From: Luteolibacter pohnpeiensis
Lineage (GTDB): Bacteria > Verrucomicrobiota > Verrucomicrobiia > Verrucomicrobiales > Akkermansiaceae
Length of the DNA stretch: 64,000 nt
Direction: 5' to 3'
NCBI RefSeq assembly: GCF_016595435.1
Contig: NZ_JAENIJ010000018.1
Span: 1 to 64,000 of the forward strand
The translations under genes were made by a program, and so were the position numbers. Position 1 is the first letter of the stretch, and every line of letters starts with the position of its first letter. Below are positions 1-64,000 of this stretch, piece after piece. A model generated the notes under the pieces. The model was not told where the DNA came from, did no database searches, and saw only the letters and a program-made list of their open reading frames with translations.

Positions 1-95
1 TGACCCGATTGACCCGATTGACCCGATTGACCCGATTGACCCGATTGACCCGATTGACCCGATTGACCCGATTGACCCGATTGACCCGATTGACC
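1..95. repeat. 9-bp tandem repeat array (unit TGACCCGAT)
   Basis: Ten perfect head-to-tail copies of the 9-nt unit TGACCCGAT fill positions 1-90 and a partial copy (TGACC) follows to 95. The array runs off the left edge, so its full length is unknown. The unit is a multiple of three, so one frame would read a repeated Thr-Arg-Leu and another Asp-Pro-Ile, while the third contains a stop in every unit. Perfect identity between units suggests recent slippage expansion. Confidence 0.95.
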
Positions 96-97
96 TT

Positions 98-177
98 GCC
101 CTGACAGGGCTTCATGAAATAGCCCAAGGTGAAACCTTGGGGATATCACCAGAAAAAATCCCGAGCCCTGAAAGGGC
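98..177. repeat. cluster of three small perfect hairpins (REP-like)
   Basis: Three short palindromes follow the tandem array: GCCCT-GAC-AGGGC at 98-110, CCCAAGG-TGAAA-CCTTGGG at 123-141 and GCCCT-GAA-AGGGC at 165-177. The first and third share the same stem. Such spaced hairpins resemble the dispersed REP-like repeats common in Planctomycetes and Verrucomicrobiota genomes. No gene is seen between 178 and 240. Family assignment is by resemblance only. Confidence 0.6.
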
Positions 178-240
178 GATACCAATACGCCGCCATCGGT
201 GGGAATCGGCCACATCAATCCAACGCATACCGACTAACCC

Positions 241-843
241 ATGACCGATCCGACGCCCGATTGGCCGCTGCCGTTTTACTTCAACGGTTATGAAATGCCG
301 AAATGGACCGCCCAATGGCACCTTTGTTCCCTCGGTGAATATCTCAACCATTTCCGCGACGAGTGGGACGAGTTCGTTGGCTTCCAACACATTTGGCAGC
401 TCCAATGCCGACTGGATCATGAGAAAACTGTTGAGAGTGAAGACCCTCTCATTTTCCAAATTTTCGCCCAACAGGTTCTCATCTGCCTGATCGAAAACCG
501 GCCTGCGATTTTGGAGCAAATCACCAACGCGACTCACAGCGAAACATCTGCTGAAGAGGTCTATCACGGTCTCATCAGCGGCATTGGCGCCATGCTTGAT
601 CACGTCAAAACCGACGGCTTCGCTTATTGGACGAGCGGCAACGATGACGACCTCGCCGAACTCCGCTCGCTGATCCAGCATCATCAATCGCCTGACGGAT
701 TGGAACCACCCCATGCAATCCAAAGACGATCCGAACAGGAACGACGAATCCAATCGCAGCAAAAAGAACTCCGCTACTTGGCACAATCGGGTCTCCTGGA
801 CAAACCGTTGCGGAAGATCGCGAATCAGGTATCAACTCCATAG
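241..843 (+). CDS. hypothetical protein, 200 aa
   Basis: A 200-residue acidic protein that I do not recognise. It starts at an ATG shortly after the repeat region and ends 8 nt before the glycosyltransferase start, which suggests co-transcription. No signal peptide or membrane segment is apparent. The C-terminal third is rich in Gln, Glu and Arg (about residues 150-180) and may be helical. A reverse-strand open frame covers the same DNA, but the plus-strand frame has the more natural composition and fits the downstream gene spacing. Confidence 0.6.
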   Translation: MTDPTPDWPLPFYFNGYEMPKWTAQWHLCSLGEYLNHFRDEWDEFVGFQHIWQLQCRLDHEKTVESEDPLIFQIFAQQVLICLIENRPAILEQITNATHSETSAEEVYHGLISGIGAMLDHVKTDGFAYWTSGNDDDLAELRSLIQHHQSPDGLEPPHAIQRRSEQERRIQSQQKELRYLAQSGLLDKPLRKIANQVSTP

Positions 844-851
844 CATTTGCT

Positions 852-2123
852 TTGATCTCCGATTTCCAACCGCTCCGCATCCTCCTATTCGCGCTCGGCA
901 GCGCGGGCGATGTCCATCCGCTTATCGGGCTTGGCATGGAGCTCAAACGACGGGGGCATGAAGTTTTCGTCATCACCAATCCGGTTTTTCGCAGCCAGGT
1001 CGAGCATGCTGAACTTTCGTTTCGCGCACTCGGCACGGAAGAGGAGTTCGAACTCACCACGAACGACCCCGACCTTTGGCATCCGCTCAAGGCATTTCCG
1101 GCGGTGGTGAAACGCGCGGTCCATCCAAGCTATGCGCCGATTCTGGAAATCAGCCGCGAGCTGCACCTCGCGGGAAAAACCATTCTCGTCGCCAGCTCGT
1201 TGGCATTCGGTGCCCGCACCGCGCGCGATTTGTTAGAAATTCCTTTGGTCAGCATCCACCTCGCGCCTGCTCCGCTGCCATCGGTATTTCGTCAGCCGGA
1301 AATTCACGGCATGCCCTTCGGAAATGCCGCGCCGGTATTTCTGAAGCGCCTCCAATGGTGGCTCGCTGGCAAAGTTGTCGACCGCCAGATCACTCCGGAA
1401 CTCAATCGATTTCGAAAAAACCACGGGCTCGCTCCGGCTAAAAATGTTCTCGCCGACTGGTGGCATTCGCCCGATCGGGTGATCGCACTTTTCCCCGATT
1501 GGTTCGCGCCCGCCCAACCGGATTGGCCGAAGCAATTGGTGCAAACCGGTTTCCCGATGTTCGATGGAAAAGGCAGCAAACCTATCCCGCCCGCGCTGAC
1601 AGAGTTTCTCGATGCCGGTGAACCGCCGGTGATTTTCACCCCCGGCAGCGCCAATTCGCAGGCCGCCGAGTTCTTTGCAGAAGCAGCCGAAGCGCTCCGA
1701 TTGACCGGACGACGCGGGGTTTTCATCAGCCCTTACTCCGATTCGATTCCTGAGAACCTGCCACCTGGAGTCATCCATATTCCTTACGTTCCGTTCAGTG
1801 AAGTCCTCCCCCGAGCGGCGGCTCTCGTCTATCACGGCGGCATCGGCACCTGCGCCCAGGCCCTTCGCGCGGGAATTCCTCAATTGGTGCAACCGCTTGC
1901 TCACGATCAATTCGATACCCTGTCGAGAGTCCGCGAACTTGGCGTCGGGCTCGGCTTGGTGCCGTCGAAATTCAAACGCCACGCCATCGCGGAAAAACTT
2001 CATCAGCTCCTCGACGACCCGTCTTATCGCAACCAGGCCCGCGCGATTTCATCCAGGTTCGATAGCGACAACTGGCTGAAAATCACTTGCGAAGCGATCG
2101 AATCGACGAATCTGACGATTTGA
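852..2123 (+). CDS. GT1/MGT-type glycosyltransferase, 423 aa
   Basis: Predicted nucleotide-sugar glycosyltransferase of the UDP-glucosyltransferase/MGT superfamily (GT-B fold). The N-terminal Rossmann half opens with a strand followed by GSAGDVHPLIGLG, the usual acceptor-side glycine-rich loop. The C-terminal half has the donor-binding pattern VYHGGIGTCAQALRAGIPQL (about residues 326-346), equivalent to the HGG-GT motif of the family, followed by a conserved DQ pair (AHDQFD). The best start is TTG at 852, because no ATG precedes the first beta strand. It probably modifies a lipid or secondary metabolite; the substrate cannot be read from sequence. Confidence 0.85.
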   Translation: MISDFQPLRILLFALGSAGDVHPLIGLGMELKRRGHEVFVITNPVFRSQVEHAELSFRALGTEEEFELTTNDPDLWHPLKAFPAVVKRAVHPSYAPILEISRELHLAGKTILVASSLAFGARTARDLLEIPLVSIHLAPAPLPSVFRQPEIHGMPFGNAAPVFLKRLQWWLAGKVVDRQITPELNRFRKNHGLAPAKNVLADWWHSPDRVIALFPDWFAPAQPDWPKQLVQTGFPMFDGKGSKPIPPALTEFLDAGEPPVIFTPGSANSQAAEFFAEAAEALRLTGRRGVFISPYSDSIPENLPPGVIHIPYVPFSEVLPRAAALVYHGGIGTCAQALRAGIPQLVQPLAHDQFDTLSRVRELGVGLGLVPSKFKRHAIAEKLHQLLDDPSYRNQARAISSRFDSDNWLKITCEAIESTNLTI

Positions 2124-2169
2124 TCAAAAATCGATTTCCGTCCGGCATTTGCGAGGCTAGGACTCTCGA

Positions 2170-3177
2170 ATGTCATTGGCACTCAAAGCGCCCGTCAAAG
2201 TCGGGATCATCCCGACCCACATCAAATTCTTCGAAGGACTTGCTCCTGGATCGGACGGAAAGCTGCCGCGCAACGATGAGGGAGTCATACTCACGGTCGC
2301 GGAAATGGAGCGATTTTGCGAGCAATCCCCGGTCCGCCCCAGTTGTGTGCAGATCCCGGTTTTTGCCGCCACCGATCCCGGAGATTCGGAAGAATTGATG
2401 GCCGGGCTCCGCGCGCTCGGGTTGGAGGTGCAGCTGATCCTCATGGTCGGCGGTGCGAATCCGATGGACCCTGCAGACGAAGACGCCGTGGTGGGGCAAC
2501 TGGTGACGCTTTTGAAAAGTCCACTCGCTCGCGGCATCAAGCACGTTTCGTCGACATCGATCGAGGAATGGCTGAATGGTCGGCCGCGCTTGGAGGGTGA
2601 AGCCTACGAGGCTGCCGTCGCCCAATGCGTCCGCGTCCACACCCGCGCTTACGAAGAAGCGGGCCTCGCCAACTCAAGCATCCGCCATTGGCATCTTGAG
2701 TTTCTGTGCCCGGGTGAGTTTACGACTTTCACCGATGCCAGACGCTGTTGGGACGTGGTCGCCGCTGCGAATCAGGCACTGGGAAAAACCTTCTTCAAGG
2801 TGCTTGTGGATGCCGCCCACTGTGGCGACTCCGACCTGAGCATTCCGGAAAATGAACAGCTAATTGCAGAAATTGCCGCAGCCGACGAGCTGGGGGTTTT
2901 CCACTGTTCAGCCAAATCCACCCGTGGATGTTTCTCGACCGATGACGGCTGGATCGGCGCACTTCTCACCGCCGCCGCCAAAACCGGAAAACTGGAATAC
3001 GTGTTCGTGGAAATCCTTCACCATCAGGACCCCATGCTCGAACCCTTGCGACAGCGCGATCCCAACCACGCGATCGATACCACGGACGGGCGCAGTTACA
3101 CGCAGACCACCATCGACGCTCTCACCGACACCACTCATCGGCTTAACAACCTCGTCATGCGGGGAATTTTCAAGTGA
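2170..3177 (+). CDS. TIM-barrel sugar isomerase/epimerase-like protein, 335 aa
   Basis: A soluble 335-residue protein with alternating strands and helices and acidic or histidine residues at strand ends (for example HLEF, DAAHCGDSD and FVEILHHQD), as in xylose-isomerase-like TIM barrels. It lies first in a tight same-strand run with a mutarotase-like gene (7-nt gap), a ManA-like cupin, a second isomerase-like TIM barrel and a Gfo/Idh/MocA oxidoreductase. This context points to catabolism of an unusual sugar or polyol. The substrate is unknown and the family assignment is from pattern, not alignment. Confidence 0.6.
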   Translation: MSLALKAPVKVGIIPTHIKFFEGLAPGSDGKLPRNDEGVILTVAEMERFCEQSPVRPSCVQIPVFAATDPGDSEELMAGLRALGLEVQLILMVGGANPMDPADEDAVVGQLVTLLKSPLARGIKHVSSTSIEEWLNGRPRLEGEAYEAAVAQCVRVHTRAYEEAGLANSSIRHWHLEFLCPGEFTTFTDARRCWDVVAAANQALGKTFFKVLVDAAHCGDSDLSIPENEQLIAEIAAADELGVFHCSAKSTRGCFSTDDGWIGALLTAAAKTGKLEYVFVEILHHQDPMLEPLRQRDPNHAIDTTDGRSYTQTTIDALTDTTHRLNNLVMRGIFK

Positions 3178-3184
3178 TTGACCG

Positions 3185-4276
3185 ATGAAAAGCATCCACG
3201 GCGCAGCATCGTATCAGCTGGAATCAGATCGGGTTCGGCTCGCCATCGCGCGCGCAGGCGGCCACCTCGCTCCGGTCGAATTCCGATTGGGAGGCCATCA
3301 GGTTTCGCCCTATGCGCTCGCGCCGTGGCAACCCGGTGAAGTTGATCCCGAGCTACCGGTTTTACTGAAAAGCCTGCGCGGCGACTTCCTCTGTTTACCT
3401 TTTGGTCCGCAGGAAAACGGCCCACCTCATGGTGAAACCGCGAATGGAGATTGGCAGGAAATTGGCCGATCCGATCATTCACTGACCCTGGAAATCCAAG
3501 CCACCGATGTCGGCGCCCGGGTGACCAAAACGATCGAGCTGAAACCCGGCCAAACCGCGATTTATCTGGAACACCAAATCGATGGGTTGGTCGGTGATTT
3601 CAACTACGGCAGTCATCCGATTCTCGATCTTTCATCGGAGAAAAACGGGCGCATTTCCGTCAGTCCGTTTCGCTGGGCCTCGGTGTATCCCGGATTTTTC
3701 TCGGATCCAGCCGATGGCGCGAGCCAGGCGCTCAAACCGGGAACGCACTTCGCCGATTTGTCATGCGTTCCGCTCGAATCCGGTGGCGAAACCGATCTTA
3801 CCCGCTTCCCGGCTCGCGCAGGAAATGACGATCTCGTCATGATGGTGAACGAGCCTTCCACTCCGGAGCAACCGTTCGCTTGGTCGGCGGTTTCGCTCGA
3901 AGGTTACGTCTGGCTTTGCCTCAAAAACCCGGCCGATTTTCCATCGACTTTGCTCTGGCTTTCGAATGGCGGTCGATCCGCCGCGCCTTGGAACGGTCGC
4001 CACGTCGGCAAGCTCGGCGTCGAGGAAGTGTGCTCGCATTTCTGCGATGGCCCGGCCATTTCGCGGCAGGATTTGTTAGCCAAAGATCGCATTCCGACCA
4101 GTCGCCACTTCACGGGCGACAGGGTGAACCTGCGGCTGATCCAGGCGGTCGCGGCGATTCCTGAAAACTTCGGGCGCGTCACCCGTATTGTCCCCGCCGG
4201 TGATCGGCAAATTCGCATCGTCGGCGAGACCGGTTGCGAAGTCATCGAGTCAATCGATTGGCGTTACGTGATTTGA
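3185..4276 (+). CDS. galactose mutarotase-like (aldose 1-epimerase superfamily) protein, 363 aa
   Basis: Probable beta-sandwich protein of the galactose-mutarotase-like superfamily. It has many short strand segments and features typical of that fold: an N-terminal segment reading LAIARAGGHLAPVEF, and VTKTIELKPGQTAIYLEHQI in the middle. No catalytic residue can be assigned with certainty. It starts 7 nt after the preceding TIM-barrel gene, so the two are very likely translated from one mRNA. Its job is probably anomer interconversion or binding of the sugar handled by the neighbouring enzymes. Confidence 0.55.
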   Translation: MKSIHGAASYQLESDRVRLAIARAGGHLAPVEFRLGGHQVSPYALAPWQPGEVDPELPVLLKSLRGDFLCLPFGPQENGPPHGETANGDWQEIGRSDHSLTLEIQATDVGARVTKTIELKPGQTAIYLEHQIDGLVGDFNYGSHPILDLSSEKNGRISVSPFRWASVYPGFFSDPADGASQALKPGTHFADLSCVPLESGGETDLTRFPARAGNDDLVMMVNEPSTPEQPFAWSAVSLEGYVWLCLKNPADFPSTLLWLSNGGRSAAPWNGRHVGKLGVEEVCSHFCDGPAISRQDLLAKDRIPTSRHFTGDRVNLRLIQAVAAIPENFGRVTRIVPAGDRQIRIVGETGCEVIESIDWRYVI

Positions 4277-4390
4277 GCGATCCGCCCGTTCAAATCGAGA
4301 AAGTTGAACTACCGGCTTGCGTCGGGAAATTCTTGCGCTCAAATAGGCATTCCAACGAAAAAACCCACTTTTTCCCACATTATCAAACCC

Positions 4391-5656
4391 ATGACCCATC
4401 CCCGCACCACTGAGGACCTGTCAACAACCACCTCGAATTTGAAGGCTTTGATCGACGGTCACCTTGAAGACACCGGCGGTTTGTTGCGACTTTCTCCAAC
4501 CTGGGTGCCGCGCTCATTTCTGCAGCCCGGACTTCGCATCAAGCTGCACCCGGACGACACCTACGCCTACGGTCTGAGCCGCGGCGGCATCGACGAACGT
4601 TGGTTCGGCTCCACCACGGAAACCGCCAACGAAGGTCGTGCGGCGGATGAGGGACTTTCCTACGTCGTGGTCGGGAAAGAGCGCTTCACCCTGCGCGACG
4701 CGATCGCCGAATCCGGTGCCGGGATTATCGGCAAAGCCTTGTGGGACAAATACTCCAAGTGGCCGGTTTACTCGAAATTTTTCGATAACATGGGGCCGAT
4801 TCCGCACCACATGCATCAAAGCGCGGAGCAGGCCGCGCTGGTCGGCCAGGAAGGCAAACCGGAGTCCTACTATTTCCCGCCGCAACACAACAACGTCGGC
4901 AACAATTTCCCCTACACCTTCATGGGCTTCGAGCCCGGAACGACGCGCGACCAAGTCCGCCGCTGCATCGAAAACTGGCAAAAAGGTGAAAACGGCATCC
5001 TCGATCTTTCCAAAGCCTACCGCCTGAAAATCGGCACCGGTTGGTTGATCGATCCCTGCATCCTCCACGCGCCCGGCTCGCTCTGCACCTACGAGCCGCA
5101 ATGGGGATCCGATGTTTTCGGAATGTATCAAAACCTGGTCGAAGGCCGCGAGGTTCCGTGGTCGCTGCTGGTGAAAGACATGCCCAAGGACAAGCACCAC
5201 GACATCGATTTCATCGTCGACCAGCTGGATTGGGAGAAAAACACCGATCCGAATTTCAAAGACAACCACTACCTGGAGCCGGTCACTTCCGAGAAAGGCG
5301 AAGGTTACCACGACAAGTGGATCGTTTACGGCAAAGTCGATGGCTTCCAGTATTTCACCGCCAAAGAGCTCACCGTCGAGCCGGGCGCAACCGTCACCAT
5401 CAAGGACAATGGCGCTTATTCCTTGATCGTCGTCCAGGGCGAAGGATTTGCCAACAAACTGCCGCTCAATTGCCCCAAGCTGCTCCGTTTCAACGAGCTG
5501 TCGCAGGACGAATTTTTCGCCACCGAGTCCGCTGCCAGAGAAGGTGTCACTTTCAAAAACACCTCCGCCACCGAGCCCCTGGTCGCACTGCGCTACTTCG
5601 GCCCCGAAGTGAATCCCAACGCCCCTGCCATGGGTGCTTACAAGCACCAGTCCTGA
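4391..5656 (+). CDS. mannose-6-phosphate isomerase-like cupin protein, 421 aa
   Basis: Resembles class I mannose-6-phosphate isomerase/cupin proteins. A metal-site-like stretch [12 protein letters not shown] lies near residue 135, and a C-terminal cupin-like segment ([16 protein letters not shown], then [10 protein letters not shown]) follows. The frame is open from 4304, but the ATG at 4391 gives a normal N-terminus ([10 protein letters not shown]), and the sequence before it does not look like protein. It lies in the sugar cluster, 32 nt before the next isomerase-like gene. Likely an aldose-ketose isomerase or a sugar-binding relative; the substrate is not known. Confidence 0.65.
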
Positions 5657-5688
5657 AAACTGGAAACACAAACCCAACCACGTCTCCG

Positions 5689-6687
5689 ATGAAACTTCAC
5701 AACGCCATGTGGCCTGGCTTGGTCGGCAAAGAACCCGGCACCGACCATCCACCGATTTCCCTCGATCGTATGATCGAGCTCACCACCTCCGCCGATGTCG
5801 ACGGACGGGAATTTGACGGCATCGATCTTTTCCTGTTTCACCCACACCTTGATCCCGATGCCTCGGATTCGGAAATCCGCGCATTGGCCGACAAAATCGC
5901 GGCTGCGGGATTGAAGGTTGGCTCGCTCGTTGCCCCGGTCTGGCCAGGCACCGTCGGAGCCAGCGCTTTTGGATCGGCCGACGATCGCAAGAAATTTGTC
6001 CTCGCGATTGAGAAGGCCTGCCGCATTGCCAAGATTCTCAATGAACACGGTGTCCGCGAATACGGGGTCATTCGAATCGATTCCGCAGGCGGGGTCAGCG
6101 ATTGGGCCCAAGACCCGGTCGGCAACACCAAGAAGATCGCCGAAACCTGGCGCGAAGCCGGAAAAATCGCGGAGCAAGCTGGCGAACGGCTCGCCGCCGA
6201 AGGCGAAATCTGCTGGGGCGGCATGCATTCCTGGAAGGCCATGCTCGATACGCTGGAAGCCACCGCGATGCCAAAGGTCGTTGGTTTTCAGGCCGATCTT
6301 GCCCACACTTACCTCTACCTGATGGGCTACAACGCGCCCGAAGCGGCCTTGCTTCAACCCGGCTATGGCAGCGAGGAATTCTGGCCAGCTTACAAAATTC
6401 TTACCGACGCCTTGCGCCCGTGGACCCTCGATTTTCACGTCGCCCAAAACGACGGCAGCGTTCACGGAACCGGCTCCCACGATAAGACCGGCCGTCATTG
6501 CCCGGCGGACGATCCGAATGGAAAACTCGAAATCGCCAAAGCATCGAGCTATTGGCTCAAGGACGCCGACAAGCGCGGCATCAAGCACATCTGCTGGGAC
6601 GGTTGCATGTTTCCGAACGAAACCCTCGAGTCGGCGGAAACCTGGAAAACGATTCTCGCCACCATGATCAAGGTCGACGAAGCCTGA
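5689..6687 (+). CDS. sugar phosphate isomerase/epimerase (xylose isomerase-like TIM barrel), 332 aa
   Basis: Predicted TIM-barrel isomerase/epimerase of the xylose isomerase-like family (AP endonuclease 2 superfamily). Segments typical of the barrel include [39 protein letters not shown] and [13 protein letters not shown], which supply His, Asp and Glu metal ligands. An upstream open extension reaches back to 5041, but it lies under the ManA-like gene in another frame. The ATG at 5689, 32 nt after that gene, is the credible start. It probably acts with the dehydrogenase that follows. Confidence 0.7.
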
Positions 6688-6748
6688 GCCAAGGAACCTG
6701 GCGAACTCCCACGCTTCCTTTCATTCTCGAAAACCCAATCTCACTTTC

Positions 6749-7900
6749 ATGTCCAAAAAAACTATTCGCATCGGCCTCATCGGCTATGGCTTCATGGGCC
6801 GCACCCATTCGAACGCCTATTCCCAGCTTTCCCATTTTTTCGACACCGAACACGTGCCCGTCCGGCAAGCCGTTTGCGGTCGGAATCGGGAACAGGTCGC
6901 AGCCTTCGCCGAAAAATGGGGCTACGCGTCCTATGAAACCGACTGGCGCGAATTGGTGAAACGCGACGACATCGATGCGATCGACATTTGCACCCCGAAC
7001 GACTCGCACGCAGAAATCGCGCTCGAATGCATCAAGCACGGCAAGATGATTCTCTGTGAAAAGCCACTCGCGCTCAACGGCGCCCAAGGCGAGGAGATGG
7101 TCAAAGCGGTCGAGGAATCCGGATTGCCGAATCTGGTTTGGTATAACTACCGATTTCTCCCCGCCGTGACTTTGGCGAAGAACATCGTCGCCGCTGGCGA
7201 GCTTGGCCGGGTGTTTCACTACCGCGCGAATTTCCTGCAGGACTGGACGATTTCCTCGGATTTGCCACAAGGCGGAGCCGCGCTTTGGCGCTTGGACGCC
7301 GCTGCCGCGGGGTCGGGCGTCACGGGCGATCTGCTCGCGCATTGCATCGACACCGCACGCTGGATCAACGGCGAAATCGTTTCCGTTTCGGCCATGACCG
7401 AGACTTTCATCAAGGAACGCATTCACACTGCGACCGGTGAAAAGATGCCGGTAACGATCGACGATGCCTGCACCTTCATGGCGCGATTCGCCAATGGATC
7501 GCTCGCGGTTTTCGAATCGACCCGCTACGCTCGCGGCCACAAGGCGCTCTACACGTTTGAGATCAACGGCGAAGAAAAGTCGCTTTCCTGGGATCTGCAC
7601 GATTTGAACTACCTCTCGTATTTCGATCACGGCGTGCCCGGCGATCGGCGAGGCTGGACCAAAATTCACGCAACCGATGGCGACCATCCCTACTCCGGAA
7701 ACTGGTGGGTGCCCGGGCTTTCACTGGGATACGAACACTCCTTCGTTCACGGACTCGCCGAGTTTTTCAAATCGCTCGACGATCCATCCAGCGAGAAACG
7801 TTTCCCGGATTTCCGCCACGCGCTCGGCACTCAATATGTTTGCGATGCCGTGCTCGAATCCGCCAAAACCGGGCAATGGGTCGATGTGAAATCGTGCTGA
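6749..7900 (+). CDS. Gfo/Idh/MocA family oxidoreductase, 383 aa
   Basis: NAD(P)-dependent sugar or inositol dehydrogenase of the Gfo/Idh/MocA family. The N-terminal Rossmann fold shows [16 protein letters not shown] (the GxGxxG dinucleotide loop), then [13 protein letters not shown] and the signature CEKPLA around residues 95-100. A C-terminal alpha/beta substrate domain follows, with the conserved tract [20 protein letters not shown], whose D-x-x-x-H carries the likely catalytic His. It is the last gene of the sugar cluster. It likely oxidises a ring hydroxyl so the neighbouring isomerases can act, as in inositol and levoglucosan-type pathways; the exact substrate is unknown. Confidence 0.88.
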
Positions 7901-8110
7901 TGTTCGGTTATTTTGAAATCAGCCGCACCGCTGTTAGGGATAACCGACTCGGGGTCACCGCAGTTAGGGGATCATCCGATCATCGCGGCGAATCATGGCA
8001 CTTCATTCAGGAGCCAATGGCCTTCAAATCATGAATTTCACCGTAAGAGTCGAGGTTGAAACAAGGCCTCACATTGACAGTCCACCAAGGACGGGTTTAA
8101 CTCCGCGTGA

Positions 8111-8692
8111 ATGATCGTTTGCCAGTGGCTTCTGACGTTTCTGCTCGCGTTTCTCTCTCTTGGATGTGGGAATTATTTCCATTCCAACGAGGCTTGGAAA
8201 TCCGCCATCGTCAACCAGACCTCAAAGCTCGGCTATCGCAATTGGATCGTCATTTCCGAAGCATCGTTCCCCGCGCAAAGTCGCCAAGGCGTCCGCCAGA
8301 TGACGGCTTCCGCTGAAATTCCTGAAGTCGTCGACTATGTGATGAACACCCTGGAGCAAACCCAGGCGGTGAGTCCGAAAGTATATCTAACAAGAGAGCT
8401 GCGCTCTGTGGAAAACGACTTCGCTCCGGGCATCGATGAATACCGCCAGAAAATCGAAGGATCACTCCACGGCCACGAGGTGACCGAGCTCGAACAGCAA
8501 TCGCTCATGACCCTTTTGGAGGATGCGAGCCGCAGCTACAATGTGCTCGTGATTCGCACGCCGACCGCCCTTCCCTACACCACGGTCTTTCTCGAATTGC
8601 AGCCCGGATATTGGGATGCGGACTCCGAACAGCGGCTGCGCGATCAAATCCAGCGCGAAAGGATGCAAAAAATCTCGCTCCCGATTCCGTGA
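8111..8692 (+). CDS. secreted RbsD/FucU-like protein, 193 aa
   Basis: The N-terminus is hydrophobic and ends in LGCGNYF, which looks like a signal peptide with a lipobox, so the product is probably an exported lipoprotein. The rest resembles RbsD/FucU sugar mutarotases: an early strand reading NWIVISEASFPAQS matches the position of the family's IVIADA-FP segment, and the late SYNVLVIRTPTALPYTTVFL fits the C-terminal VxATGxxxxY strand. RbsD/FucU enzymes interconvert sugar anomers in the cytoplasm, so an exported form is unusual. The assignment is tentative and a purely hypothetical lipoprotein is the alternative. Confidence 0.5.
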   Translation: MIVCQWLLTFLLAFLSLGCGNYFHSNEAWKSAIVNQTSKLGYRNWIVISEASFPAQSRQGVRQMTASAEIPEVVDYVMNTLEQTQAVSPKVYLTRELRSVENDFAPGIDEYRQKIEGSLHGHEVTELEQQSLMTLLEDASRSYNVLVIRTPTALPYTTVFLELQPGYWDADSEQRLRDQIQRERMQKISLPIP

Positions 8693-8708
8693 GGTGCATT
8701 CTCACCGC

Positions 8709-8999
8709 GTGAGCCGCAAAGACGAAGAACTCCGCATCGATCGCGAAAACGCCTGGATAGGCGACGCCGTTCTCGCGCTATTCGCGCGGGAATTCGTGCT
8801 GCGTGAACGCAAAACCATGGATGGTGAGTGGTTCACCCGCCTCACCTCCAATGAATTTCTCAGCGCCTTCGGCAACCCGACCCGGGTCGAGGCGTCGATT
8901 GGAAAGCTTTACCAGTCCGGCGGCATCGAGGCTGCATTTGCCTGGATGAACGCGGAATTGGTGCCGTTGTTCCGTAAGCAGATTGCAAAACGCCCTTGA
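8709..8999 (+). CDS. mini RNase III-like protein, 96 aa
   Basis: A 96-residue protein whose first part reads AWIGDAVLALFAREFVL, matching the RNase III signature region (ExxGDAVL), with no double-stranded-RNA-binding domain. This is the architecture of Mini-RNase III, which trims 23S rRNA in some bacteria. The first acidic residue of the usual ExLGD motif is replaced (W-I-G-D), so activity is uncertain. The GTG at 8709 is chosen because upstream residues in the frame are basic and atypical, and it places the start just after the preceding gene. murG follows after about 140 nt. Confidence 0.5.
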   Translation: MSRKDEELRIDRENAWIGDAVLALFAREFVLRERKTMDGEWFTRLTSNEFLSAFGNPTRVEASIGKLYQSGGIEAAFAWMNAELVPLFRKQIAKRP

Positions 9000-9140
9000 G
9001 TTTCGGCAAATTTCCTAAGATCTGCCGTTTTTGGGCATTGCTTGATATTTAAGAAATGCTTTAGATTTTTGGTCAAGGCGCGACGGTAGCGTTGCAGCTC
9101 CGTCTTGAACCGCCGCCTCGACCAGAATCCAAGCGTTACC

Positions 9141-10247
9141 GTGTCAAAATCCGCCAACAAACCACTCAAAATTCTCATCGCCTGTGGAGGCACCGGCGGC
9201 CATTTGTTCCCGGGAATCGCTGTCGCCGAATGCCTTCGCGCACGCGGCCACGATGCCCTGTTGCTCATTTCCGAGAAGAAGGTCGATTCGGAAGCCTCGG
9301 CGAAATACACGCACTTGAAATTCGAGCGCGTCCAGGCAGTCGCCAAACCGCCGACGCTTTCTCCGCGCATGCTGCCCTTCCTCTGGAAACTCTGGCACGC
9401 GGCGAATCACTCGAAAAAACTGATCCGCAGCTTCGGCGCCGACGCCGTGCTGGGCATGGGCGGCTTCACCTCGCTGCCGCCGGTTTACGCCGGATCGAAG
9501 CTCGGGCTGAAAACTTTCATCCACGATTCCAACGCCCGCCCGGGTCGCTCGAATGTGCTCACCAGCCGATTTTGCACCCAGGTGTTCATTGGCATGGAAC
9601 CGGCGAAGGCGTTTTTCCCGGATCGCGAAACCGTGCTGACCGGAACGCCGGTGCGGCCGGAAATTCACAACCTGCCGAGCCGCGAGGAAGCGGCGGAACG
9701 GTTCGGGCTCGATCCCGCGAAGCGCACCATCCTCGTCACCGGCGGCAGCCAGGGCGCCCAACGGCTCAACGAACTTTGCGCGGAAGCGGCGGCGAAACTT
9801 CCCGAGGAGATTCAGGTCCTGCACATCGCCGGAGCCAAAGACTACCCACGCGTCGCGGAAATTTCCGCCAGCCGCCCGAATTGCAAGGTGCTCGGGTTTT
9901 GCGATCAGATGCCGTCTGCCTACGCGCTGGCCGATCTGGTCGTCGCCCGTTCCGGCGCATCCAGTTTGACCGAGATTTCGCTCGCCGGAATTCCATCGAT
10001 TCTCGTGCCCTATCCGTTTGCCGCGGATGATCATCAGACGCGCAATGCCGAGGTTTTCGCCAACGCCGGCGCGGCCGAGTTGATCCAGCAACGCGATCTG
10101 ACGCCGGAAAAACTCGTCAGTTTGACCTCTTCCATCCTGAACGACTTGCAAACGCGCGAGCGCATGGCACAAGCCGCGCGCGCACTCGCCGTTCCGGACG
10201 CCGCCGATCGGGTCTGCGCCGCCATCGAAGCTACCCTCGCCCCCTAA
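9141..10247 (+). CDS. murG: UDP-N-acetylglucosamine--lipid I N-acetylglucosaminyltransferase MurG
   Basis: MurG adds GlcNAc to lipid I to give lipid II, on the cytoplasmic face of the membrane. The protein (368 aa) shows the first glycine loop CGGTGGHLFPGIA, the second GMGGFTSLPP and, in the donor half, TGGSQGAQRLNE followed by RSGASSLTEISLAGIPSIL. The GTG at 9141 is preferred to the in-frame ATG at 9105, because the first beta strand begins about ten residues later. The stop overlaps the murC start by one base (TAATG), so translation is coupled with the next gene. Confidence 0.96.
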   Translation: MSKSANKPLKILIACGGTGGHLFPGIAVAECLRARGHDALLLISEKKVDSEASAKYTHLKFERVQAVAKPPTLSPRMLPFLWKLWHAANHSKKLIRSFGADAVLGMGGFTSLPPVYAGSKLGLKTFIHDSNARPGRSNVLTSRFCTQVFIGMEPAKAFFPDRETVLTGTPVRPEIHNLPSREEAAERFGLDPAKRTILVTGGSQGAQRLNELCAEAAAKLPEEIQVLHIAGAKDYPRVAEISASRPNCKVLGFCDQMPSAYALADLVVARSGASSLTEISLAGIPSILVPYPFAADDHQTRNAEVFANAGAAELIQQRDLTPEKLVSLTSSILNDLQTRERMAQAARALAVPDAADRVCAAIEATLAP

Positions 10248-12547
10248 TGACCGATCTCTCCCAACGACTCACCGACCGCAAAACACCGCTCAACATTCAC
10301 CTCATTGGCGTTGCCGGTTCAGGCATGAGCGGCCTCGCCCTGTTATTGATGGGAATGGGGCACCACGTCAGCGGCTCGGACAAAGTCACCACGGCGGAAA
10401 CCGATCGCATGCAGGGCCTTGGCCTGGTATTTTCTTCCCCTCCATCCGCCGCCGGGGTGAAAGGCGCGGAGCTGGTCGTTTATTCGTCCGCCATCAAGCC
10501 GGACAACCCCGCGTTTGCCGCAGCGAAAAAAGCGAAGATCCCGCTGATTTGCCGCGCGGAATGCCTGGCGGCGATCCTCCACACCAAAAAAGGCATCGTC
10601 ATTTCCGGCACCCACGGCAAGACGACCACCTCGGCCATGACCTCGCACTTGCTGCGCGAGGCGGACCAAAAGCCATGCCACTACGTCGGCGCGGAAATCC
10701 CGATTTTGGGATCGAACGCGAAATGGTCGGAAGAAGGCGTCCACATGGTCGCGGAAGGCGACGAAAGCGACGGCACGCTTGCGCTCTACCACCCGGAACA
10801 CGCGGTGATCCTCAACATCGAGGCCGAGCACCTGGATTTCTATCGCGACATCGATCACATCAAGGAAGTCTTCACCAAACTGGCCGATCAAACGACGGGT
10901 AAAATCGTTTATTGCGCCGAAGATCCCGTCGCCGGTGAGATTTGCGAAGGCCGCGAAAACGCCATTTCCTACGGCTGGGACGACGCGGATTACACCGCCA
11001 GTGACATCCGTGAATTGAAAGGATCGTCCGCTTTCACCGTGATGAAAAACGGCGAGCCGCTGGGTGATGTCGAACTCGGCATTCCCGGAAATCACAACAT
11101 TCTAAATGCACTGGCAGCGATCGCGATCGCCGATTGCTGCGGCGCGGAATTCACCTTGATCGCACGCGCGCTGGCCACCTTCGCCGGGGCAAAGCGCCGT
11201 TTCGAAACGAAATACCTTTCGCCGAAATATCGCATTGTCGACGACTACGGCCATCACCCGACCGAGATCGCAGCGACCCTGCAAACGGCTCGCTCATTGA
11301 AACCAAGCCGCGTGGTGGTGTTGTTTCAGCCGCACCGATACACCCGGACCCAGGCGCTGGCGGAGGACTTCGGCAAGGTGCTGCAGGAAGCCGATCTGGT
11401 TTTCATCACCGATGTTTACCCGGCTTCTGAAGCGCCAATTCCTGGGATCAGCGGCCAGACTTTGGTCGATGCGGTTGAACGAAATGGCGACATCCGCGTG
11501 GTTTCCGTGCCGGATCTGGCCACCGCCCACCACACCGTAGGCAATGCTTTGGAAACCGGCGATCTCCTGATCACGCTGGGCGCTGGCAACGTGCATGAGG
11601 CCGGCCACCGCATCGCGGGCGATCTGAAGATTCTCGAAGAAATGGAAGCCCTCATGCCCGAGGGCGAAATCGAAGGCCGACTTTACGAGCCGATGAAAAA
11701 GCACACGACGATGCTCGTCGGTGGCCCGGCGCAATATTGGATCGAGCCGCACAGTTTTTACGGCTTCGCCTTCCTCGTCGATTACTGCCGTGGCCGTGGC
11801 ATTCCGGTGCGGGTGGTCGGTCGCGGATCGAACCTGCTGGTGCGCGATGGCGGCATCCGCGGTGCGGTCATCCACCCGACTGGCGGCGCTTTTTCCGAAG
11901 TCACGATCGATGGCAAAGGCATGGTCACTGCAGGTGCTGGCGTGCGGTTAAAAAAACTGGCCAGCGTTGCCGGCGGCCATGGGATCGGCGGTTTTGAATG
12001 GATGGAAGGCATTCCCGGAAACGTCGGCGGCGCACTGCGCATGAATGCCGGGGCGATGGGTGTGGAAACGTTCGATCAAGTCGTGCGTGTCACCTTCCTC
12101 GATGAAGATGGTGTGATCCGGACTCGCGAACGCGAAGAGATCGTCGCCAAATACCGCAACGTCGCCGAGCTGCGGCGGAATTTCGCCCTTCAGGCGGTTT
12201 TCAAAGGCAAAGCGGACAAGCCGGAAAACATCAAGAAGCGCTGGGAGGATTCGCGTGAAAAACGCAAAAACTCCCAACCGATCGCTGCCTCCGCTGGCTG
12301 CATTTTCAAAAACCCGGAATACATCGCCGCCGGTCGCTTGGTCGACTCAATGGGTCTCAAAGGCACCACCCACGGCAACGCTGCGGTTTCGGAAACTCAC
12401 GGCAATTTCATCATCAACCAAGGCGGCGCGACCGCAACCGAGGTGCTGGAATTGATCGATTCGATCAAAGCGCAGGCCAAGGAGCAGCGTTATGTCGATC
12501 TGGAAACCGAGGTAAAGATCCTCGGCGAGGAAGAACCCACTTTTTAA
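10247..12547 (+). CDS. murC/murB: bifunctional UDP-N-acetylmuramate--L-alanine ligase / UDP-N-acetylenolpyruvoylglucosamine reductase (MurC-MurB fusion)
   Basis: A 766-residue fusion of two enzymes acting next to each other in peptidoglycan precursor synthesis. MurC occupies about residues 1-470: IGVAGSGMSGLA near the start, the ATP loop SGTHGKTTTSAM near residue 120, then EGDESDGT and the C-terminal FQPHRYTR. MurB fills about residues 475-766: VVGRGSNLLVRDGG and EWMEGIPGNVGGALRMNAGAMG (FAD site), then the reductase signature SAGCIFKNP. MurB reduces enolpyruvyl-UDP-GlcNAc and MurC then adds L-Ala, so the fusion joins consecutive steps. No stop or frameshift lies at the junction. Confidence 0.95.
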   Translation: MTDLSQRLTDRKTPLNIHLIGVAGSGMSGLALLLMGMGHHVSGSDKVTTAETDRMQGLGLVFSSPPSAAGVKGAELVVYSSAIKPDNPAFAAAKKAKIPLICRAECLAAILHTKKGIVISGTHGKTTTSAMTSHLLREADQKPCHYVGAEIPILGSNAKWSEEGVHMVAEGDESDGTLALYHPEHAVILNIEAEHLDFYRDIDHIKEVFTKLADQTTGKIVYCAEDPVAGEICEGRENAISYGWDDADYTASDIRELKGSSAFTVMKNGEPLGDVELGIPGNHNILNALAAIAIADCCGAEFTLIARALATFAGAKRRFETKYLSPKYRIVDDYGHHPTEIAATLQTARSLKPSRVVVLFQPHRYTRTQALAEDFGKVLQEADLVFITDVYPASEAPIPGISGQTLVDAVERNGDIRVVSVPDLATAHHTVGNALETGDLLITLGAGNVHEAGHRIAGDLKILEEMEALMPEGEIEGRLYEPMKKHTTMLVGGPAQYWIEPHSFYGFAFLVDYCRGRGIPVRVVGRGSNLLVRDGGIRGAVIHPTGGAFSEVTIDGKGMVTAGAGVRLKKLASVAGGHGIGGFEWMEGIPGNVGGALRMNAGAMGVETFDQVVRVTFLDEDGVIRTREREEIVAKYRNVAELRRNFALQAVFKGKADKPENIKKRWEDSREKRKNSQPIAASAGCIFKNPEYIAAGRLVDSMGLKGTTHGNAAVSETHGNFIINQGGATATEVLELIDSIKAQAKEQRYVDLETEVKILGEEEPTF

Positions 12548-12568
12548 ATCCGTTAACAGTCCACGGTC

Positions 12569-13495
12569 ATGTTCAAACAAAAGAAAATCGTTGTGCTGAT
12601 GGGCGGCCCCGGGGCCGAACGCGAAGTGTCGATCGCCTCCGGCAAGGCGGTCCTGAAGGCGCTGCAGGATCTCGGTTGCCAAGCCGAGGGCCTCGAAGTC
12701 ACGGATTTCACGGTTGAGCAACTACCGGAAGGAACCGAACTGGTTTACAATCTAATTCACGGAACCTTCGGCGAGGACGGGCAGTTGCAGGCATTGCTCG
12801 ACAGCCACGGCATCGCCTACACGGGCGCGGGCGCGGAAAGCAGCCGGATTGCCTTCGACAAAAATCTGGCCAAGGAAAAATTCCTCGCTGCCGGTGTTCC
12901 GACTCCAAGGTCTGAAACGATCAAGCTTTCTCCGGGCTTGCTGCCTGAACTGACGATCAAGGCACCGCTGGTCATCAAGCCCCCGCGTGAAGGATCGAGC
13001 GTCGGCGTGCAGATTGTCCGCGATCAAGCGGAGGTGCCCGGTGCCTTGCTGAAAGCGGCGGAGGTTTACGACGAAGTGCTGATCGAGAATTTCATCGAAG
13101 GCAAGGAACTGACCGTCGGCATCGTCAACGATCAGGCCATGCCCATCGTCCACATCGCGCCGAAAGGTGGCGGCAGCTATGACATGGCGAACAAATACCC
13201 CTGGCTCAGCGGCGCGGCGGGCAGCGATTATTACTGCCCGGCGGATCTCGATGAAGCTACGACGCTCGCCGTACAAGAAGCGGCGTTGGCGGCCCATCGC
13301 TCGTTGAGCATTGAGGCCTATTCGCGTGTCGACGTCTTGTTAGACTCCGAAAACCGACCATGGGTGCTGGAAGCCAACACCATCCCGGGCATGACCGCGA
13401 CCAGCCTGCTGCCGAAGTCCGCTGCGGCGGGCGGCATTCCCTTTCCCGCACTTTGCCAGACTATCGCTGAAATTTCCCTTCAACTCCGATCCTGA
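12569..13495 (+). CDS. ddl: D-alanine--D-alanine ligase
   Basis: ATP-grasp enzyme joining two D-alanines for the MurF step. The 308-residue length is normal for the short Ddl class. Visible motifs are GGPGAEREVSIASG at the N-terminus, IHGTFGEDGQLQALLD, the ATP-binding stretch PLVIKPPREGSSVG and the C-terminal Mg site region VLEANTIPGMT. It starts 21 nt after murCB and precedes ftsQ, the usual dcw order in chlamydia-verrucomicrobia relatives. It is expected to be cytoplasmic and co-transcribed with its neighbours. Confidence 0.95.
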   Translation: MFKQKKIVVLMGGPGAEREVSIASGKAVLKALQDLGCQAEGLEVTDFTVEQLPEGTELVYNLIHGTFGEDGQLQALLDSHGIAYTGAGAESSRIAFDKNLAKEKFLAAGVPTPRSETIKLSPGLLPELTIKAPLVIKPPREGSSVGVQIVRDQAEVPGALLKAAEVYDEVLIENFIEGKELTVGIVNDQAMPIVHIAPKGGGSYDMANKYPWLSGAAGSDYYCPADLDEATTLAVQEAALAAHRSLSIEAYSRVDVLLDSENRPWVLEANTIPGMTATSLLPKSAAAGGIPFPALCQTIAEISLQLRS

Positions 13496-13525
13496 ACCGC
13501 GCGGCTGTGGCCGCCAACCGATGCC

Positions 13526-14497
13526 ATGAGAAAGACCACCCGACTCCGCAAACGTCCGCGTTCGAACGTGCTCGAAGTGCGCGTCATGTCTCCGCGCATC
13601 GCCTGGCTGCAATTTGTGGGATTTCTAGGCGGCCTGTTCAAAATCGCTTGTGTGTTTGCCGTGCTCACCGCCGCAGGCTGGGGCGTCTGGCGCGGTATCC
13701 AGCGGGCGTTCTATCAGAATCCGGATTTCACGCTGCAAGTCATCGATCTCAACCCGAATCCGGCGGTCGATGAAATGGGGCTTGTCCGCACGGCGGGAAT
13801 CGATCTCCAAGCCAATCTGTTTTCGTTGGATGTCAAACAGATCGCCGAGAGCCTGGAAAAACTTCCGTCCATTTCTTCCGCCACCGCGGAAAGGCATTTA
13901 CCGAACACACTCGTCGTGCGCGTGAAGGCCCGCGAACCACGGGCATGGGTGGTTGATCAAAACAGCCATGAGGTCATTGAACGCAAACCCGGCGCACTGC
14001 TGGTCGATCAACATGGATCGATCTTCCCCTGCGCGGAGCACCAATTTGATGAAGCCGAACAGTTACCGGTGGTCCTGATTCCCGTTTCGCCAGAGCATCC
14101 GCTGATTGCCGGCGGCAAGATCACCCAGTCACAACTCACGCATTGCTTCCGTCTGCTGGACGCGGCCTGTGCTGAGGACCCGCAAGCCATTCACTGGATC
14201 GAATCGATCAGCCAGTCCAACGAATGGTCGCTGTTGCTCGTCACCCGTGGTGGCACCGCTGCGACTTTCAGCCTGGGTGATCATCAACGCCAGATCGCCA
14301 ATCTGCGTGCCGCTTTGGACCACGCGCATCGCCAGGGTTACTCCATTGCCACGATCAATTTGATTCCGCGCGAAAACGTGCCAATCACTGTGCGTGACGA
14401 AACGGTGCCACGCGCCATTCCCGTCCCAGAACCTACTGCCGGAGAAATCCGCCAAGATCGCCGCAGCCGCGACTTGGAAGCCCTCCTCAACCGCTGA
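13526..14497 (+). CDS. ftsQ: cell division protein FtsQ/DivIB
   Basis: Bitopic division protein of 323 residues. A basic cytoplasmic N-terminus (RKTTRLRKRPR) is followed by one membrane segment at about residues 33-55 and an extracytoplasmic POTRA domain. The POTRA part shows a VDEMGLVRTAGI-like start and the pattern SLEKLPSISSATAERHLPNTLVVRVKAREPRAW, typical of FtsQ (given here as family knowledge matched by eye). Its position between ddl and ftsA supports the call. The C-terminal tail (about residues 290-323) is charged and likely disordered. Confidence 0.9.
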   Translation: MRKTTRLRKRPRSNVLEVRVMSPRIAWLQFVGFLGGLFKIACVFAVLTAAGWGVWRGIQRAFYQNPDFTLQVIDLNPNPAVDEMGLVRTAGIDLQANLFSLDVKQIAESLEKLPSISSATAERHLPNTLVVRVKAREPRAWVVDQNSHEVIERKPGALLVDQHGSIFPCAEHQFDEAEQLPVVLIPVSPEHPLIAGGKITQSQLTHCFRLLDAACAEDPQAIHWIESISQSNEWSLLLVTRGGTAATFSLGDHQRQIANLRAALDHAHRQGYSIATINLIPRENVPITVRDETVPRAIPVPEPTAGEIRQDRRSRDLEALLNR

Positions 14498-14515
14498 TCC
14501 CCGCACCTTCCACCC

Positions 14516-15727
14516 ATGCCACGTCGCACCAAAATTCACGTCGGTCTTGAAATCGGGACCAGCAAAACCTGCTTGGTTGTCGGCGAGGTCAAGCCTGATA
14601 CCGCAGTGAAAATTCTCGGCATCGGCGTCACCAAAACCGCCGGCGTTCGCAAGGGCGAAATCTACGATTTCCCACAGGCTCGGGCTTGCCTGAAGGATGC
14701 CCTGGTCAAAGCGGAAGACGCCAGCGACGTCGAAATCGGTTCCGTTTTTCTCGCCATCACCGGCTCCCACATTCAAGGCGTCAACAATCGCGGCACCTTT
14801 CGCTTGCCGGAAGGCGAGCCCACCGTCGCCCCGGAGCATGTCAAGGAAGCGTCGGAAATCGCGCGCGATGTCCACATCCCGCCGGACCACGTTTACATTC
14901 ACAACATCATCCGCAATTACCGGTTGGACGGATTGGAACACCACACCAGTCCGGTCGGGCTTTTCGGCAAAACCGTGGAGTCGGATTTCCACATCGTTCA
15001 CGGCATCGGCACGCGCATTCAAAACAGCATCAAACTGGTTCGGGAAATGCCGCTCGAAGTCGACGATGTCGTCTTCTCTCCCATCGCCACCGCCCAGCTT
15101 GCGCTGGATCGCGAGCACCGCGACCGTGGCGCATTGGTCATCGACATCGGCGGCGGCACCACTGACTACGCGCTCTACCTCGATGGTTCGATCGCCGCAT
15201 CCGGCTGCATTCCCGTCGGCGGGGATCACGTCACCAATGACATTCACCTCGTCACCGGTTTGCCATTTTCCAAAGCCGAGAAGCTGAAAATCCTGGAAGG
15301 CGACGCCTCTGCCGACCCCGCCAGATCTTTGGGCACGGCCAAACTGATCGACGATCGAGGATTTGCCGAAGTGGAAGTTCGAAGGTCCATCTTGAACGAA
15401 GTCATCCGCCAACGTTTGGAGGAAACCCTGAAGCTCGTTTACCACCGGCTACCGGAAGGCGGCGTCGAAGCGATCGGCTCCGGTGTGTTTCTCACCGGCG
15501 GCACTTCGCTCATGCGCGGCTTCAGCGAGCTCGCATTCGATGTTTTCAAACGCGATATCTATCGCCCGGAGACCCCGGAAATCAGCGGCAATCGCAATAG
15601 CTTCAAGGATCCGAAATACGCGACAGCGATCGGCCTCATCCGTTACGCGCAAATCCTCGAGACCGAGCGCGCCACACCGCCCGGAATCATCAAAAAAATC
15701 AGCCGACTGTTTTGGTTTGGGAAATAG
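14516..15727 (+). CDS. ftsA: cell division protein FtsA
   Basis: Actin-like ATPase that tethers FtsZ to the membrane. The 403-residue protein shows the phosphate-1 loop GLEIGTSKTCLVVGEV, the phosphate-2 loop VIDIGGGTTDYALY and the adenosine region VFLTGGTSLMRGF. The C-terminus IIKKISRLFWF is an amphipathic helix of the membrane-targeting type. It starts 18 nt after ftsQ. A decayed gene remnant and a gap of about 310 nt separate it from ftsZ. Confidence 0.95.
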   Translation: MPRRTKIHVGLEIGTSKTCLVVGEVKPDTAVKILGIGVTKTAGVRKGEIYDFPQARACLKDALVKAEDASDVEIGSVFLAITGSHIQGVNNRGTFRLPEGEPTVAPEHVKEASEIARDVHIPPDHVYIHNIIRNYRLDGLEHHTSPVGLFGKTVESDFHIVHGIGTRIQNSIKLVREMPLEVDDVVFSPIATAQLALDREHRDRGALVIDIGGGTTDYALYLDGSIAASGCIPVGGDHVTNDIHLVTGLPFSKAEKLKILEGDASADPARSLGTAKLIDDRGFAEVEVRRSILNEVIRQRLEETLKLVYHRLPEGGVEAIGSGVFLTGGTSLMRGFSELAFDVFKRDIYRPETPEISGNRNSFKDPKYATAIGLIRYAQILETERATPPGIIKKISRLFWFGK

Positions 15728-15769
15728 GTAGGAGCAACAAACCATCAAACCCCCAACAACATCATCCAT

Positions 15770-15976
15770 CTGGGAGCAAAGCTACGGAGCCAACATGATC
15801 TGGAAGAACGGTTGCTCGACTTCGCTACCCGTGTCATTACACTTGCCCGCTCGTTGAATCAGGACCATGCCCAACGTCATGCAGCCAACCAAATCCTTCA
15901 TTCGGGCACTGCACCACCATCTCGTCATTTGGAGGCTCAATCCGTCGAATCGCTTGCGGAAAAGGGCCCTCATTAA
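15770..15976 (+). pseudogene. remnant of a four-helix-bundle (23S rRNA intervening-sequence type) protein gene
   Basis: In the ftsA-ftsZ gap, a 68-codon open stretch without a normal start reads DLEERLLDFATRVITLARSL, then NQILHSGTAPPSRHLEAQSVES, and stops at 15974. This is the first half of the small four-helix-bundle protein family (IVP-like). That family usually reads DLEERLxxFAxRxIxL...QLLRSGTS...N..EAQ.A.S and has about 120 residues. Here the second half is missing and no ATG, GTG or TTG lies in frame after the ftsA stop, so it is probably a broken gene. Nothing else is visible between 15728 and 16039. Confidence 0.7.
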
Positions 15977-16039
15977 CCACCATCCACTTCGTCGTTCGAT
16001 CCTGGACGGTCGATGTTCAATTTTCATTTCCCACCACCC

Positions 16040-17743
16040 ATGATTTCTTACACCCGAGACCCTCAACAAACGATCCCTACTTCATCCGTCAAAATCATCG
16101 GCCTTGGCGGTGCGGGGGCGAACATGCTGGAACGCGTCGCACTCGACGGTCTGGAAGGCGCTGAATTGCTTGCCACCAACACGGACATCCGCGCCCTATC
16201 CGCTTTTGTGGGCGGACAGAAAATCCAGCTCGGCCGGAATTTGACCAAAGGCCTTGGCGCGGGCGGTGACCCGGAACTCGGCCAGCAGGCGATTCTCGAA
16301 GCGGAGGACGAAATCCGCTCCTCCCTCAAAGGCCGCCGAATCGTTTTCCTGTGCGTCGGCCTCGGCGGTGGAACCGGTTCCGGCGCGGCTCCCATCATCA
16401 CCCGCATCGCTCGAGAAGAAGGAGCGTTTGTCGTGGTGTTTGCCACCATGCCGTTTGCTTTCGAGGGCCGTCGCCGCCGTGAACAAGCCGATACCGCTCT
16501 GAATGAACTGGCGGTGCTTTCCAATGCGCTGGTCACTTTCGATAACAACCGCATGGGTGAACTCGTGCTCGCCAAACAAGGCATTCACGAAGCGTTTTCC
16601 GCAGCGGACCACATGATTTGCGAGTCGATCAAAGCCGTGATCCGCTTGGTCATTCGCCCCGGATTGATCAACGTCGGCTTGGACGATCTGATGAGCGCGC
16701 TGCGCACCAACCGGTCCCGTTGCCTATTCGGCTCAGGCTTGGCCAAAGGCAAGGATCGCGCCGCGCGAGCACTGCGCAACGCACTCGCCAGCCCGCTGCT
16801 CGATCAGGGCGCGCTGCTCAAGGATGCGCAAACGGTGCTCGTCCACCTTTCCGGCGGCGAGGATCTCACCCTGTATGAAATCGAGTTGCTGATGCAGGGA
16901 CTGCAGAAGTTTGTGCCGGAAAAAGCCCACGTTTTATTCGGCGCTGCGGTTGATCCTGCAATGGCGGATTCCCTTTCCATCACCCTGATCAGTGCGTTAC
17001 CGGAAGATCATTTGGCCGCTGCGCCGCGCGATTCACTGAGCAAAGCATCTCGCGAAAATCCATTGCTGGATCCTAGTGACGGATTCACTTCCTACTCCGA
17101 TCCGGAGCCGGAACCTGAAGAATTTGAGGAAGAACCCGAACCAGAGCCGGAGCCTGAACCATTGGCTAAAGTCGTTCCGTTGACCCGATACGAGCCAGAA
17201 CCGGAGCCGGAGCCTGAAATCCAGCCGGAACCCGAGCCAGAGCCGGAACCGGAGCCAAAATTCATCCCACAAGCAGCTCCAAAAGAGGAACCACCGGTGC
17301 AAGTGGCCCCGGAACCTGAACCCGAGCCGAAACCTGAACAACCCGCTCCATTCATCGCAGATCCAGAAGAGGATGATGAGCCACCTTTCGCCGAAACCAC
17401 ATACGCTCCGCGGAATACCAAGGGCAAAAGTGAGGACGAAATGGACGCATTCACCTTCTTTGACAATCCGGCTCCCGCCAAAGCACCCGCTAAAAAGCTC
17501 TGGGGCAAGCCGGTGACTGACGAGCTGCCTGAGCAAAAACCGGCGTCCAGCCAACCAGAGCGGCCACGCGAGGCGATCCCATCCGTCGAACAACCCAAGC
17601 TCAAACTTGGTGGCAAACCACCCGGTAACCAAAGCGAGCTATCGTTCGAATCCGCGCCACGTGGTCGATTTGAAGGTCAATCGCCAAACGTAGTCGATGG
17701 TGAGGACCTTGATCTCCCACCGTTTCTGCGGAAGAAACGATAA
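16040..17743 (+). CDS. ftsZ: cell division protein FtsZ with long Glu-Pro repeat linker
   Basis: Tubulin-like GTPase forming the division ring; 567 aa from ATG 16040 (an ATG at 16013 is also in frame). Residues about 15-320 are the GTPase: [23 protein letters not shown] and the tubulin signature [12 protein letters not shown], where Ser replaces the usual Thr of GGGTGTG. A synergy-loop equivalent reads [12 protein letters not shown]. Residues about 350-450 form a linker packed with Glu-Pro dipeptides. The last residues, [12 protein letters not shown], match the C-terminal peptide that binds FtsA. The linker is much longer than in E. coli FtsZ. Confidence 0.96.
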
Positions 17744-17890
17744 GTTTTGAGAAGCTGATGGGGTGGTGGCACCGGGGATTTCCTGATTTTGCAATTTTTG
17801 CGTCAGGTCCTGGAAAATGCCGCCACTTCACCATGACGAATGCCCGTTCCGGTATTTGTCATAAATGAACCCCATCACCTCAAAACTACC

Positions 17891-18604
17891 ATGCTTCGCT
17901 CCTCCTTGCTTCTTGGCGCGCTGGTTGGCTTGGCCGCCTCCGCCCATGCATCCACCATCAGTATCAACTTTGTCGGCTACGGCGGTGCCGACGGCACCTT
18001 GTTTTCCGATGAAGCTGCTGGCGTTGTGTCGGCTGCTAACTGGAACAACGTGCGCCCGGATGTAGAATCCGATATCAACTACTCCAGCGGTTTCCTCATG
18101 GATTCTGCAGGCTCTGCAACCAGCGTCACCATCAGCTGGCTCAGCATCGGTCCATATTATATCTCCACCGGCACGGCCACCGGGGACAATGTGATGTATA
18201 ATGGCTATCTCGATAACTTCGGTGATTCCCGGACCGTAACCATCAGCGGATTGTCGCCGACAGAAACCTATAACATCTACCTCTATTCGGATGGCGATAA
18301 CGGCACCAACAGCCGCACCGGCACCTTCACCATGGGAGGCGTCACCACCAGCATCACCGATGATCCGGGGAACTTCGATGGCAGCTTCGTCGAAGTCTCA
18401 GCGGGCGCCACGGGAGTCGGCAATTACACCGTTTTCACCCTGACAGGTTCGAGCAGTTACGATCTTACCTTCCACGGCAACACCTCGGACGACCTTCCGC
18501 GTGCCGCCCTCAACGGCATCCAGATCGTCTCCGTTCCGGAACCAAGCCTTACCCTTCTTGGACTTCTGGGCCTTGTCCCACTCTTGCGTCGCCGTAGGAA
18601 CTGA
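17891..18604 (+). CDS. PEP-CTERM sorting domain protein, 237 aa
   Basis: Exported protein with an N-terminal signal peptide (LLLGALVGLAASAHAS) and a C-terminal sorting tail that reads VPEPSLTLLGLLGLVPLLRRRRN: the PEP motif, a membrane segment and an arginine cluster. Such tails are cut by exosortases when proteins are delivered to the envelope or extracellular matrix. The body is Gly, Ser and Thr-rich and beta-like, with no catalytic motif seen. The frame is open from 17840, but the ATG at 17891 starts the signal peptide. A strong terminator follows. Confidence 0.9.
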   Translation: MLRSSLLLGALVGLAASAHASTISINFVGYGGADGTLFSDEAAGVVSAANWNNVRPDVESDINYSSGFLMDSAGSATSVTISWLSIGPYYISTGTATGDNVMYNGYLDNFGDSRTVTISGLSPTETYNIYLYSDGDNGTNSRTGTFTMGGVTTSITDDPGNFDGSFVEVSAGATGVGNYTVFTLTGSSSYDLTFHGNTSDDLPRAALNGIQIVSVPEPSLTLLGLLGLVPLLRRRRN

Positions 18605-18627
18605 TCTCTTTCTTCAAATGCAAATGG

Positions 18628-18666
18628 CCGCCTCTTCGTCCACCTGGGCGGGGAGGCGGATTTTTT
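18628..18666 (+). terminator. Rho-independent terminator after the PEP-CTERM gene
   Basis: Inverted repeat CCGCCTC (18628-18634) and GAGGCGG (18653-18659) followed by A and six T residues. It acts in the plus direction only, because no T run lies on the other side. Confidence 0.8.
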
Positions 18667-18680
18667 ATCTTCACCAAAAT

Positions 18681-19508
18681 TCAAGTGGTTCTGAAGAAAA
18701 TCCCGTGTTTGGGCGCGAATAGCAGTGAGAGAAAGAAGAACATCGCCTGAACCAATACAATGCAGGCCCCTGAGGCAGCATCGATCTGGAAACTGACCAT
18801 AAGGCCGATCCACGTGGAAAGGACCGCTGAGGTGATCGCTACGATCAACATCCGATCCAATCGGTCGCACCATAAATGACCGATGCATCCTGGCGCCACC
18901 AACATCGCGACCACCAAAATAATCCCCACGGCTTGCAACGACACGACGATGGCCAGAGATAACATGGACAAGAGCAGATAATTCAAAAATCGGTCCGCCA
19001 AAGCCATGGCTCGTGCTTGCCCGGGATCAAAACAAACGAGCAATAAATCGCGGCGCAGCATGAGGGTCACTGTCAAAATTGCACCACCCAGGCTGAGGGT
19101 TTGGAGAAATTGTGATCGGGTGATACCTAAAATATTTCCCACCAAAATGTGATCCAGATGCATCTCCGAGGGCGTTCGACTGAATAATACCAGCCCGAAT
19201 GCAAACATGCCTGTGAAGGCCACACCCATCACCGTGTCTTCCTTGATCCGGCTATGCCGCTTGATCCATCCAATGCTGCTGGAGCAAAACAAACCCGCGG
19301 CAAACGCTCCGATCAGGAGAGGCAGACCTGTTAGATAAGCCAAAACAATCCCCGGCAACACCGCATGGGAAATCGCATCTCCCATCAATGACCAACCTTT
19401 CAAAACCAGAAAGCACGATAGTGCCGCACACATCGCTGCAACCATGGATCCGACCAGCATCGCATCCCGCATGAATTCGAATTCCAAAAAATCCAGCCAG
19501 CCACTCAT
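18681..19508 (-). CDS. manganese/iron-type ABC transporter permease (second subunit)
   Basis: Integral membrane permease of the ABC-3 family (MntB/ZnuB/TroC-D type), 275 aa with about eight hydrophobic segments. The conserved stretch LVLKGWSLMGDAISHAVLPG lies near residue 35, as in all members of this family. It is the last gene of a four-gene operon (binding protein, ATPase, permease, permease) and overlaps the preceding permease gene by 4 nt. Two different permeases suggest a heterodimeric channel like TroCD or SitCD. The metal is inferred to be Mn (or Fe) from the binding protein. Confidence 0.9.
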   Translation of the reverse strand: MSGWLDFLEFEFMRDAMLVGSMVAAMCAALSCFLVLKGWSLMGDAISHAVLPGIVLAYLTGLPLLIGAFAAGLFCSSSIGWIKRHSRIKEDTVMGVAFTGMFAFGLVLFSRTPSEMHLDHILVGNILGITRSQFLQTLSLGGAILTVTLMLRRDLLLVCFDPGQARAMALADRFLNYLLLSMLSLAIVVSLQAVGIILVVAMLVAPGCIGHLWCDRLDRMLIVAITSAVLSTWIGLMVSFQIDAASGACIVLVQAMFFFLSLLFAPKHGIFFRTT

Positions 19509-20371
19509 GATTCGATTTGATGCTGTTTTACCATGCGCCGGGCGTGGACAAAGCCATGTTTAGGACTCCAGAAAAATGCGCCGATGAATAGCAATGTCTG
19601 GAGTGACACGATGCACCCGCCTGTTGAACCATTCAGATAGTAACTGGCGTAGGTCCCAAGCACCGAGCTCAATAGTCCCAGCAGTGAAGACAGGCCTAAC
19701 ATGCGACTGAATCGATCTGTTAGAAGATAAGCCGTCGCCCCCGGTGTCACCAGCATCGCCACCACCAAGCAGGAGCCAACCGCCTGTAGCGCGGCAACGG
19801 CTGTCGCTGCCAACAAGGACAGCAGCAAAACATGAAGCCATCCGGTTCGCAATCCAAGTGCACGGGCTTGGTTGGCATCGAAGCAAAACAACATGAGATC
19901 ACGCCACTTCAAGCCGAGCACACACAGCGTCACCACGCTGATCGCCAGAACTTGGATCATATCCGGATTCGAAATACCGAGGATATTTCCAAGCAAAATG
20001 GTCCGCAGATCCACTCGTGCCGGGTAAAGTGAAATCAGCAACAATCCGGCAGCGAAGAATGTGGTGAAAACGATGCCAATGGTCGCGTCCTCGCGGATTC
20101 GTGATTTCGCTTTTACGAAGGCCATCTTACCTGCGGCCATCAAACCCGCGACAAACGCTCCGACTGCAAACGGCAGCCCGAGGATGTAAGCAACCGCAAC
20201 ACCAGGCACCACCGCATGGGAAAGAGCGTCTCCCATCAGAGACCAACCCTTGAGTGTCACAAACGCGGAAAGAAAACCGCAAACACTCCCGATCAGCGCG
20301 GTTGATAGAATCGCCCTTACCATGTAATCATACTGGAAAGGGATGAGCAGCTGTTGATATAGTTCACTCAT
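19505..20371 (-). CDS. manganese/iron-type ABC transporter permease (first subunit)
   Basis: ABC-3 family permease of 288 aa, related to its downstream neighbour. Both carry the same motif (here VTLKGWSLMGDALSHAVVPG near residue 40) and a similar spread of hydrophobic helices. The stop overlaps the next permease start by 4 nt, and the gene begins immediately after the ATPase gene, so subunit synthesis is translationally coupled. It likely forms the transmembrane pore together with the second permease. Confidence 0.9.
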   Translation of the reverse strand: MSELYQQLLIPFQYDYMVRAILSTALIGSVCGFLSAFVTLKGWSLMGDALSHAVVPGVAVAYILGLPFAVGAFVAGLMAAGKMAFVKAKSRIREDATIGIVFTTFFAAGLLLISLYPARVDLRTILLGNILGISNPDMIQVLAISVVTLCVLGLKWRDLMLFCFDANQARALGLRTGWLHVLLLSLLAATAVAALQAVGSCLVVAMLVTPGATAYLLTDRFSRMLGLSSLLGLLSSVLGTYASYYLNGSTGGCIVSLQTLLFIGAFFWSPKHGFVHARRMVKQHQIES

Positions 20372-21154
20372 TCACCCAGCTGCGGTTAGACTGCCAAATT
20401 CCGTGTAGTTTTGCCCCACCTTGGTATGCCGAAGCATGCCACCAAATGCTTTTGACAAATTTTCTTCCGTGAACACCTCGGAAGTCGGACCACTGCTGAT
20501 CACCGAACGATTCAGAAGCACCACTTCATCGCAATAATTCGGCACGCTCCCCAAATCGTGAGTGGATACCAATACGATCCCCCCTGCCTGGCGGATCTCG
20601 CGCAAGAGTGTGACGATCTCTTTTTCGGTTTTGATGTCCACTCCAGTGAAGGGTTCATCTAACAAAATCACCTGGCCGCCTTGCGCCAAAGCTCGGGCAA
20701 GAAATACCCGCTTCTTTTGGCCACCGCTTAACTCACCAATTTGGCGATCTTTGAAATCCCACATGTTCACCCGCCGCAGGCTTTCCTCAACTTTCCTTTT
20801 ATCGATAGCTCTGGGGATGCGCAAAAAATTCATGGCTCCATAGCGTCCCATCATCGTGACATCCCAAACACTCACTGGAAATTGCCAATCCACTTCCTCC
20901 GATTGCGGGACGTAGGCGACAAGCTGCTGCTTGAGCGATTCCCGGACGGGCTTCCCATGGATTTCCACTTTACCTCCACTGGGCCTAACAAATCCCATGA
21001 TGCTTTTGAAAAGGGTCGATTTGCCACAACCATTCATGCCGACCAGTGCGCAAATCGTCCCGGAGGAAAGCTGAAACGAAACTCGATCCAGTGCCTGGTG
21101 ACCATTCGGATAGGCCACCGATAAACCGCTGACTTCAAGCTTGGTGGAACTCAT
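20372..21154 (-). CDS. manganese/iron-type ABC transporter ATP-binding protein
   Basis: Cytoplasmic ATPase of 260 aa that drives the importer. Walker A is [11 protein letters not shown] (about residue 40), the ABC signature is [18 protein letters not shown], Walker B is [12 protein letters not shown] and the switch His is in LVSTHDLG. The position between the binding protein (4-nt overlap) and the two permeases is the standard order in sitABCD and troABCD-type operons. Confidence 0.93.
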
Positions 21155-22095
21155 TGACTCTTTCCGCTGGTGGTTGAAAAACCTTGAACAATCGTATCCG
21201 CGTTCTTTTCAAGAAGCTTGAGATAGCTGGGAGCCGGCCCACTTTCGTCTGTTAGAGAATCCACATAGAGAACTCCTCCGTATGCTGCCCCGGTTTCGGC
21301 AACGACTTGCTTGGCCGGTTTGTCACTGACGGTGCTTTCGGAAAAGATCACCGGGATGTGATTTTCCCGCACCCGATCGATGACTTGCCGCACCTGCTGC
21401 GGCGTTCCTTGAGCATCCGCATTGATCGGCCAAAGATACAATTGCCGCAGTCCGTAATGATCACAGAGATAAGAAAAAGCACCCTCACTCGTCACCAGCC
21501 ATCGCTGTGATTCCGGAATTTCCGCCAACTTTTTTCGCACCGGCTCATCCATTGCCTCGATGCGGGCTGAATAGTCTGCGGCATTCCGGTTGTAGATGGG
21601 CTCATTGACTGGATCGACTTTTACCAACGCCTTGCGAATGTTCTCCACATAGATCAACGCATTCCCGGGGGACATCCAGGCGTGGGGATTCGGCTTCCCC
21701 CGATAAGGCCCCGCAGCGATCCCCATCGGTTCGATGCCATCTGTTAGAACAGCACTCGGAACATCATCCAGTTTTTGAAAAAATTTCTCGAACCATAATT
21801 CGAGGTTAAGGCCATTCCACAACACCAGATCCGCTCGTTGCGCTTTCACCAGATCCTTCGGTGTCGGGTCATAACCATGAATCTCGGCTCCTGGGCGGGT
21901 GATGGATTCCACAACCGCCGCATCTCCTGCTACCTCACGCGCCATATCTGCGATGATGGTGAAGCTGGTCACCACTCGAATCCTGCCATCCGCCACTTCA
22001 GGCTGACTCTTGCAGCCCATCAAAGCCCATAAGCCAGCCACCACAAGCACCGCATGGCTGAGTTTGATTCCGATCGTTATAGGTGTCCTTGACAT
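21151..22095 (-). CDS. metal ABC transporter substrate-binding lipoprotein (Mn type)
   Basis: Cluster A-I metal-binding lipoprotein, 314 aa. It has a signal peptide with lipobox LWALMGC, then four candidate ligands spaced as in the family: His in [10 protein letters not shown], His in PNPHAWMSP, Glu in [10 protein letters not shown] and Asp in LYVDSLTDE. The His-His-Glu-Asp set is typical of manganese (or iron) binders; zinc binders usually have His at the third place. There is no His-rich loop, which also argues against zinc. First gene of the operon; a palindromic operator lies just upstream. Confidence 0.9.
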
Positions 22096-22105
22096 GAATT
22101 GACGT

Positions 22106-22127
22106 AAATTTAGGCATAACTAAATTT
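22106..22127 (-). promoter_or_regulatory. DtxR/MntR-like operator upstream of the Mn importer operon
   Basis: A perfect inverted repeat, AAATTTAG-GCATAA-CTAAATTT, begins 10 nt upstream of the binding-protein start codon. Its TTTAGG...CTAAA core matches the shape of operators bound by DtxR-family metalloregulators (MntR, TroR, ScaR). The outer bases GACG and CGTC (22101-22104 and 22131-22134) extend the symmetry with an offset. Metal-bound repressor sitting here would block transcription start or ribosome entry. The regulator gene is not in this window. Confidence 0.7.
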
Positions 22128-22164
22128 AATCGTCAAATCTAATATTTTTACTCAAATCGAATAC

Positions 22165-22201
22165 AAAAAAGGAGAGAGCCATAGCCCTCTCCTTTGATTT
22201 T
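22165..22201 (-). terminator. Rho-independent terminator after the DUF4198 gene
   Basis: Arms AAAGGAGAG and CTCTCCTTT enclose a short loop. On the minus strand the stem is followed by a run of six T residues (plus-strand A run at 22165-22170). It separates the DUF4198 gene from the metal transporter operon transcribed in the same direction. Confidence 0.75.
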
Positions 22202-22223
22202 ATCGAAATGCGGATCGTTGGAG

Positions 22224-22994
22224 TTATTCGGTGACCCAAAAGGTGAGCGTAGCGCCATATTCGGTCCCTTCAGAATAGCCTTCGCCTGTTTCTTCAGGAG
22301 CATCGACATGGACGGCGATCATGTATTCATCGGGTTGGCTGATTTCGAAAACAGCCCCGCCGTTGGCAGCCGTGCGTGTCTCGAGCTTTGGATCCAGATC
22401 TGCGCCAAAAGGATTACCACGTGGAATGCAGGAAATGAGCGCGTCGTTCAGCGGTTCACCTTTGAAAAGCACTTTCACCAAAACCTTGCCTTCGCCCTTA
22501 AGTCTCGTTGGGTCATCCAAGGGAATGATCTCCAGCGGAAGTCCGTCGGGTTTGACGATCGTGGCAGTTCCAGGGGCTGAATCGGATCGGCCCGATGCAA
22601 AATACGTCTTCGCCGATTTGATGGCGCGTTTTGGCGCGTAGCTGACGATCGCATCGTAGGTGTGAATCAACCGATAGAGCCCGGGTGCCGAGTGATTGAT
22701 TTTCGCGGTCCAATACCCGCCTTTGGGGTCCAGGCCACGATCAATCAGATCTGGCTTGAGATTGGTCACGGTGCCGGAAGGACCGATCAGTGAAAAAGTC
22801 GACCGCTCCAGTGGGATTTTACCCGCCAATTTGAAATCGCGGTGATTGTTCCCGTGATTGCCCAACATCAAATCGGCATAAACCGGCTGACCCGTTTTTA
22901 CCTCTGACGAAGGCACTTCCACCCAGGAATCGTGACCCTGCAATGGCATGATCCCAACTGCCAGGACCACTAAATATCGTTTTATACTATTCAT
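22224..22994 (-). CDS. DUF4198-type periplasmic protein, 256 aa
   Basis: Exported protein with signal peptide (YLVVLAVGIMPLQGHDSW); the HDSW just after the cleavage site is typical of DUF4198 proteins, which often carry an N-terminal His after processing. The C-terminal half has a GKVLVKVLFKGEPLNDALI segment and a late ETRTAANGGAVFEIS stretch, as in carboxypeptidase-regulatory-like beta sandwiches. DUF4198 proteins are often encoded near metal transporters and are thought to help metal uptake. This gene is upstream of, and same-strand with, the Mn importer but is separated from it by a terminator. Confidence 0.7.
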   Translation of the reverse strand: MNSIKRYLVVLAVGIMPLQGHDSWVEVPSSEVKTGQPVYADLMLGNHGNNHRDFKLAGKIPLERSTFSLIGPSGTVTNLKPDLIDRGLDPKGGYWTAKINHSAPGLYRLIHTYDAIVSYAPKRAIKSAKTYFASGRSDSAPGTATIVKPDGLPLEIIPLDDPTRLKGEGKVLVKVLFKGEPLNDALISCIPRGNPFGADLDPKLETRTAANGGAVFEISQPDEYMIAVHVDAPEETGEGYSEGTEYGATLTFWVTE

Positions 22995-23132
22995 AACATC
23001 AGATGGGGACTACCCAACCCCAGCAAAAAAACTCACCACAAAAAAAGCGTCCGGCAGCGGAATTTCAACTGCGGATTCGCAGGAAAAATTCTCCGCGCTT
23101 GCCCACGACGGGCAGCAGGACTTCACTGTCGC

Positions 23133-23915
23133 ATGAATCGCCCGGACGGACGCCAGATTGACCAACTTCGCCCTATTTCCTTCGTTCCCAATGTTGCACC
23201 GCATGCCACCGGGTCCGTTTTGGTCTCATTCGGAGATACTCGGGTCATCTGCTCCGCCACGGTCGAGGACGATGTCCCGCGCTGGATGCGTGCCCAGCGG
23301 GTGGAAGGCGGCTGGCTCACCGCTGAGTATTCGATGCTGCCGTATTCGACGCTCGATCGGAAGCCGCGTGACATTTCCCGTGGTAAAATCGACGGCCGCT
23401 CCTCGGAAATCCAACGCCTGATCGGACGCGCACTTCGCGCCGCGATCGATTTGAAAAAAATCGGCCAGCGCACGGTCTGGATCGATTGCGACGTGCTGCA
23501 AGCTGATGGCGGCACCCGCACCGCATCCATCACCGGTGGCTGTGTTGCGGCGGCGATCGCCTTCAATAAATTGATGGCAGAGGGCAAACTGAAAACTTTC
23601 CCGATGAAGCAACTGGTGGCCGCAGTCTCCGCTGGCGTTTACGAAGGCGTTCCGGTTCTGGATTTGAATTACCTCGAAGACAAAGCCGCGTCGGTCGATT
23701 TCAACGTCGTCATGACCGAGGCATCGGAATTTGTCGAAGTCCAGGGCAGCGGCGAAGAAGCGGTTTTCACCAGCGAGCAAATGACGGCGATGCTGGAGCT
23801 ATCGAAGAAAGGCATCGCGGATCTGATTTCACTGCAAAAAGCTGCCATTCTGACCGCAGACCGGGCCGCTCCGGCAGATCTCGCTTCGCTTACCGCTGCT
23901 TTTGGCAAACGCTGA
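23133..23915 (+). CDS. rph: ribonuclease PH
   Basis: Phosphorolytic 3'-5' exoribonuclease that trims tRNA 3' ends; 260 aa, close to the usual length. Motifs: NRPDGRQIDQLRPI at the N-terminus, SVLVSFGDTRVICSATVED, the RNA/phosphate-binding SRGKIDGRSSEIQRLIGRALR and the active-site stretch DCDVLQADGGTRTASITGG. Transcribed alone, divergent from the DUF4198 gene and convergent with the glycoside hydrolase, whose stop is 6 nt away. Confidence 0.96.
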   Translation: MNRPDGRQIDQLRPISFVPNVAPHATGSVLVSFGDTRVICSATVEDDVPRWMRAQRVEGGWLTAEYSMLPYSTLDRKPRDISRGKIDGRSSEIQRLIGRALRAAIDLKKIGQRTVWIDCDVLQADGGTRTASITGGCVAAAIAFNKLMAEGKLKTFPMKQLVAAVSAGVYEGVPVLDLNYLEDKAASVDFNVVMTEASEFVEVQGSGEEAVFTSEQMTAMLELSKKGIADLISLQKAAILTADRAAPADLASLTAAFGKR

Positions 23916-23921
23916 GCGTAA

Positions 23922-26591
23922 TCACGACTTGGTGATCCAGTAGTAGGCCGTTGCGGGTTGCAGCTGGATTTGATCCGCTGTGCCCAGTGGCTTTTGGAGT
24001 CTCCCATTAATGTCGAGCTGGCGAACTTCCAGCTTGGCAGCATCGGCGCGTTTGAACCGAACGGTGCCAGCCAACTGACGGATCAGCCACGGATCGCTGC
24101 CGATGTTGATGATGCGCTTGAGACCTTCGCCAGCAGGCTCCGTGGCAAACCCATTGGCCTTCTCTTCGCTCATCACCTGCAACAAAATGCTTTCTGAATC
24201 CGCGAGCGGTTTTCCATCCAGGGAAACTGCAACGATTTCGCCAATCTCCAAAGGCGAGCGGATCTCCACATCCGTTAGATCGATCACCCCGCCCTCTTTC
24301 AGGTTCCCTACAGCTCCTTGAGCCGCCGGAGCATTCAATCTCAGCAAGCCTTTGCCATAGTCCAATTTCAGCTCACCATCGCGGCTCCTGACTTCCTGTT
24401 TCTCGCGATGGATCAGGTCCGATAAATCCGCGACTCGATCCGCTTTCTTCTCAGCGCCGATGCCAAGCGCGGTTCTTCCCGCAAAAAACGCCAAGGGGTC
24501 GATCCCGGTTGAAATGTTCCCGGCGTCCCCTTGATCCTGAACATCCTGTTTGCGGAGTTCATCCAGATTTGCAACCGGGACAAGCGGGCTTCCTTTCAAG
24601 GCCAGAGCATCTGTTAGAGTCAACGAGAGATCCGCAACCACCTCACCCGGATGAACAAGACCCTGTCGAAAAATCAATGCCGCTGCGGGAAACTGTCCCA
24701 TTTGAGTGGGACTCATCAATGTCCATGGCTGCATGAAATAGCCTGGCTTGACCGACCATTGCGCACCATCCAGGGCGAAATGGACCAACGCATCGCTGCC
24801 TTGAAGCGCGCCGTAGGCAGCGTAAAAAAGCGGCGCCTCACCACGGTATCGGTTCGGCCGGTTCCAGGTCGTTTCGGAAATCATCGACGGCTTGCCAAAG
24901 TAAGTTGGATCGATCGCCGGATGGGAAAAATCCTTCGAATCCCCCGGCTTTTCCGGATCAAATCGTAAAGCACTACGATCCCCGTAGGTTTGGCCATTCC
25001 GGATCGACCACGAAGCATTGTCACCTTCCAAATGACAGCCGAAGTAACCATGGCGATCGATGAAATCGCCAGGCGTGTAGCTGTATTTTTCCAACGGGCC
25101 GAGGATCGCCTGATTCGCCGTGGTCCAGTTCGAAGCCGTGATCAGACCCTCGTAGCCGAGATTACGCAACCACTTGGAAGTCGTCTCGTAAAAGCCACGC
25201 TGGGTTTCTAACAAAAACGCGGCGGTGTCCTGATCGCGTTGGGTTTTGTCGGTGAAAATTTGGTAAAGCGGACGAATCCCCAAGGCATCGTCGGCGTCAT
25301 GCGGAAGTTTCATTCCATGCCATGCTTGGTGGGCCGCAGGGAGAGAGCCGTATTTCGCTGCCGCCCACTTGGCGAACATCGCCTCCAGTTTTGCCAGCTG
25401 GGCTGGCGGTATGTTTTTCTCACTGAAGGTCCAGAAAAAGAACGAATCCTCATTGATCAATTCGATGCCCATGACCGCTGGCTCATCAATCAAGGCATGA
25501 CTGTCCGAACCTGGTTGCTTCAGCAAAGCCTCCACCCAACTGCGATAGAGTTTTTGAAATTCAGGCTCGAAGTAAAGCAGCGCAAACGGATGCATGTTGC
25601 CATCGTATCCCTCTCGCCATCCGGGCCCCGGTTCCGGCGACAACCACAAGGGGAAATAGACCGAAAGATGCGAATAGATCCCTTCCTTCTTCATCGCCGC
25701 AACGATCTCGCGGACATGAGCCACTTTTGCCGCATCCAGCACACCGGTTTTCGGATCAAACACGGCACCGTGGATGCGAACCAGATTGACCCCATGGCTG
25801 GCGAGCATCCGCGCGCAGGCGGCGAGCTCCTCACCGTGCAGCGAAACAGGCGGGCCATTGACTCCCCAAAAACGGACCACTTCTCCAGAATCCCGATAGA
25901 TAAAATCCGCGCCACGAGTGGCGATTCCACCATGTTCGCCGGCGAATTTTTCGTTCAGCCGCCGCAGATTAATCGGACTTTCACCCGCTGCATCCTGATT
26001 GGAAATCCAAGGCACCCAGCCATCGTTCGATTCGGCAAGCTCCCGCTGATGCGCCTCGATTTCATCGGGCTTGAGAACCCCAATCGGCTGAAAATCCGGC
26101 GGAGCGAAAACAAAGCAATCGAGGCTTCCATGATACTCATTCGTGCTATCGAAGGTGAACGAAAGATGATGCTTCCCCGCCTTTAACGTAACCCGCCCGA
26201 CGTAGGCCCAGGCGATAAATCGCAAGTCCGGTTTACCATCTGAGGCAATGTTCACACTGCCGGTCTGTCGACGCGACATATCGATCCATTCCGATTCGCC
26301 GGAATCTAACTGATAACCGATTTTACTCTGAACCGGATTGGCCCGCACCCAGAAATCAAATTCACCCGCTGAATTGACTTCGAAATCATAACCGACCTCA
26401 CCCGGATGATCCTTGGAAAAATGTGAAATGAAATCCCCGCCCGATAACTGCTTTCGATCGACCTGGGAGTGATACCACGGGTGCTTCACTGCCGTTGAAT
26501 CGACCGCACTTTCGCCTTCGATCCAAATCGACTCAGCAACCGCATGGGATACCAAGAGGAGCGGTAGCAGCCAGCATCCGAATTTGACCAT
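23922..26591 (-). CDS. secreted clan GH-A glycoside hydrolase, 889 aa
   Basis: Large exported enzyme with signal peptide KFGCWLLPLLLVSHAVAES. Residues about 20-165 form a beta-rich carbohydrate-binding-like module (IWIEGES at its start). The central part resembles a GH5-like TIM barrel: FWGVNGPP, HGVNLVRIHG, the acid/base region GIELINEDSFFFW (Asn-Glu) and a candidate nucleophile Glu in MISETTWN. A C-terminal beta region follows. The frame is open to 26783, but the residues before ATG 26591 overlap the small gene upstream and are not signal-like; ATG 26633 is a second option. The polysaccharide substrate is unknown. Confidence 0.85.
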   Translation of the reverse strand: MVKFGCWLLPLLLVSHAVAESIWIEGESAVDSTAVKHPWYHSQVDRKQLSGGDFISHFSKDHPGEVGYDFEVNSAGEFDFWVRANPVQSKIGYQLDSGESEWIDMSRRQTGSVNIASDGKPDLRFIAWAYVGRVTLKAGKHHLSFTFDSTNEYHGSLDCFVFAPPDFQPIGVLKPDEIEAHQRELAESNDGWVPWISNQDAAGESPINLRRLNEKFAGEHGGIATRGADFIYRDSGEVVRFWGVNGPPVSLHGEELAACARMLASHGVNLVRIHGAVFDPKTGVLDAAKVAHVREIVAAMKKEGIYSHLSVYFPLWLSPEPGPGWREGYDGNMHPFALLYFEPEFQKLYRSWVEALLKQPGSDSHALIDEPAVMGIELINEDSFFFWTFSEKNIPPAQLAKLEAMFAKWAAAKYGSLPAAHQAWHGMKLPHDADDALGIRPLYQIFTDKTQRDQDTAAFLLETQRGFYETTSKWLRNLGYEGLITASNWTTANQAILGPLEKYSYTPGDFIDRHGYFGCHLEGDNASWSIRNGQTYGDRSALRFDPEKPGDSKDFSHPAIDPTYFGKPSMISETTWNRPNRYRGEAPLFYAAYGALQGSDALVHFALDGAQWSVKPGYFMQPWTLMSPTQMGQFPAAALIFRQGLVHPGEVVADLSLTLTDALALKGSPLVPVANLDELRKQDVQDQGDAGNISTGIDPLAFFAGRTALGIGAEKKADRVADLSDLIHREKQEVRSRDGELKLDYGKGLLRLNAPAAQGAVGNLKEGGVIDLTDVEIRSPLEIGEIVAVSLDGKPLADSESILLQVMSEEKANGFATEPAGEGLKRIINIGSDPWLIRQLAGTVRFKRADAAKLEVRQLDINGRLQKPLGTADQIQLQPATAYYWITKS

Positions 26592-26676
26592 TCGGAAGAT
26601 ACCAAGCTGTTGGGACGGATTTTTCAATCTCATTGCCACCGCAGGATGCCGGTGGAATGAGGATTCTAGAGCCGCG

Positions 26677-26937
26677 TTATTTCTCTTCCGGCTCGTCGCC
26701 GAGAATCTTGTCGAGTTCCGCGACGCGCTCCCAAGGGAGCCGCTTGCGCTGGTATTTTCTCCAAATGATGTCGCGCAAGGCACGCCAGACTTCCTCAGGA
26801 ACTTGATCGGTTTCGAGTCGCTCCCAGTCCGGATCTGTCTTCAGCGTGGTGAGGATCGTCCACTTCTGGGCGTGATAACTCGCGCGGAAATAGCGTTTGC
26901 CCTCGTCCGTGCGTTCGTTCCATTCGTGACTTTCCAT
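26677..26937 (-). CDS. small hypothetical protein, 86 aa
   Basis: A highly charged, Trp-rich 86-residue protein (MESHEWNERTDEGKRYFRAS...) with no signal peptide or membrane segment. Composition and clean ATG support a real gene. It lies 85 nt upstream of the glycoside hydrolase on the same strand. The function is not known to me. The open frames that overlap it on both strands are N-terminal over-extensions of its neighbours. Confidence 0.6.
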   Translation of the reverse strand: MESHEWNERTDEGKRYFRASYHAQKWTILTTLKTDPDWERLETDQVPEEVWRALRDIIWRKYQRKRLPWERVAELDKILGDEPEEK

Positions 26938-27066
26938 GCCGGGCAGACTCTGGATTCAAGCGGCATCAGGCAAGGCCGAACCGATCGTGAAAGCAAATCG
27001 AAGCACGCTTTCCTTTTCGCCGCAGCTGGATATGGTGATCGCGTGCAGACCGAGGCGAACCGAGAC

Positions 27067-28071
27067 ATGTTTAAAATTTGGCTTTTCGCTGTGGTGACTT
27101 TAGGCGCCGGGGCGGTCTGCTGTCCATGGATCTACAACGGGTGCATGGCCCTTTACGAGGTCACCGCAAATCGCCAAACCATCGGCCCCATGGAGCGCCT
27201 TGGCGGCGTTTTCCATCACTGGCCATACGGATCATTTTTCGTCCTCAGTCTGTCGATCTGCGCAATGATTGCCGTCGTGCCATTTTTCGCGTGGCTGCGG
27301 ATCAGCTCACGAAATCGAAATCTCTGGATCCAACCGTGGTCCCTGCGCTTGCCGGAAAACACCGTGCTCCCTGATCCCGGTCAGCCGTTGAAAAAAAATC
27401 CGCTGGGCCAGCTGCAGTGGATCACCGGGCTGATCCTGATGGCCGGGATCATGTTGATCATCGGTTATTGCCTGACCAAAACCGGCTCATTCGCCTGGAT
27501 CACCCCCACTCCGGAGCTGCGGCGATGGATCTGGCGTTTGCTCATCCACTCCGTTCTGCTCGCGACATTTCTGGAGGTGTTCTTCCGCGGGATTGTAATG
27601 GGGATTTTTCTCCGCGCCCATCGGCCCGCCATCGCGCTGCTGGCAGCAGCCATTTTTTCGACTCTCTACCAAATTGCCTTTCATCCATCCGCGGCGGTTG
27701 GAGTTCCAGATCCTGAAGCGCTGCTTGCTGGGGTTCACTTTCTGACGGGCCAATTCAGCAGACTCGTCTCCCCAATCGCTTTGGTCGCGGAATTGATTCC
27801 GGTTTTCTGCACAGGATTTTTATTCGCTTACGCCCGATGGCGCACCGGATCGCTATGGCTGCCGGTGGGGCTGCATACTGGATGGATTTTCGCCAACGAG
27901 CTGTTCATGCGCGTTGCCACACCGATTGAGCGCAAAGATTGGTTTGCCCGGCTGCTGGCGGGCGATGGCTTGCAGCATGGCTTACTCCCCCTCATCGGCA
28001 TCGGGCTGACCACGATGCTGGTGCATTTCCTGATCTCCCATCATGCCGAAAACTCTCCCCCCGCCGCCTGA
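27067..28071 (+). CDS. CPBP (CAAX/Abi) family intramembrane protease, 334 aa
   Basis: Multi-pass membrane protein with about eight hydrophobic segments. The CPBP domain shows TFLEVFFRGIVMG (the EExxxR motif with the first Glu replaced by Leu), LYQIAFHP (FxxxH-like) and RTGSLWLPVGLHTGWIF (HxxxN/F-like). The ATG at 27067 starts a hydrophobic N-terminus; sequence upstream in frame runs under the small gene on the other strand and is rejected. It overlaps comF by 29 nt. It is a paralogue of the gene at 28810-29778: both share the RTGSLWxPxGLHxG segment and an N-terminal PWIYN segment. Confidence 0.8.
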   Translation: MFKIWLFAVVTLGAGAVCCPWIYNGCMALYEVTANRQTIGPMERLGGVFHHWPYGSFFVLSLSICAMIAVVPFFAWLRISSRNRNLWIQPWSLRLPENTVLPDPGQPLKKNPLGQLQWITGLILMAGIMLIIGYCLTKTGSFAWITPTPELRRWIWRLLIHSVLLATFLEVFFRGIVMGIFLRAHRPAIALLAAAIFSTLYQIAFHPSAAVGVPDPEALLAGVHFLTGQFSRLVSPIALVAELIPVFCTGFLFAYARWRTGSLWLPVGLHTGWIFANELFMRVATPIERKDWFARLLAGDGLQHGLLPLIGIGLTTMLVHFLISHHAENSPPAA

Positions 28072-28801
28072 TCGCGGGCTGTTTCGCCGATGGGGAATCG
28101 CGGCACTGGACCTTCTCTACCCGCCAGTTTGCGCCCTTTGTGAACAGCCGCTCACGGAAAACCGCTCGCTCTGTCCGCCGTGCAACGACTCGTTGCCGCG
28201 GTTGAGGGAGCCGTTTTGCAGTGTCTGCGGTGAGCATTTTGAAGGGCGGATCGACGGCGATTTCCACTGCCCGAATTGCAGCAATCTGAAATTCGCCTTC
28301 GACTTCGCCCGCCCTGCCATGCTGCGTGACGAGCGAACCCTGCAGATGATTCATGGACTGAAGTATCAGCGTGCCATCCACTTGGCCCACGAGCTGGGAA
28401 GGCTCGCGAGCGAATCGCTGAGCGATCCTCGATTCCAAATCGCGTTGCAGGAAAAATGGCCGTTGGTGCCCGTCCCCCTGCACCGAAGCCGCTATCAATG
28501 GCGGCATTTCAACCAAGCGGAAGAGATCGCGTTGCAGCTTTCGCAACTCATCGGCTTGCCGGTGCTCCACGCCCTCAAGCGGGTCCGCAAAACCGCGACC
28601 CAAACCCGGCTATCGCGAAAAGAACGCTTGGAAAACCTGAGTTCCGCGTTCGCCAGGACACGGCAAAAGTTCGCGGAAACTCGTGGCGCAATCCTGATCG
28701 ACGATGTTTTCACAACGGGATCGACGGTCGATGCCTGCGCTAAAACTTTGCGCAAGGCCGGATTTCAAAACGTCGCCGTCATCACCGTGATGCGTGGCTA
28801 G
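28043..28801 (+). CDS. comF: ComF family phosphoribosyltransferase-like protein
   Basis: 252-residue ComF homologue. The N-terminus carries two pairs of zinc-type cysteines, CALCEQPL...CPPC and CSVCGEHF...CPNC. The C-terminal half is a phosphoribosyltransferase-like fold with the PRPP loop ILIDDVFTTGSTVDAC. ComF proteins assist DNA uptake in competent bacteria, although the biochemical step is not settled. It starts inside the end of the CPBP protease gene (29-nt overlap), so it is probably translationally coupled to it. Confidence 0.88.
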   Translation: MPKTLPPPPDRGLFRRWGIAALDLLYPPVCALCEQPLTENRSLCPPCNDSLPRLREPFCSVCGEHFEGRIDGDFHCPNCSNLKFAFDFARPAMLRDERTLQMIHGLKYQRAIHLAHELGRLASESLSDPRFQIALQEKWPLVPVPLHRSRYQWRHFNQAEEIALQLSQLIGLPVLHALKRVRKTATQTRLSRKERLENLSSAFARTRQKFAETRGAILIDDVFTTGSTVDACAKTLRKAGFQNVAVITVMRG

Positions 28802-28809
28802 CAAACGCG

Positions 28810-29778
28810 TCATTTGCGAACCCGGCCACGATTTCGTAAAATCGGCCAGCAAATCAGCCCCATGACCAGCAGGGTCAGCACGGGGAGAACGCCGGATCGC
28901 AAACTATCCCCGATCCACAGCGGCCGCAGTGCGCTGTCGGGGGATGCCTTGTGATAGAGATTGAAGGCCTTGAAGGCGAAAACCAGCCCCGCATGCAAGC
29001 CGATCGGGAACCACAGTGAACCGGTGCGGACGCGGGTAGAAGCCAGCAACAGCCCGAGCGTGAACAACACCGCAAATTCCGCCGCGATGAATCCGGGATC
29101 GGTGAAATTCAGGAAAATCAACCCGAGCAGGTGAAATCCCGCGAAGATTTGCCCCGGATTGGCGATCGCCGCATCAGCAGGTGGTTGCATGAAATGAACG
29201 AACGCAAACAGCAGGGAAGTTCCAACGATCGCGGGGACCGGTTTCGCGACCCGCAACCAGATTCCGAGCAACAAGCCACGGAACAACCACTCCTCCACCA
29301 CGGCTGCGCCGAGCGCAGGAATCACCGCCTTGCTGAACAGTTTCGAGACGGCCGGGGCATCGGGCCGACTGAAAAACGCCCCGAAATGCTGCAAGGTAGT
29401 CCCTAATATCCAGAGACTTCCTGCGGCGATGACAAACGCGGTGCAGATGTCCAGCAATCGGGTCTTCCAGGGCAATGGCTCCGCTTTCACGGAAGCTTCA
29501 CGCGGGCTCGATCGACGGATCTGTCTCAGTCTCAGCAGGAAAACCGGCAGCAGGACGAGAACTGATAGCAACAGAGCACGGCTGAAATACCGGTCCAGAT
29601 CGGCCCGCGCGGCGGATTTTCCGATCGATTCCAGGATCGGCGACAGCTCTTTCGCCTGCGCCTCCGCTGCCAAATCCATGCCTGCATTGTAAATCCAGGG
29701 CACGATTGCGGCCGCCAACAGGATGGAGCTGATGACCCAGAATACCACCGCTCCCGCCTCGGATTTCAAAAAACGCAT
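28810..29778 (-). CDS. CPBP (CAAX/Abi) family intramembrane protease, 322 aa
   Basis: Membrane protease of the CPBP family with the full motif set: AVVEEWLFRGLLLG (EExxxR), LLFAFVHF (FxxxH) and FPIGLHAGLVF. It is closely similar in plan to the protease at 27067-28071, which is on the other strand; the two flank comF. ATG 29778 gives a hydrophobic first helix (GAVVFWVISSILLAAAIVP); the upstream extension to 29862 would overlap the start of the ABC exporter and is not membrane-like. Substrates are unknown. Confidence 0.8.
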   Translation of the reverse strand: MRFLKSEAGAVVFWVISSILLAAAIVPWIYNAGMDLAAEAQAKELSPILESIGKSAARADLDRYFSRALLLSVLVLLPVFLLRLRQIRRSSPREASVKAEPLPWKTRLLDICTAFVIAAGSLWILGTTLQHFGAFFSRPDAPAVSKLFSKAVIPALGAAVVEEWLFRGLLLGIWLRVAKPVPAIVGTSLLFAFVHFMQPPADAAIANPGQIFAGFHLLGLIFLNFTDPGFIAAEFAVLFTLGLLLASTRVRTGSLWFPIGLHAGLVFAFKAFNLYHKASPDSALRPLWIGDSLRSGVLPVLTLLVMGLICWPILRNRGRVRK

Positions 29779-29855
29779 GCGGGGCAGATATGAGTTTCTG
29801 CAGCGACCTTGTCCAGAACCGCTTGCCGAAACGCGCTTGCCGAATCCGGGATTGG

Positions 29856-31718
29856 ATGGCAAGGCTGTCGAAATTCTCGGCTTTGAAAAGATTCCTTCCT
29901 TACTACCAGCACCTGCGTGCGGTCAAATGGCCGTTCGCCGCCGGTGTGATTTCTGGACTGATCTACGCCGTCGCCAGCGGCGCGGGGATTCCGTTGATGA
30001 GCAAAATCGTTTTCCCGATTTTATTTCCATCCAAAAAAGATAAACCCGAGCTCGATGGGCTCCAGACCTTCATCCACGATCGGCTGAGCGACCTAGGACA
30101 TGACAAGCTGCTCTTGATCATCTGCTTATGGATCCCATTAACTTTCCTGATCCGCGCCATTTCCGGGTATGCGAACGCGTATTTGATCAATTATTCCGGC
30201 CTTCGTGTGGTCGAGGCCATCCGCGTTGACCTTTTCGTGAAGCTGCAAACGCTTCCGATCTCGTTCTTCAAAAAGAATAAGTCCGGGGATTTGTTGGCCA
30301 GGTTGATGAGCGATACGGACATCCTGCGGCAAGTCATTGCGGGCGCCTCCAGTGATCTCATCAAGCAACCAGCGACCCTGCTTTCCTCGATGGGCTTTCT
30401 GGTTTACCTCGCTTGGCAGAACCACAGCTTGTTCGCGGCCATCATCCCGCTGATCTCGATTCCGATCTGCGTTCTGGTGATTCGCTCTGTTGGCAAGAAA
30501 CTCGCAGCACGGGCAAAACAACTGCAAAAGAAAGGCGGTGGATTGACCGCGGCGCTCTCCGAAAGCCTGCAATCCCCACTGGAAATTCGGGCCTATAACC
30601 TCCAGCAGCGCCAGATCGCCAACTTCCGCCTGAGAATTGCGGAAATCCTGCGCCTTGCCCTCAAGGTCGTCCGCTACAAGCAGGCCATCTCTCCATCGAT
30701 CGAAGTGGTCGCCTCCATTGGTTTCGCCGCCGCCATTTACATGGGAGTCAAAGCGGGAATGGTATTGGAAGATTTCCTCGGTCTCTTCGGGGCCCTTTTC
30801 ATGGCCTACGAGCCTGTGAAAAAGCTGGGCATGATCCATACGCTCTTCTCGCAAGGCGGGGCCTCGATCGAGCGGATCGAATACATTCTCAACGAAGATG
30901 ACACCCTGAACGAACCGGAAACCCCGATCACGCTGCCACCTCTACGGAAAGCAATCCGCTTCGAAAACGTCTCATTTGCCTACCTGGATGAACCGGTACT
31001 GCGTGAAGTGGATCTGGAAATCCCATTTGGTCAGGTGGTTGCGCTCGTTGGCCCGAGCGGCGCTGGCAAATCGACTTTTGCCAATTTGGTACCACGGTTT
31101 TATGATCCCGGGCTCGGCCGCATCACCATTGATGGCATCGATCTGCGCAGCGCGCTGAAGAAAGATGTCCGCGCCCAAATCGCGGTAGTGCCGCAAATGC
31201 CAGCGCTTTTCACCGGCACCATCGCGGAAAACATCCGCATCGGGAAATTGGATGCCACCGACGAGGAAGTTCAAGCGGCAGCCCGCAAAGCGCATGCCCA
31301 CGAGTTCATTCTCGCCCAGGACAAAGGCTACGACACGGAAGTTGGCGAGCGCGGCGAATCACTCTCCGGTGGCCAACGCCAACGCATCGCCATCGCCCGC
31401 GCGTTCCTGAAAAACGCGCCGATCCTGATCCTCGACGAAGCGACCAGCGCGCTGGATTCGGAAAGCGAAGCCATGGTGCAACAGGCTCTGACCGAGTTGG
31501 TAAAAGGCAGAACGACCTTCATCATTGCCCACCGTTTCAGCACCATCACCATCGCCGATCGGGTTCTGGTCTTCAACAAGGGCAGAATCGTCGCGGATGG
31601 CAGTCACGCTGAACTACGCGACACCGACCCGACCTATGGAGCGATGCTGCGCAGCCAAATGCTTTCCGACACATCCACCACCGAAGCGATTCCAGCAGAA
31701 TCAGTGGTGCAGGAATGA
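29856..31718 (+). CDS. MsbA-like ABC exporter (fused membrane and ATPase domains), 620 aa
   Basis: Half-size ABC exporter. About six membrane helices fill residues 25-320, then the nucleotide-binding domain: Walker A LVGPSGAGKSTFANL, signature ESLSGGQRQRIAIARAF, Walker B PILILDEATSALDSES and H-loop IIAHRFSTI. MsbA-type proteins flip lipids or lipid-linked molecules across the inner membrane as homodimers, or as heterodimers with a second exporter. The ATG at 29856 is preferred because residues before it are short, cysteine- and arginine-rich and non-membrane. The 3' end overlaps the convergent second exporter by 18 nt. Confidence 0.88.
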   Translation: MARLSKFSALKRFLPYYQHLRAVKWPFAAGVISGLIYAVASGAGIPLMSKIVFPILFPSKKDKPELDGLQTFIHDRLSDLGHDKLLLIICLWIPLTFLIRAISGYANAYLINYSGLRVVEAIRVDLFVKLQTLPISFFKKNKSGDLLARLMSDTDILRQVIAGASSDLIKQPATLLSSMGFLVYLAWQNHSLFAAIIPLISIPICVLVIRSVGKKLAARAKQLQKKGGGLTAALSESLQSPLEIRAYNLQQRQIANFRLRIAEILRLALKVVRYKQAISPSIEVVASIGFAAAIYMGVKAGMVLEDFLGLFGALFMAYEPVKKLGMIHTLFSQGGASIERIEYILNEDDTLNEPETPITLPPLRKAIRFENVSFAYLDEPVLREVDLEIPFGQVVALVGPSGAGKSTFANLVPRFYDPGLGRITIDGIDLRSALKKDVRAQIAVVPQMPALFTGTIAENIRIGKLDATDEEVQAAARKAHAHEFILAQDKGYDTEVGERGESLSGGQRQRIAIARAFLKNAPILILDEATSALDSESEAMVQQALTELVKGRTTFIIAHRFSTITIADRVLVFNKGRIVADGSHAELRDTDPTYGAMLRSQMLSDTSTTEAIPAESVVQE

Positions 31719-33440
31719 TTCACGGCAAAGAGCGGCGTATTTTCCGCCCTCCGCCAGCAATTCTTCGTGCGCACCGCTTTCGATGACCTGGCCTTTTTCC
31801 AGAACGTAGATTCGGTCTGCATCGCGGATGGTGGAAAGACGGTGGGCGATCACGAAAGCCGTGCGGTTTTCCATCAACCGATCCAGAGCATCCTGGATTT
31901 GCCGCTCGGTTTCCGAATCGACCGAAGCGGTGGCTTCATCCAGCAGCAGGATTGGCGCGTTTTTCAGCAAGGCACGGGCAATCGAAATCCGTTGTTTTTC
32001 CCCGCCGGACAATTTCACGCCGCGTTCGCCGACATTCGTCTCAAGCTCCTGCGGCAGCGCGCGGACAAACTTCGCGGCGTGAGCGGCTTCCAGCGCGGCC
32101 CAAATTTCCGCATCCGTTGCCCCGCGTTTGGCCAACAGGAGATTTTCGCGGACCGTGCCGTTGAACAAAAATGCTTCCTGGGTCACGTAGGAAAGTCGGT
32201 CGCGCAGATCCAGCTTCGCCACTTGTGAAATGTCTTCTCCATCGATGGTGATTTTACCGGAAGTCACTTCGTAAAATCTCGCGAGCAAGGACAGCACGGT
32301 GGTTTTGCCGGCGCCTGTTGAGCCGACCAGAGCGATCGTTTTGCCGGGTTCCGCTTCCAGGGTGACGTTTTTCAGAGTCGGATGATCCTGATACGAAAAG
32401 GAAACGTCTTCAAACCGGACATGCCCATTGAGCTTTTCTGGCAGGTGTTTTCCTGTCGTTGAATGGGATTCTTCCTCGGAATCCAGAATTTCGAACACCC
32501 GGTCCGCCGCAGCCCGACCGGTAAGCGCCATCTGATTGAGGCTGTTAAGGCGGTCGATGGGTTCGTAGAACAGGGATAGAAAGAGCAGGAACATCGTAAA
32601 ATCACCGGTCGTCAAATGACCGGGATCCGTTTCTGGAAGCATCCGCGCCGCGCCGCCGACCGCCAGGACCAGCGCGTAGCCGAGCATCCGGGTGAATGAC
32701 ATGCCCGGGGAATAGATCGCCCACCATTTCATCATCCGCAGCGTGGCTTGGCGCAGTGATTCTGAAAACTGATTGAACCGGCGATGTTCCACCTGCTCAG
32801 CCGCGTAGGCTTTGATTTGACGGACACCGGCAATATTGTCGTGAAGCAATGCATTCAAATCGGAAGCCGCCTCACGCTGATTCCGGTAACGATCGCGACC
32901 CTTTGAGGAATAAATCCAAGCTCCAATGGCCAGTAGCGGGATCGGAATCACCGCCCATGCCGCAACGGCGGGATTCAGATAAAACAGAAAGACTCCGATG
33001 CCGATCACCTGAAGTCCCGCGACCAAACCCTGCTCGATGCCGTCGATCAGCACCCGCTCCATGTTCGTCACATCCTCAACTACTCGGGTCATGATGTCGC
33101 CAGTTCGACGCGTATCGAACCAATTTAACGGGAGTCGCTGAATTTTTGCGTAAAGGTCCGAGCGGATATCGTAGATGACCTTCTGCTCGAAGTGGTTGTT
33201 GATAAAAATTCTTAGCGAATTGAGCCCGTCCTTGGCGAAAAAGCCTGCGACCACGACAAAAATCCAAAAATAAAATTCTCCGTGCCGCTCTGGGTTCGGA
33301 ATGACGGTATCGATCAGGTAACCGGTGACTTTCGGGAAAACAAACACCCCCGCCGTCATCCCCACAGCGCACACAAGTTGAGCAGTTGCAAGGCCTGGGT
33401 AATGCTTCAGGTAGGAAAAAACTCGCAGAATCGACTTCAT
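31701..33440 (-). CDS. ABC exporter (fused membrane and ATPase domains), 579 aa
   Basis: Half-size exporter of the MsbA/BmrA class. Six predicted helices lie within residues 15-300, followed by Walker A LVGSTGAGKTTVLSLL, signature VKLSGGEKQRISIARALL, Walker B PILLLDEATASVDSET and H-loop VIAHRLSTI. It is convergent with the exporter at 29856, so a heterodimer is possible but they are not one transcript. The transported substrate cannot be inferred. Confidence 0.88.
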   Translation of the reverse strand: MKSILRVFSYLKHYPGLATAQLVCAVGMTAGVFVFPKVTGYLIDTVIPNPERHGEFYFWIFVVVAGFFAKDGLNSLRIFINNHFEQKVIYDIRSDLYAKIQRLPLNWFDTRRTGDIMTRVVEDVTNMERVLIDGIEQGLVAGLQVIGIGVFLFYLNPAVAAWAVIPIPLLAIGAWIYSSKGRDRYRNQREAASDLNALLHDNIAGVRQIKAYAAEQVEHRRFNQFSESLRQATLRMMKWWAIYSPGMSFTRMLGYALVLAVGGAARMLPETDPGHLTTGDFTMFLLFLSLFYEPIDRLNSLNQMALTGRAAADRVFEILDSEEESHSTTGKHLPEKLNGHVRFEDVSFSYQDHPTLKNVTLEAEPGKTIALVGSTGAGKTTVLSLLARFYEVTSGKITIDGEDISQVAKLDLRDRLSYVTQEAFLFNGTVRENLLLAKRGATDAEIWAALEAAHAAKFVRALPQELETNVGERGVKLSGGEKQRISIARALLKNAPILLLDEATASVDSETERQIQDALDRLMENRTAFVIAHRLSTIRDADRIYVLEKGQVIESGAHEELLAEGGKYAALCRESFLHH

Positions 33441-33596
33441 AGGAAACCCCGCACCGTTGCCCCTTTGTCAGCGATTTGTAAAGGCGGGTAGGTCGAAACC
33501 TAAAAACTCTGTAAAATTTGAGATTGCCGAGTTGAAAGGAGCCTTCCTAGAGTCCGGTCACACACGCGGAACCACAGCTCTTAAACAAAAAAAACC

Positions 33597-34388
33597 ATGG
33601 CCAACGTTTTCGGAATCCTCACTGCTATTGTACTCGCAATTGCAGCATTTGTCGCAGTCAAAAATAAAAATGCTTACGAATCTGAAATTTCAAATCGTAA
33701 GGAAGCACAAACCAAGCTCGCTGCTAGCCAAGATCGACTTCAAACTGCCGAGGACAACCTCGCTGCAACCAACGAAGAACTGAGCAAAACCCAAGACCAA
33801 GTCGCAGCCTACACCACCGAGGAAGCCAATCAGAAAACTTCCAACGAAAACCTTTCCGCTGCCATCGAGGCGAAAAAGCCTGAGATCGCATCCAACAAGG
33901 AAAAGCTCGACGCTGTTCAAGAGCAAGTTGACCGCCTTGGACCGATCAAAGGTCTGGCTGCTAAAATGCGCGGCATCCTTGCCGAGCAAGAAGATCTCAA
34001 GGAGTCAGTTGACCAAAGCACTGCAAAACTCAACAACCTCATCGCTGAAAGCAAAGCCGCTGACGCAGTGGTTGCCGGCCAAAAGGCTGAAAACGAATAC
34101 ATTTCCAAAGGTGAGTCCTTCCCGGACATGAAGACCACCATCCGCTCGATTTATCCAAACTGGGGATTTGTCACTCTTGGCGCTGGTAACAACAGCGGCG
34201 TCGTCACCAACTCGGTCCTCAACGTTGTCCGCAACGGCGAAGTGATCGCCAAGCTCCTCGTAACCGCCGTGGAAAGCAACAGCGCTTCCGCCAGCATCGT
34301 TCCTGACAGCCTTGCAGAAGGAACCGTCCTCAGCACGGGTGACGTCGTTGTTCCAGGCGCAAAAGACCTCACATCAGCCTCCAACTGA
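33597..34388 (+). CDS. membrane-anchored coiled-coil protein, 263 aa (paralogue 1)
   Basis: One N-terminal membrane segment (VFGILTAIVLAIAAFVAV) is followed by a long coiled coil (about residues 30-165, rich in Glu, Lys, Ala and Gln). A C-terminal globular part then contains WGFVTLGAGNNSGVV and a late GDVVVPGAK. This C-terminal unit recurs in the next gene. The arrangement suggests an envelope protein that spans the periplasm or oligomerises through the coiled coil. I do not recognise a named family. Confidence 0.75.
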   Translation: MANVFGILTAIVLAIAAFVAVKNKNAYESEISNRKEAQTKLAASQDRLQTAEDNLAATNEELSKTQDQVAAYTTEEANQKTSNENLSAAIEAKKPEIASNKEKLDAVQEQVDRLGPIKGLAAKMRGILAEQEDLKESVDQSTAKLNNLIAESKAADAVVAGQKAENEYISKGESFPDMKTTIRSIYPNWGFVTLGAGNNSGVVTNSVLNVVRNGEVIAKLLVTAVESNSASASIVPDSLAEGTVLSTGDVVVPGAKDLTSASN

Positions 34389-34436
34389 TTCACCTTTCCC
34401 AAAAATCCTCCAACAAAAACTCTCTTAGGAATCCCA

Positions 34437-35246
34437 ATGAAAATCGTTTTTAACTCCTTGGTGATCGTGGCGGCCGGAGCTGCTGTGTTCTTCTCCTTCT
34501 CACTCTCTTCCAAGTTCAAGGAAGAGCAAAGCCAGCGCCTCAGCGCCAAACACGAAAACGAAAGAGTCACCACCAAGGCCGAAGGCACGGAAGCGACCCT
34601 TGCAGAAACCGAGGCTCAACTCAAAGACGCTCAAGATCAAAGAGAGCTGCTTAGCCAAAGCATCACGACTCTGAAATCGACCGAAAAGTCCCTCAAGCGC
34701 GACATGGCCGATGCGGAAGCAACCATCAAACAGCAACAAGCTGAGCTGACCTCCGTTGAAGAAACCATCCAACAGCTGAAGGACAGCCTTAAGGAATTCG
34801 GCGGCGACATCACCCTTGAGAACCTTGGCGATAAGATCGCTGAGATCGAAGACGCCAACGCTGCAAAGAAGACCAAGATCGAAGAATTGGAGTCCAATTC
34901 CGACGCTGCTGAAAAGCGCATCGCTTCCACCAAGGCCGAGTCCGATCGTCTCACTCAAAAATCGAACGACCGCAAGGCTCGCATCGCTCAAAACGCAACT
35001 GAAGCTGTCGTAACCGCCGTGAACCAAGACTGGGGCTTCCTCGTCATCGGTGCTGGCAGCAATTCCGGCTTCGCTCCACAAGGCAAACTCCTCGTCAAGC
35101 GCGACGGCCGCCTCATCGGCAGCGTGGCTCCTTCCGCGATCGAAGCGACTCAAACGGTGGCTAACATCGACATGGACAGCCTCTCCCCAGGAGTTCGCAT
35201 CCAACCAGGTGACCGTGTGATTCTCGCTACACCAGCGAGCAACTAA
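34437..35246 (+). CDS. membrane-anchored coiled-coil protein, 269 aa (paralogue 2)
   Basis: Same plan as the preceding gene: an N-terminal membrane segment (FNSLVIVAAGAAVFFSF), a long Glu/Lys/Gln/Ala coiled coil (about residues 30-180) and a C-terminal unit with WGFLVIGAGSNSGFAP and PGDRVILATPASN. The two proteins align well in the C-terminal unit and poorly in the coil. They are 48 nt apart, on one strand, and followed by a terminator. A tandem duplication giving partners in one complex is the simplest reading. Confidence 0.75.
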   Translation: MKIVFNSLVIVAAGAAVFFSFSLSSKFKEEQSQRLSAKHENERVTTKAEGTEATLAETEAQLKDAQDQRELLSQSITTLKSTEKSLKRDMADAEATIKQQQAELTSVEETIQQLKDSLKEFGGDITLENLGDKIAEIEDANAAKKTKIEELESNSDAAEKRIASTKAESDRLTQKSNDRKARIAQNATEAVVTAVNQDWGFLVIGAGSNSGFAPQGKLLVKRDGRLIGSVAPSAIEATQTVANIDMDSLSPGVRIQPGDRVILATPASN

Positions 35247-35273
35247 CGCCCTCCAGCGATTTTTCGCTCTTCA

Positions 35274-35310
35274 CAGGCTCCGCAGGCTTGCACGCCGCGG
35301 AGCCTGTTTT
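35274..35310 (+). terminator. strong Rho-independent terminator after the coiled-coil pair
   Basis: Perfect 10-bp stem CAGGCTCCGC / GCGGAGCCTG (35274-35283 and 35297-35306) followed by TTTT. It ends the transcript of the two coiled-coil genes before the small lipoprotein gene. Confidence 0.85.
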
Positions 35311-35321
35311 ACGTTCAGGCC

Positions 35322-35516
35322 ATGCGTTGCTCATTTCTCATCCTGGCCATTTGCGCTCCGATCCTCGCCGGACTGACATCCTGCGCCAAAGACACCGAGC
35401 CCAAGCCAGTCGGCCCGACCACGGATAGCACCAACATTCCGTGGAACACGGCAGTTCCTGGTCAAGGTGGCGCCGGCATGTTCGGCCTGATGCCGCAAAA
35501 TCAATATCGCCGCTGA
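35322..35516 (+). CDS. small lipoprotein, 64 aa
   Basis: Signal peptide with lipobox (LAGLTSCAK) followed by a short, Pro- and Gly-rich mature part of about 44 residues ending in MPQNQYRR. It lies just after the terminator of the coiled-coil pair, so it needs its own promoter or read-through. The function is unknown. Confidence 0.6.
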   Translation: MRCSFLILAICAPILAGLTSCAKDTEPKPVGPTTDSTNIPWNTAVPGQGGAGMFGLMPQNQYRR

Positions 35517-35540
35517 TTTTGCCGTCGGTTGACCGCCCGC

Positions 35541-35984
35541 TCAATCCCGGTGATAGGGCATGCCTGCACGGAGTGAGGCGACTCGGTAAAGCTGCTCCAG
35601 TAACACCAGCAGGGCCAATTCATGCTGCAGAGTAAACGGGGATAGTGCCAACAGCCCATCGCAAGCCTGGCGCAGTTCCGGAGTATGGCCGTCCGCCGCG
35701 CCGATCAGGAAAGCAACTGATTTTACATCGCCTCGTAGTTCCAGCTGCTGCAGCTTATCGGTAAACTTCCGCGTCGTCAGCGCTTCGCCCCGCTCATCGA
35801 GAGCAATTCGGTAGCACCCTTGGGATCGTTCCAGCAGGCGAGCCGAGACCTCCGCAGATTCTCCTGCTTTGACCTGAATCATCTCGCACCCGCCAAAACG
35901 GGATAAACGCTTCACATACTCGGCAACGCCCGTTTTTGCGTAAGCCAGGGCCGGTTTTCCGGCATAGAGGATTCGAATCTGCAT
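35541..35984 (-). CDS. rlmH: 23S rRNA pseudouridine-1915 N3-methyltransferase RlmH
   Basis: SPOUT methyltransferase that methylates pseudouridine 1915 of helix 69 in 23S rRNA, acting on the 70S ribosome. The 147-residue length is near normal. Motifs: an N-terminal MQIRILYAGK, the SAM-binding knot SVAFLIGAADGHTPEL and the C-terminal LSPFTLQHELALLVLLEQLYR followed by YHRD, the family hallmark. Convergent with the small lipoprotein gene. Confidence 0.95.
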   Translation of the reverse strand: MQIRILYAGKPALAYAKTGVAEYVKRLSRFGGCEMIQVKAGESAEVSARLLERSQGCYRIALDERGEALTTRKFTDKLQQLELRGDVKSVAFLIGAADGHTPELRQACDGLLALSPFTLQHELALLVLLEQLYRVASLRAGMPYHRD

Positions 35985-36037
35985 GGGACGTTCAAAGCTT
36001 GCCTCACCGCAGAGCCGCCGCCAACGTCATTTCATCC

Positions 36038-36346
36038 ATGAAAGCCATCCTTCTGCTCCTCCCCCTCGCGATTTCCGCTTGCAGCAGCCCTCCCGGGCCC
36101 GTGGTTCCTGAAACTGCAGTGGAGCGCCAAATGATCGGTCTGCTGCAAAAATTTGACCGCTGGGACCTCAATGGCGATTCAGAACTGGATGCTTCCGAGC
36201 TGAAGGAGGCGTCCCAAATCAGCGGCGAATCCACTGCCACCATCATTCAGTTTTACGACACCGATCACGATGGCAAAATTTCCCTCAAGGAGGCTCAAAA
36301 AGGCTACGCGCGGGCCGATGAAGCCGAAAAGATCGTGAACGGATGA
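36038..36346 (+). CDS. EF-hand lipoprotein, 102 aa
   Basis: Signal peptide with lipobox (LLLPLAISACSS), then two calcium-binding EF-hand loops: DLNGDSELDASE (about residues 47-58) and DTDHDGKISLKE (about residues 76-87), both with Asp/Asn at positions 1, 3 and 5 and Glu at 12. Probably a membrane-anchored calcium-binding protein. The stop overlaps the start of the methyltransferase gene by 4 nt. The ATG at 36038 is chosen because the upstream frame runs under rlmH. Confidence 0.8.
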   Translation: MKAILLLLPLAISACSSPPGPVVPETAVERQMIGLLQKFDRWDLNGDSELDASELKEASQISGESTATIIQFYDTDHDGKISLKEAQKGYARADEAEKIVNG

Positions 36347-37110
36347 GCCAGATTTACGAATCCGACAAGATCCTCGCGGAGTATTTGCTATTTCACTACG
36401 GCAGTGACGAAGAAATTCTCCCTGCAACTCAGAATTGGCCGGATGGGATGCGCAGGGCACTCGGATTTCCCATCCGGACTACCACGCACTTTTCCAACAG
36501 TCGGCCCGGCCGGGGTCTCGATCTCGGTTGCGCCGTTGGCCGGTCGACCTTCGAGATGGCTCGCGCCTGCCAGGAAGTCATCGGGGTGGATTTCTCCCAT
36601 GCGTTCATTGCCGCAGCCAATCAGTTGAAAAACGGCCAATCCTTGGATTTCCTGCGGCTCGAAGAGGCCGCCCATTTCACCCAGCTCACGGCATCCTTAC
36701 CAAACGGGATCGATCCCGCTCGGGTCGAATTTACCCAGGGTGACGCCATGAATTTGCCTGAAATCGGCTCGTTCGATCGTGTTCACGCCGCGAATCTGCT
36801 TTGCCGTCTACCGGAGCCAGTGAGGCTGCTCGCTCGCCTGCCTCAGTTGGTCCGCCCTAAGGGTGAACTGGTTCTGGTAACACCGTGCACTTGGCTGGAA
36901 GAATTCACACCACCGCCAAATTGGCCGCTTCCGGACACTCTTGCGTGGCTCAAACACCACCTTGCACCCCATTTTACGCTCCTTCGTGAGACAGAAGAAC
37001 CGTTTTTAATCCGGGAAACCGCCCGCAAATTTCAATGGAGCCGTTCACTGGTCACGGTCTGGCAGCGGAAGCCCCAGGAGGAATCAGCCAGGACCGTTTC
37101 GCAGCCGTGA
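36343..37110 (+). CDS. putative 4-mercaptohistidine N1-methyltransferase (OvoA C-terminal domain-like), 255 aa
   Basis: SAM-dependent methyltransferase with motif I GRGLDLGCAVGRSTFEMA (about residue 55) and motif II EVIGVDFS. The start (IYESDKILAEYLLFHYG) matches my memory of the methyltransferase domain that forms the C-terminal part of OvoA and makes ovothiol A by N-methylation of mercaptohistidine. Here it is a stand-alone gene and no OvoA sulfoxide synthase is present in the window. Translationally coupled to the EF-hand lipoprotein. Its 3' end overlaps tsaB by 59 nt on opposite strands. Confidence 0.7.
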   Translation: MSQIYESDKILAEYLLFHYGSDEEILPATQNWPDGMRRALGFPIRTTTHFSNSRPGRGLDLGCAVGRSTFEMARACQEVIGVDFSHAFIAAANQLKNGQSLDFLRLEEAAHFTQLTASLPNGIDPARVEFTQGDAMNLPEIGSFDRVHAANLLCRLPEPVRLLARLPQLVRPKGELVLVTPCTWLEEFTPPPNWPLPDTLAWLKHHLAPHFTLLRETEEPFLIRETARKFQWSRSLVTVWQRKPQEESARTVSQP

Positions 37111-37753
37111 TGTGAGGTGGCTTCAGGTAGATCGGCTGGGGGGATGCCGCTGCCCAGAGCGAGCGGGTCGCTGCTGGTGTCGCCAGCCAAGCCTGCCACA
37201 AGCGCCCGGCTGTCGGAAATTCCAGCTTCACTTGCGCGACCATAGCTTCCGGTAGAGGAAAGCGGTCCGGTTTTTCAAAGGAAATGACGGATTCTCCGGC
37301 AGCAATGGCGGCTTCAACTTGTTTGAAAAAGTCCTCTGCATCTGTGATTTGAGGCGGAGAAATCAACTCAAGCTCATCCACACGCGCGGTCCAGAAGGCT
37401 CCCCGCCGTGCGTCGCCAACCATCAAGCACGCATTTCCTTGTTCTGCCGAAGGGATGGCGAGAATCGATGGAACGGCAATCGCCGGGCAGGACGCTGCGA
37501 TGGCGGTGCCTTGCGCAGCTGCGATGCCAACGCGGGTCCCGCTGTAACTCCCCGGCCCACTGCCCACGAGCACCAGATTCACTGCAGAAATCGGGATTTC
37601 TCCGAGCAGTTCCGCGAGCGGAGCAAAAAGCTGAGCATTGTGATTCCGGTCACTGGTGAACGACAGCTCCCGCGTCACTTTGCCAGATTGCACCAGCGCC
37701 AGTGATGCCGCAGGTGTCGAAGTTTCAAGAATCAGAGCCGTAGTATCCTCCAC
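37052..37753 (-). CDS. tsaB: tRNA threonylcarbamoyladenosine biosynthesis protein TsaB
   Basis: Partner of TsaD and TsaE in making t6A at position 37 of ANN-decoding tRNAs. The 233-residue protein shows the ASKHA fold start ALILETSTPAASLALVQSG, the conserved SDRNHNAQLFAPLAELL and GSGPGSYSGTRVGIAAAQG. The C-terminus overlaps the convergent methyltransferase gene by 59 nt, an unusually long overlap for two conserved genes. Confidence 0.92.
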   Translation of the reverse strand: MEDTTALILETSTPAASLALVQSGKVTRELSFTSDRNHNAQLFAPLAELLGEIPISAVNLVLVGSGPGSYSGTRVGIAAAQGTAIAASCPAIAVPSILAIPSAEQGNACLMVGDARRGAFWTARVDELELISPPQITDAEDFFKQVEAAIAAGESVISFEKPDRFPLPEAMVAQVKLEFPTAGRLWQAWLATPAATRSLWAAASPQPIYLKPPHITAAKRSWLIPPGASAARP

Positions 37754-37886
37754 GCGGGCAGCTTACGCCTGCGAGCCGCCGCTCCGCCAGTCCGCTTTAT
37801 CCAGATTTCTGGGAGATTCTCCCTTGCGCGCAACCCCGCAAACCGCTTGTTTACGGGCGTTCCTGTAATTCTTAAATTTTTTGATC

Positions 37887-39017
37887 ATGACCGATTATGC
37901 ACGCGGCCTGGAAGGGGTCATCGCCAATGAATCCGCCCTAAGTAAAGTGGATGGAGCCATCGGAGAACTGAGCTATCTGGGCTACCACATCGACCAGCTC
38001 GTTGAAAAATGCAGCTACGAAGAGGTGGTTTATCTGCTGCAAAACGGCCGTCTGCCAAACCGTGCCGAGCTGACTGACTTCGAAAAACGCATCCGTGGCG
38101 ATCGCGAACTGCCGCAAGGCGTGCTGGATTTCCTGAAATCAGCGCCGAAGAACGCCTCCCCGATGGATATTCTCCGCACCGGAGTTTCCATGCTCGGCCT
38201 TTATGATAAACGCGTTAAGACCGGCGCTCCAGACATCCAGGAAAATGCCGAGATCGCCCTTTCCCTGATCGCCAAGACCCCGGTTCTGGTCGCCGCCTAT
38301 CACCGTTTCCGCCAAGGACTGGAACTCCCTGCCGTGCGCGAGGACCTTTCGGAAGCTGCCCATTTCCTCTACCTCATCAACGGCGAAGAAGCGGGTGAAG
38401 TCGCAGTAAAAACCCTTGATGTCGCTCTGATCCTCCACGCCGATCACGGCATGAATGCCTCCACCTTCTCCGCTCGAGTCACGGTGGCGACCCTGTCCGA
38501 TATGTATTCAGCGATCACTTCCGCCATCGGAACCCTCAAAGGACCGCTTCACGGCGGTGCCAACGAAGGCGTGATCCTGATGCTTCAGGAAATCGGTGAT
38601 CTCGATGGAGTGGATGAGTATGTGGAAGGCAAACTGACCCGCAAAGAGAAGATCATGGGCATCGGCCACCGGATTTACAAAGTGCTCGATCCACGCGCAC
38701 CTCACCTCCGCAAGCTCGCGATCCAACTCACCGAAGAACTCGGCGAGCCAAAATGGATCAAAATGTCGGAGCGGATTGCCCAGATTATGCGCGATCGCAA
38801 AGGCCTCGAAGCCAACGTCGATTTCTACTCTGCCACCGTTTACTACTCCCTCGGCATTCCGACCGATCTATTCACTCCGATCTTCGCGATCGCCCGGACC
38901 TCCGGCTGGACCGCCCAGGTGCTTGAGCAATTGCGCGACAATCGCCTCTACCGTCCATTGACTCTCTACACCGGACCGAAGGAAATGCTTCCGGTCCCGC
39001 CTATTGAATCCCGCTAA
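37887..39017 (+). CDS. gltA: citrate synthase (type II/bacterial short form), 376 aa
   Basis: Condenses oxaloacetate and acetyl-CoA at the entry of the TCA cycle. The three catalytic residues are in place: His in HADHGMNASTF, His in MGIGHRIYKVLDPRA, and Asp in ANVDFYSATVYYSLG. The substrate-binding PLHGGANEGVI is also present. Length and motifs fit the shorter citrate synthase/2-methylcitrate synthase group; which substrate is preferred cannot be decided. The ATG at 37887 is used rather than the in-frame TTG two codons earlier. Confidence 0.93.
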   Translation: MTDYARGLEGVIANESALSKVDGAIGELSYLGYHIDQLVEKCSYEEVVYLLQNGRLPNRAELTDFEKRIRGDRELPQGVLDFLKSAPKNASPMDILRTGVSMLGLYDKRVKTGAPDIQENAEIALSLIAKTPVLVAAYHRFRQGLELPAVREDLSEAAHFLYLINGEEAGEVAVKTLDVALILHADHGMNASTFSARVTVATLSDMYSAITSAIGTLKGPLHGGANEGVILMLQEIGDLDGVDEYVEGKLTRKEKIMGIGHRIYKVLDPRAPHLRKLAIQLTEELGEPKWIKMSERIAQIMRDRKGLEANVDFYSATVYYSLGIPTDLFTPIFAIARTSGWTAQVLEQLRDNRLYRPLTLYTGPKEMLPVPPIESR

Positions 39018-39039
39018 CGGGTCCCCCTGATTTCAATTC

Positions 39040-39378
39040 ATGGCCTTGAAACTACAACTCCCAGTGGTTGCCGCCAGCATGGCAATCCTCATGGTCTCCT
39101 GCGCAACTCAAAGCGGGACAACCGAGGACCCAAATGCTGCGACGCAATCACCGGGAGTTGTCGAGCCCGTGAAACCGCCAGCGCAAACCGAGGCGACCGG
39201 AACGACGCCGATCGAGTCGCCTTTCCATATGCCAGACACGATTTACGATCTGCCCGGCGATCACCAGTTCGATCGGGCATCCACCCAGTCCAACACTGAA
39301 AATAGCACTGGATCTGGATCCGGAGTGGTGGCCCGACCTCCCACGGAATCCACGGAGAAGCCGGAATCCTCGGATTGA
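39040..39378 (+). CDS. small lipoprotein, 112 aa
   Basis: Signal peptide with lipobox (AILMVSCAT) followed by a low-complexity mature part rich in Pro, Thr, Ser and Glu. It begins 22 nt after the citrate synthase stop. No domain is recognised; the composition suggests a disordered envelope-tethered tail. Confidence 0.65.
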   Translation: MALKLQLPVVAASMAILMVSCATQSGTTEDPNAATQSPGVVEPVKPPAQTEATGTTPIESPFHMPDTIYDLPGDHQFDRASTQSNTENSTGSGSGVVARPPTESTEKPESSD

Positions 39379-39421
39379 CCGCAGTCCGGCCCGCGCTGGT
39401 CCAGTCTGGCTCGTCAGAGAT

Positions 39422-40753
39422 TCAGGATTTCTTTTCGGTCAAAATCCTGAAACCAATATCCGGTCTACGCACCGAGCGATCCTCCAGCCACTCGCGCTGA
39501 GGTCGTGATGGTCCCATCCGAATGATGGTCCAAAACGTTCCACCCGCAGGGTTCGCTGGATTGATCTGCATCTTCTCAGTCCATTCGTAGACGGCAATCG
39601 GATCGGACTTATCCAAGGCTGCGAACCATTCATCCTGATTCGGCAGGCGGGATTTTTTCCAATTCGCATACGCGGAGGCATCCCACCAATCCACTCCGGT
39701 CACGGGATTTGCCGGATTCCCAGCTTTTTGAGGTTCCCACGCATCCGGCACGTGCCCGGATTTCGTATCCGGCTGTTGCCGGTGATTGTAGGTCTTCTCC
39801 AAATGGGATTCTTTCAGAATGTCCAGCGCCTGCAAAAACGCGACATACTCACCGACCGAAATCGGACGTGCGGAGATAGCGAACGCCGGCAACTCAGCCA
39901 CCGCTCCGTCCACACCGACATGCTGCCCCGCTGATACCGAAATAGGCGCGGCTGGCTGGACATCCAAATCACCAGGATTGGGATCGGGAGCTTGATGCCG
40001 ACTGAAAATGAACACCAGCAAACCGGCCAAGATCACAGCTGCGGCCACACTGGCCAAAATCGCCGGCTGCCGTTTTTTGGGAGGATGTTCCTGAAGCTGC
40101 CGGTGGATCTCACGGCAATATCCCTGCAAATCTGCCCAGCTCTGCACGACTCCATCCCCTTCCCCGCGCATCCAGGCAAGCAGCACGAGCAGCCTGCCAC
40201 TTGCGGGTCGATTTTTTGCAACCAGCCGCGGCAGCTCCCGCCCAAGAGCAGCGATATCGCGTTGAGATGTCCCTGGCTCCCGCTCCCCGGCAATCGCCAG
40301 GTTCGCCAGTCTCACACCCCCATTTGGCAACAGATAGCAATCTTCCGCGCCGAGAGGAACATTCGCAATCGATTCACTTTCCAGGAATTGCGAAATTTCA
40401 CTAATCCGCTCCAATATCCCCACCAGCACCTGAGGATCCATGGTCGTCTTTTTCCGGGCCAGCTCCGCCAATGATTTTCCTTCCAGAATTTCATAAGCAA
40501 AAAAGCACTGATCCGGAACCGAGACCGCCTCGTAAATTGAGGCAAACGCGGATTGATGGATCGCCGCCTTCACCCTCACATCCGCTAGAAAGGCCTCGGT
40601 TTGATCGGCATGCTCGCTTTTCAACTCATCGACATAAACGGGTCGCCGAATCGACACTTGTTCGGCCAACCAGGTAGTCGCCATGGACGACTCCCACACC
40701 GCTTCTTTTAGCAAATAATCACCCAGTTGGCGCGCCTCAGTGTTGGATTCCAT
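39422..40753 (-). CDS. pseudokinase fused to a formylglycine-generating-enzyme (SUMF1)-like domain, 443 aa
   Basis: The N-terminal 230 residues have the layout of a bacterial Ser/Thr protein kinase (DYLLKEAVWESSMATTWLAE, then FFAYEILEGKSLAEL) but lack a convincing catalytic HRD loop and DFG, so this looks like a pseudokinase. A membrane segment follows at about 230-250 (AAAVILAGLLVFIF). The C-terminal part is SUMF1/FGE-sulfatase-like: VTGVDWWDASAYANWKKSRLPNQDEWFAAL and a final DIGFRIL. In related proteins this fold binds or modifies ligands outside the cell. Upstream on the same strand are a TPR protein and a two-component pair, suggesting an envelope signalling unit. Confidence 0.75.
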   Translation of the reverse strand: MESNTEARQLGDYLLKEAVWESSMATTWLAEQVSIRRPVYVDELKSEHADQTEAFLADVRVKAAIHQSAFASIYEAVSVPDQCFFAYEILEGKSLAELARKKTTMDPQVLVGILERISEISQFLESESIANVPLGAEDCYLLPNGGVRLANLAIAGEREPGTSQRDIAALGRELPRLVAKNRPASGRLLVLLAWMRGEGDGVVQSWADLQGYCREIHRQLQEHPPKKRQPAILASVAAAVILAGLLVFIFSRHQAPDPNPGDLDVQPAAPISVSAGQHVGVDGAVAELPAFAISARPISVGEYVAFLQALDILKESHLEKTYNHRQQPDTKSGHVPDAWEPQKAGNPANPVTGVDWWDASAYANWKKSRLPNQDEWFAALDKSDPIAVYEWTEKMQINPANPAGGTFWTIIRMGPSRPQREWLEDRSVRRPDIGFRILTEKKS

Positions 40754-40771
40754 GGCTGTGAGCGAAATGAT

Positions 40772-41887
40772 CTACCGTGGCGGCAAAAGTCCGGCGCTCG
40801 GATCGAAGTCCGGCGGGAATTCATTGGAAAAATCCGGCAAAGCGTAGGGATCATTCATATTCTGCGAATTCCGGTTTGGCAGCCGCGCGGCCAAATGCCG
40901 TGGCCAGGCTTCCATATCCATGACTTCCCCTTTATAACTCAAGGTCACCACTTGCCCGTAATATTCCAGGCTCCCAAATAGGTGCTCATTTGCAACACTC
41001 TGCGATGGGATGGTATAGGTCATCAAAAGCGTTTCCGGGCCATCTGCCCAGTTGATCGGCTCCGTGAGCCAGTGCTGCTCCACCCAGGAATCGTCCTCCA
41101 GTGGCACGATATCCCCCTTTGACGTGAGATTGAAAAAGTTCACCTCAATGGAGATTTCACCGACATCGAGTTCAGCATCCGGGGCAACTTCCACCGGTAT
41201 GGTCAGCGTCACTTTCTGACCCTTTGGATCTTCGCCCTTGATTATCCCCACCCGATCCAAGGACAGCTTGCCCAGCTTATCCGTCGGTCGCTCAAAACCA
41301 TCCCTCAGCTTCGCGGCCGCTGCTTGATAGAGCGACCCGGCACCCGCGACACCCAATTGGAAAACCTGCTCGTAGTATTCTGACGCCTTGTCCAGAACGC
41401 CCATGTTTTCATGAATTTGCCCGAGTTCAAAAAGGACTGAGGCTTCATGCGGAGACTCCTCCAGAGCGGACTCCAACTTCGTGATCGCCCGCATCATATC
41501 GCCAGCGATGCGGGCCTGCTTTGCTTCTTTCACAAGCCTTTCGGATCGAGGAATGGCGATCGAAGGAGTTGTTAACGGAGTCGGCTCAACCTTGGGAAGC
41601 GGGGCAATCTCCAGGACCGGGGGGCGGGCGACGATCGATTTGTCGGCAGTTTTTTCGCCGGACTGTGGGATTCTCAGCGTCACGACTTTCGGAACTTCTT
41701 TCTCCACGATCCGGACCTTTTGCGAATCCTGAAAGCGCTTCGCCAACGCAATGCCTCCGATCGCAAGCTGGCCAACCGCGAGCAGCGCAAGACAACCGCA
41801 CGCGATCGCAAACACCGGTGGTCGCGTCTGCTTCGGCAAACTGTCGGTTGAAGGACTCGTCATTGCTGGAAGATGGCTAATGGCCAA
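40772..41887 (-). CDS. membrane-anchored TPR-like protein, 371 aa
   Basis: One N-terminal membrane helix (IACGCLALLAVGQLAIGGIAL, residues about 29-49) is followed by a basic and Pro-rich linker. A TPR-like helical pair (AITKLESALEESPHEASVLFELGQIHENMGVLDKASEYYEQVF) lies around residues 135-180. The C-terminal half is beta-rich with no known motif. It starts 8 nt after the histidine kinase stop and is followed by the pseudokinase gene. It could link the sensor kinase with that protein, but this is inference from gene order. Confidence 0.7.
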   Translation of the reverse strand: MAISHLPAMTSPSTDSLPKQTRPPVFAIACGCLALLAVGQLAIGGIALAKRFQDSQKVRIVEKEVPKVVTLRIPQSGEKTADKSIVARPPVLEIAPLPKVEPTPLTTPSIAIPRSERLVKEAKQARIAGDMMRAITKLESALEESPHEASVLFELGQIHENMGVLDKASEYYEQVFQLGVAGAGSLYQAAAAKLRDGFERPTDKLGKLSLDRVGIIKGEDPKGQKVTLTIPVEVAPDAELDVGEISIEVNFFNLTSKGDIVPLEDDSWVEQHWLTEPINWADGPETLLMTYTIPSQSVANEHLFGSLEYYGQVVTLSYKGEVMDMEAWPRHLAARLPNRNSQNMNDPYALPDFSNEFPPDFDPSAGLLPPR

Positions 41888-41894
41888 TACACTG

Positions 41895-43448
41895 TCAATG
41901 CACCGGCAAGGTCAGGACAAAGCAAGATCCCGACACCCGTCGTGTGCCACAAGTCAAATCCCCGCCCATCGCGCGCGCGAGCCTTCTCGATAAGGCCAGG
42001 CCCAGTCCAACGCCCGGCGATGATTCCGCCGCTTGACGCGCAGATTTGTGGAAAGCACGGAAAATCCTGCGTTTCTCCGAATCTGCGATGCCTGGGCCAT
42101 GATCGATTGCCAAAATCCGGATCTTTCGCCTTCCCTCCTGAACACGAAGTTCCACCTCCGCCGGATCGCTCCCGGCAGCATATTTCGCAGCGTTGTCGAT
42201 GAGATTGAACAAGATGTGCTCCAGTGAAGCCGTATCCAGGCGGATTTTGCGAAGCGCGGCACGGCTCTGCAATTCCATGCGCAACGTCAGATTCGCCGAA
42301 GCAAGTCGGGCTTCGAACCGCTCCCGCATCGGCTCCAAAACTTCCGCAATCGGCTGACTGTCCTTCACTTTGCGAATGCAGCGCCGCTCGATCCGGGAAA
42401 AGGCCAACACATTCTCAACCAGATGCGACAGTCGATCCGCCTCACGAGAAAGCACTTTCAAGTAAGTGTCCTGCTTTTCCGGCTTCACCGCGCGGTTGGC
42501 CAACATTTCCGAGTAGAGCCGGAAAGTCGTCAGAGGGGTGCGCAATTCATGAGTCACCGCAGAAACAAACGACGCCCGGCGTTCACTCAACCGAATGATC
42601 ATGGCGGCCAGCACGGTGGCTGCAAGGATCGCCAGCACGACCGCCAGCCAGCCCACCGCCAGTGAAATCGCGATCGGCGCTGAAAAAGTCGGCCTTTCCC
42701 CGGGAAGTGAGCCCGGCTGCAAGCGCAGCGGGAACGAAGCCAGCACCAGCCCATCATCCGAAATCCCCTGGGCTGGAACCAAGTCCGCACCCGGCAAAAT
42801 ATCCCTCACTTCCCGCAACAAGCGGTTTTTCAATAGCCCGACATCCAACCAAGTCCCCCGGAGGGATGCGGGACTGTAGGGATCGACCTTGAACAAAAAC
42901 AACTCGCTGCCGATCCAAATGGCTCGCGGGGCGACCGATTCCTCCTCCTGGGCAAATGGATCGCGGGATAGGGCATTGTCGATAATCTTTCCGCGGCTTA
43001 GCCACTCCAGATTGCTCGCCGCTTTTTGTTGGGTCATGCTGGCGCGGTTCAGATTGTTCTCGCGAATCAGATTTTCCAGCTCGGCGGGGCTTTTCCCATC
43101 GGTCCGCAGTTTTGCCAAAACGGCCAGACACCCGCCAGGTACGTTTTCCAGGACCTTCGGCAACTCCTCCGAAGGTTGAGCCGACCAAACGAAGCTGCGC
43201 CGGACCAACACCAAATCCGCTGCCTCAGGCTGTGGCCGATTCAATGAGACAACGGTCACTGCCCCGAGTGAATCCATCCGCCAGAGTGCCAATCGCATTC
43301 GTTCCTGCAAATCAGCGCGACCTTCCGCAGCAATTCGATCCCGCTCCGCGCGGATCGCCCTCGTGGTCTGCCATGACATGGCCAGCAAAATCACCACAGC
43401 ACAGATCGCAAACGCCACCCAGGCCAATGCTCCATTCCGGACTTTCAT
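41895..43448 (-). CDS. sensor histidine kinase, 517 aa
   Basis: Membrane sensor kinase. A first helix near residues 8-25 and a second near 270-295 enclose a sensor region of about 240 residues. The HisKA box is VTHELRTPLTTFRLY. ATP-binding boxes follow: N box HILFNLIDNAAKYA, G1 IDHGPGIAD and G2 GVGLGLALSRRLA. The start overlaps the response regulator stop by 4 nt, so the two are made together. The signal sensed is unknown. Confidence 0.92.
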   Translation of the reverse strand: MKVRNGALAWVAFAICAVVILLAMSWQTTRAIRAERDRIAAEGRADLQERMRLALWRMDSLGAVTVVSLNRPQPEAADLVLVRRSFVWSAQPSEELPKVLENVPGGCLAVLAKLRTDGKSPAELENLIRENNLNRASMTQQKAASNLEWLSRGKIIDNALSRDPFAQEEESVAPRAIWIGSELFLFKVDPYSPASLRGTWLDVGLLKNRLLREVRDILPGADLVPAQGISDDGLVLASFPLRLQPGSLPGERPTFSAPIAISLAVGWLAVVLAILAATVLAAMIIRLSERRASFVSAVTHELRTPLTTFRLYSEMLANRAVKPEKQDTYLKVLSREADRLSHLVENVLAFSRIERRCIRKVKDSQPIAEVLEPMRERFEARLASANLTLRMELQSRAALRKIRLDTASLEHILFNLIDNAAKYAAGSDPAEVELRVQEGRRKIRILAIDHGPGIADSEKRRIFRAFHKSARQAAESSPGVGLGLALSRRLARAMGGDLTCGTRRVSGSCFVLTLPVH

Positions 43449-44143
43449 GACTCAGCACCCGTGATCAATCGATAGCCCTTGCCGCGCTCGGTTCTGAGGA
43501 ATTGTTGATCTTTGTCCCTCAACTTGGTGCGCAAATGCATGACGTGCATGTCAATGGTCCGGGTTTCCGTGCGGTCGGGATCGAGTCCCCAAAGATGCCG
43601 GAGCACCTCCTCGCGGGAAACGATTCTTCCGTGGGAATCCATGAAATACCGTAGCAGCTCAGCTTCCCGCTCTGATAACTCCTCGACCTCCCCGCCGCCA
43701 AATCGCAGCGCCCGCGCCTGAAAATCCACCACACCGCCGGGAATCCCGCGTTCATCCGCTGGAGCCGCCCGTTCGCACGTGCGCCGTAAAACCGCATCCA
43801 CACGGGCCAGCAATTCCTTCATGCTAAATGGCTTCACCACATAATCATCGGCGCCATCCTTGAGCCCGCGCACACGATCATTTTCCTCACCCCGGGCGGA
43901 AAGGATGATGACCGCTTGGCCAGGGCGCTTGCGTTTCAGCGCACGCAAAATTTCGAACCCGGAGGGACCCGGCATCACCACATCCAGAACCAGCAGGCGA
44001 TATTTTGACTTCAGAGCCAACTCCATTCCCGAGTGCCCATCGGCTGCCTCCAGAGTATGGTATCCTGCATATTCCAGCACGTCCACGATCCCCTGACGGA
44101 TCGCAGAATCGTCTTCAATGACTAAAATGGTGACTTCCGGCAC
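43445..44143 (-). CDS. OmpR/PhoB-family response regulator, 232 aa
   Basis: Receiver domain with the phosphoacceptor Asp in LLVLDVVMPGPSG and the conserved Lys in YVVKPFSMKELLARVD. A winged-helix DNA-binding domain follows, with VSREEVLRHLWG and TRTIDMHVMHLRTKL. The GTG at 44143 is chosen as start because the receiver's first strand (EVTILVIEDD) begins three residues later; the frame is open further but would run into the TraB-like gene. It pairs with the overlapping histidine kinase. Confidence 0.92.
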   Translation of the reverse strand: MPEVTILVIEDDSAIRQGIVDVLEYAGYHTLEAADGHSGMELALKSKYRLLVLDVVMPGPSGFEILRALKRKRPGQAVIILSARGEENDRVRGLKDGADDYVVKPFSMKELLARVDAVLRRTCERAAPADERGIPGGVVDFQARALRFGGGEVEELSEREAELLRYFMDSHGRIVSREEVLRHLWGLDPDRTETRTIDMHVMHLRTKLRDKDQQFLRTERGKGYRLITGAES

Positions 44144-44207
44144 GGCGGTTCGAATTTTGAGGATTCTCTCAAGTGAATCTGCCTCCGTCCGTAAATTGTC
44201 GGTAAAT

Positions 44208-45200
44208 TCAGTCAGTAGCGGGCTTTTCAGATGCTTTCGAATCGATCTCTGCCTGTGGCTTGGGCTTCGATACCCGGCCTTTCGGGACATTCCAGGCCGT
44301 CAGCCATTTTTGCCCCGTTTGATGAAATCCGCGGTCGACCAACCGTTGCTCCATATCCGGGAAATGAGCGGCTCCATAAAAAATCCCGATGGATTTCTCA
44401 CCCTCACCCAGTTCTCGATCCAGCACCTCCATGCAGCGAGCGTTCCGATCTGAAATGACAACGTTTTCCCCAGTCAATCCACTGACCTGATCTTCCGCTC
44501 CACCCAGGGTATGGATCAACGCCAGCTTCATGATATTCGACTTTCCGGTAATCAGTCCATACATGAGCCTTAACGGGTTAGGCTCGCTCACCTGGTCCTT
44601 TTTGGAGTTTAGCGCAAAACTGACCAAAGACTCCCCTCGCTCCGCCTGTTTGGCCTCAAATTCCGCAGCAGTCATATCGGCGTGGATGAAATTCTGCGCG
44701 GTGTAATCGACCACATCGACCTGACTCGAAAGATCCAGCATCTGCGCGGCCTTGTTGTAAATGGTCCGCAGTGCATTGAACTGCGGCGCTTTTTTGGCAG
44801 GTGCGGGTTTGATTTCAGGGGCTTCTTCATCCGTAGCATCATCGGCTGCGGCCTCCGCGTCATTTTCATCCGCATCCTCACCGGCGACTTCCGGTACCGC
44901 TGCTGGTTTCGCCGCTGCCTGACGACCAAGATTTTCGCCACCGATCATCTCGAACAGCACCACGTCGTAGCTTTTGAAAACCTCGTTGAGCTTTTCGTAG
45001 TATTTTTCATCCGCGATGTGGATGGCTCCGATCAAATCCAGGGTGACGCCGTCTTTCTCAAACCGCGTCACCGCAGTCTGCAATCGGGCGGATTTCGGAC
45101 TTTCCACCACTCGAACAAACTGTTCTTGGGCATTCGGCTGGGCGAACGACGCCTGAGCAAAGGAAAATAAGGCAGCGGCAAGAACCAAGGATCGTTTCAT
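44208..45200 (-). CDS. TraB/GumN-like (TIKI/PrgY superfamily) exported protein, 330 aa
   Basis: Signal peptide (LVLAAALFSFAQASFAQ), then DLIGAIHIADEKYYEKLNEV followed by YDVVLFEMIGG, the GxxH and ExxE-type signature of the TraB/GumN/TIKI superfamily of putative metalloproteases. A late IGIFYGAAHFPDMEQRL supplies the second His motif. An acidic, Ala-rich insertion lies at about residues 100-135. TIKI members are proteases; bacterial roles are less certain. It lies head-to-head with ispG. Confidence 0.8.
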   Translation of the reverse strand: MKRSLVLAAALFSFAQASFAQPNAQEQFVRVVESPKSARLQTAVTRFEKDGVTLDLIGAIHIADEKYYEKLNEVFKSYDVVLFEMIGGENLGRQAAAKPAAVPEVAGEDADENDAEAAADDATDEEAPEIKPAPAKKAPQFNALRTIYNKAAQMLDLSSQVDVVDYTAQNFIHADMTAAEFEAKQAERGESLVSFALNSKKDQVSEPNPLRLMYGLITGKSNIMKLALIHTLGGAEDQVSGLTGENVVISDRNARCMEVLDRELGEGEKSIGIFYGAAHFPDMEQRLVDRGFHQTGQKWLTAWNVPKGRVSKPKPQAEIDSKASEKPATD

Positions 45201-45310
45201 ATGTCAGAAGCTGGATTTCCCAAGAACAGCGTCTCCAACGGGTGGAATTGTCAGCAGAACCCGTTGTGACCGTTGCTCAGGGCGATGTTTTGGACTATAG
45301 CGGTTTTGAA

Positions 45311-47872
45311 ATGAAGTCGCCAGTCCCTTTGGAATATTGCCCGGATTTGCTCCGCTACACCCGTCGCACCACCCGCGAGGTCATGGTCGGAAATGTCGGG
45401 ATCGGCGCGCATCACCCGATCCGCGTGCAATCGATGATCACCTCCGACACGCGCAACACGCCGGCTTCCGTGAAGCAGGTACTCGATTTGGCGGATGCCG
45501 GATGCGAAGTCGTCCGCATCACCGCGCAGACCAAAGTTTACGCGGCAAACCTGGAAAACATCGCTCGCGAAGTCCGCGCCGCCGGATGCCAGGTTCCGTT
45601 GGTCGCCGACATTCATTTCAAGCCAGACGCCGCAATGGAAGCCGCCAAATGGGTGGAAAAAGTCCGCGTCAACCCGGGCAACTACGCGGATAAGAAAAAG
45701 TTCGAAGTCCGTGAATACAGCGATTCGCAATACGAAGAAGAGCTGGAGCGCATTCGCGAGGAATTCACTCCGCTGGTCCATCTTTGCAAAGACCTCGGCC
45801 GCGCCATGCGCATCGGAACCAACCACGGGTCGCTCTCCGATCGCATCATGAACCGCTACGGCGACACCCCGCTGGGCATGGTTGAAAGCGCGCTGGAATT
45901 CGCCCGCATTGCCCGCGATAACGACTACCACAACTTTGTGTTTTCGATGAAAGCGTCGAACCCGAAGGTCATGATCGAAGCCTACCGGTTGTTGGTCGCC
46001 CGGCTCGATGCGGAAGGCGCGGATTGGAATTACCCGCTCCACCTCGGCGTCACCGAAGCAGGCGATGGCGAAGACGGTCGGATCAAAAGCGCTATCGGCA
46101 TCGGCTCCCTGCTCGCAGACGGCATCGGCGATACCATCCGCGTGTCACTCACCGAAGACGCCATCCACGAAATCCCCGTCGCCAAAAAACTGGCAGCACC
46201 TTTCAATGACGTCTGCGCTTCAAAAAGTGGCTGTGGCGTCCCGCCGCAGGCCGTGTCGGCTGCGTCCCGCAGCCGTCTTCTGTCCGATGACACCACAAAA
46301 CTACAAATCAACTGGGATGCGGTCGAAAAATCCGAAGCCAGTTATTTGCCCCACTGGAGCGTCGAACAAGGAACCTACGCCGTCTGTTTCCGGCTCGCCG
46401 ATTCGCTTCCCGCTTCCGTGTTGGAACGTTACCAAGCGAAACATCAGGCACTATTGGCAGAACTCGAAATCCTGATGCGCGCCAGTGGATCGCGTAGCGC
46501 ACTCGACGAGATGTTGAAAGTGCGGAAAAAAATCGCCGACCTCCAAATTTCAGAAATCGATCCAGAGCTAGATCGTGGGCACGGCGAATGCCTTTTCAAA
46601 AACGAGCATTACGCCAAGCTGATGGTGGACGCACTGAAGCATTTCGATGGGGCGCGCTATGACCTTCTGGCCTGGGCCGTCATGCCGAATCATGTTCACG
46701 TGATTCTGAAACCAGCTGCGGGAGAAGAGTTGGAAAAAATTCTTCATTCGTGGAAGAGCTTCACGGCTCACGAGATCAACAAGCTCCGTGGTTCCGAAGG
46801 GAAGATATGGCAAAAGGAAAGCTATGATCATCTGATCCGCGATGGCGAAGATTTGAAGAATCAAGTGGCTTATGTTTTGAATAATCCAATCAAGGCTCGG
46901 CTTGAAAATTGGCAGTGGGTGGGAACGGCTTATGAAGATGTCGCAGCGGGACGCTGCAACCACGACCTGCGGCGGGACGCCGCAGCCACCGATGAAGCAA
47001 GCCACGAGAAACTCACGCCATCTTACGATCCGTTTTCTTATGCACGGCGCTCCAGTTCGGTGCTGACCGTGATGAGTCATGACCTCGGCGGCGACCACAC
47101 GGTGCGGGTATTCACGACGCAAGAACGTTGGAATGCCCTCGCTCATAAAATCTCCGCCATGGGCGATTTCAAACCGGAAATTATCCTCGAAAAAGCAAGC
47201 GTCATGGCCATCGATCCACGGGACGAAGCCGCGATCTCCGCGTTGAACGCCGACACTCAGCCGAGTTTGATCACCGTTGCCGACGGGCTCGATCTGGAAG
47301 TGATTCACGCCTTTCGCGAACTCGCCTTCAAGGCCGATCCACGCCACCCGATCCTGCTGAAGGACACGCTTCACCCACCGTCCGACGATACCGATTTCAT
47401 CGATGCCTTGCTGCCAGCTGCCATGAACATCGGTTCGCTGCTCTGCGATGGAATCGGCGATGCCATCCTCATTCGCGGTGAAAAAGCTCCCGGCCAATCG
47501 CTTCGTCTCGCCTACAACATTCTTCAAGCCGCCGGCACCCGGATCTTCAAAACCGACTACGTCGCCTGCCCGAGCTGCGGCCGCACGCTTTTCAACCTGC
47601 AATCGACCACCCAAAAAATCCGTGCTGCGACCGGCCACCTGAAAGGCGTCCGCATTGCTGTCATGGGTTGCATCGTCAACGGTCCCGGCGAAATGGCTGA
47701 TGCCGATTTCGGTTATGTCGGCGGCGCACCTAACAAGATCAATCTTTACGTCGGCAAAACCGCAGTGAAGTTCAACATCCCCGAAGCCGAAGCCGTCGAG
47801 CGATTGATCGATTTGATCAAGGAACACGGAAAATGGATCGACGCCCCGGTTGGAGAGCCCGTTGAAGTTTGA
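45311..47872 (+). CDS. ispG: 4-hydroxy-3-methylbut-2-enyl diphosphate synthase IspG carrying an in-frame RAYT transposase insert
   Basis: IspG makes HMBPP in the MEP isoprenoid pathway with a [4Fe-4S] cluster. From ATG 45311 (in-frame GTG at 45242 is less likely) the frame encodes 853 aa. Residues about 1-303 are the TIM barrel (HHPIRVQSMITSDTRNTPAS near the start). About 306-560 are a complete Y1-type REP-associated transposase. About 570-853 hold the central A* domain of the long plant/chlamydia-type IspG (PFSYARRSSS onward) and the cluster domain, with Cys 753 and 756 (ACPSCGRT), Cys 787 and Glu 794 (MGCIVNGPGE). Both IspG parts look intact, and the insert falls in the linker between domains. 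Confidence 0.93.
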   Translation: MKSPVPLEYCPDLLRYTRRTTREVMVGNVGIGAHHPIRVQSMITSDTRNTPASVKQVLDLADAGCEVVRITAQTKVYAANLENIAREVRAAGCQVPLVADIHFKPDAAMEAAKWVEKVRVNPGNYADKKKFEVREYSDSQYEEELERIREEFTPLVHLCKDLGRAMRIGTNHGSLSDRIMNRYGDTPLGMVESALEFARIARDNDYHNFVFSMKASNPKVMIEAYRLLVARLDAEGADWNYPLHLGVTEAGDGEDGRIKSAIGIGSLLADGIGDTIRVSLTEDAIHEIPVAKKLAAPFNDVCASKSGCGVPPQAVSAASRSRLLSDDTTKLQINWDAVEKSEASYLPHWSVEQGTYAVCFRLADSLPASVLERYQAKHQALLAELEILMRASGSRSALDEMLKVRKKIADLQISEIDPELDRGHGECLFKNEHYAKLMVDALKHFDGARYDLLAWAVMPNHVHVILKPAAGEELEKILHSWKSFTAHEINKLRGSEGKIWQKESYDHLIRDGEDLKNQVAYVLNNPIKARLENWQWVGTAYEDVAAGRCNHDLRRDAAATDEASHEKLTPSYDPFSYARRSSSVLTVMSHDLGGDHTVRVFTTQERWNALAHKISAMGDFKPEIILEKASVMAIDPRDEAAISALNADTQPSLITVADGLDLEVIHAFRELAFKADPRHPILLKDTLHPPSDDTDFIDALLPAAMNIGSLLCDGIGDAILIRGEKAPGQSLRLAYNILQAAGTRIFKTDYVACPSCGRTLFNLQSTTQKIRAATGHLKGVRIAVMGCIVNGPGEMADADFGYVGGAPNKINLYVGKTAVKFNIPEAEAVERLIDLIKEHGKWIDAPVGEPVEV
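46227..46274 (+). repeat. left REP pair of the RAYT unit
   Basis: Two hairpins: GTGG then CTGTGGC-GTCCC-GCCGCAG (one G-T pair), and GGCTGC-GTCCC-GCAGCC (perfect). Both have the same five-base loop GTCCC. The first is preceded by GTGG, the place where classical REPs carry the conserved tetranucleotide recognised by the cognate RAYT. The whole pair is nearly the reverse complement of 46943-46989. Confidence 0.9.
46943..46989 (-). repeat. right REP pair of the RAYT unit (inverted)
   Basis: Two perfect hairpins with loop GGGAC: GCAGC-GGGAC-GCTGC and CTGCGGC-GGGAC-GCCGCAG, ending in CCAC, the complement of GTGG on the left. Read on the minus strand, the order and loops are the same as in the left pair, with compensated stem differences, so it is an inverted copy. 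Confidence 0.9.
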
Positions 47873-47875
47873 GCC

Positions 47876-48157
47876 ATGTCAGAAACCGAATTACTGACCA
47901 AACCGATCGAACAAACATCGGTCGACACCCCATGGAATGTGGTGGTTTACGATGATCCGGTAAACCTGATGGAATATGTGACCCGGGTGTTGATGAGCAT
48001 TTTCGGCTACCATCAAACCCGCGCCACAAAGTTGATGATGGAAGTTCACGAGCAAGGTAGATCGATCGTCTGGAATGGAGATCGGGAGAAGGCCGAGTTT
48101 TACACCCAGCAGCTCCAGTCACATCAACTCAAAGCCTCGATGGAAAAAGCGGAATGA
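47876..48157 (+). CDS. clpS: ATP-dependent Clp protease adaptor ClpS
   Basis: Adaptor that delivers N-degron substrates to ClpAP. The 93-residue protein shows the ClpS core WNVVVYDDPVNLMEYVTRVL (N-end pocket region), FGYHQTRATKLMMEVHEQG and the final DREKAEFYTQQL. Starts 3 nt after the ispG stop and overlaps the following DUF2017 gene by 4 nt (ATGA), so the three are probably one transcript. Confidence 0.95.
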   Translation: MSETELLTKPIEQTSVDTPWNVVVYDDPVNLMEYVTRVLMSIFGYHQTRATKLMMEVHEQGRSIVWNGDREKAEFYTQQLQSHQLKASMEKAE

Positions 48158-48621
48158 ACCTGATGCCGACACTCGAAGGCGGACTCCGACTCGAAGCCGA
48201 ATCAGAAGTGGATTGGCAGATTCTCTATGCCATCCCGCACGATGCCGCAGGAACTGATCTCGCCAGTCGTCTGGGCGATTTGGTGACCGACGACTCACTC
48301 GCTGAAGATTGGAATGATTTCGTCGTTCCCGATTTAAAGTCCCAATTCGATAACCAGATTGAGCACGTCTCCGACGCTATTCGAGAGGCTCATGCAAGCG
48401 CCGAAGGGGAACGGGGAACCATCTCGATCAAGCCTGCGGAATCTTCCATTTGGTATGGCGTGCTGAACCAGGCGCGTCTTTCCCTGGAAGAAATGCACCA
48501 TTTCGGAAATCGCGATCAGGTTGATCTAACAGGACAGGACCCGAACCGCCGGACTGCGTTTTTCCGGTCTCAATTTTACTGTGCCCTCCAGTCAGAAATG
48601 CTGCGGCATGGGCTGATTTGA
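48154..48621 (+). CDS. DUF2017-like protein next to clpS, 155 aa
   Basis: A 155-residue acidic, mostly helical protein. In Actinobacteria, a DUF2017 gene commonly follows clpS, and the position, size and four-base overlap here fit the same pairing. Segments include LRLEAESEVDWQILYAIP near the start and SIWYGVLNQARLSLEEM late. Its role is unknown; neighbourhood suggests it works with ClpS or the N-degron pathway. The last 30 nt overlap the convergent nucleotidyltransferase gene. Confidence 0.6.
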   Translation: MNLMPTLEGGLRLEAESEVDWQILYAIPHDAAGTDLASRLGDLVTDDSLAEDWNDFVVPDLKSQFDNQIEHVSDAIREAHASAEGERGTISIKPAESSIWYGVLNQARLSLEEMHHFGNRDQVDLTGQDPNRRTAFFRSQFYCALQSEMLRHGLI

Positions 48622-50457
48622 CCGGGCAAACTCGCTCCGAATTCGGACCAGTAACTCGTTCACTTTTGCCCGATCTGGAACATCCTGGAGTTGGGAGCAG
48701 GCGAATGCCGACTTCAATTCTTCCAATTTGCGTTCCGCTTGTTCGACCAAATCCTCGTAGGCAAACTCGCCTGCACGAATGCGGAGCAGGTAATCCCGAT
48801 TCGGCCGCCGAATCCGGAGCACGCCTTCTTTCGCGATCTCCTCAGCCATTTCTAACAAGCGAATCGTGTGCATCAGATTCTTGGAATCGTAGCCACGCCC
48901 GTGACCGGCGTTGTTTTGAAACCGCTCTTCATTTCGATTTGCCACCCACTCCCAATATTCACGGTGAGCCTTGCAATGAGCCTGAAACGCATCCTGGTTG
49001 CAATGCATCCAACCGATCGGAGTCGCCTCTTTCGGCACACTGCTGAAGACCAGAGAATCTGGGTCTTTGCGCGAGATCACACCACGGTAGATGTGTCCGT
49101 CATTGTGATAAATCGCATAAATCCCGGGGGAATTTTGAACCGCTGTTAGACCGCAATCCTCTTGGTTAATTCCGCGATCCTTGAGCCAATCCTCAAGTCC
49201 GACGCTCCCCTGCCCCTGCGGAACATGACAGAATTCCAACAATGACTTTCGCTGCTCCGGCTGCGGGTTGACGATTTTCTTGTTCAATCCCCGGGCTTTA
49301 CGAATCTGCCCCATCGCATATTCCCCGAACGTCTTTACGCAAAGTTTCGAGAGAAACAGTGATGGCTCCAGGAGCTTGAATAACGGATGCTGATACCTCA
49401 CGCAATCCTCAGGCATCGCGATCAACTCCAGAGCATTCGGATTATTCTTCAACAGAAGCTCCATGAAGCGACCGATTTCATAATAAACTTCGTCACCCCG
49501 CTCATCGGAGACTTGCTCGATTTGATCCAGGCCCAGCACGAACGGCATCGGTGCGACAAATATGCCACGCAAATCTTCATCCGAATGCTCCAACTGAGTT
49601 CCGTAGCACCGGCTGCCAGCTACCGCCTCGAACAAGAGCAGTTCTGGCTTTCTCACTTCATCTAACGAAAAATCATTACTAGAAATCGCTCGATGATTGG
49701 CACCCTGCGAAACTTCGTTCACCAGCAAAGCATCCAGCACCTGCAAATCTTCGGGACCGCGCGACAATGTCGGCGCAAGCTCCTCAAGTTTTTCCAGTCG
49801 AGCTGCAAGAAACCGATCAATCTTCGGATTTCGCGGCATGCGCTCGCCCTCATCGCTAACCGATTTATATCGGAGCAATTGATCAATCTCCGGCAACAAT
49901 TCCGCCGGAGCCTGCGCAAGCAAATCGGCGAACGGAACTGGAGGAGCCCCATTCCCTTCGCTCACCCATGAGGCAGAAAGCAGTGCCCTCATCGCGTAAA
50001 GGTAGTCCTTTGCCCGAACCGTCTCTGCCCCTAACTTCCCGAGAATCATTTGTTTCCCGAGGCCTCGATAATGATCCGAGGATGCCTTGGCAGAAAAGAC
50101 CTCGCGCGCGGCACTTCGCCAGCGGCTCAAAAATCCCGGTTCTTCGTGATAAACGATCGGTGAATGCAACCACTCCACCAAAGCTCCATTCGACTTACCT
50201 AACAGCCGAAGGGATTTCCGAACATCCCAGCCTCCAGCATCAAGAAGCCCTTCGAGTGGCAATTCGATCGAATCAAAATAATCCCTAACGGATAGATACG
50301 TTTCCGAGTTCCGAACAAAGATGAAGCGAATGTCGTAGTCGCTATCGGGCGACGCAAATCCCCAAGCCCGGCTGCCGGATTCACAGGCATAAAGAATCTT
50401 CACCTCGCGTTCGGATTCGATCCGCTGCAAGAGAAATGGAATTTGATCAACCGTCAT
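48592..50457 (-). CDS. tandem-domain RNA-ligase-associated nucleotidyltransferase (RlaP-like), 621 aa
   Basis: Contains two pol-beta-type nucleotidyltransferase cores. The first (residues about 20-200) has ESGSRAWGFASPDSDYDIRF, with G28-S29 and the metal pair D40 and D42. The second (from about residue 265) has VAGSRCYGTQLEHSDEDLRG, followed by a long C-terminal region. Nucleotidyltransferases of this kind (PF10127, RlaP) are known beside RtcB RNA ligase genes; usually a single domain is present. The start overlaps the rtcA stop by 11 nt, so it is the last gene of the rsr-rtcB-rtcA operon. It may add or remove nucleotides at RNA ends being repaired. The function is inferred. Confidence 0.8.
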   Translation of the reverse strand: MTVDQIPFLLQRIESEREVKILYACESGSRAWGFASPDSDYDIRFIFVRNSETYLSVRDYFDSIELPLEGLLDAGGWDVRKSLRLLGKSNGALVEWLHSPIVYHEEPGFLSRWRSAAREVFSAKASSDHYRGLGKQMILGKLGAETVRAKDYLYAMRALLSASWVSEGNGAPPVPFADLLAQAPAELLPEIDQLLRYKSVSDEGERMPRNPKIDRFLAARLEKLEELAPTLSRGPEDLQVLDALLVNEVSQGANHRAISSNDFSLDEVRKPELLLFEAVAGSRCYGTQLEHSDEDLRGIFVAPMPFVLGLDQIEQVSDERGDEVYYEIGRFMELLLKNNPNALELIAMPEDCVRYQHPLFKLLEPSLFLSKLCVKTFGEYAMGQIRKARGLNKKIVNPQPEQRKSLLEFCHVPQGQGSVGLEDWLKDRGINQEDCGLTAVQNSPGIYAIYHNDGHIYRGVISRKDPDSLVFSSVPKEATPIGWMHCNQDAFQAHCKAHREYWEWVANRNEERFQNNAGHGRGYDSKNLMHTIRLLEMAEEIAKEGVLRIRRPNRDYLLRIRAGEFAYEDLVEQAERKLEELKSAFACSQLQDVPDRAKVNELLVRIRSEFARSNQPMPQHF

Positions 50458-51466
50458 GACACGTGAGGATATGCCGACCGCGATCGGCTACCTCAATCTT
50501 GAACTTCACTGGCAGGAATTTCTCAATCACGGAAATATTGGAAAGAACATGTGCGCTCGGTTTCATCATGACGAATGAACCACCTCCGGCCAATGCCATC
50601 GGCAAAAGCAACTGATCGGCCAGGTTGCGACCGACGGTTGCATCGGAATCAATGAAGCGCTTGATGCTGTTTGCAGCGCGATGACCCACCGATTCCGCGC
50701 TCACTCCCATTTCTGCCAGGGCACACGACATTTCATGGGCGTTGGTAAATTTCGCTCCAACCAAGCAGCCAATGCCACGGCCCGGGCCATCTTCACGAAT
50801 TTCGATTTCCGTATCCTCACATGGCAAGGTTACACAAGCGGAATCGAGGATGCGCCGGGCGATCGATTCATTCAGCGCCCGGACGACCACCCGTATCGAC
50901 ACCGACTCCAAAGCGCCCCGATCGTGGAGATCCAGGACACCAAACTTGTTGATCGGTTGAATCGCTGCCTCCATGAGGCCGCCGCCTGCGGGTGCGAATC
51001 CGGTCTGGTGCAAAGTCAGCTCGGCATTCACGCCCATTTTCCGGATCGTTGGCATATACGCCTTATCCAGAAATTCGAAGGGCGGTGCCAACGGGTTGAT
51101 CGTTCCGCCTTCGAGCCGGATGTTCGATGGGGCCGCAGCATGCAGCAATGCAGGCAGCAAGGTCTGGAAAAGCAAGCTGGTGCTACCTGCCGTGCCAATC
51201 GAGAATTGGTACGATCCACCTCGTATTTCACCGCCACGGAAAACCAGCTCGGTTGAGCCGATCTCCGCGCCATCCACCGAGCCGTCGGAAATTTCCTGGG
51301 ATGCCAGCACACAGGTGAGGTGCTGCCGCATCAAGCCCGGCTTGGACCGCTTGCCACGGATGTTCACCATGCGAAATGGCTGACCCGTAATCATGGCAAG
51401 GGACAGTGCGCTGCGCAGCATTTGGCCGCCGCCGTTGATGCCGTCGAGTTGGATGAGTTTCGTCAT
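50447..51466 (-). CDS. rtcA: RNA 3'-terminal phosphate cyclase RtcA
   Basis: Converts RNA 3'-phosphates (or 2'-phosphates) to 2',3'-cyclic phosphates through a covalent enzyme-AMP. The 339-residue protein shows the typical start QLDGINGGGQMLRSALSLAMITG, then SKPGLMRQHL, and late ADQLLLPMALAGGGSF. The candidate nucleophile His lies in KPSAHVLSNISVIEKFLP. Located between rtcB (46-nt gap) and the nucleotidyltransferase (11-nt overlap) in the RtcR-type operon. Confidence 0.96.
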   Translation of the reverse strand: MTKLIQLDGINGGGQMLRSALSLAMITGQPFRMVNIRGKRSKPGLMRQHLTCVLASQEISDGSVDGAEIGSTELVFRGGEIRGGSYQFSIGTAGSTSLLFQTLLPALLHAAAPSNIRLEGGTINPLAPPFEFLDKAYMPTIRKMGVNAELTLHQTGFAPAGGGLMEAAIQPINKFGVLDLHDRGALESVSIRVVVRALNESIARRILDSACVTLPCEDTEIEIREDGPGRGIGCLVGAKFTNAHEMSCALAEMGVSAESVGHRAANSIKRFIDSDATVGRNLADQLLLPMALAGGGSFVMMKPSAHVLSNISVIEKFLPVKFKIEVADRGRHILTCHDG

Positions 51467-51512
51467 TTTTAGAACAGCCGCGCACGATGACGCAGCTGTG
51501 GTTTGTTAGAAT

Positions 51513-52997
51513 TTAATCATCGGCTGCGGATTCATCCTTGATCACGAAACGAGCTTGGAGTTTGGCGACAGATTGCGCCAGACCTGCAGCTTCCACACTC
51601 CGCAAAACTTCTGGGAAGTTTTTATAAGCATCCGGCGCTTCGTCGATCGGATACTTGCGGCAATTCGTTAGAATATCGGAAGCATCAAACTCGGCATCGA
51701 TCTTTTTCTGATCGAGTGTCCGGCCTGCATGACGCCGACCCATCGCCCGGCCTGCGCCGTGGTTGACCGACCATGCAGTTTGCTCGGCACCGCCTTGCGC
51801 AACCATGACGACCGAGCCATCACGCGGGTTGCCAGGCAGAAGAATCGGGTGACCGGTTTCGGCAAATGGCGTTCCAGCCAACGCGAAGTGGCCGCCTGGA
51901 ATCGCACGCGTCGCACCTTTGCGGTGAACCCATGCTTTCTTGCCATCCACGATTTCTTCCCGCGCAATGTTATGCGAAATGAAATAGACCAACTCACCGG
52001 TCGCACCTGGCAGGATCTCCTGAAATGCTTCGAGCACGAGTGCGTTGATCAACATATGATTGACCGTCGCGAAGTTCGCACCGATCGACATGTCATCGAT
52101 ATAAGCATTCGCTTCCGGGGTTCCGAGGGGTGCGTAAACCAATTGCTTGTCGCCAGCCGGGAATGGCGTCGCCCAAGCGCGGAACTTTCGTTCCAGATCA
52201 CGGAATTGAGCTTGCGCCAAAACGTTGCCGAGACCGCGCGATCCGCAATGGCTCAAGAACGAAACATGACCGTCCTTCAAGCCAAACACATCCGCCGTCT
52301 TCCGCATCGATGGGCGATCCACCACACGCGTGATTTCACATTCACCGAAGTGATTGCCACCGCCGTAAGAACCTAGCTGGTTAATTTTATCCATGAAATG
52401 CCGGACCCGGTTTTCAGCAAGGATCAACTCCAAGCGCGCACCGAGTGCATCATGGGTTCCGTCGTGGCCGCGATGCGTCGAGTCCTCGCATCGGCTGGCC
52501 CAGCGCGGAGGAATGCCGAGTGCTTCGCAAACCCGCTCGGACGCGCCTTCGGTGACGGCGAGCACGCCGGTTTCGCGATCAATGTGCCGACCGTTTTTCA
52601 CCGTTCGTTGGCCACGACCGGCACCTGTGGGGGTTCGAGAAACGATGGCGTCGATTAGCGCCCGTCGCGTTCGTTTGTCGACGATGACATCTTCAGGAAT
52701 GTCCATCTGCAGGAGCGACATCGAGCATTTGATATCCACGCCAACCGGACCCGGATAGATATGGGTTGGCGAAACCATGACGCAACCGATCGGCGCGCCG
52801 TAGCCGGCATGGGCATCCGGATTCAGGACCACATCGGTCACGCCGGGAGCCATGCGCGAGTTGATCGCTTGCTGCAAGCAGGTCTCGTCGAAGGAATCAC
52901 GAATCGCATCGGTTCCGATCACGGTGATCGGCTTGCCGGAGCTGTCTGGAAGAGGGATGAAGCCGATGGCTTCGTCGGTTTTGGTAATTGAATTCAT
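51513..52997 (-). CDS. rtcB: RNA-splicing ligase RtcB
   Basis: GTP- and Mn-dependent ligase joining 2',3'-cyclic-phosphate or 3'-phosphate ends to 5'-OH ends. The 494-residue protein has the metal and guanylate ligands of the family: VGVDIKCSMSL (Asp and Cys), YGGGNHFGE (His), FLSHCGSRGLG (His), SHNIAREE (His) and the guanylylated His in VNHGAGRAMGRRHA. Canonical GNHFLE and HTGSRGLG are slightly changed, so it belongs to a diverged RtcB branch. It follows the Y RNA array by 15 nt and is presumably cut or translated from the same sigma-54 transcript. Confidence 0.96.
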   Translation of the reverse strand: MNSITKTDEAIGFIPLPDSSGKPITVIGTDAIRDSFDETCLQQAINSRMAPGVTDVVLNPDAHAGYGAPIGCVMVSPTHIYPGPVGVDIKCSMSLLQMDIPEDVIVDKRTRRALIDAIVSRTPTGAGRGQRTVKNGRHIDRETGVLAVTEGASERVCEALGIPPRWASRCEDSTHRGHDGTHDALGARLELILAENRVRHFMDKINQLGSYGGGNHFGECEITRVVDRPSMRKTADVFGLKDGHVSFLSHCGSRGLGNVLAQAQFRDLERKFRAWATPFPAGDKQLVYAPLGTPEANAYIDDMSIGANFATVNHMLINALVLEAFQEILPGATGELVYFISHNIAREEIVDGKKAWVHRKGATRAIPGGHFALAGTPFAETGHPILLPGNPRDGSVVMVAQGGAEQTAWSVNHGAGRAMGRRHAGRTLDQKKIDAEFDASDILTNCRKYPIDEAPDAYKNFPEVLRSVEAAGLAQSVAKLQARFVIKDESAADD

Positions 52998-53012
52998 TGG
53001 TTAGAAAAGTGA

Positions 53013-53141
53013 TGGCGACTAAGGGTTGGTGAAACTTCCTGCTCTATCCATTAAGCTACCGGACCGTCGATGGTGGCCCGGACGGGATTCGAACCCGTAA
53101 CCTGGTCATGAGAAATGATGTAGTTCCACCGGCATTCGCCA
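53013..53141 (-). ncRNA. Y RNA 3 of the array, with permuted tRNA-like module (YrlA-like)
   Basis: 129 nt. Outer stem TGGCGA/TCGCCA; internal loop ATGCC against AACCCTTAG; inner stem GGTGGAAC/GTTTCACC (8 bp, one G-U); one-sided bulge TACATCA; then TTTCT/AGGAA. The apex is tRNA-like but in permuted order: T arm ACGGG-TTCGAAT-CCCGT, acceptor strand CCGGGCC, connecting ACCATCGAC, acceptor strand GGTCCGG, then TA and D arm GCTT-AATGGATA-GAGC. The connector even begins ACCA, like a tRNA 3' end. The stem bases differ from Y RNA 2 but still pair, which supports the fold. Confidence 0.88.
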
Positions 53142-53165
53142 GGATGAAGATGAGGTCTCGCTAGA

Positions 53166-53284
53166 ACCGCGACAAGAAGTCCGAAAACATTTCTTTGCTC
53201 TACCACTGAGCTACCTTGCCGAGGCAAGGGCCGGAGTTGAACCGGCGACCAAAGAATCAATGTAGTTTTCGTGGCATTCGCGGT
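53166..53284 (-). ncRNA. Y RNA 2 of the array, with permuted tRNA-like module (YrlA-like)
   Basis: 119 nt. Outer stem ACCGCGA/TCGCGGT; internal loop ATGCCA against GACTTCTTG; inner stems CGAAAA/TTTTCG and CAT/ATG with CTA and TGA bulges; then TTCTT/AAGAA at the anticodon-stem place. Apex: T arm GCCGG-TTCAACT-CCGGC, acceptor strand CCTTGCC, a two-base TC connector, acceptor strand GGCAAGG, TA, D arm GCTC-AGTGGTA-GAGC. The T arm precedes the D arm, the reverse of a tRNA. D-loop GG and the T-loop TTCRANY pattern are both present, so a tRNA-like elbow is expected. Confidence 0.9.
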
Positions 53285-53298
53285 GGGCGGACGAGGGA

Positions 53299-53378
53299 CC
53301 AATACGGCGGCAAGGCGATGCGAAACAGTTTGGTATCGGTTGGCAACGATGGAGTTTCACAAGCATCCGCCGTATCGG
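53299..53378 (-). ncRNA. Y RNA 1 of the array, plain stem-loop without tRNA-like module
   Basis: 80 nt starting 4 nt after the rsr stop. Outer stem CCGATACGGCGG/CCGCCGTATTGG (12 bp, one G-U); an internal loop or ATGC/GCAT pairing; inner stem GAAAC/GTTTC; then a small apical ATCG/CGAT hairpin instead of a tRNA-like apex. Its 5' strand (GGCGGATGC..GAAACTCCATCG) lines up with the same strand of Y RNAs 2 and 3 (GCGAATGCC..GAACTACATCA), and the 3' side shares GTTTC..CTTG..CGCC. It may instead act only as an mRNA processing hairpin, but the shared motif favours a third Y RNA. Confidence 0.75.
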
Positions 53379-53382
53379 CAAA

Positions 53383-54957
53383 TCAGGCGATTTTCATTCG
53401 GGGGTTAAGAGGTTGATTTTCGATTTCGCGGATCCAGTGCAGGAGTCCGTCACCTCCAGCCGCGAAGCTGGCAATCAGACTGAAGACCTGATCACTGAAT
53501 CCGGCAATGTTGAGGATGTCTCTGCGATCCGGCGCTTGAGTCGTTAGATTCGGAACAAGATCGATGCAGACCAGTTTTGCCTTCGGATTGCGGTGCTTCA
53601 TCTGCTCCCATTCCGCGAGCATTTTGGTTCCACTTTTGCGATGAGGATCGGCCCACGATTCGTTATCAGAGATGAAGATCACCAAATCAGCCCGGTATCT
53701 TTCCGAATTCAGCTTTGCCAATGGCGCCGAACAGGACGTTCCACCGCCGCCGATATTGGCGAGCTTTTCCGCGTTCGTCATCACTGTGTCCCGTGCATTC
53801 AGTTGCAACTTCACGACATCGACTTCGAACGGTAAAACTCTCGCTTTGCGATTTTTGCGAAGCAGTGCTGCAGCGATCAGTCCCGCCACATCAATGCATC
53901 GGACTTTCGAACTTGCACCGCGACGGTAACCCGTGACGGGCATGTGCATCGAGCCTGAGACATCCGGACAGATCACGACATTTCCTGAAATCTCCGGCAC
54001 GTTTTGGAGAGCGATTTCCATCGCATCCTGCAGGGCATTGCAAAGCTTCAAGGGAACTTGGGAAGACGCATTCAGATAGGCGACCATCAATTGATAGGGA
54101 AACACCCTGGCTTTGCGGATTTGATCAGGATCGACCAAACGCTCCGCCAATTGGTCCACCAACTTTTCGTCTCGATACACGCCATGCCGGGCAAAGGTGT
54201 TGAGATTCATCCGTGTGGTTTGCCAGGAAGCTTTGGCTGCGATCACTGCCCATTCCTTCTCGCCCAGATCTTGTGCGGTGAGCATTTGGAAAGGAACGTC
54301 GGGCACGGCACCCTCTTTCTGCCTTTTCCACAACTCGAAATCGCGCAGGGAAGCAGGCAACTTTTCAAGTTCGTAAGGCTTGCCGATCAACCATGCATAA
54401 AATGCCTGGCGCGATGGATTTGCCGGATGCGGATGCACCATTTTGACGATGTCGACCAGGGACGGATCGTTGCCGATTGTTGCTTGGATCAATTGCCGAT
54501 CGCTTGCGTAGGCCAGCCATTGCCGGACCAAACGCTTCGGTGCCGAACCCAACGATTTCCGACCGGTGATGCCGGACCGGATAATTTGCACGAAGGTCCG
54601 AAGCATCCGGCCATTGTCGATGACCGATGGAAAAATCTCTGTCAAACGGTCCAGATCGCGAGTCGCCAAAACCGCGCAGAGCAAGGCCGGCATGTCCTTC
54701 ATGTAACCTTTGCGCCGGGCATACAGAGCTGTTTTCGCGAGGAAATCGACGTCGACCTGAGCGGCCAATTCCAGAACCCGGTCAAGCTGGGCCTCCGCAG
54801 CGGCATAGAACGTCGGAGTCAGGCATCCGGTAGCCGCCATGCGGGCAAGCGATGCTTCTGGAGAAAGCGAGTATGCTTCCGCGCCGGCATCATTGCGGGC
54901 ATTCGCGGGCGGCAGCAGCGAGCTGCGGAAAGAATGGAAGAGGTTCTTGTTTGCCAT
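53383..54957 (-). CDS. rsr: Ro60/Rsr ortholog (TROVE-domain RNA-binding protein), 524 aa
   Basis: Ring-shaped HEAT-repeat RNA-binding protein that binds misfolded RNA ends in its centre and Y RNA on its outside. The TROVE part covers about residues 20-330 (RMAATGCLTPTFYAAAEAQLD, then KTALYARRKGYMKDMPALL). A von Willebrand A-like domain follows with the metal site DVSGSM and later ISDNESWADPH. First gene of the minus-strand operon, 29 nt after the expected sigma-54 start point, and followed at once by the Y RNA array. Bacterial Rsr with Y RNA acts in rRNA maturation and RNA decay in the species studied. Confidence 0.95.
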   Translation of the reverse strand: MANKNLFHSFRSSLLPPANARNDAGAEAYSLSPEASLARMAATGCLTPTFYAAAEAQLDRVLELAAQVDVDFLAKTALYARRKGYMKDMPALLCAVLATRDLDRLTEIFPSVIDNGRMLRTFVQIIRSGITGRKSLGSAPKRLVRQWLAYASDRQLIQATIGNDPSLVDIVKMVHPHPANPSRQAFYAWLIGKPYELEKLPASLRDFELWKRQKEGAVPDVPFQMLTAQDLGEKEWAVIAAKASWQTTRMNLNTFARHGVYRDEKLVDQLAERLVDPDQIRKARVFPYQLMVAYLNASSQVPLKLCNALQDAMEIALQNVPEISGNVVICPDVSGSMHMPVTGYRRGASSKVRCIDVAGLIAAALLRKNRKARVLPFEVDVVKLQLNARDTVMTNAEKLANIGGGGTSCSAPLAKLNSERYRADLVIFISDNESWADPHRKSGTKMLAEWEQMKHRNPKAKLVCIDLVPNLTTQAPDRRDILNIAGFSDQVFSLIASFAAGGDGLLHWIREIENQPLNPRMKIA

Positions 54958-54996
54958 GATCGTGTTTCCGTTGTTTCAGCGGACATTCCCCTATTT

Positions 54997-55012
54997 GGCA
55001 CGGCATGGACCA
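54997..55012 (-). promoter_or_regulatory. candidate sigma-54 (-24/-12) promoter of the rsr operon
   Basis: On the minus strand the 16-mer TGGTCCATGCCGTGCC carries GG and GC ten bases apart, as in the TGGCAC-N5-TTGC consensus. The GC lies at 54998-54999, placing the transcription start near 54986, about 30 nt upstream of the rsr ATG. Sigma-54 dependence is expected because the divergent gene encodes RtcR. Confidence 0.65.
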
Positions 55013-55073
55013 ATTTCGCGAAGCAACGACCCAAACCATCCTAACTCGTTCTTTTTCTGAGCTTTGAAACTTT

Positions 55074-55085
55074 GAAAATATTTTC
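55074..55085. promoter_or_regulatory. 12-bp perfect palindrome in the rsr-rtcR gap
   Basis: GAAAATATTTTC is a perfect AT-rich palindrome between the inverted repeat at 55108 and the promoter at 54997. It could be a bend or a protein site; no family consensus is claimed. Confidence 0.4.
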
Positions 55086-55107
55086 ACGACAAGCTTTCAC
55101 GGAAATC

Positions 55108-55122
55108 AATTGCCGAGCAATT
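55108..55122. promoter_or_regulatory. inverted repeat, likely RtcR upstream activating site
   Basis: AATTGC-CGA-GCAATT is a perfect inverted repeat about 100 bp upstream of the -24 element and 25 bp before the rtcR start. This is the usual distance for an enhancer bound by a sigma-54 activator, and it could also allow autoregulation of rtcR. The regulator assignment is inferred from position. Confidence 0.55.
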
Positions 55123-55146
55123 ATCTTTTTCGCTACTCTTTTATCC

Positions 55147-56760
55147 ATGAAGCGAGTCCTCATCGGCATCCTCGGCACGAAACTCGACAGTGGCACGGAG
55201 CCGCATCGTTGGGACCGCTGGCGGCCGACGGTTTCCTTGTTTCAACACGAGGAATTGCTGTGGGATCGGCTGGAACTCATCGCCGAACCGAACTTTGGGA
55301 TCATTTCGAAGGTCGTCACTGACGATGTGGAAATGGTTTCCCCGGAAACTAAAGCAACCGTGCATCCGATCGATTTCGGCCGCGACCCGTGGGATTTGGA
55401 AAAAGTTTACGGCGTTCTTCATGACTGGGCGCGTGGCTACCCATTCGACACCGACAACGAGGAATATTTCATCCACATCACCACCGGCACCCACATTGCC
55501 CAGATTTCCCTCTTCCTTCTAAATGAGGCTGGCACGCTTCCTGGCAAACTGATCCAGAGTTCGCCACCACCTGCGATCAAATCCCGGAAACCACTTTCGG
55601 CCAGATATTCCGTCATTGATCTCGATCTTTCGAAGTACGATCAACTCAGTACTCGCTTCACCAAGGAGCAGGCCGAAGTAACGGCATTTCTGAAAAGTGG
55701 CATCGCGACTCGCAGCAGTGGCTTCAACCGATTGATCGATCGCATTGAGCAAGTCGCGCTGCGTTCCAAATCGCCCATTCTACTCACGGGTGCAACCGGC
55801 TCCGGCAAATCCCACCTTGCTCGGCGGATCTATGATTTGCGGCAACAGCGTGGCGGACTGAAAGGCGATTTTGTTGAGGTCAACTGCGCCACTCTAACAG
55901 GTGACACTGCAGCTTCCGCTTTATTCGGTCACGTCCGCGGATCATTCACCGGCGCCCAGAAAGATCGACCTGGTTTGCTCCGACAAGCCAACACTGGCAT
56001 GTTGTTTCTTGATGAAATCGGCGAACTCGGGCTCGACGAACAGGCGATGCTTTTGCGTGCTCTGGAGGATAAAACCTTCCTGCCAGTGGGAGCGGACACG
56101 CCGGTCAAAAGCGACTTCCAACTGATCGCCGGCACGAACCGTGACCTCCGGGAAGCCGTGGCTCGTGGAACCTTTCGCGAGGACTTGTTGGCACGCATTC
56201 ATCTGTGGACTTTCGCACTTCCGAGTTTGGCAGAGCGGCGCGAGGACATTGCGCCGAACCTTGATTTCGAGCTCGATCGTTTCGGCCGCGAACAGGGCCA
56301 GCGCGCAAGTTTTAATAAAGAAGCCCGCATGCAGTTTTTGAAATTCGCCGAGGCACCGAGCACCCCCTGGCGCGGCAATTTCCGCGACCTGAATGCCGCC
56401 GTCACGCGCATGGCAACCCTCGCACCGCGTGGCCGTATCCGGGTTGAAGAAGTGGATGAAGAAATCCAGCGCCTTGAGGAAAGCTGGCATCGACCCAAAG
56501 AAAAAACGACCAGTCAGGATTCGATAGACCTAACAGAAGTCTTATCCCCAGAGATTCTAACAGAAAGTGATGAGTTTGATCTTGTGCAACTCCGATACGT
56601 CATCAGCATATGCCTTAAATCCGCAACCATTTCAGAGGCTGGACGTGAAATTTTCAACCGTTCACGGGAAAAACGTGCCGTTCGAAACGATGCGGATCGT
56701 TTGAAAAAGTATCTCGCAAAGTTCCGGTTAGAATTTTCTGAAATTCGCAAAATGGGTTGA
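55147..56760 (+). CDS. rtcR: sigma-54-dependent transcriptional activator RtcR, 537 aa
   Basis: Switches on the rtc operon. Residues 1-170 are the RtcR/CARF-type sensor (MKRVLIGILGTKLDSG, with WDRWRPTVSLFQHEEL). The AAA+ core follows: Walker A LTGATGSGKSHLARRIYD, the sigma-54 contact loop GSFTGAQ (Ser in place of the usual Ala) and Walker B LFLDEIGELGLDEQAMLLRALED. The C-terminus ends in FDLVQLRYVISICLKSATISEAGREIF, typical of RtcR. Family work suggests the CARF part senses RNA ends or tRNA fragments. ATG 55147 is chosen over the upstream frame from 55072 because the first beta strand begins there. Confidence 0.95.
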   Translation: MKRVLIGILGTKLDSGTEPHRWDRWRPTVSLFQHEELLWDRLELIAEPNFGIISKVVTDDVEMVSPETKATVHPIDFGRDPWDLEKVYGVLHDWARGYPFDTDNEEYFIHITTGTHIAQISLFLLNEAGTLPGKLIQSSPPPAIKSRKPLSARYSVIDLDLSKYDQLSTRFTKEQAEVTAFLKSGIATRSSGFNRLIDRIEQVALRSKSPILLTGATGSGKSHLARRIYDLRQQRGGLKGDFVEVNCATLTGDTAASALFGHVRGSFTGAQKDRPGLLRQANTGMLFLDEIGELGLDEQAMLLRALEDKTFLPVGADTPVKSDFQLIAGTNRDLREAVARGTFREDLLARIHLWTFALPSLAERREDIAPNLDFELDRFGREQGQRASFNKEARMQFLKFAEAPSTPWRGNFRDLNAAVTRMATLAPRGRIRVEEVDEEIQRLEESWHRPKEKTTSQDSIDLTEVLSPEILTESDEFDLVQLRYVISICLKSATISEAGREIFNRSREKRAVRNDADRLKKYLAKFRLEFSEIRKMG

Positions 56761-56795
56761 ATAATTCGAACCCAACGATCGTTCCACCCTATGTT

Positions 56796-57122
56796 ATGAA
56801 AACGATCCATATCCTCGCTCTCGGAGCTACCCTCAGCTTGACAACCGTCATCGCCAATGCAGCTCCCCACGATAACCGTTACGATCAAAATTATCGTGCG
56901 GAACCTTATCAAAAGGAGAGAAAACCAGCCCCTAGAAAGCACATCTCGATCGAAACCAAAGCCCAAATCCGCCTCCGCGAACTTGGATACTATAGAGGTG
57001 CAATTGACGGTGACTTCGGTCCTCAATCGACCCGTGCCCTCGTCCGTTATCAACGCGACCACCGCCTGCCAGCCACCGCACGCCTTGATACCCGCACCCT
57101 GCGCAGCCTCAAATTGAGCTAA
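56796..57122 (+). CDS. secreted peptidoglycan-binding domain protein, 108 aa
   Basis: Signal peptide (IHILALGATLSLTTVIANA) and a basic linker precede a PG_binding_1 domain at about residues 55-105: QIRLRELGYYRGAIDGDFGPQSTRALVRYQRDHRLP, the usual helix-loop-helix of cell-wall hydrolases. No catalytic domain is attached. The ATG at 56796 starts the signal peptide. It is 35 nt after rtcR on the same strand, followed by a terminator. Confidence 0.85.
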   Translation: MKTIHILALGATLSLTTVIANAAPHDNRYDQNYRAEPYQKERKPAPRKHISIETKAQIRLRELGYYRGAIDGDFGPQSTRALVRYQRDHRLPATARLDTRTLRSLKLS

Positions 57123-57152
57123 TGCCGGCACATTCACTTCCCCTCAAAAAAT

Positions 57153-57186
57153 CCCGCCCGATCGATATGGTCCGGCGGGTTTTTTA
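57153..57186 (+). terminator. Rho-independent terminator after the peptidoglycan-binding gene
   Basis: Stem CCCGCC / GGCGGG (57153-57158 and 57174-57179) followed by six T residues. Confidence 0.85.
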
Positions 57187-57237
57187 TAGCTTGGTATTGG
57201 ACGTTAGACCCGTGTTGTTTAAGGATGTCGCATCGCC

Positions 57238-59934
57238 TTGCCCAACCCCGAAGACATTCAAACCTTTCTCAGCGAATCGCGATGGAAAGACCGCTTTGAC
57301 GACGAAATTCTCGCCGTTGCCCAGTCATTTGTCGGGAAGGTCAAAAATCTGCAAATAGATCCAGTGATGGATGACGGTGCCCACCTGTCCGCCACGATTG
57401 CGGGTGAAGAAACCGAGATCGATTGGTGGCAAACCAACGGAGTTTCAGATTTCGAAACCAGCTGCAGCTGTGAGCTCGGCTCGTTTTGCCATCACTCTGC
57501 CGCATTGCTTCTGCGGGCGGCGAAGGAGCGGGATGCCTCACGATTGATTGGCAAATCCAGCCCCACTCAACTCGCCGCCACTCTCCCAAGCGCGAGAGAT
57601 CTTCTAAAAAATCCACCGCCGGACCTGGAGAGGATTTCATTCGAGCCGAGATTCGAACTGCGAGTCACCCGCGAGCCCACCGATCGGCAAATCCAGCTTC
57701 TGCTCAAATCGCTCGGCCAAAAAGAACCCGATTTCTGGATCAGTGCGGAAGCAACGGTCATCTACGGAAAACATCGTAGCTCACTACGCTCAGCCGCCCC
57801 CGATTGGGTAAGCCCAATCACGCTGGAAAATGGCCAACCAGCTCTGATCCAGCACGATTCCGGAGCCGAAGCCGCAGCCGCACAACAACTCCGCGACACT
57901 GGGCTTTCCTCCCTGCAATCGAACTCCTCCTGGCGGTTTTTGCTACAGCAGAAATCCGGCGGGACGAAGACGCCAGATCGCTGGTTCCCTGACCCCGGCC
58001 GTGTTCCCATCGACGCTTTCTGGCATCAGTTCCGCGGTGAAATGGTGGAGCGCTTGGAGCTGGCCGGGTGGAATGTCATCGTGGCTGACAACGTTGGGCA
58101 TCGGGTTCACCAAGCAGATCCCGAACGCTGGACCAATTCCCTTTCACCCGGAGATGGCGGTTGGTTCAGCCTTTCTGTCGGTTTCGATGTCGGCGGCAAG
58201 AGATATGACCTGCTTCCGATTCTCGCTGAATTGTTAGAAAATGATTTTCTCGAAGAAACTCTGGATCGACCGGACAATGGACACGTGTATGCCCCGCTGC
58301 CTGATGGGGATGCGCTCCGCCTGCCAATCGGCAGAGTCCGGCGGATTCTGCATCATTTAGCTGCACTGATCGACCCCAAGTTTCCGGACCGGGCTCGCCT
58401 TCATGCCTTGGATGCGGTCGCGCTAGCCGGGCTCGGCGAGCTTGGTTTGGGAACACCTCCGGATCTGTTAGAATTAGCCGGAAAACTCGCTGATTTTTCA
58501 GGCATTGATCCGATCGATCCCGCCGAAGGAGTTCAAGCGACATTGCGCGACTACCAGCTCGCCGGCTTCCGCTGGATGCAATTTCTCGCAAGGCATGGCC
58601 TGCATGGAATTCTGGCTGACGACATGGGGCTTGGAAAAACCCTGCAAACTCTCACTCACATACTAACCGAGAAGTCATCCGGTGCCTCGCGCGGTCTTCC
58701 TACATTGGTGATTGCCCCGACTTCGGTGGTTCCGAACTGGCGGGCAGAAGCGACCAAGTTCACCCCAGATCTACGCGTGCTCGTGCTGAATGGCCCTGAG
58801 CGGAAAAAATATTTCCGCTCGATTCCCCATGCGGATCTTGTGCTCACGTCTTTCGCATTGCTCCAACGCGACATTGATAAACTTCGGGCTTATCCGTTTC
58901 ACCTCGTTGTCCTGGATGAAGCCCAGCACATCAAAAACCCTCGGTCCAAGGTTGCGCAAGCTGCGTGCAAATTGGATAGCAGTCATCGACTCTGCCTTTC
59001 TGGAACTCCCGTCGAAAATCATCTGGGGGAATTCTGGAGTTTGATGAAGTTTTTGATCCCGGGCTTCCTTGGAACGGAAGACGCGTTCAACACCCGATTC
59101 CGCAAGCCGATCGAAAAAGATGGCGACATGGAAAGAAATGAACTGCTGAAGGAACGCGTTGCCCCGCTCATCCTGCGGCGCACCAAAGACCAGGTAGCCA
59201 AGGAGCTGCCGCCGAAAACCGAACTCGTTCACTTGATCGAGCTTCATACCGCTCAGAAGGATCTTTACGAGACGGTGCGCGCCACCATGGATAAACGCGT
59301 GCGCGAAGCCATTGCCGCCAGAGGAATCGAGCAGTCACAGATTGTGTTCCTGGATGCCTTGCTTAAATTGCGTCAAATCTGCTGCGATCCGCGACTTCTC
59401 CCCGATGATTTCAGCAATGAAGTTCACGAATCGGCCAAGCTGGATTATCTAACAGATCTACTCGCCACACTGATCGAAGAAGGACGCCGCATTCTTTTGT
59501 TTTCCCAATTCACCACCATGTTGGCTCTTATTGAGCAGCATCTGATTCGCAAAAACGTCGCTTATCTCAAGCTCACCGGAGGTTCAAAAGATCGCGGCAA
59601 ACTGGTCGAGGATTTCCAGTCAGGCAAAATCCCGGTCTTCCTTATATCTCTCAAGGCAGGTGGCACCGGGTTGAATCTAACAGCTGCTGATACGGTCATT
59701 CATTACGATCCTTGGTGGAACCCAGCCGCTGAAGCGCAAGCGACGGACCGCGCCTATCGGATCGGCCAAGACAAGCCGGTATTTGTTCACAAACTCCTGT
59801 GCCAGGAAACCGTTGAAGAACGAATCCACAAACTGCAGCAGGAGAAGGCGAAACTTGCTGCGGGACTCCTAGCCAATGCAGACATCTCCGCGCGACTCGA
59901 TGCAGCAGCAGTGCGCTTGCTTCTGGATAAGTAA
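57238..59934 (+). CDS. SNF2/SWI2-type helicase with SWIM zinc finger, 898 aa
   Basis: DNA-dependent ATPase of the Snf2 family (HepA/RapA-like). The N-terminus has a SWIM-type finger (SCSCELGSFCHHSAALLL, about residues 72-90). The helicase core starts near residue 430: LRDYQLAGFRWMQ, Walker A ADDMGLGKTLQTL, VLDEAQHIKN, CLSGTPVEN. The second lobe has LLFSQFTTMLALIEQ, FLISLKAGGTGLNLT and DRAYRIGQ. The TTG at 57238 is the only reasonable start. Likely a chromatin or transcription remodeller; the partner is unknown. Confidence 0.92.
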   Translation: MPNPEDIQTFLSESRWKDRFDDEILAVAQSFVGKVKNLQIDPVMDDGAHLSATIAGEETEIDWWQTNGVSDFETSCSCELGSFCHHSAALLLRAAKERDASRLIGKSSPTQLAATLPSARDLLKNPPPDLERISFEPRFELRVTREPTDRQIQLLLKSLGQKEPDFWISAEATVIYGKHRSSLRSAAPDWVSPITLENGQPALIQHDSGAEAAAAQQLRDTGLSSLQSNSSWRFLLQQKSGGTKTPDRWFPDPGRVPIDAFWHQFRGEMVERLELAGWNVIVADNVGHRVHQADPERWTNSLSPGDGGWFSLSVGFDVGGKRYDLLPILAELLENDFLEETLDRPDNGHVYAPLPDGDALRLPIGRVRRILHHLAALIDPKFPDRARLHALDAVALAGLGELGLGTPPDLLELAGKLADFSGIDPIDPAEGVQATLRDYQLAGFRWMQFLARHGLHGILADDMGLGKTLQTLTHILTEKSSGASRGLPTLVIAPTSVVPNWRAEATKFTPDLRVLVLNGPERKKYFRSIPHADLVLTSFALLQRDIDKLRAYPFHLVVLDEAQHIKNPRSKVAQAACKLDSSHRLCLSGTPVENHLGEFWSLMKFLIPGFLGTEDAFNTRFRKPIEKDGDMERNELLKERVAPLILRRTKDQVAKELPPKTELVHLIELHTAQKDLYETVRATMDKRVREAIAARGIEQSQIVFLDALLKLRQICCDPRLLPDDFSNEVHESAKLDYLTDLLATLIEEGRRILLFSQFTTMLALIEQHLIRKNVAYLKLTGGSKDRGKLVEDFQSGKIPVFLISLKAGGTGLNLTAADTVIHYDPWWNPAAEAQATDRAYRIGQDKPVFVHKLLCQETVEERIHKLQQEKAKLAAGLLANADISARLDAAAVRLLLDK

Positions 59935-59944
59935 CGGATCGAGT

Positions 59945-60976
59945 TTAGCGGAGGAGTGGCCGCCACCAATTTTCATGCTCGAGATACCACTGCACCGTGG
60001 AACGAAAGGCATCCGACGGACTCTGCCTTGGTTTCCATCCAAGCTCGCGACGTATTTTCGATGAATCAATCGCATAGCGAAAATCGTGACCAGGCCGATC
60101 GTTCACGAACTGAATTTGATTGGCATATGAAAGCCCGTTGTTAGAAGGATGGAGCTCATCCAGATGCTGACATAAATTTCTAACAAGATCGATATTCCGC
60201 CATTCCGCATTGGCTCCGATCAAATAGGTTTCACCGCAAATTCCACGCTCGGCGACTGCTAACAAGCCTTCGCAATGATCCTCGACATGGATCCAATCGC
60301 GGACATTCATCCCATCACCATAAATCGGAATCGATTTACCGCTGATCGCATTGATGATCGCCAATGGAATCAATTTTTCCGGATACTGACGTGGACCATG
60401 GTTATTTGCGCAGTTGGTTACGATCGCCGGTAAACCATAAGTGTCATGCCAGGAACGGACCAAATGATCACTCGCTGCCTTACTTGCGGAGTAGGGCGAG
60501 TGTGGGTCATAGCAGCTCGATTCCGAAAAACTGCCAGCCTCGCCCAACGAGCCGAAAACTTCATCCGTAGATACGTGGATGAATCGAAATGCCGCCTTCC
60601 TCTCTGCTGTTAGATTTTCCCAGAAATGCAACGTCGCTTGCAATAGAACCGCCGTCCCGACGACATTCGTCTGCACGAAATCGAGAGGAGCATGGATTGA
60701 ACGATCCACATGACTTTCCGCCGCCAGATGAAAAACTGTGTCTGGCATAAACGAGGAAAACGCCTGATTCATGGCTGCAGCATCAGCAATGTCAGCTTGG
60801 AGAAACTCGTAGTTCGGGTGAGCTGCCACATCGTCCAGAGATCTTAGATTCCCGGCGTAGGTCAGTTTATCGATATTCAGAACGCGGTGACCTTTGCCAA
60901 GAAGATGCCTCACCAGATTGGAGCCGATAAATCCAGCGCCACCGGTCACAATCGATTTTGGAGAATTCACCGACAT
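59945..60976 (-). CDS. rfbB: dTDP-glucose 4,6-dehydratase
   Basis: Extended short-chain dehydrogenase that makes dTDP-4-keto-6-deoxyglucose, on the way to rhamnose and other deoxysugars. The 343-residue protein shows the NAD loop TGGAGFIGSNLVRHLL, the family stretch AAESHVDRSIHAP, the active-site HVSTDEVFGSLG (Thr-Asp-Glu) and the YSASKAASDH Tyr-Lys pair. Convergent with the helicase gene, with 10 nt between stops. Other rml genes are not in the window. Confidence 0.95.
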   Translation of the reverse strand: MSVNSPKSIVTGGAGFIGSNLVRHLLGKGHRVLNIDKLTYAGNLRSLDDVAAHPNYEFLQADIADAAAMNQAFSSFMPDTVFHLAAESHVDRSIHAPLDFVQTNVVGTAVLLQATLHFWENLTAERKAAFRFIHVSTDEVFGSLGEAGSFSESSCYDPHSPYSASKAASDHLVRSWHDTYGLPAIVTNCANNHGPRQYPEKLIPLAIINAISGKSIPIYGDGMNVRDWIHVEDHCEGLLAVAERGICGETYLIGANAEWRNIDLVRNLCQHLDELHPSNNGLSYANQIQFVNDRPGHDFRYAIDSSKIRRELGWKPRQSPSDAFRSTVQWYLEHENWWRPLLR

Positions 60977-61192
60977 GATTCATAGCCGTCCGATCAGCAG
61001 ATGGCCTGTATCCAATCACGCGATTTCCTCCTGATTTCGCAAGCCCGATCTCAACGATTTAGCCTTCAGAGCAAACTAACCAACGCGGCAAGAATGATTT
61101 CATTTCAATAACGCCGCATAGGACACCATGAAGAGATCACTCATTCTTGCCAGCGATCGGCTCCGCGCTTTTTTCGCCTCAAACATGCTCCG

Positions 61193-62053
61193 TCATTCCT
61201 TCACTGAGCACTCTTTCACCACTTGTTCCCAGGTGAAAGATTGGTGCAGCATATCCGCAAGGAAACCATTCTTCGCAGATAATTTGGTGACATGTTTCAG
61301 AGCATCCAAGTTTTCAAATCGGCTGAACAATTTTCGACGAATGGTTTCTTTGGGAACCACTTTAACACCGTATCCTTCGGGCTGATTCGCCGACCAAAAG
61401 CGAACAGAGGTTTGGTCCTGACCAAGAAACACCACTGAATGACCACGCTCCTTGCCGCCGATTTCATCGGTCCACCAAATCTTCATGAAGTCGCCCGGCT
61501 GCGCTTGGGTGTAATCAGTGAAATTCCTGCCGCACTTCAGTTCCTGAAATAATTTTGCAGTGCCTGGGCCATTCGCATTCCATCGACCGAATACTAGTTC
61601 CCCATCCTTCACACCAAGGTCTGCAAGCCGTTGCAGCGCATCTGTCGATAGCGTCACGTTGCCGCCTTTGCGCAGCATCTCGATCGTTCTGAGAAAAACC
61701 ACATAAGTGGCGCCGGAACAAAAAGTTGCCTTCGTCCCCTTGAGGTCTTCCTGGATGACGCCGTCTTGGATTGTCACATGAGAGGCCAATCGATCGACCG
61801 CCGTTTGCGAAGCATCATAGCCTTTTCCGCTAGGCATGGTTTTGAGCGCTTCAAGAACATAGCGATTCAACCCGGCTGGTTCAGCAGCCCATGAGCTCGA
61901 TAATCCAAAAGCAACTCCGCTAACGATCAGAACGATCGACATCAGCACTCTCCAGTAATGACCGAAACCTTGTTTCACAACACGACCATTTCTAACTTCA
62001 GAACACCGATATTTCAATGCCTTATCCGGGTTCGAGTTGTGACTCGAGAACAT
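61193..62053 (-). CDS. secreted papain-fold (NlpC/P60- or CHAP-like) protein, 286 aa
   Basis: The N-terminus includes a hydrophobic export segment (MSIVLIVSGVAFGLSSSWAAEP); starting there (61942) gives 249 aa, and the longer ATG start overlaps the previous gene by 32 nt. The mature part shows a possible cysteine peptidase set: Cys in ATFCSGATYVVFLR, then QAQPGDFMKIWWTDE and His in RGHSVVFLG, the order seen in NlpC/P60 and CHAP amidases. No close family is recognised. A wall-modifying or toxin-like role is possible. About 215 nt upstream of rfbB no gene is seen (60977-61192). Confidence 0.6.
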   Translation of the reverse strand: MFSSHNSNPDKALKYRCSEVRNGRVVKQGFGHYWRVLMSIVLIVSGVAFGLSSSWAAEPAGLNRYVLEALKTMPSGKGYDASQTAVDRLASHVTIQDGVIQEDLKGTKATFCSGATYVVFLRTIEMLRKGGNVTLSTDALQRLADLGVKDGELVFGRWNANGPGTAKLFQELKCGRNFTDYTQAQPGDFMKIWWTDEIGGKERGHSVVFLGQDQTSVRFWSANQPEGYGVKVVPKETIRRKLFSRFENLDALKHVTKLSAKNGFLADMLHQSFTWEQVVKECSVKE

Positions 62054-63056
62054 CCAGCATTCGCATAAAAATCACGCGCGCCTCATCCTCGGTCACGGAG
62101 GATTCATCAGGCAGTGGAATGTACTGCAGACTGAAATGAAATCGATCATTGAACTCTGAATCAGGCTCTTCATCTCGAATTTCCATCTCAAGGACATACT
62201 CACCCCGGTTGATTTCGATGTGCCCTTGTTTCGCCCGATCCAGGCATTTCCGAAGCTTGTATTTGGGATTAAAGGATAGCCAACCCATATACTGACTGTC
62301 TCCGTCAGCGCCATTGAAGCCGAGTCGGATATCCACATAACCATCCAATTCCAGATTAGGTGTTAGATTGGCAAGGTCTTCTTTCAATGGCTTGAGTGAA
62401 GGGCCATTCTCGGTGGAAGCCGCATTTATGATTGCTTGCACTAACCGACCGGGAAAGTCATCGCCATCCAGCAACTCCTTCTTGAATCCCGCTTCCAGGT
62501 AGGCTTGCCGCAGCTTCGCGATATGAGCAGCCCTAGCTTCAGCAAACTTTCCAGCGGAGCGATCGGTTTTCCAGTCCAGCACAAACGGCTCAGACCAATG
62601 GGTGGTAATATCTGAAGAAGTATGGCCATCATCCAACCCGACCCGGACCGTCAGTGGCGCATCCTGTTCAGCGAAATCATCTAACGAAATCCAGAAATCA
62701 CCATTCGCTCCCGGTTCAAAGGAGTGTTCGACAGGACCGGCACCATCATAGCCGATGTGGAGATCGACCCATTTACCGCCAACCTGTTTCTCGAATCGCA
62801 CGAACCGTGGTTCGAACTGACCATCCTTCGGCTCACCAAACCCGGTAAAAGTAATCGGTTTCTCGCTATGATTCTCGAAGTGAAACCATCCGACATAAAA
62901 ATCCCCTAATGGCGATGGAGTGATCTCCTTCGGTTTGAAAACGACCTCACTGCCGGTTTCAGCGGCGTGAAGTTGGATCACAGCAACAACCTGCAGCATG
63001 ATCAGCGTGATCCATTTCAATGCATGAACTGGGAACAGATGCCTTGAATTCTTCAT
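62022..63056 (-). CDS. secreted hypothetical protein, 344 aa
   Basis: Signal peptide (ALKWITLIMLQVVAVIQLHAAE) and a beta-rich mature domain (WFHFENHSEKPITFTGFG, later VDIRLGFNG). No enzyme motif was found. It lies on one strand with the NlpC-like gene, which starts inside its last codons. The DUF3516 helicase-like gene is upstream, 30 nt away. Function unknown. Confidence 0.65.
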   Translation of the reverse strand: MKNSRHLFPVHALKWITLIMLQVVAVIQLHAAETGSEVVFKPKEITPSPLGDFYVGWFHFENHSEKPITFTGFGEPKDGQFEPRFVRFEKQVGGKWVDLHIGYDGAGPVEHSFEPGANGDFWISLDDFAEQDAPLTVRVGLDDGHTSSDITTHWSEPFVLDWKTDRSAGKFAEARAAHIAKLRQAYLEAGFKKELLDGDDFPGRLVQAIINAASTENGPSLKPLKEDLANLTPNLELDGYVDIRLGFNGADGDSQYMGWLSFNPKYKLRKCLDRAKQGHIEINRGEYVLEMEIRDEEPDSEFNDRFHFSLQYIPLPDESSVTEDEARVIFMRMLDVLESQLEPG

Positions 63057-63086
63057 GACTGGGTGATGGCAACAAATAACTCTCCA

Positions 63087-64000
63087 TCAACTCACGATTG
63101 GTTCCAGACCTTCCAAACGCAGAATGGGAGTTCTCGATTCGTTGGATTTTCCGATATCCAGGGTGAATACCAAATTCCAATCATTCAATTCATCGGGATC
63201 GATCAGAGTTTGATGGATAGTGGTTAGATCATCCGACAAATGCGTGTGCCGGGCATTCCGGGCTTCGGGATCGAGCCGAATTTGCTGATGACTTTCATAG
63301 TATGAATCAAGTTGTCGGATCAGTCTCTCATTCGTCCACAGCTTGCCTTCTGAATCTGCTGGTTCAATGAGCGAGAGCACGGTTTCGATCTGATCGCGAG
63401 CCAGCGCGGTAACCAGCGTGAGGAGATGATTCCGGAGTTGGCGTGTGAAGCTCAGCTTGTCCTTGGTGTAAGGGATCTTCGCTTTGAATTCCGCAAGTCG
63501 TTCGGCCGCTTTATCGGCTTTCTCTGCGGCATTCTCATCGATCGCTTCCGGATGCTGGATGTTCTGCCATTCATCCAACAAGCTTGAGTCGGTATGGCGG
63601 ACGATGAGTTCGAGAAACGACTCCGCCTCATGTAGCTCTTCCGTTTTGAAAGTATCAGGAACGGTTTGCGAAAGAACCTTATAAACTTCGGTTAGATGTC
63701 GCAGCAGGACCGCCTCCCCACGCTCCAGTTTGTAGGTCTTCACATAATCTTCGAACGATTGGAAATTCTCGATCATCTCCCGTGCGACCGATTTCGGCCG
63801 GACATTTTCATTCGCCAGATACGGATGTCTGATTTTGTATTCGTTGAAAGTATCGTAAATGAAATCCTTACCGGGTTTTGGCCATTCAACTTCCTCCAAA
63901 GCCGCGATGCGATCGTCGTATTCGACGCCCTCGTCTTTAAGCCTCGCCATCAGTTCTGATTTCAAAAGATCAATCTGCTTGCGCAACACCGCGTCCGGGT
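63087..64000 (-). CDS. DUF3516 helicase-like protein, C-terminal part only (runs off the window)
   Basis: The frame is open through the right edge, so only the last 304 codons or so are visible. They match the pattern of the DUF3516 region that ends a group of large DEAD/DEAH helicases: KLERGEAVLLRHLTEVYKVL, TVPDTFKTEEL and VRHTDSSLLDEWQN. The helicase motor itself would lie beyond 64000. No start can be given. Confidence 0.75.
   Translation of the reverse strand, partial: PDAVLRKQIDLLKSELMARLKDEGVEYDDRIAALEEVEWPKPGKDFIYDTFNEYKIRHPYLANENVRPKSVAREMIENFQSFEDYVKTYKLERGEAVLLRHLTEVYKVLSQTVPDTFKTEELHEAESFLELIVRHTDSSLLDEWQNIQHPEAIDENAAEKADKAAERLAEFKAKIPYTKDKLSFTRQLRNHLLTLVTALARDQIETVLSLIEPADSEGKLWTNERLIRQLDSYYESHQQIRLDPEARNARHTHLSDDLTTIHQTLIDPDELNDWNLVFTLDIGKSNESRTPILRLEGLEPIVS

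Follow-up and report, generated by a model that had tools for sequence, protein, structure and literature searches.

Can an active-looking transposase live inside a housekeeping enzyme as one of its domains? The question is raised by the ispG gene in the window analysed here, i.e. the first 64 000 nucleotides of contig NZ_JAENIJ010000018.1 of Luteolibacter pohnpeiensis, where a single reading frame encodes both parts of IspG with a RAYT transposase between them. A preliminary description of the locus had claimed that an intact RAYT is inserted in frame in the interdomain linker of the enzyme, that the host tolerates or has adopted it, and that its translated REP ends act as linkers. The reading we favour, with a probability of roughly 0.7, is that such inserts are site-faithful, horizontally mobile RAYT elements which, as far as their sequences tell, live as permanently translated domains of their hosts. 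The locus is composed as follows.

45311..47872, + strand: ispG-RAYT chimera, 853 aa from the ATG at 45311; the stop codon ends at 47872
45311..46192, + strand: IspG N-terminal TIM-barrel domain, residues 1-294 (Pfam GcpE at residues 21-294; IspG structures)
46227..46989, + strand: REP-to-REP element bounded by inverted REPs, 763 nt (759 = 3 x 253 without the 4-nt GTGG tag)
46227..46273, + strand: left terminal REP pair, an inverted repeat arm that starts with GTGGCT and is translated as a portion of the linker (GCGVPPQAVSAASRS)
46304..46945, + strand: RAYT (HUH/Y1 transposase) domain (Pfam, NCBIfam, motifs, 4ER8 match)
46943..46989, + strand: right terminal REP pair, an inverted repeat arm with AGCCAC at its end, translated as a portion of the linker (CNHDLRRDAAAT)
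47027..47869, + strand: IspG A* and Fe-S domains (Pfam; C753, C756, C787 and E794 invariant in the alignment)

The open frame, which reaches upstream to a GTG at 45242 (45242-47872, + strand, 876 aa), and the domain matches bear out the chimera of 853 aa with its insert in the interdomain linker. Pfam finds GcpE in two stretches (418 bits) and Y1_Tnp at residues 448-506 (25.1 bits, for a cut-off of 23), and the NCBIfam family REP_Tyr_transpos (NF047646) matches residues 428-531 with 80.8 bits, for a cut-off of 80. The HUH and Tyr motifs are intact, as had been stated: NHVHV and QVAYVLNNP, the latter with a catalytic-type Tyr, align with positions 59/61 and 115 of the TnpArep chain of 4ER8, which the RAYT part matches both in sequence (E 4e-6) and in fold (E 6e-6, TMt 0.65). 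In TnpAREP, Y115F is a catalytic mutant (PMC8266576). The two REP arms, of 47 nt each, are inverted and 85% complementary. In the host part, C753, C756, C787 and E794, which we take to be the Fe-S ligands of IspG, are invariant across 32 aligned IspGs. An AlphaFold2 model of the chimera (mean pLDDT 81.5, pTM 0.66), built from an alignment in which 8 of the 40 rows contained RAYT sequence, has the barrel, the RAYT and A* as mostly confident domains and a less confident Fe-S part (48-86 per block). The REP-coded stretches, residues 303-320 and 549-565, have a pLDDT below 50 and are predicted to be flexible, in agreement with the proposal that they serve as linkers. Compared with IspG structures, the window barrel (residues 16-300) reaches a Z of up to 33.7; the VIA-align rows for the model comprise the barrel only and bear on this domain, not on the RAYT part.

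The chimera is the only ispG of its genome, which is 98.8% complete. More generally, a PF04551 match is present in 70 of the 73 genomes of the genus, with one ispG each, and in these 70 genomes neither two N parts nor two C parts of the gene were seen besides pieces at contig ends. A second copy, for which the preliminary description had asked, is thus rejected for the window genome and for the genus as sampled in these 70 genomes. The same description took ispG for an essential gene. Essentiality is less certain here than assumed, since the window genome has an HMG-CoA reductase gene, located beside UbiA, PEP-utiliser and DUF3419 genes. The genome also has ispH, and MEP may not be its sole isoprenoid route. 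A better case for the essential-gene point is LeuS, since it is single in the window genome and is a RAYT chimera too: of the two RAYTs in the genome, one lies in IspG and the other in the sole LeuS above the family cut-off, where it is inserted in the editing domain, between the positions aligned to residues 365 and 376 of Thermus LeuRS.

A mobile element residing in a housekeeping protein had been called unusual. The case is real, yet it is one instance of a wide phenomenon. A search of the 73 genus genomes, with matches ordered by similarity to the IspG RAYT, found RAYTs in 66 of them, and 101 of the 150 matches listed lay in open frames of at least 400 aa, as compared with 17 of the 150 listed for 288 genomes drawn from the whole phylum; this control is rough, as the family profile on which it relied places other RAYTs first. 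Because a long frame is not proof of embedding, hosts were verified by BLAST and Pfam on the fetched loci. At least 54 of the 73 genomes have one or more RAYTs in a checked host protein. Among the matches listed, the checked hosts were IspG site 1 (36 genomes), MetH site 2 (23), LeuS (19), CarB (5), MetH site 1 (4), HsdR of the SNF2 type (4) and of the EcoEI type (2), IspG site 2 (2), and, in one genome each, adenosine deaminase, a DUF5107/TPR protein, an Eco57I-type protein and a DUF1156 protein. One of the genomes with the ispG-site RAYT is a single-contig genome of 5.3 Mb (G059). Beyond the genus, 11 long-frame RAYT loci of the same phylum were fetched, and five proved to be embedded RAYTs, in HsdR (L266), LeuS (L270), MetH (L271) and AlaS (L268 and L272, the RAYT of the latter being detected by a custom-made profile, not by Pfam). 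Three others (L267, L274, L275) look by eye like stand-alone RAYTs with a spurious open frame, and L129 likewise looks like a RAYT with such a frame; two (L273, L276) had no match to a RAYT profile above the score cut, and L269 is neither clearly embedded nor clearly stand-alone.

Continuity of the frame is nearly general at ispG site 1. The N part, the RAYT and the C part share one open frame in 28 of the 36 genomes (G008 and G011 lose one end to a contig boundary); seven more are interrupted by contig ends and open over the available length. The remaining one, G073, is broken, with barrel and RAYT in different frames through either a real deletion or an assembly error. Wherever a left tag could be located at this site, which was not the case for G021, the element starts with GT[GA]GCT in codon phase 1; the ends read AGC[CT]AC, or a one-base variant, in codon phase 2, so that single elements are 3n long without the 4-nt tag. 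Some MetH elements have a length that is not 3n, and the idea that all elements are multiples of three by design, which holds for single IspG-site elements minus the tag, fails for that part of the MetH elements.

How faithful the elements are to their sites can be judged from a tree of 109 RAYTs, on which the 13 host labels require 13 changes (minimum 12; mean after shuffling 66.9; none of 200 shufflings as low). The 33 site-1 IspG RAYTs constitute one clade (support 100/98), as do those of MetH site 1 (100/98), those of HsdR (100/97) and, more weakly, those of CarB (90/16); LeuS accounts for three changes, MetH site 2 for two and stand-alone RAYTs for four. No member of the IspG-site clade was found outside ispG among the classified RAYTs, which come from the matches listed in order of similarity to the IspG RAYT. 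The lineage of the window insert was thus found solely at the ispG linker, and its sister lineages appear to be settled at fixed sites of MetH, LeuS, CarB, HsdR and other large proteins.

This fidelity to site is set against a history of movement with respect to the host. The preliminary description had suggested looking for ispG with and without the insert in related genomes, and both states are found: on an IspG host tree comprising 64 rows (outgroups of the order make up five; another 13 rows, lacking an N or C part, were left out), 28 rows have the RAYT and 36 do not, remnants being scored as absence, which gives 15 changes of presence, at least 11 of them forced. Near-sister hosts with and without the element are G071 and G077, and G059 and G083. 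Where it is present, its two subtypes, A and B, are interspersed over the host tree (11 changes for A, 10.4 after shuffling). For four host-sister pairs with different subtypes, picked after the trees had been seen and with host support of 97-100 (bootstrap) and 33-100 (SH-aLRT), togetherness on the RAYT tree is rejected with p-AU values from 1e-5 to 1e-110. In addition, the amino-acid identities of host and RAYT are weakly correlated (0.28 and 0.24), versus 0.83 between the two host halves. Clear in-frame remnants of the RAYT persist in five IspGs (G006, G019, G035, G066, G087), and from these we regard loss by in-frame deletion as demonstrated at the level of sequence. Short IspG linkers, seen in G007, G022, G077 and others, are maybe scars.

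Taken over all IspG pairs, the RAYT has diverged further than the host, with a median fourfold divergence of 0.64 versus 0.48/0.50. A few pairs depart from this rule, the RAYT being much less diverged than the host: L008/L085 (p 3e-8), L079/L085 (p 2e-7) and L004/L060 (p 9e-5), these values being uncorrected, taken from the closest pairs and including two pairs that share a genome. All three have a sharp right edge; in the first two, divergence is also lower upstream of the insert, at about residues 220-300. The clearest case is provided by MetH of G015 and G017 (L036/L037), where the RAYT has 0 differences at 72 fourfold sites while the host has 0.49/0.41 (p 1e-18). The two sequences are identical over 733 consecutive nt, which span the 671-nt element with 20 nt to its left and 42 nt to its right; outside this block the number of differences per 100 nt rises to 12-29 (left) and 4-28 (right). 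Other MetH pairs with a less diverged RAYT are G069/G008 (p 1e-8) and a pair that includes the single-contig genome G004 (p 7e-5). As judged from such comparisons, transfer between species into the same site has occurred at IspG and at MetH. Among the pairs listed for LeuS, CarB and HsdR, none has a RAYT significantly less diverged than its host, and recent transfer was not seen there.

Of the 115 aligned RAYT copies, 110 retain both HUH and Tyr intact; four others are truncated and one, in G028, has D in place of Tyr. The RAYT dN/dS is 0.07-0.32 in 12 of 13 IspG pairs and is not computable for the thirteenth (window versus L056), where the RAYT dS is saturated; host dN/dS in the chimeras is 0.03-0.13. 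These ratios clearly point to purifying selection on the RAYT domain, with its catalytic residues kept.

The life of such an element may be pictured as follows. A REP-bounded RAYT frame that is continuous with the host gene would be produced chiefly as an inner domain of IspG. The host enzyme presumably still works because the insert occupies a linker or loop, and any stop or frameshift arising in the insert would be purged along with the host. The host gene would provide expression and protection, for which the element returns nothing obvious. The cycle would run from insertion, or recombination, into a fixed permissive linker, through translation with the host and spread between species, to in-frame deletion; by analogy, it fits that of an intein minus the splicing. 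As for the spread, we infer that it is a RAYT-catalysed homing: the RAYT domain may promote its own passage into empty alleles through REP recognition, ssDNA cleavage and rejoining, perhaps aided by homologous recombination of short flanks. We give even odds to a broader proposal, that of a new, homing-like class of elements in which a RAYT can do without splicing because it persists as a permanently translated domain of core enzymes. Each host site would have its own REP/RAYT lineage, which would enter empty alleles of other species anew through ssDNA transfer catalysed by HUH.

The main rival to catalysed homing is ordinary allele exchange. One old insertion per site would have been moved by natural transformation and homologous recombination, with no involvement of the transposase. 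We consider this possible but rather unlikely. The two IspG pairs whose left flank is less diverged from about residue 220 onwards speak in its favour, and because of them the movement may be due in part or entirely to plain allelic recombination; the rarity of the IspG REP in the window genome and the single RAYT clade at most sites also suit it. But the tract shared by the two MetH genes, with its flanks of 20 and 42 nt, is very short for plain recombination, and retention of HUH and Tyr in nearly all copies, together with purifying selection, argues that the activity must have a use.

That use could lie with the enzyme or the cell, e.g. in regulation or REP binding, and the RAYT would then be domesticated, which is the adoption envisaged in the preliminary description. 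Purifying selection and persistence across many species are what one would expect in this case. We nevertheless find it improbable in view of the patchy presence, the close relatives without a RAYT, the swaps between subtypes A and B, the losses by deletion and the occurrence of the same kind of insert in unrelated enzymes. Of the two alternatives of that description, a tolerated mobile passenger fits better, because of the patchy presence, with its minimum of 11 forced changes, the five remnants and the different RAYT lineages in close relatives.

Inteins with homing endonucleases are the obvious comparison, and the insert had been called intein-like. Inteins are site-specific, patchy, horizontally spreading and losable in-frame inserts of conserved genes, and the RAYT elements resemble them in each of these respects, site-specific lineages with horizontal spread having been found at the IspG and MetH sites. 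The likeness does not extend to excision: the nuclease is of the HUH/Tyr kind, the insert is apparently retained in the product, and no protein-splicing (Hint) domain was found in the window chimera among Pfam and NCBIfam matches with E up to 1, nor any group I/II intron or other Rfam family at 45000-48200 (Rfam, E up to 1). An undescribed mechanism that removes the insert from the RNA or the protein would account for site fidelity and spread, and the long inverted REP arms could fold RNA; but with the frame kept through elements and remnants except in G073, and with linkers of variable length, we hold it to be very doubtful. The last alternative, that of a decaying or artefactual gene (either misassembled, or a pseudogene accompanied by another ispG in the genome), has in its favour that many genomes of the set are drafts and that G073 has a broken frame, and is hardly credible given the chimera in the single-contig genome G059, the single-copy ispG and the low host dN/dS.

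With respect to described RAYTs (TnpAREP), the insert has the REP_Tyr_transpos family, the 4ER8 fold, HUH and Tyr, and inverted GT[AG]G-tagged REPs on both sides. It differs in forming part of a host enzyme, as one of its inner domains, and in having close to one lineage for each site, whereas described RAYTs are genes of their own; a stand-alone gene with its own start, which is a trait of those RAYTs and not of the fold, is not what is found in the window. Palindromic repeats translated in frame within genes are known as intragenic REPs and Rickettsia palindromic elements, and the GTAG type is most numerous in a verrucomicrobium, Opitutus terrae (PMC3733652). As described in that paper, such inserts are short and without transposase, and no site-specific, horizontally mobile lineages are mentioned for them, unlike the window element, which has 763 nt and encodes a transposase. 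IS200/IS605 elements and IStrons have the same HUH/Y1 chemistry, and IStrons too make insertions harmless (PMC4227781); here no intron was found, and harmlessness would come from keeping the frame, not from splicing. Frame-keeping REPs are also known inside tnpAREP genes; the study in question discarded a handful of long RAYT proteins, taking them for fusions or annotation errors (PMC6006769). Among the matches listed from the open-access PMC literature, preprints excluded, none describes a RAYT that forms a domain of an ispG, leuS or metH product.

TnpAREP cleaves REPs, and the dissemination of RAYTs and REPs is described as unresolved (PMC8266576). With the present, swapped, remnant and absent states of a RAYT clade all on view at the fixed sites of dozens of related genomes, this question becomes testable. 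If true, the homing-like reading would be one answer to how RAYTs, described as more like housekeeping than like transposase genes, spread and persist. Our results further suggest that housekeeping enzymes, including tRNA synthetases, can hold an active-looking transposase as a domain, that it would be a mistake to dismiss long RAYT proteins as annotation errors, and that selfish elements have ways other than inteins of inhabiting core genes.

Two further observations concern the REPs and the translation of the RAYT. The ispG REP has 7 matches in the window genome (at most 2 mismatches), 2 of them inside ispG, a number that speaks against a large REPIN population and gives no sign of an active one; RAYTs in other hosts have other REP types, not all of them GTRG-tagged. 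Finally, among 34 RAYT-bearing ispG frames, a nearby ATG (from -45 to +8 codons of the RAYT start) is found in only five, and some GTG, TTG or ATG near that start in 31, so that the RAYT could also be translated separately.

In the genome of the window (G000), a second REP-associated tyrosine transposase (RAYT), distinct from the one carried by IspG, is held in the editing domain of LeuS:

G000:C44:61885-62418, LeuS RAYT, in the frame at 1470-4952 (minus strand) of locus L035

This RAYT-bearing protein is the only LeuS above the family cut-off in G000. Elsewhere in the phylum, a RAYT of a more distant kind lies in frame within alanyl-tRNA synthetase at two loci, L268 (G159) and L272 (G351), which come from two different families.

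In-frame RAYTs also occur in restriction-modification-type proteins (HsdR, Eco57I-type and DUF1156), the hosts of this type being at the following loci:

L110, L116, L117, L123, L131, L132, L106, L130 and L266

At L049, 1170-3797, an adenosine deaminase frame has an N-terminal Cas_NE0113-like match, with a RAYT between the two.

Within IspG itself, the A* domain contains a second insertion site, used in L046 (G006) and in L058 (G075), where a single ispG frame contains two RAYTs. The linkers flanking the RAYT are expanded by in-frame tandem or low-complexity repeats in L072 (G085), L047 (G028) and L012 (G017).

Alongside ispG and ispH, G000 has an HMG-CoA reductase gene (G000:C254:79193-80236; L260), adjoining UbiA, PEP-utiliser and DUF3419 genes. 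In the window, a 93-aa frame (47876-48157), which by eye we take to be ClpS-like, begins 3 nt past the ispG stop codon.
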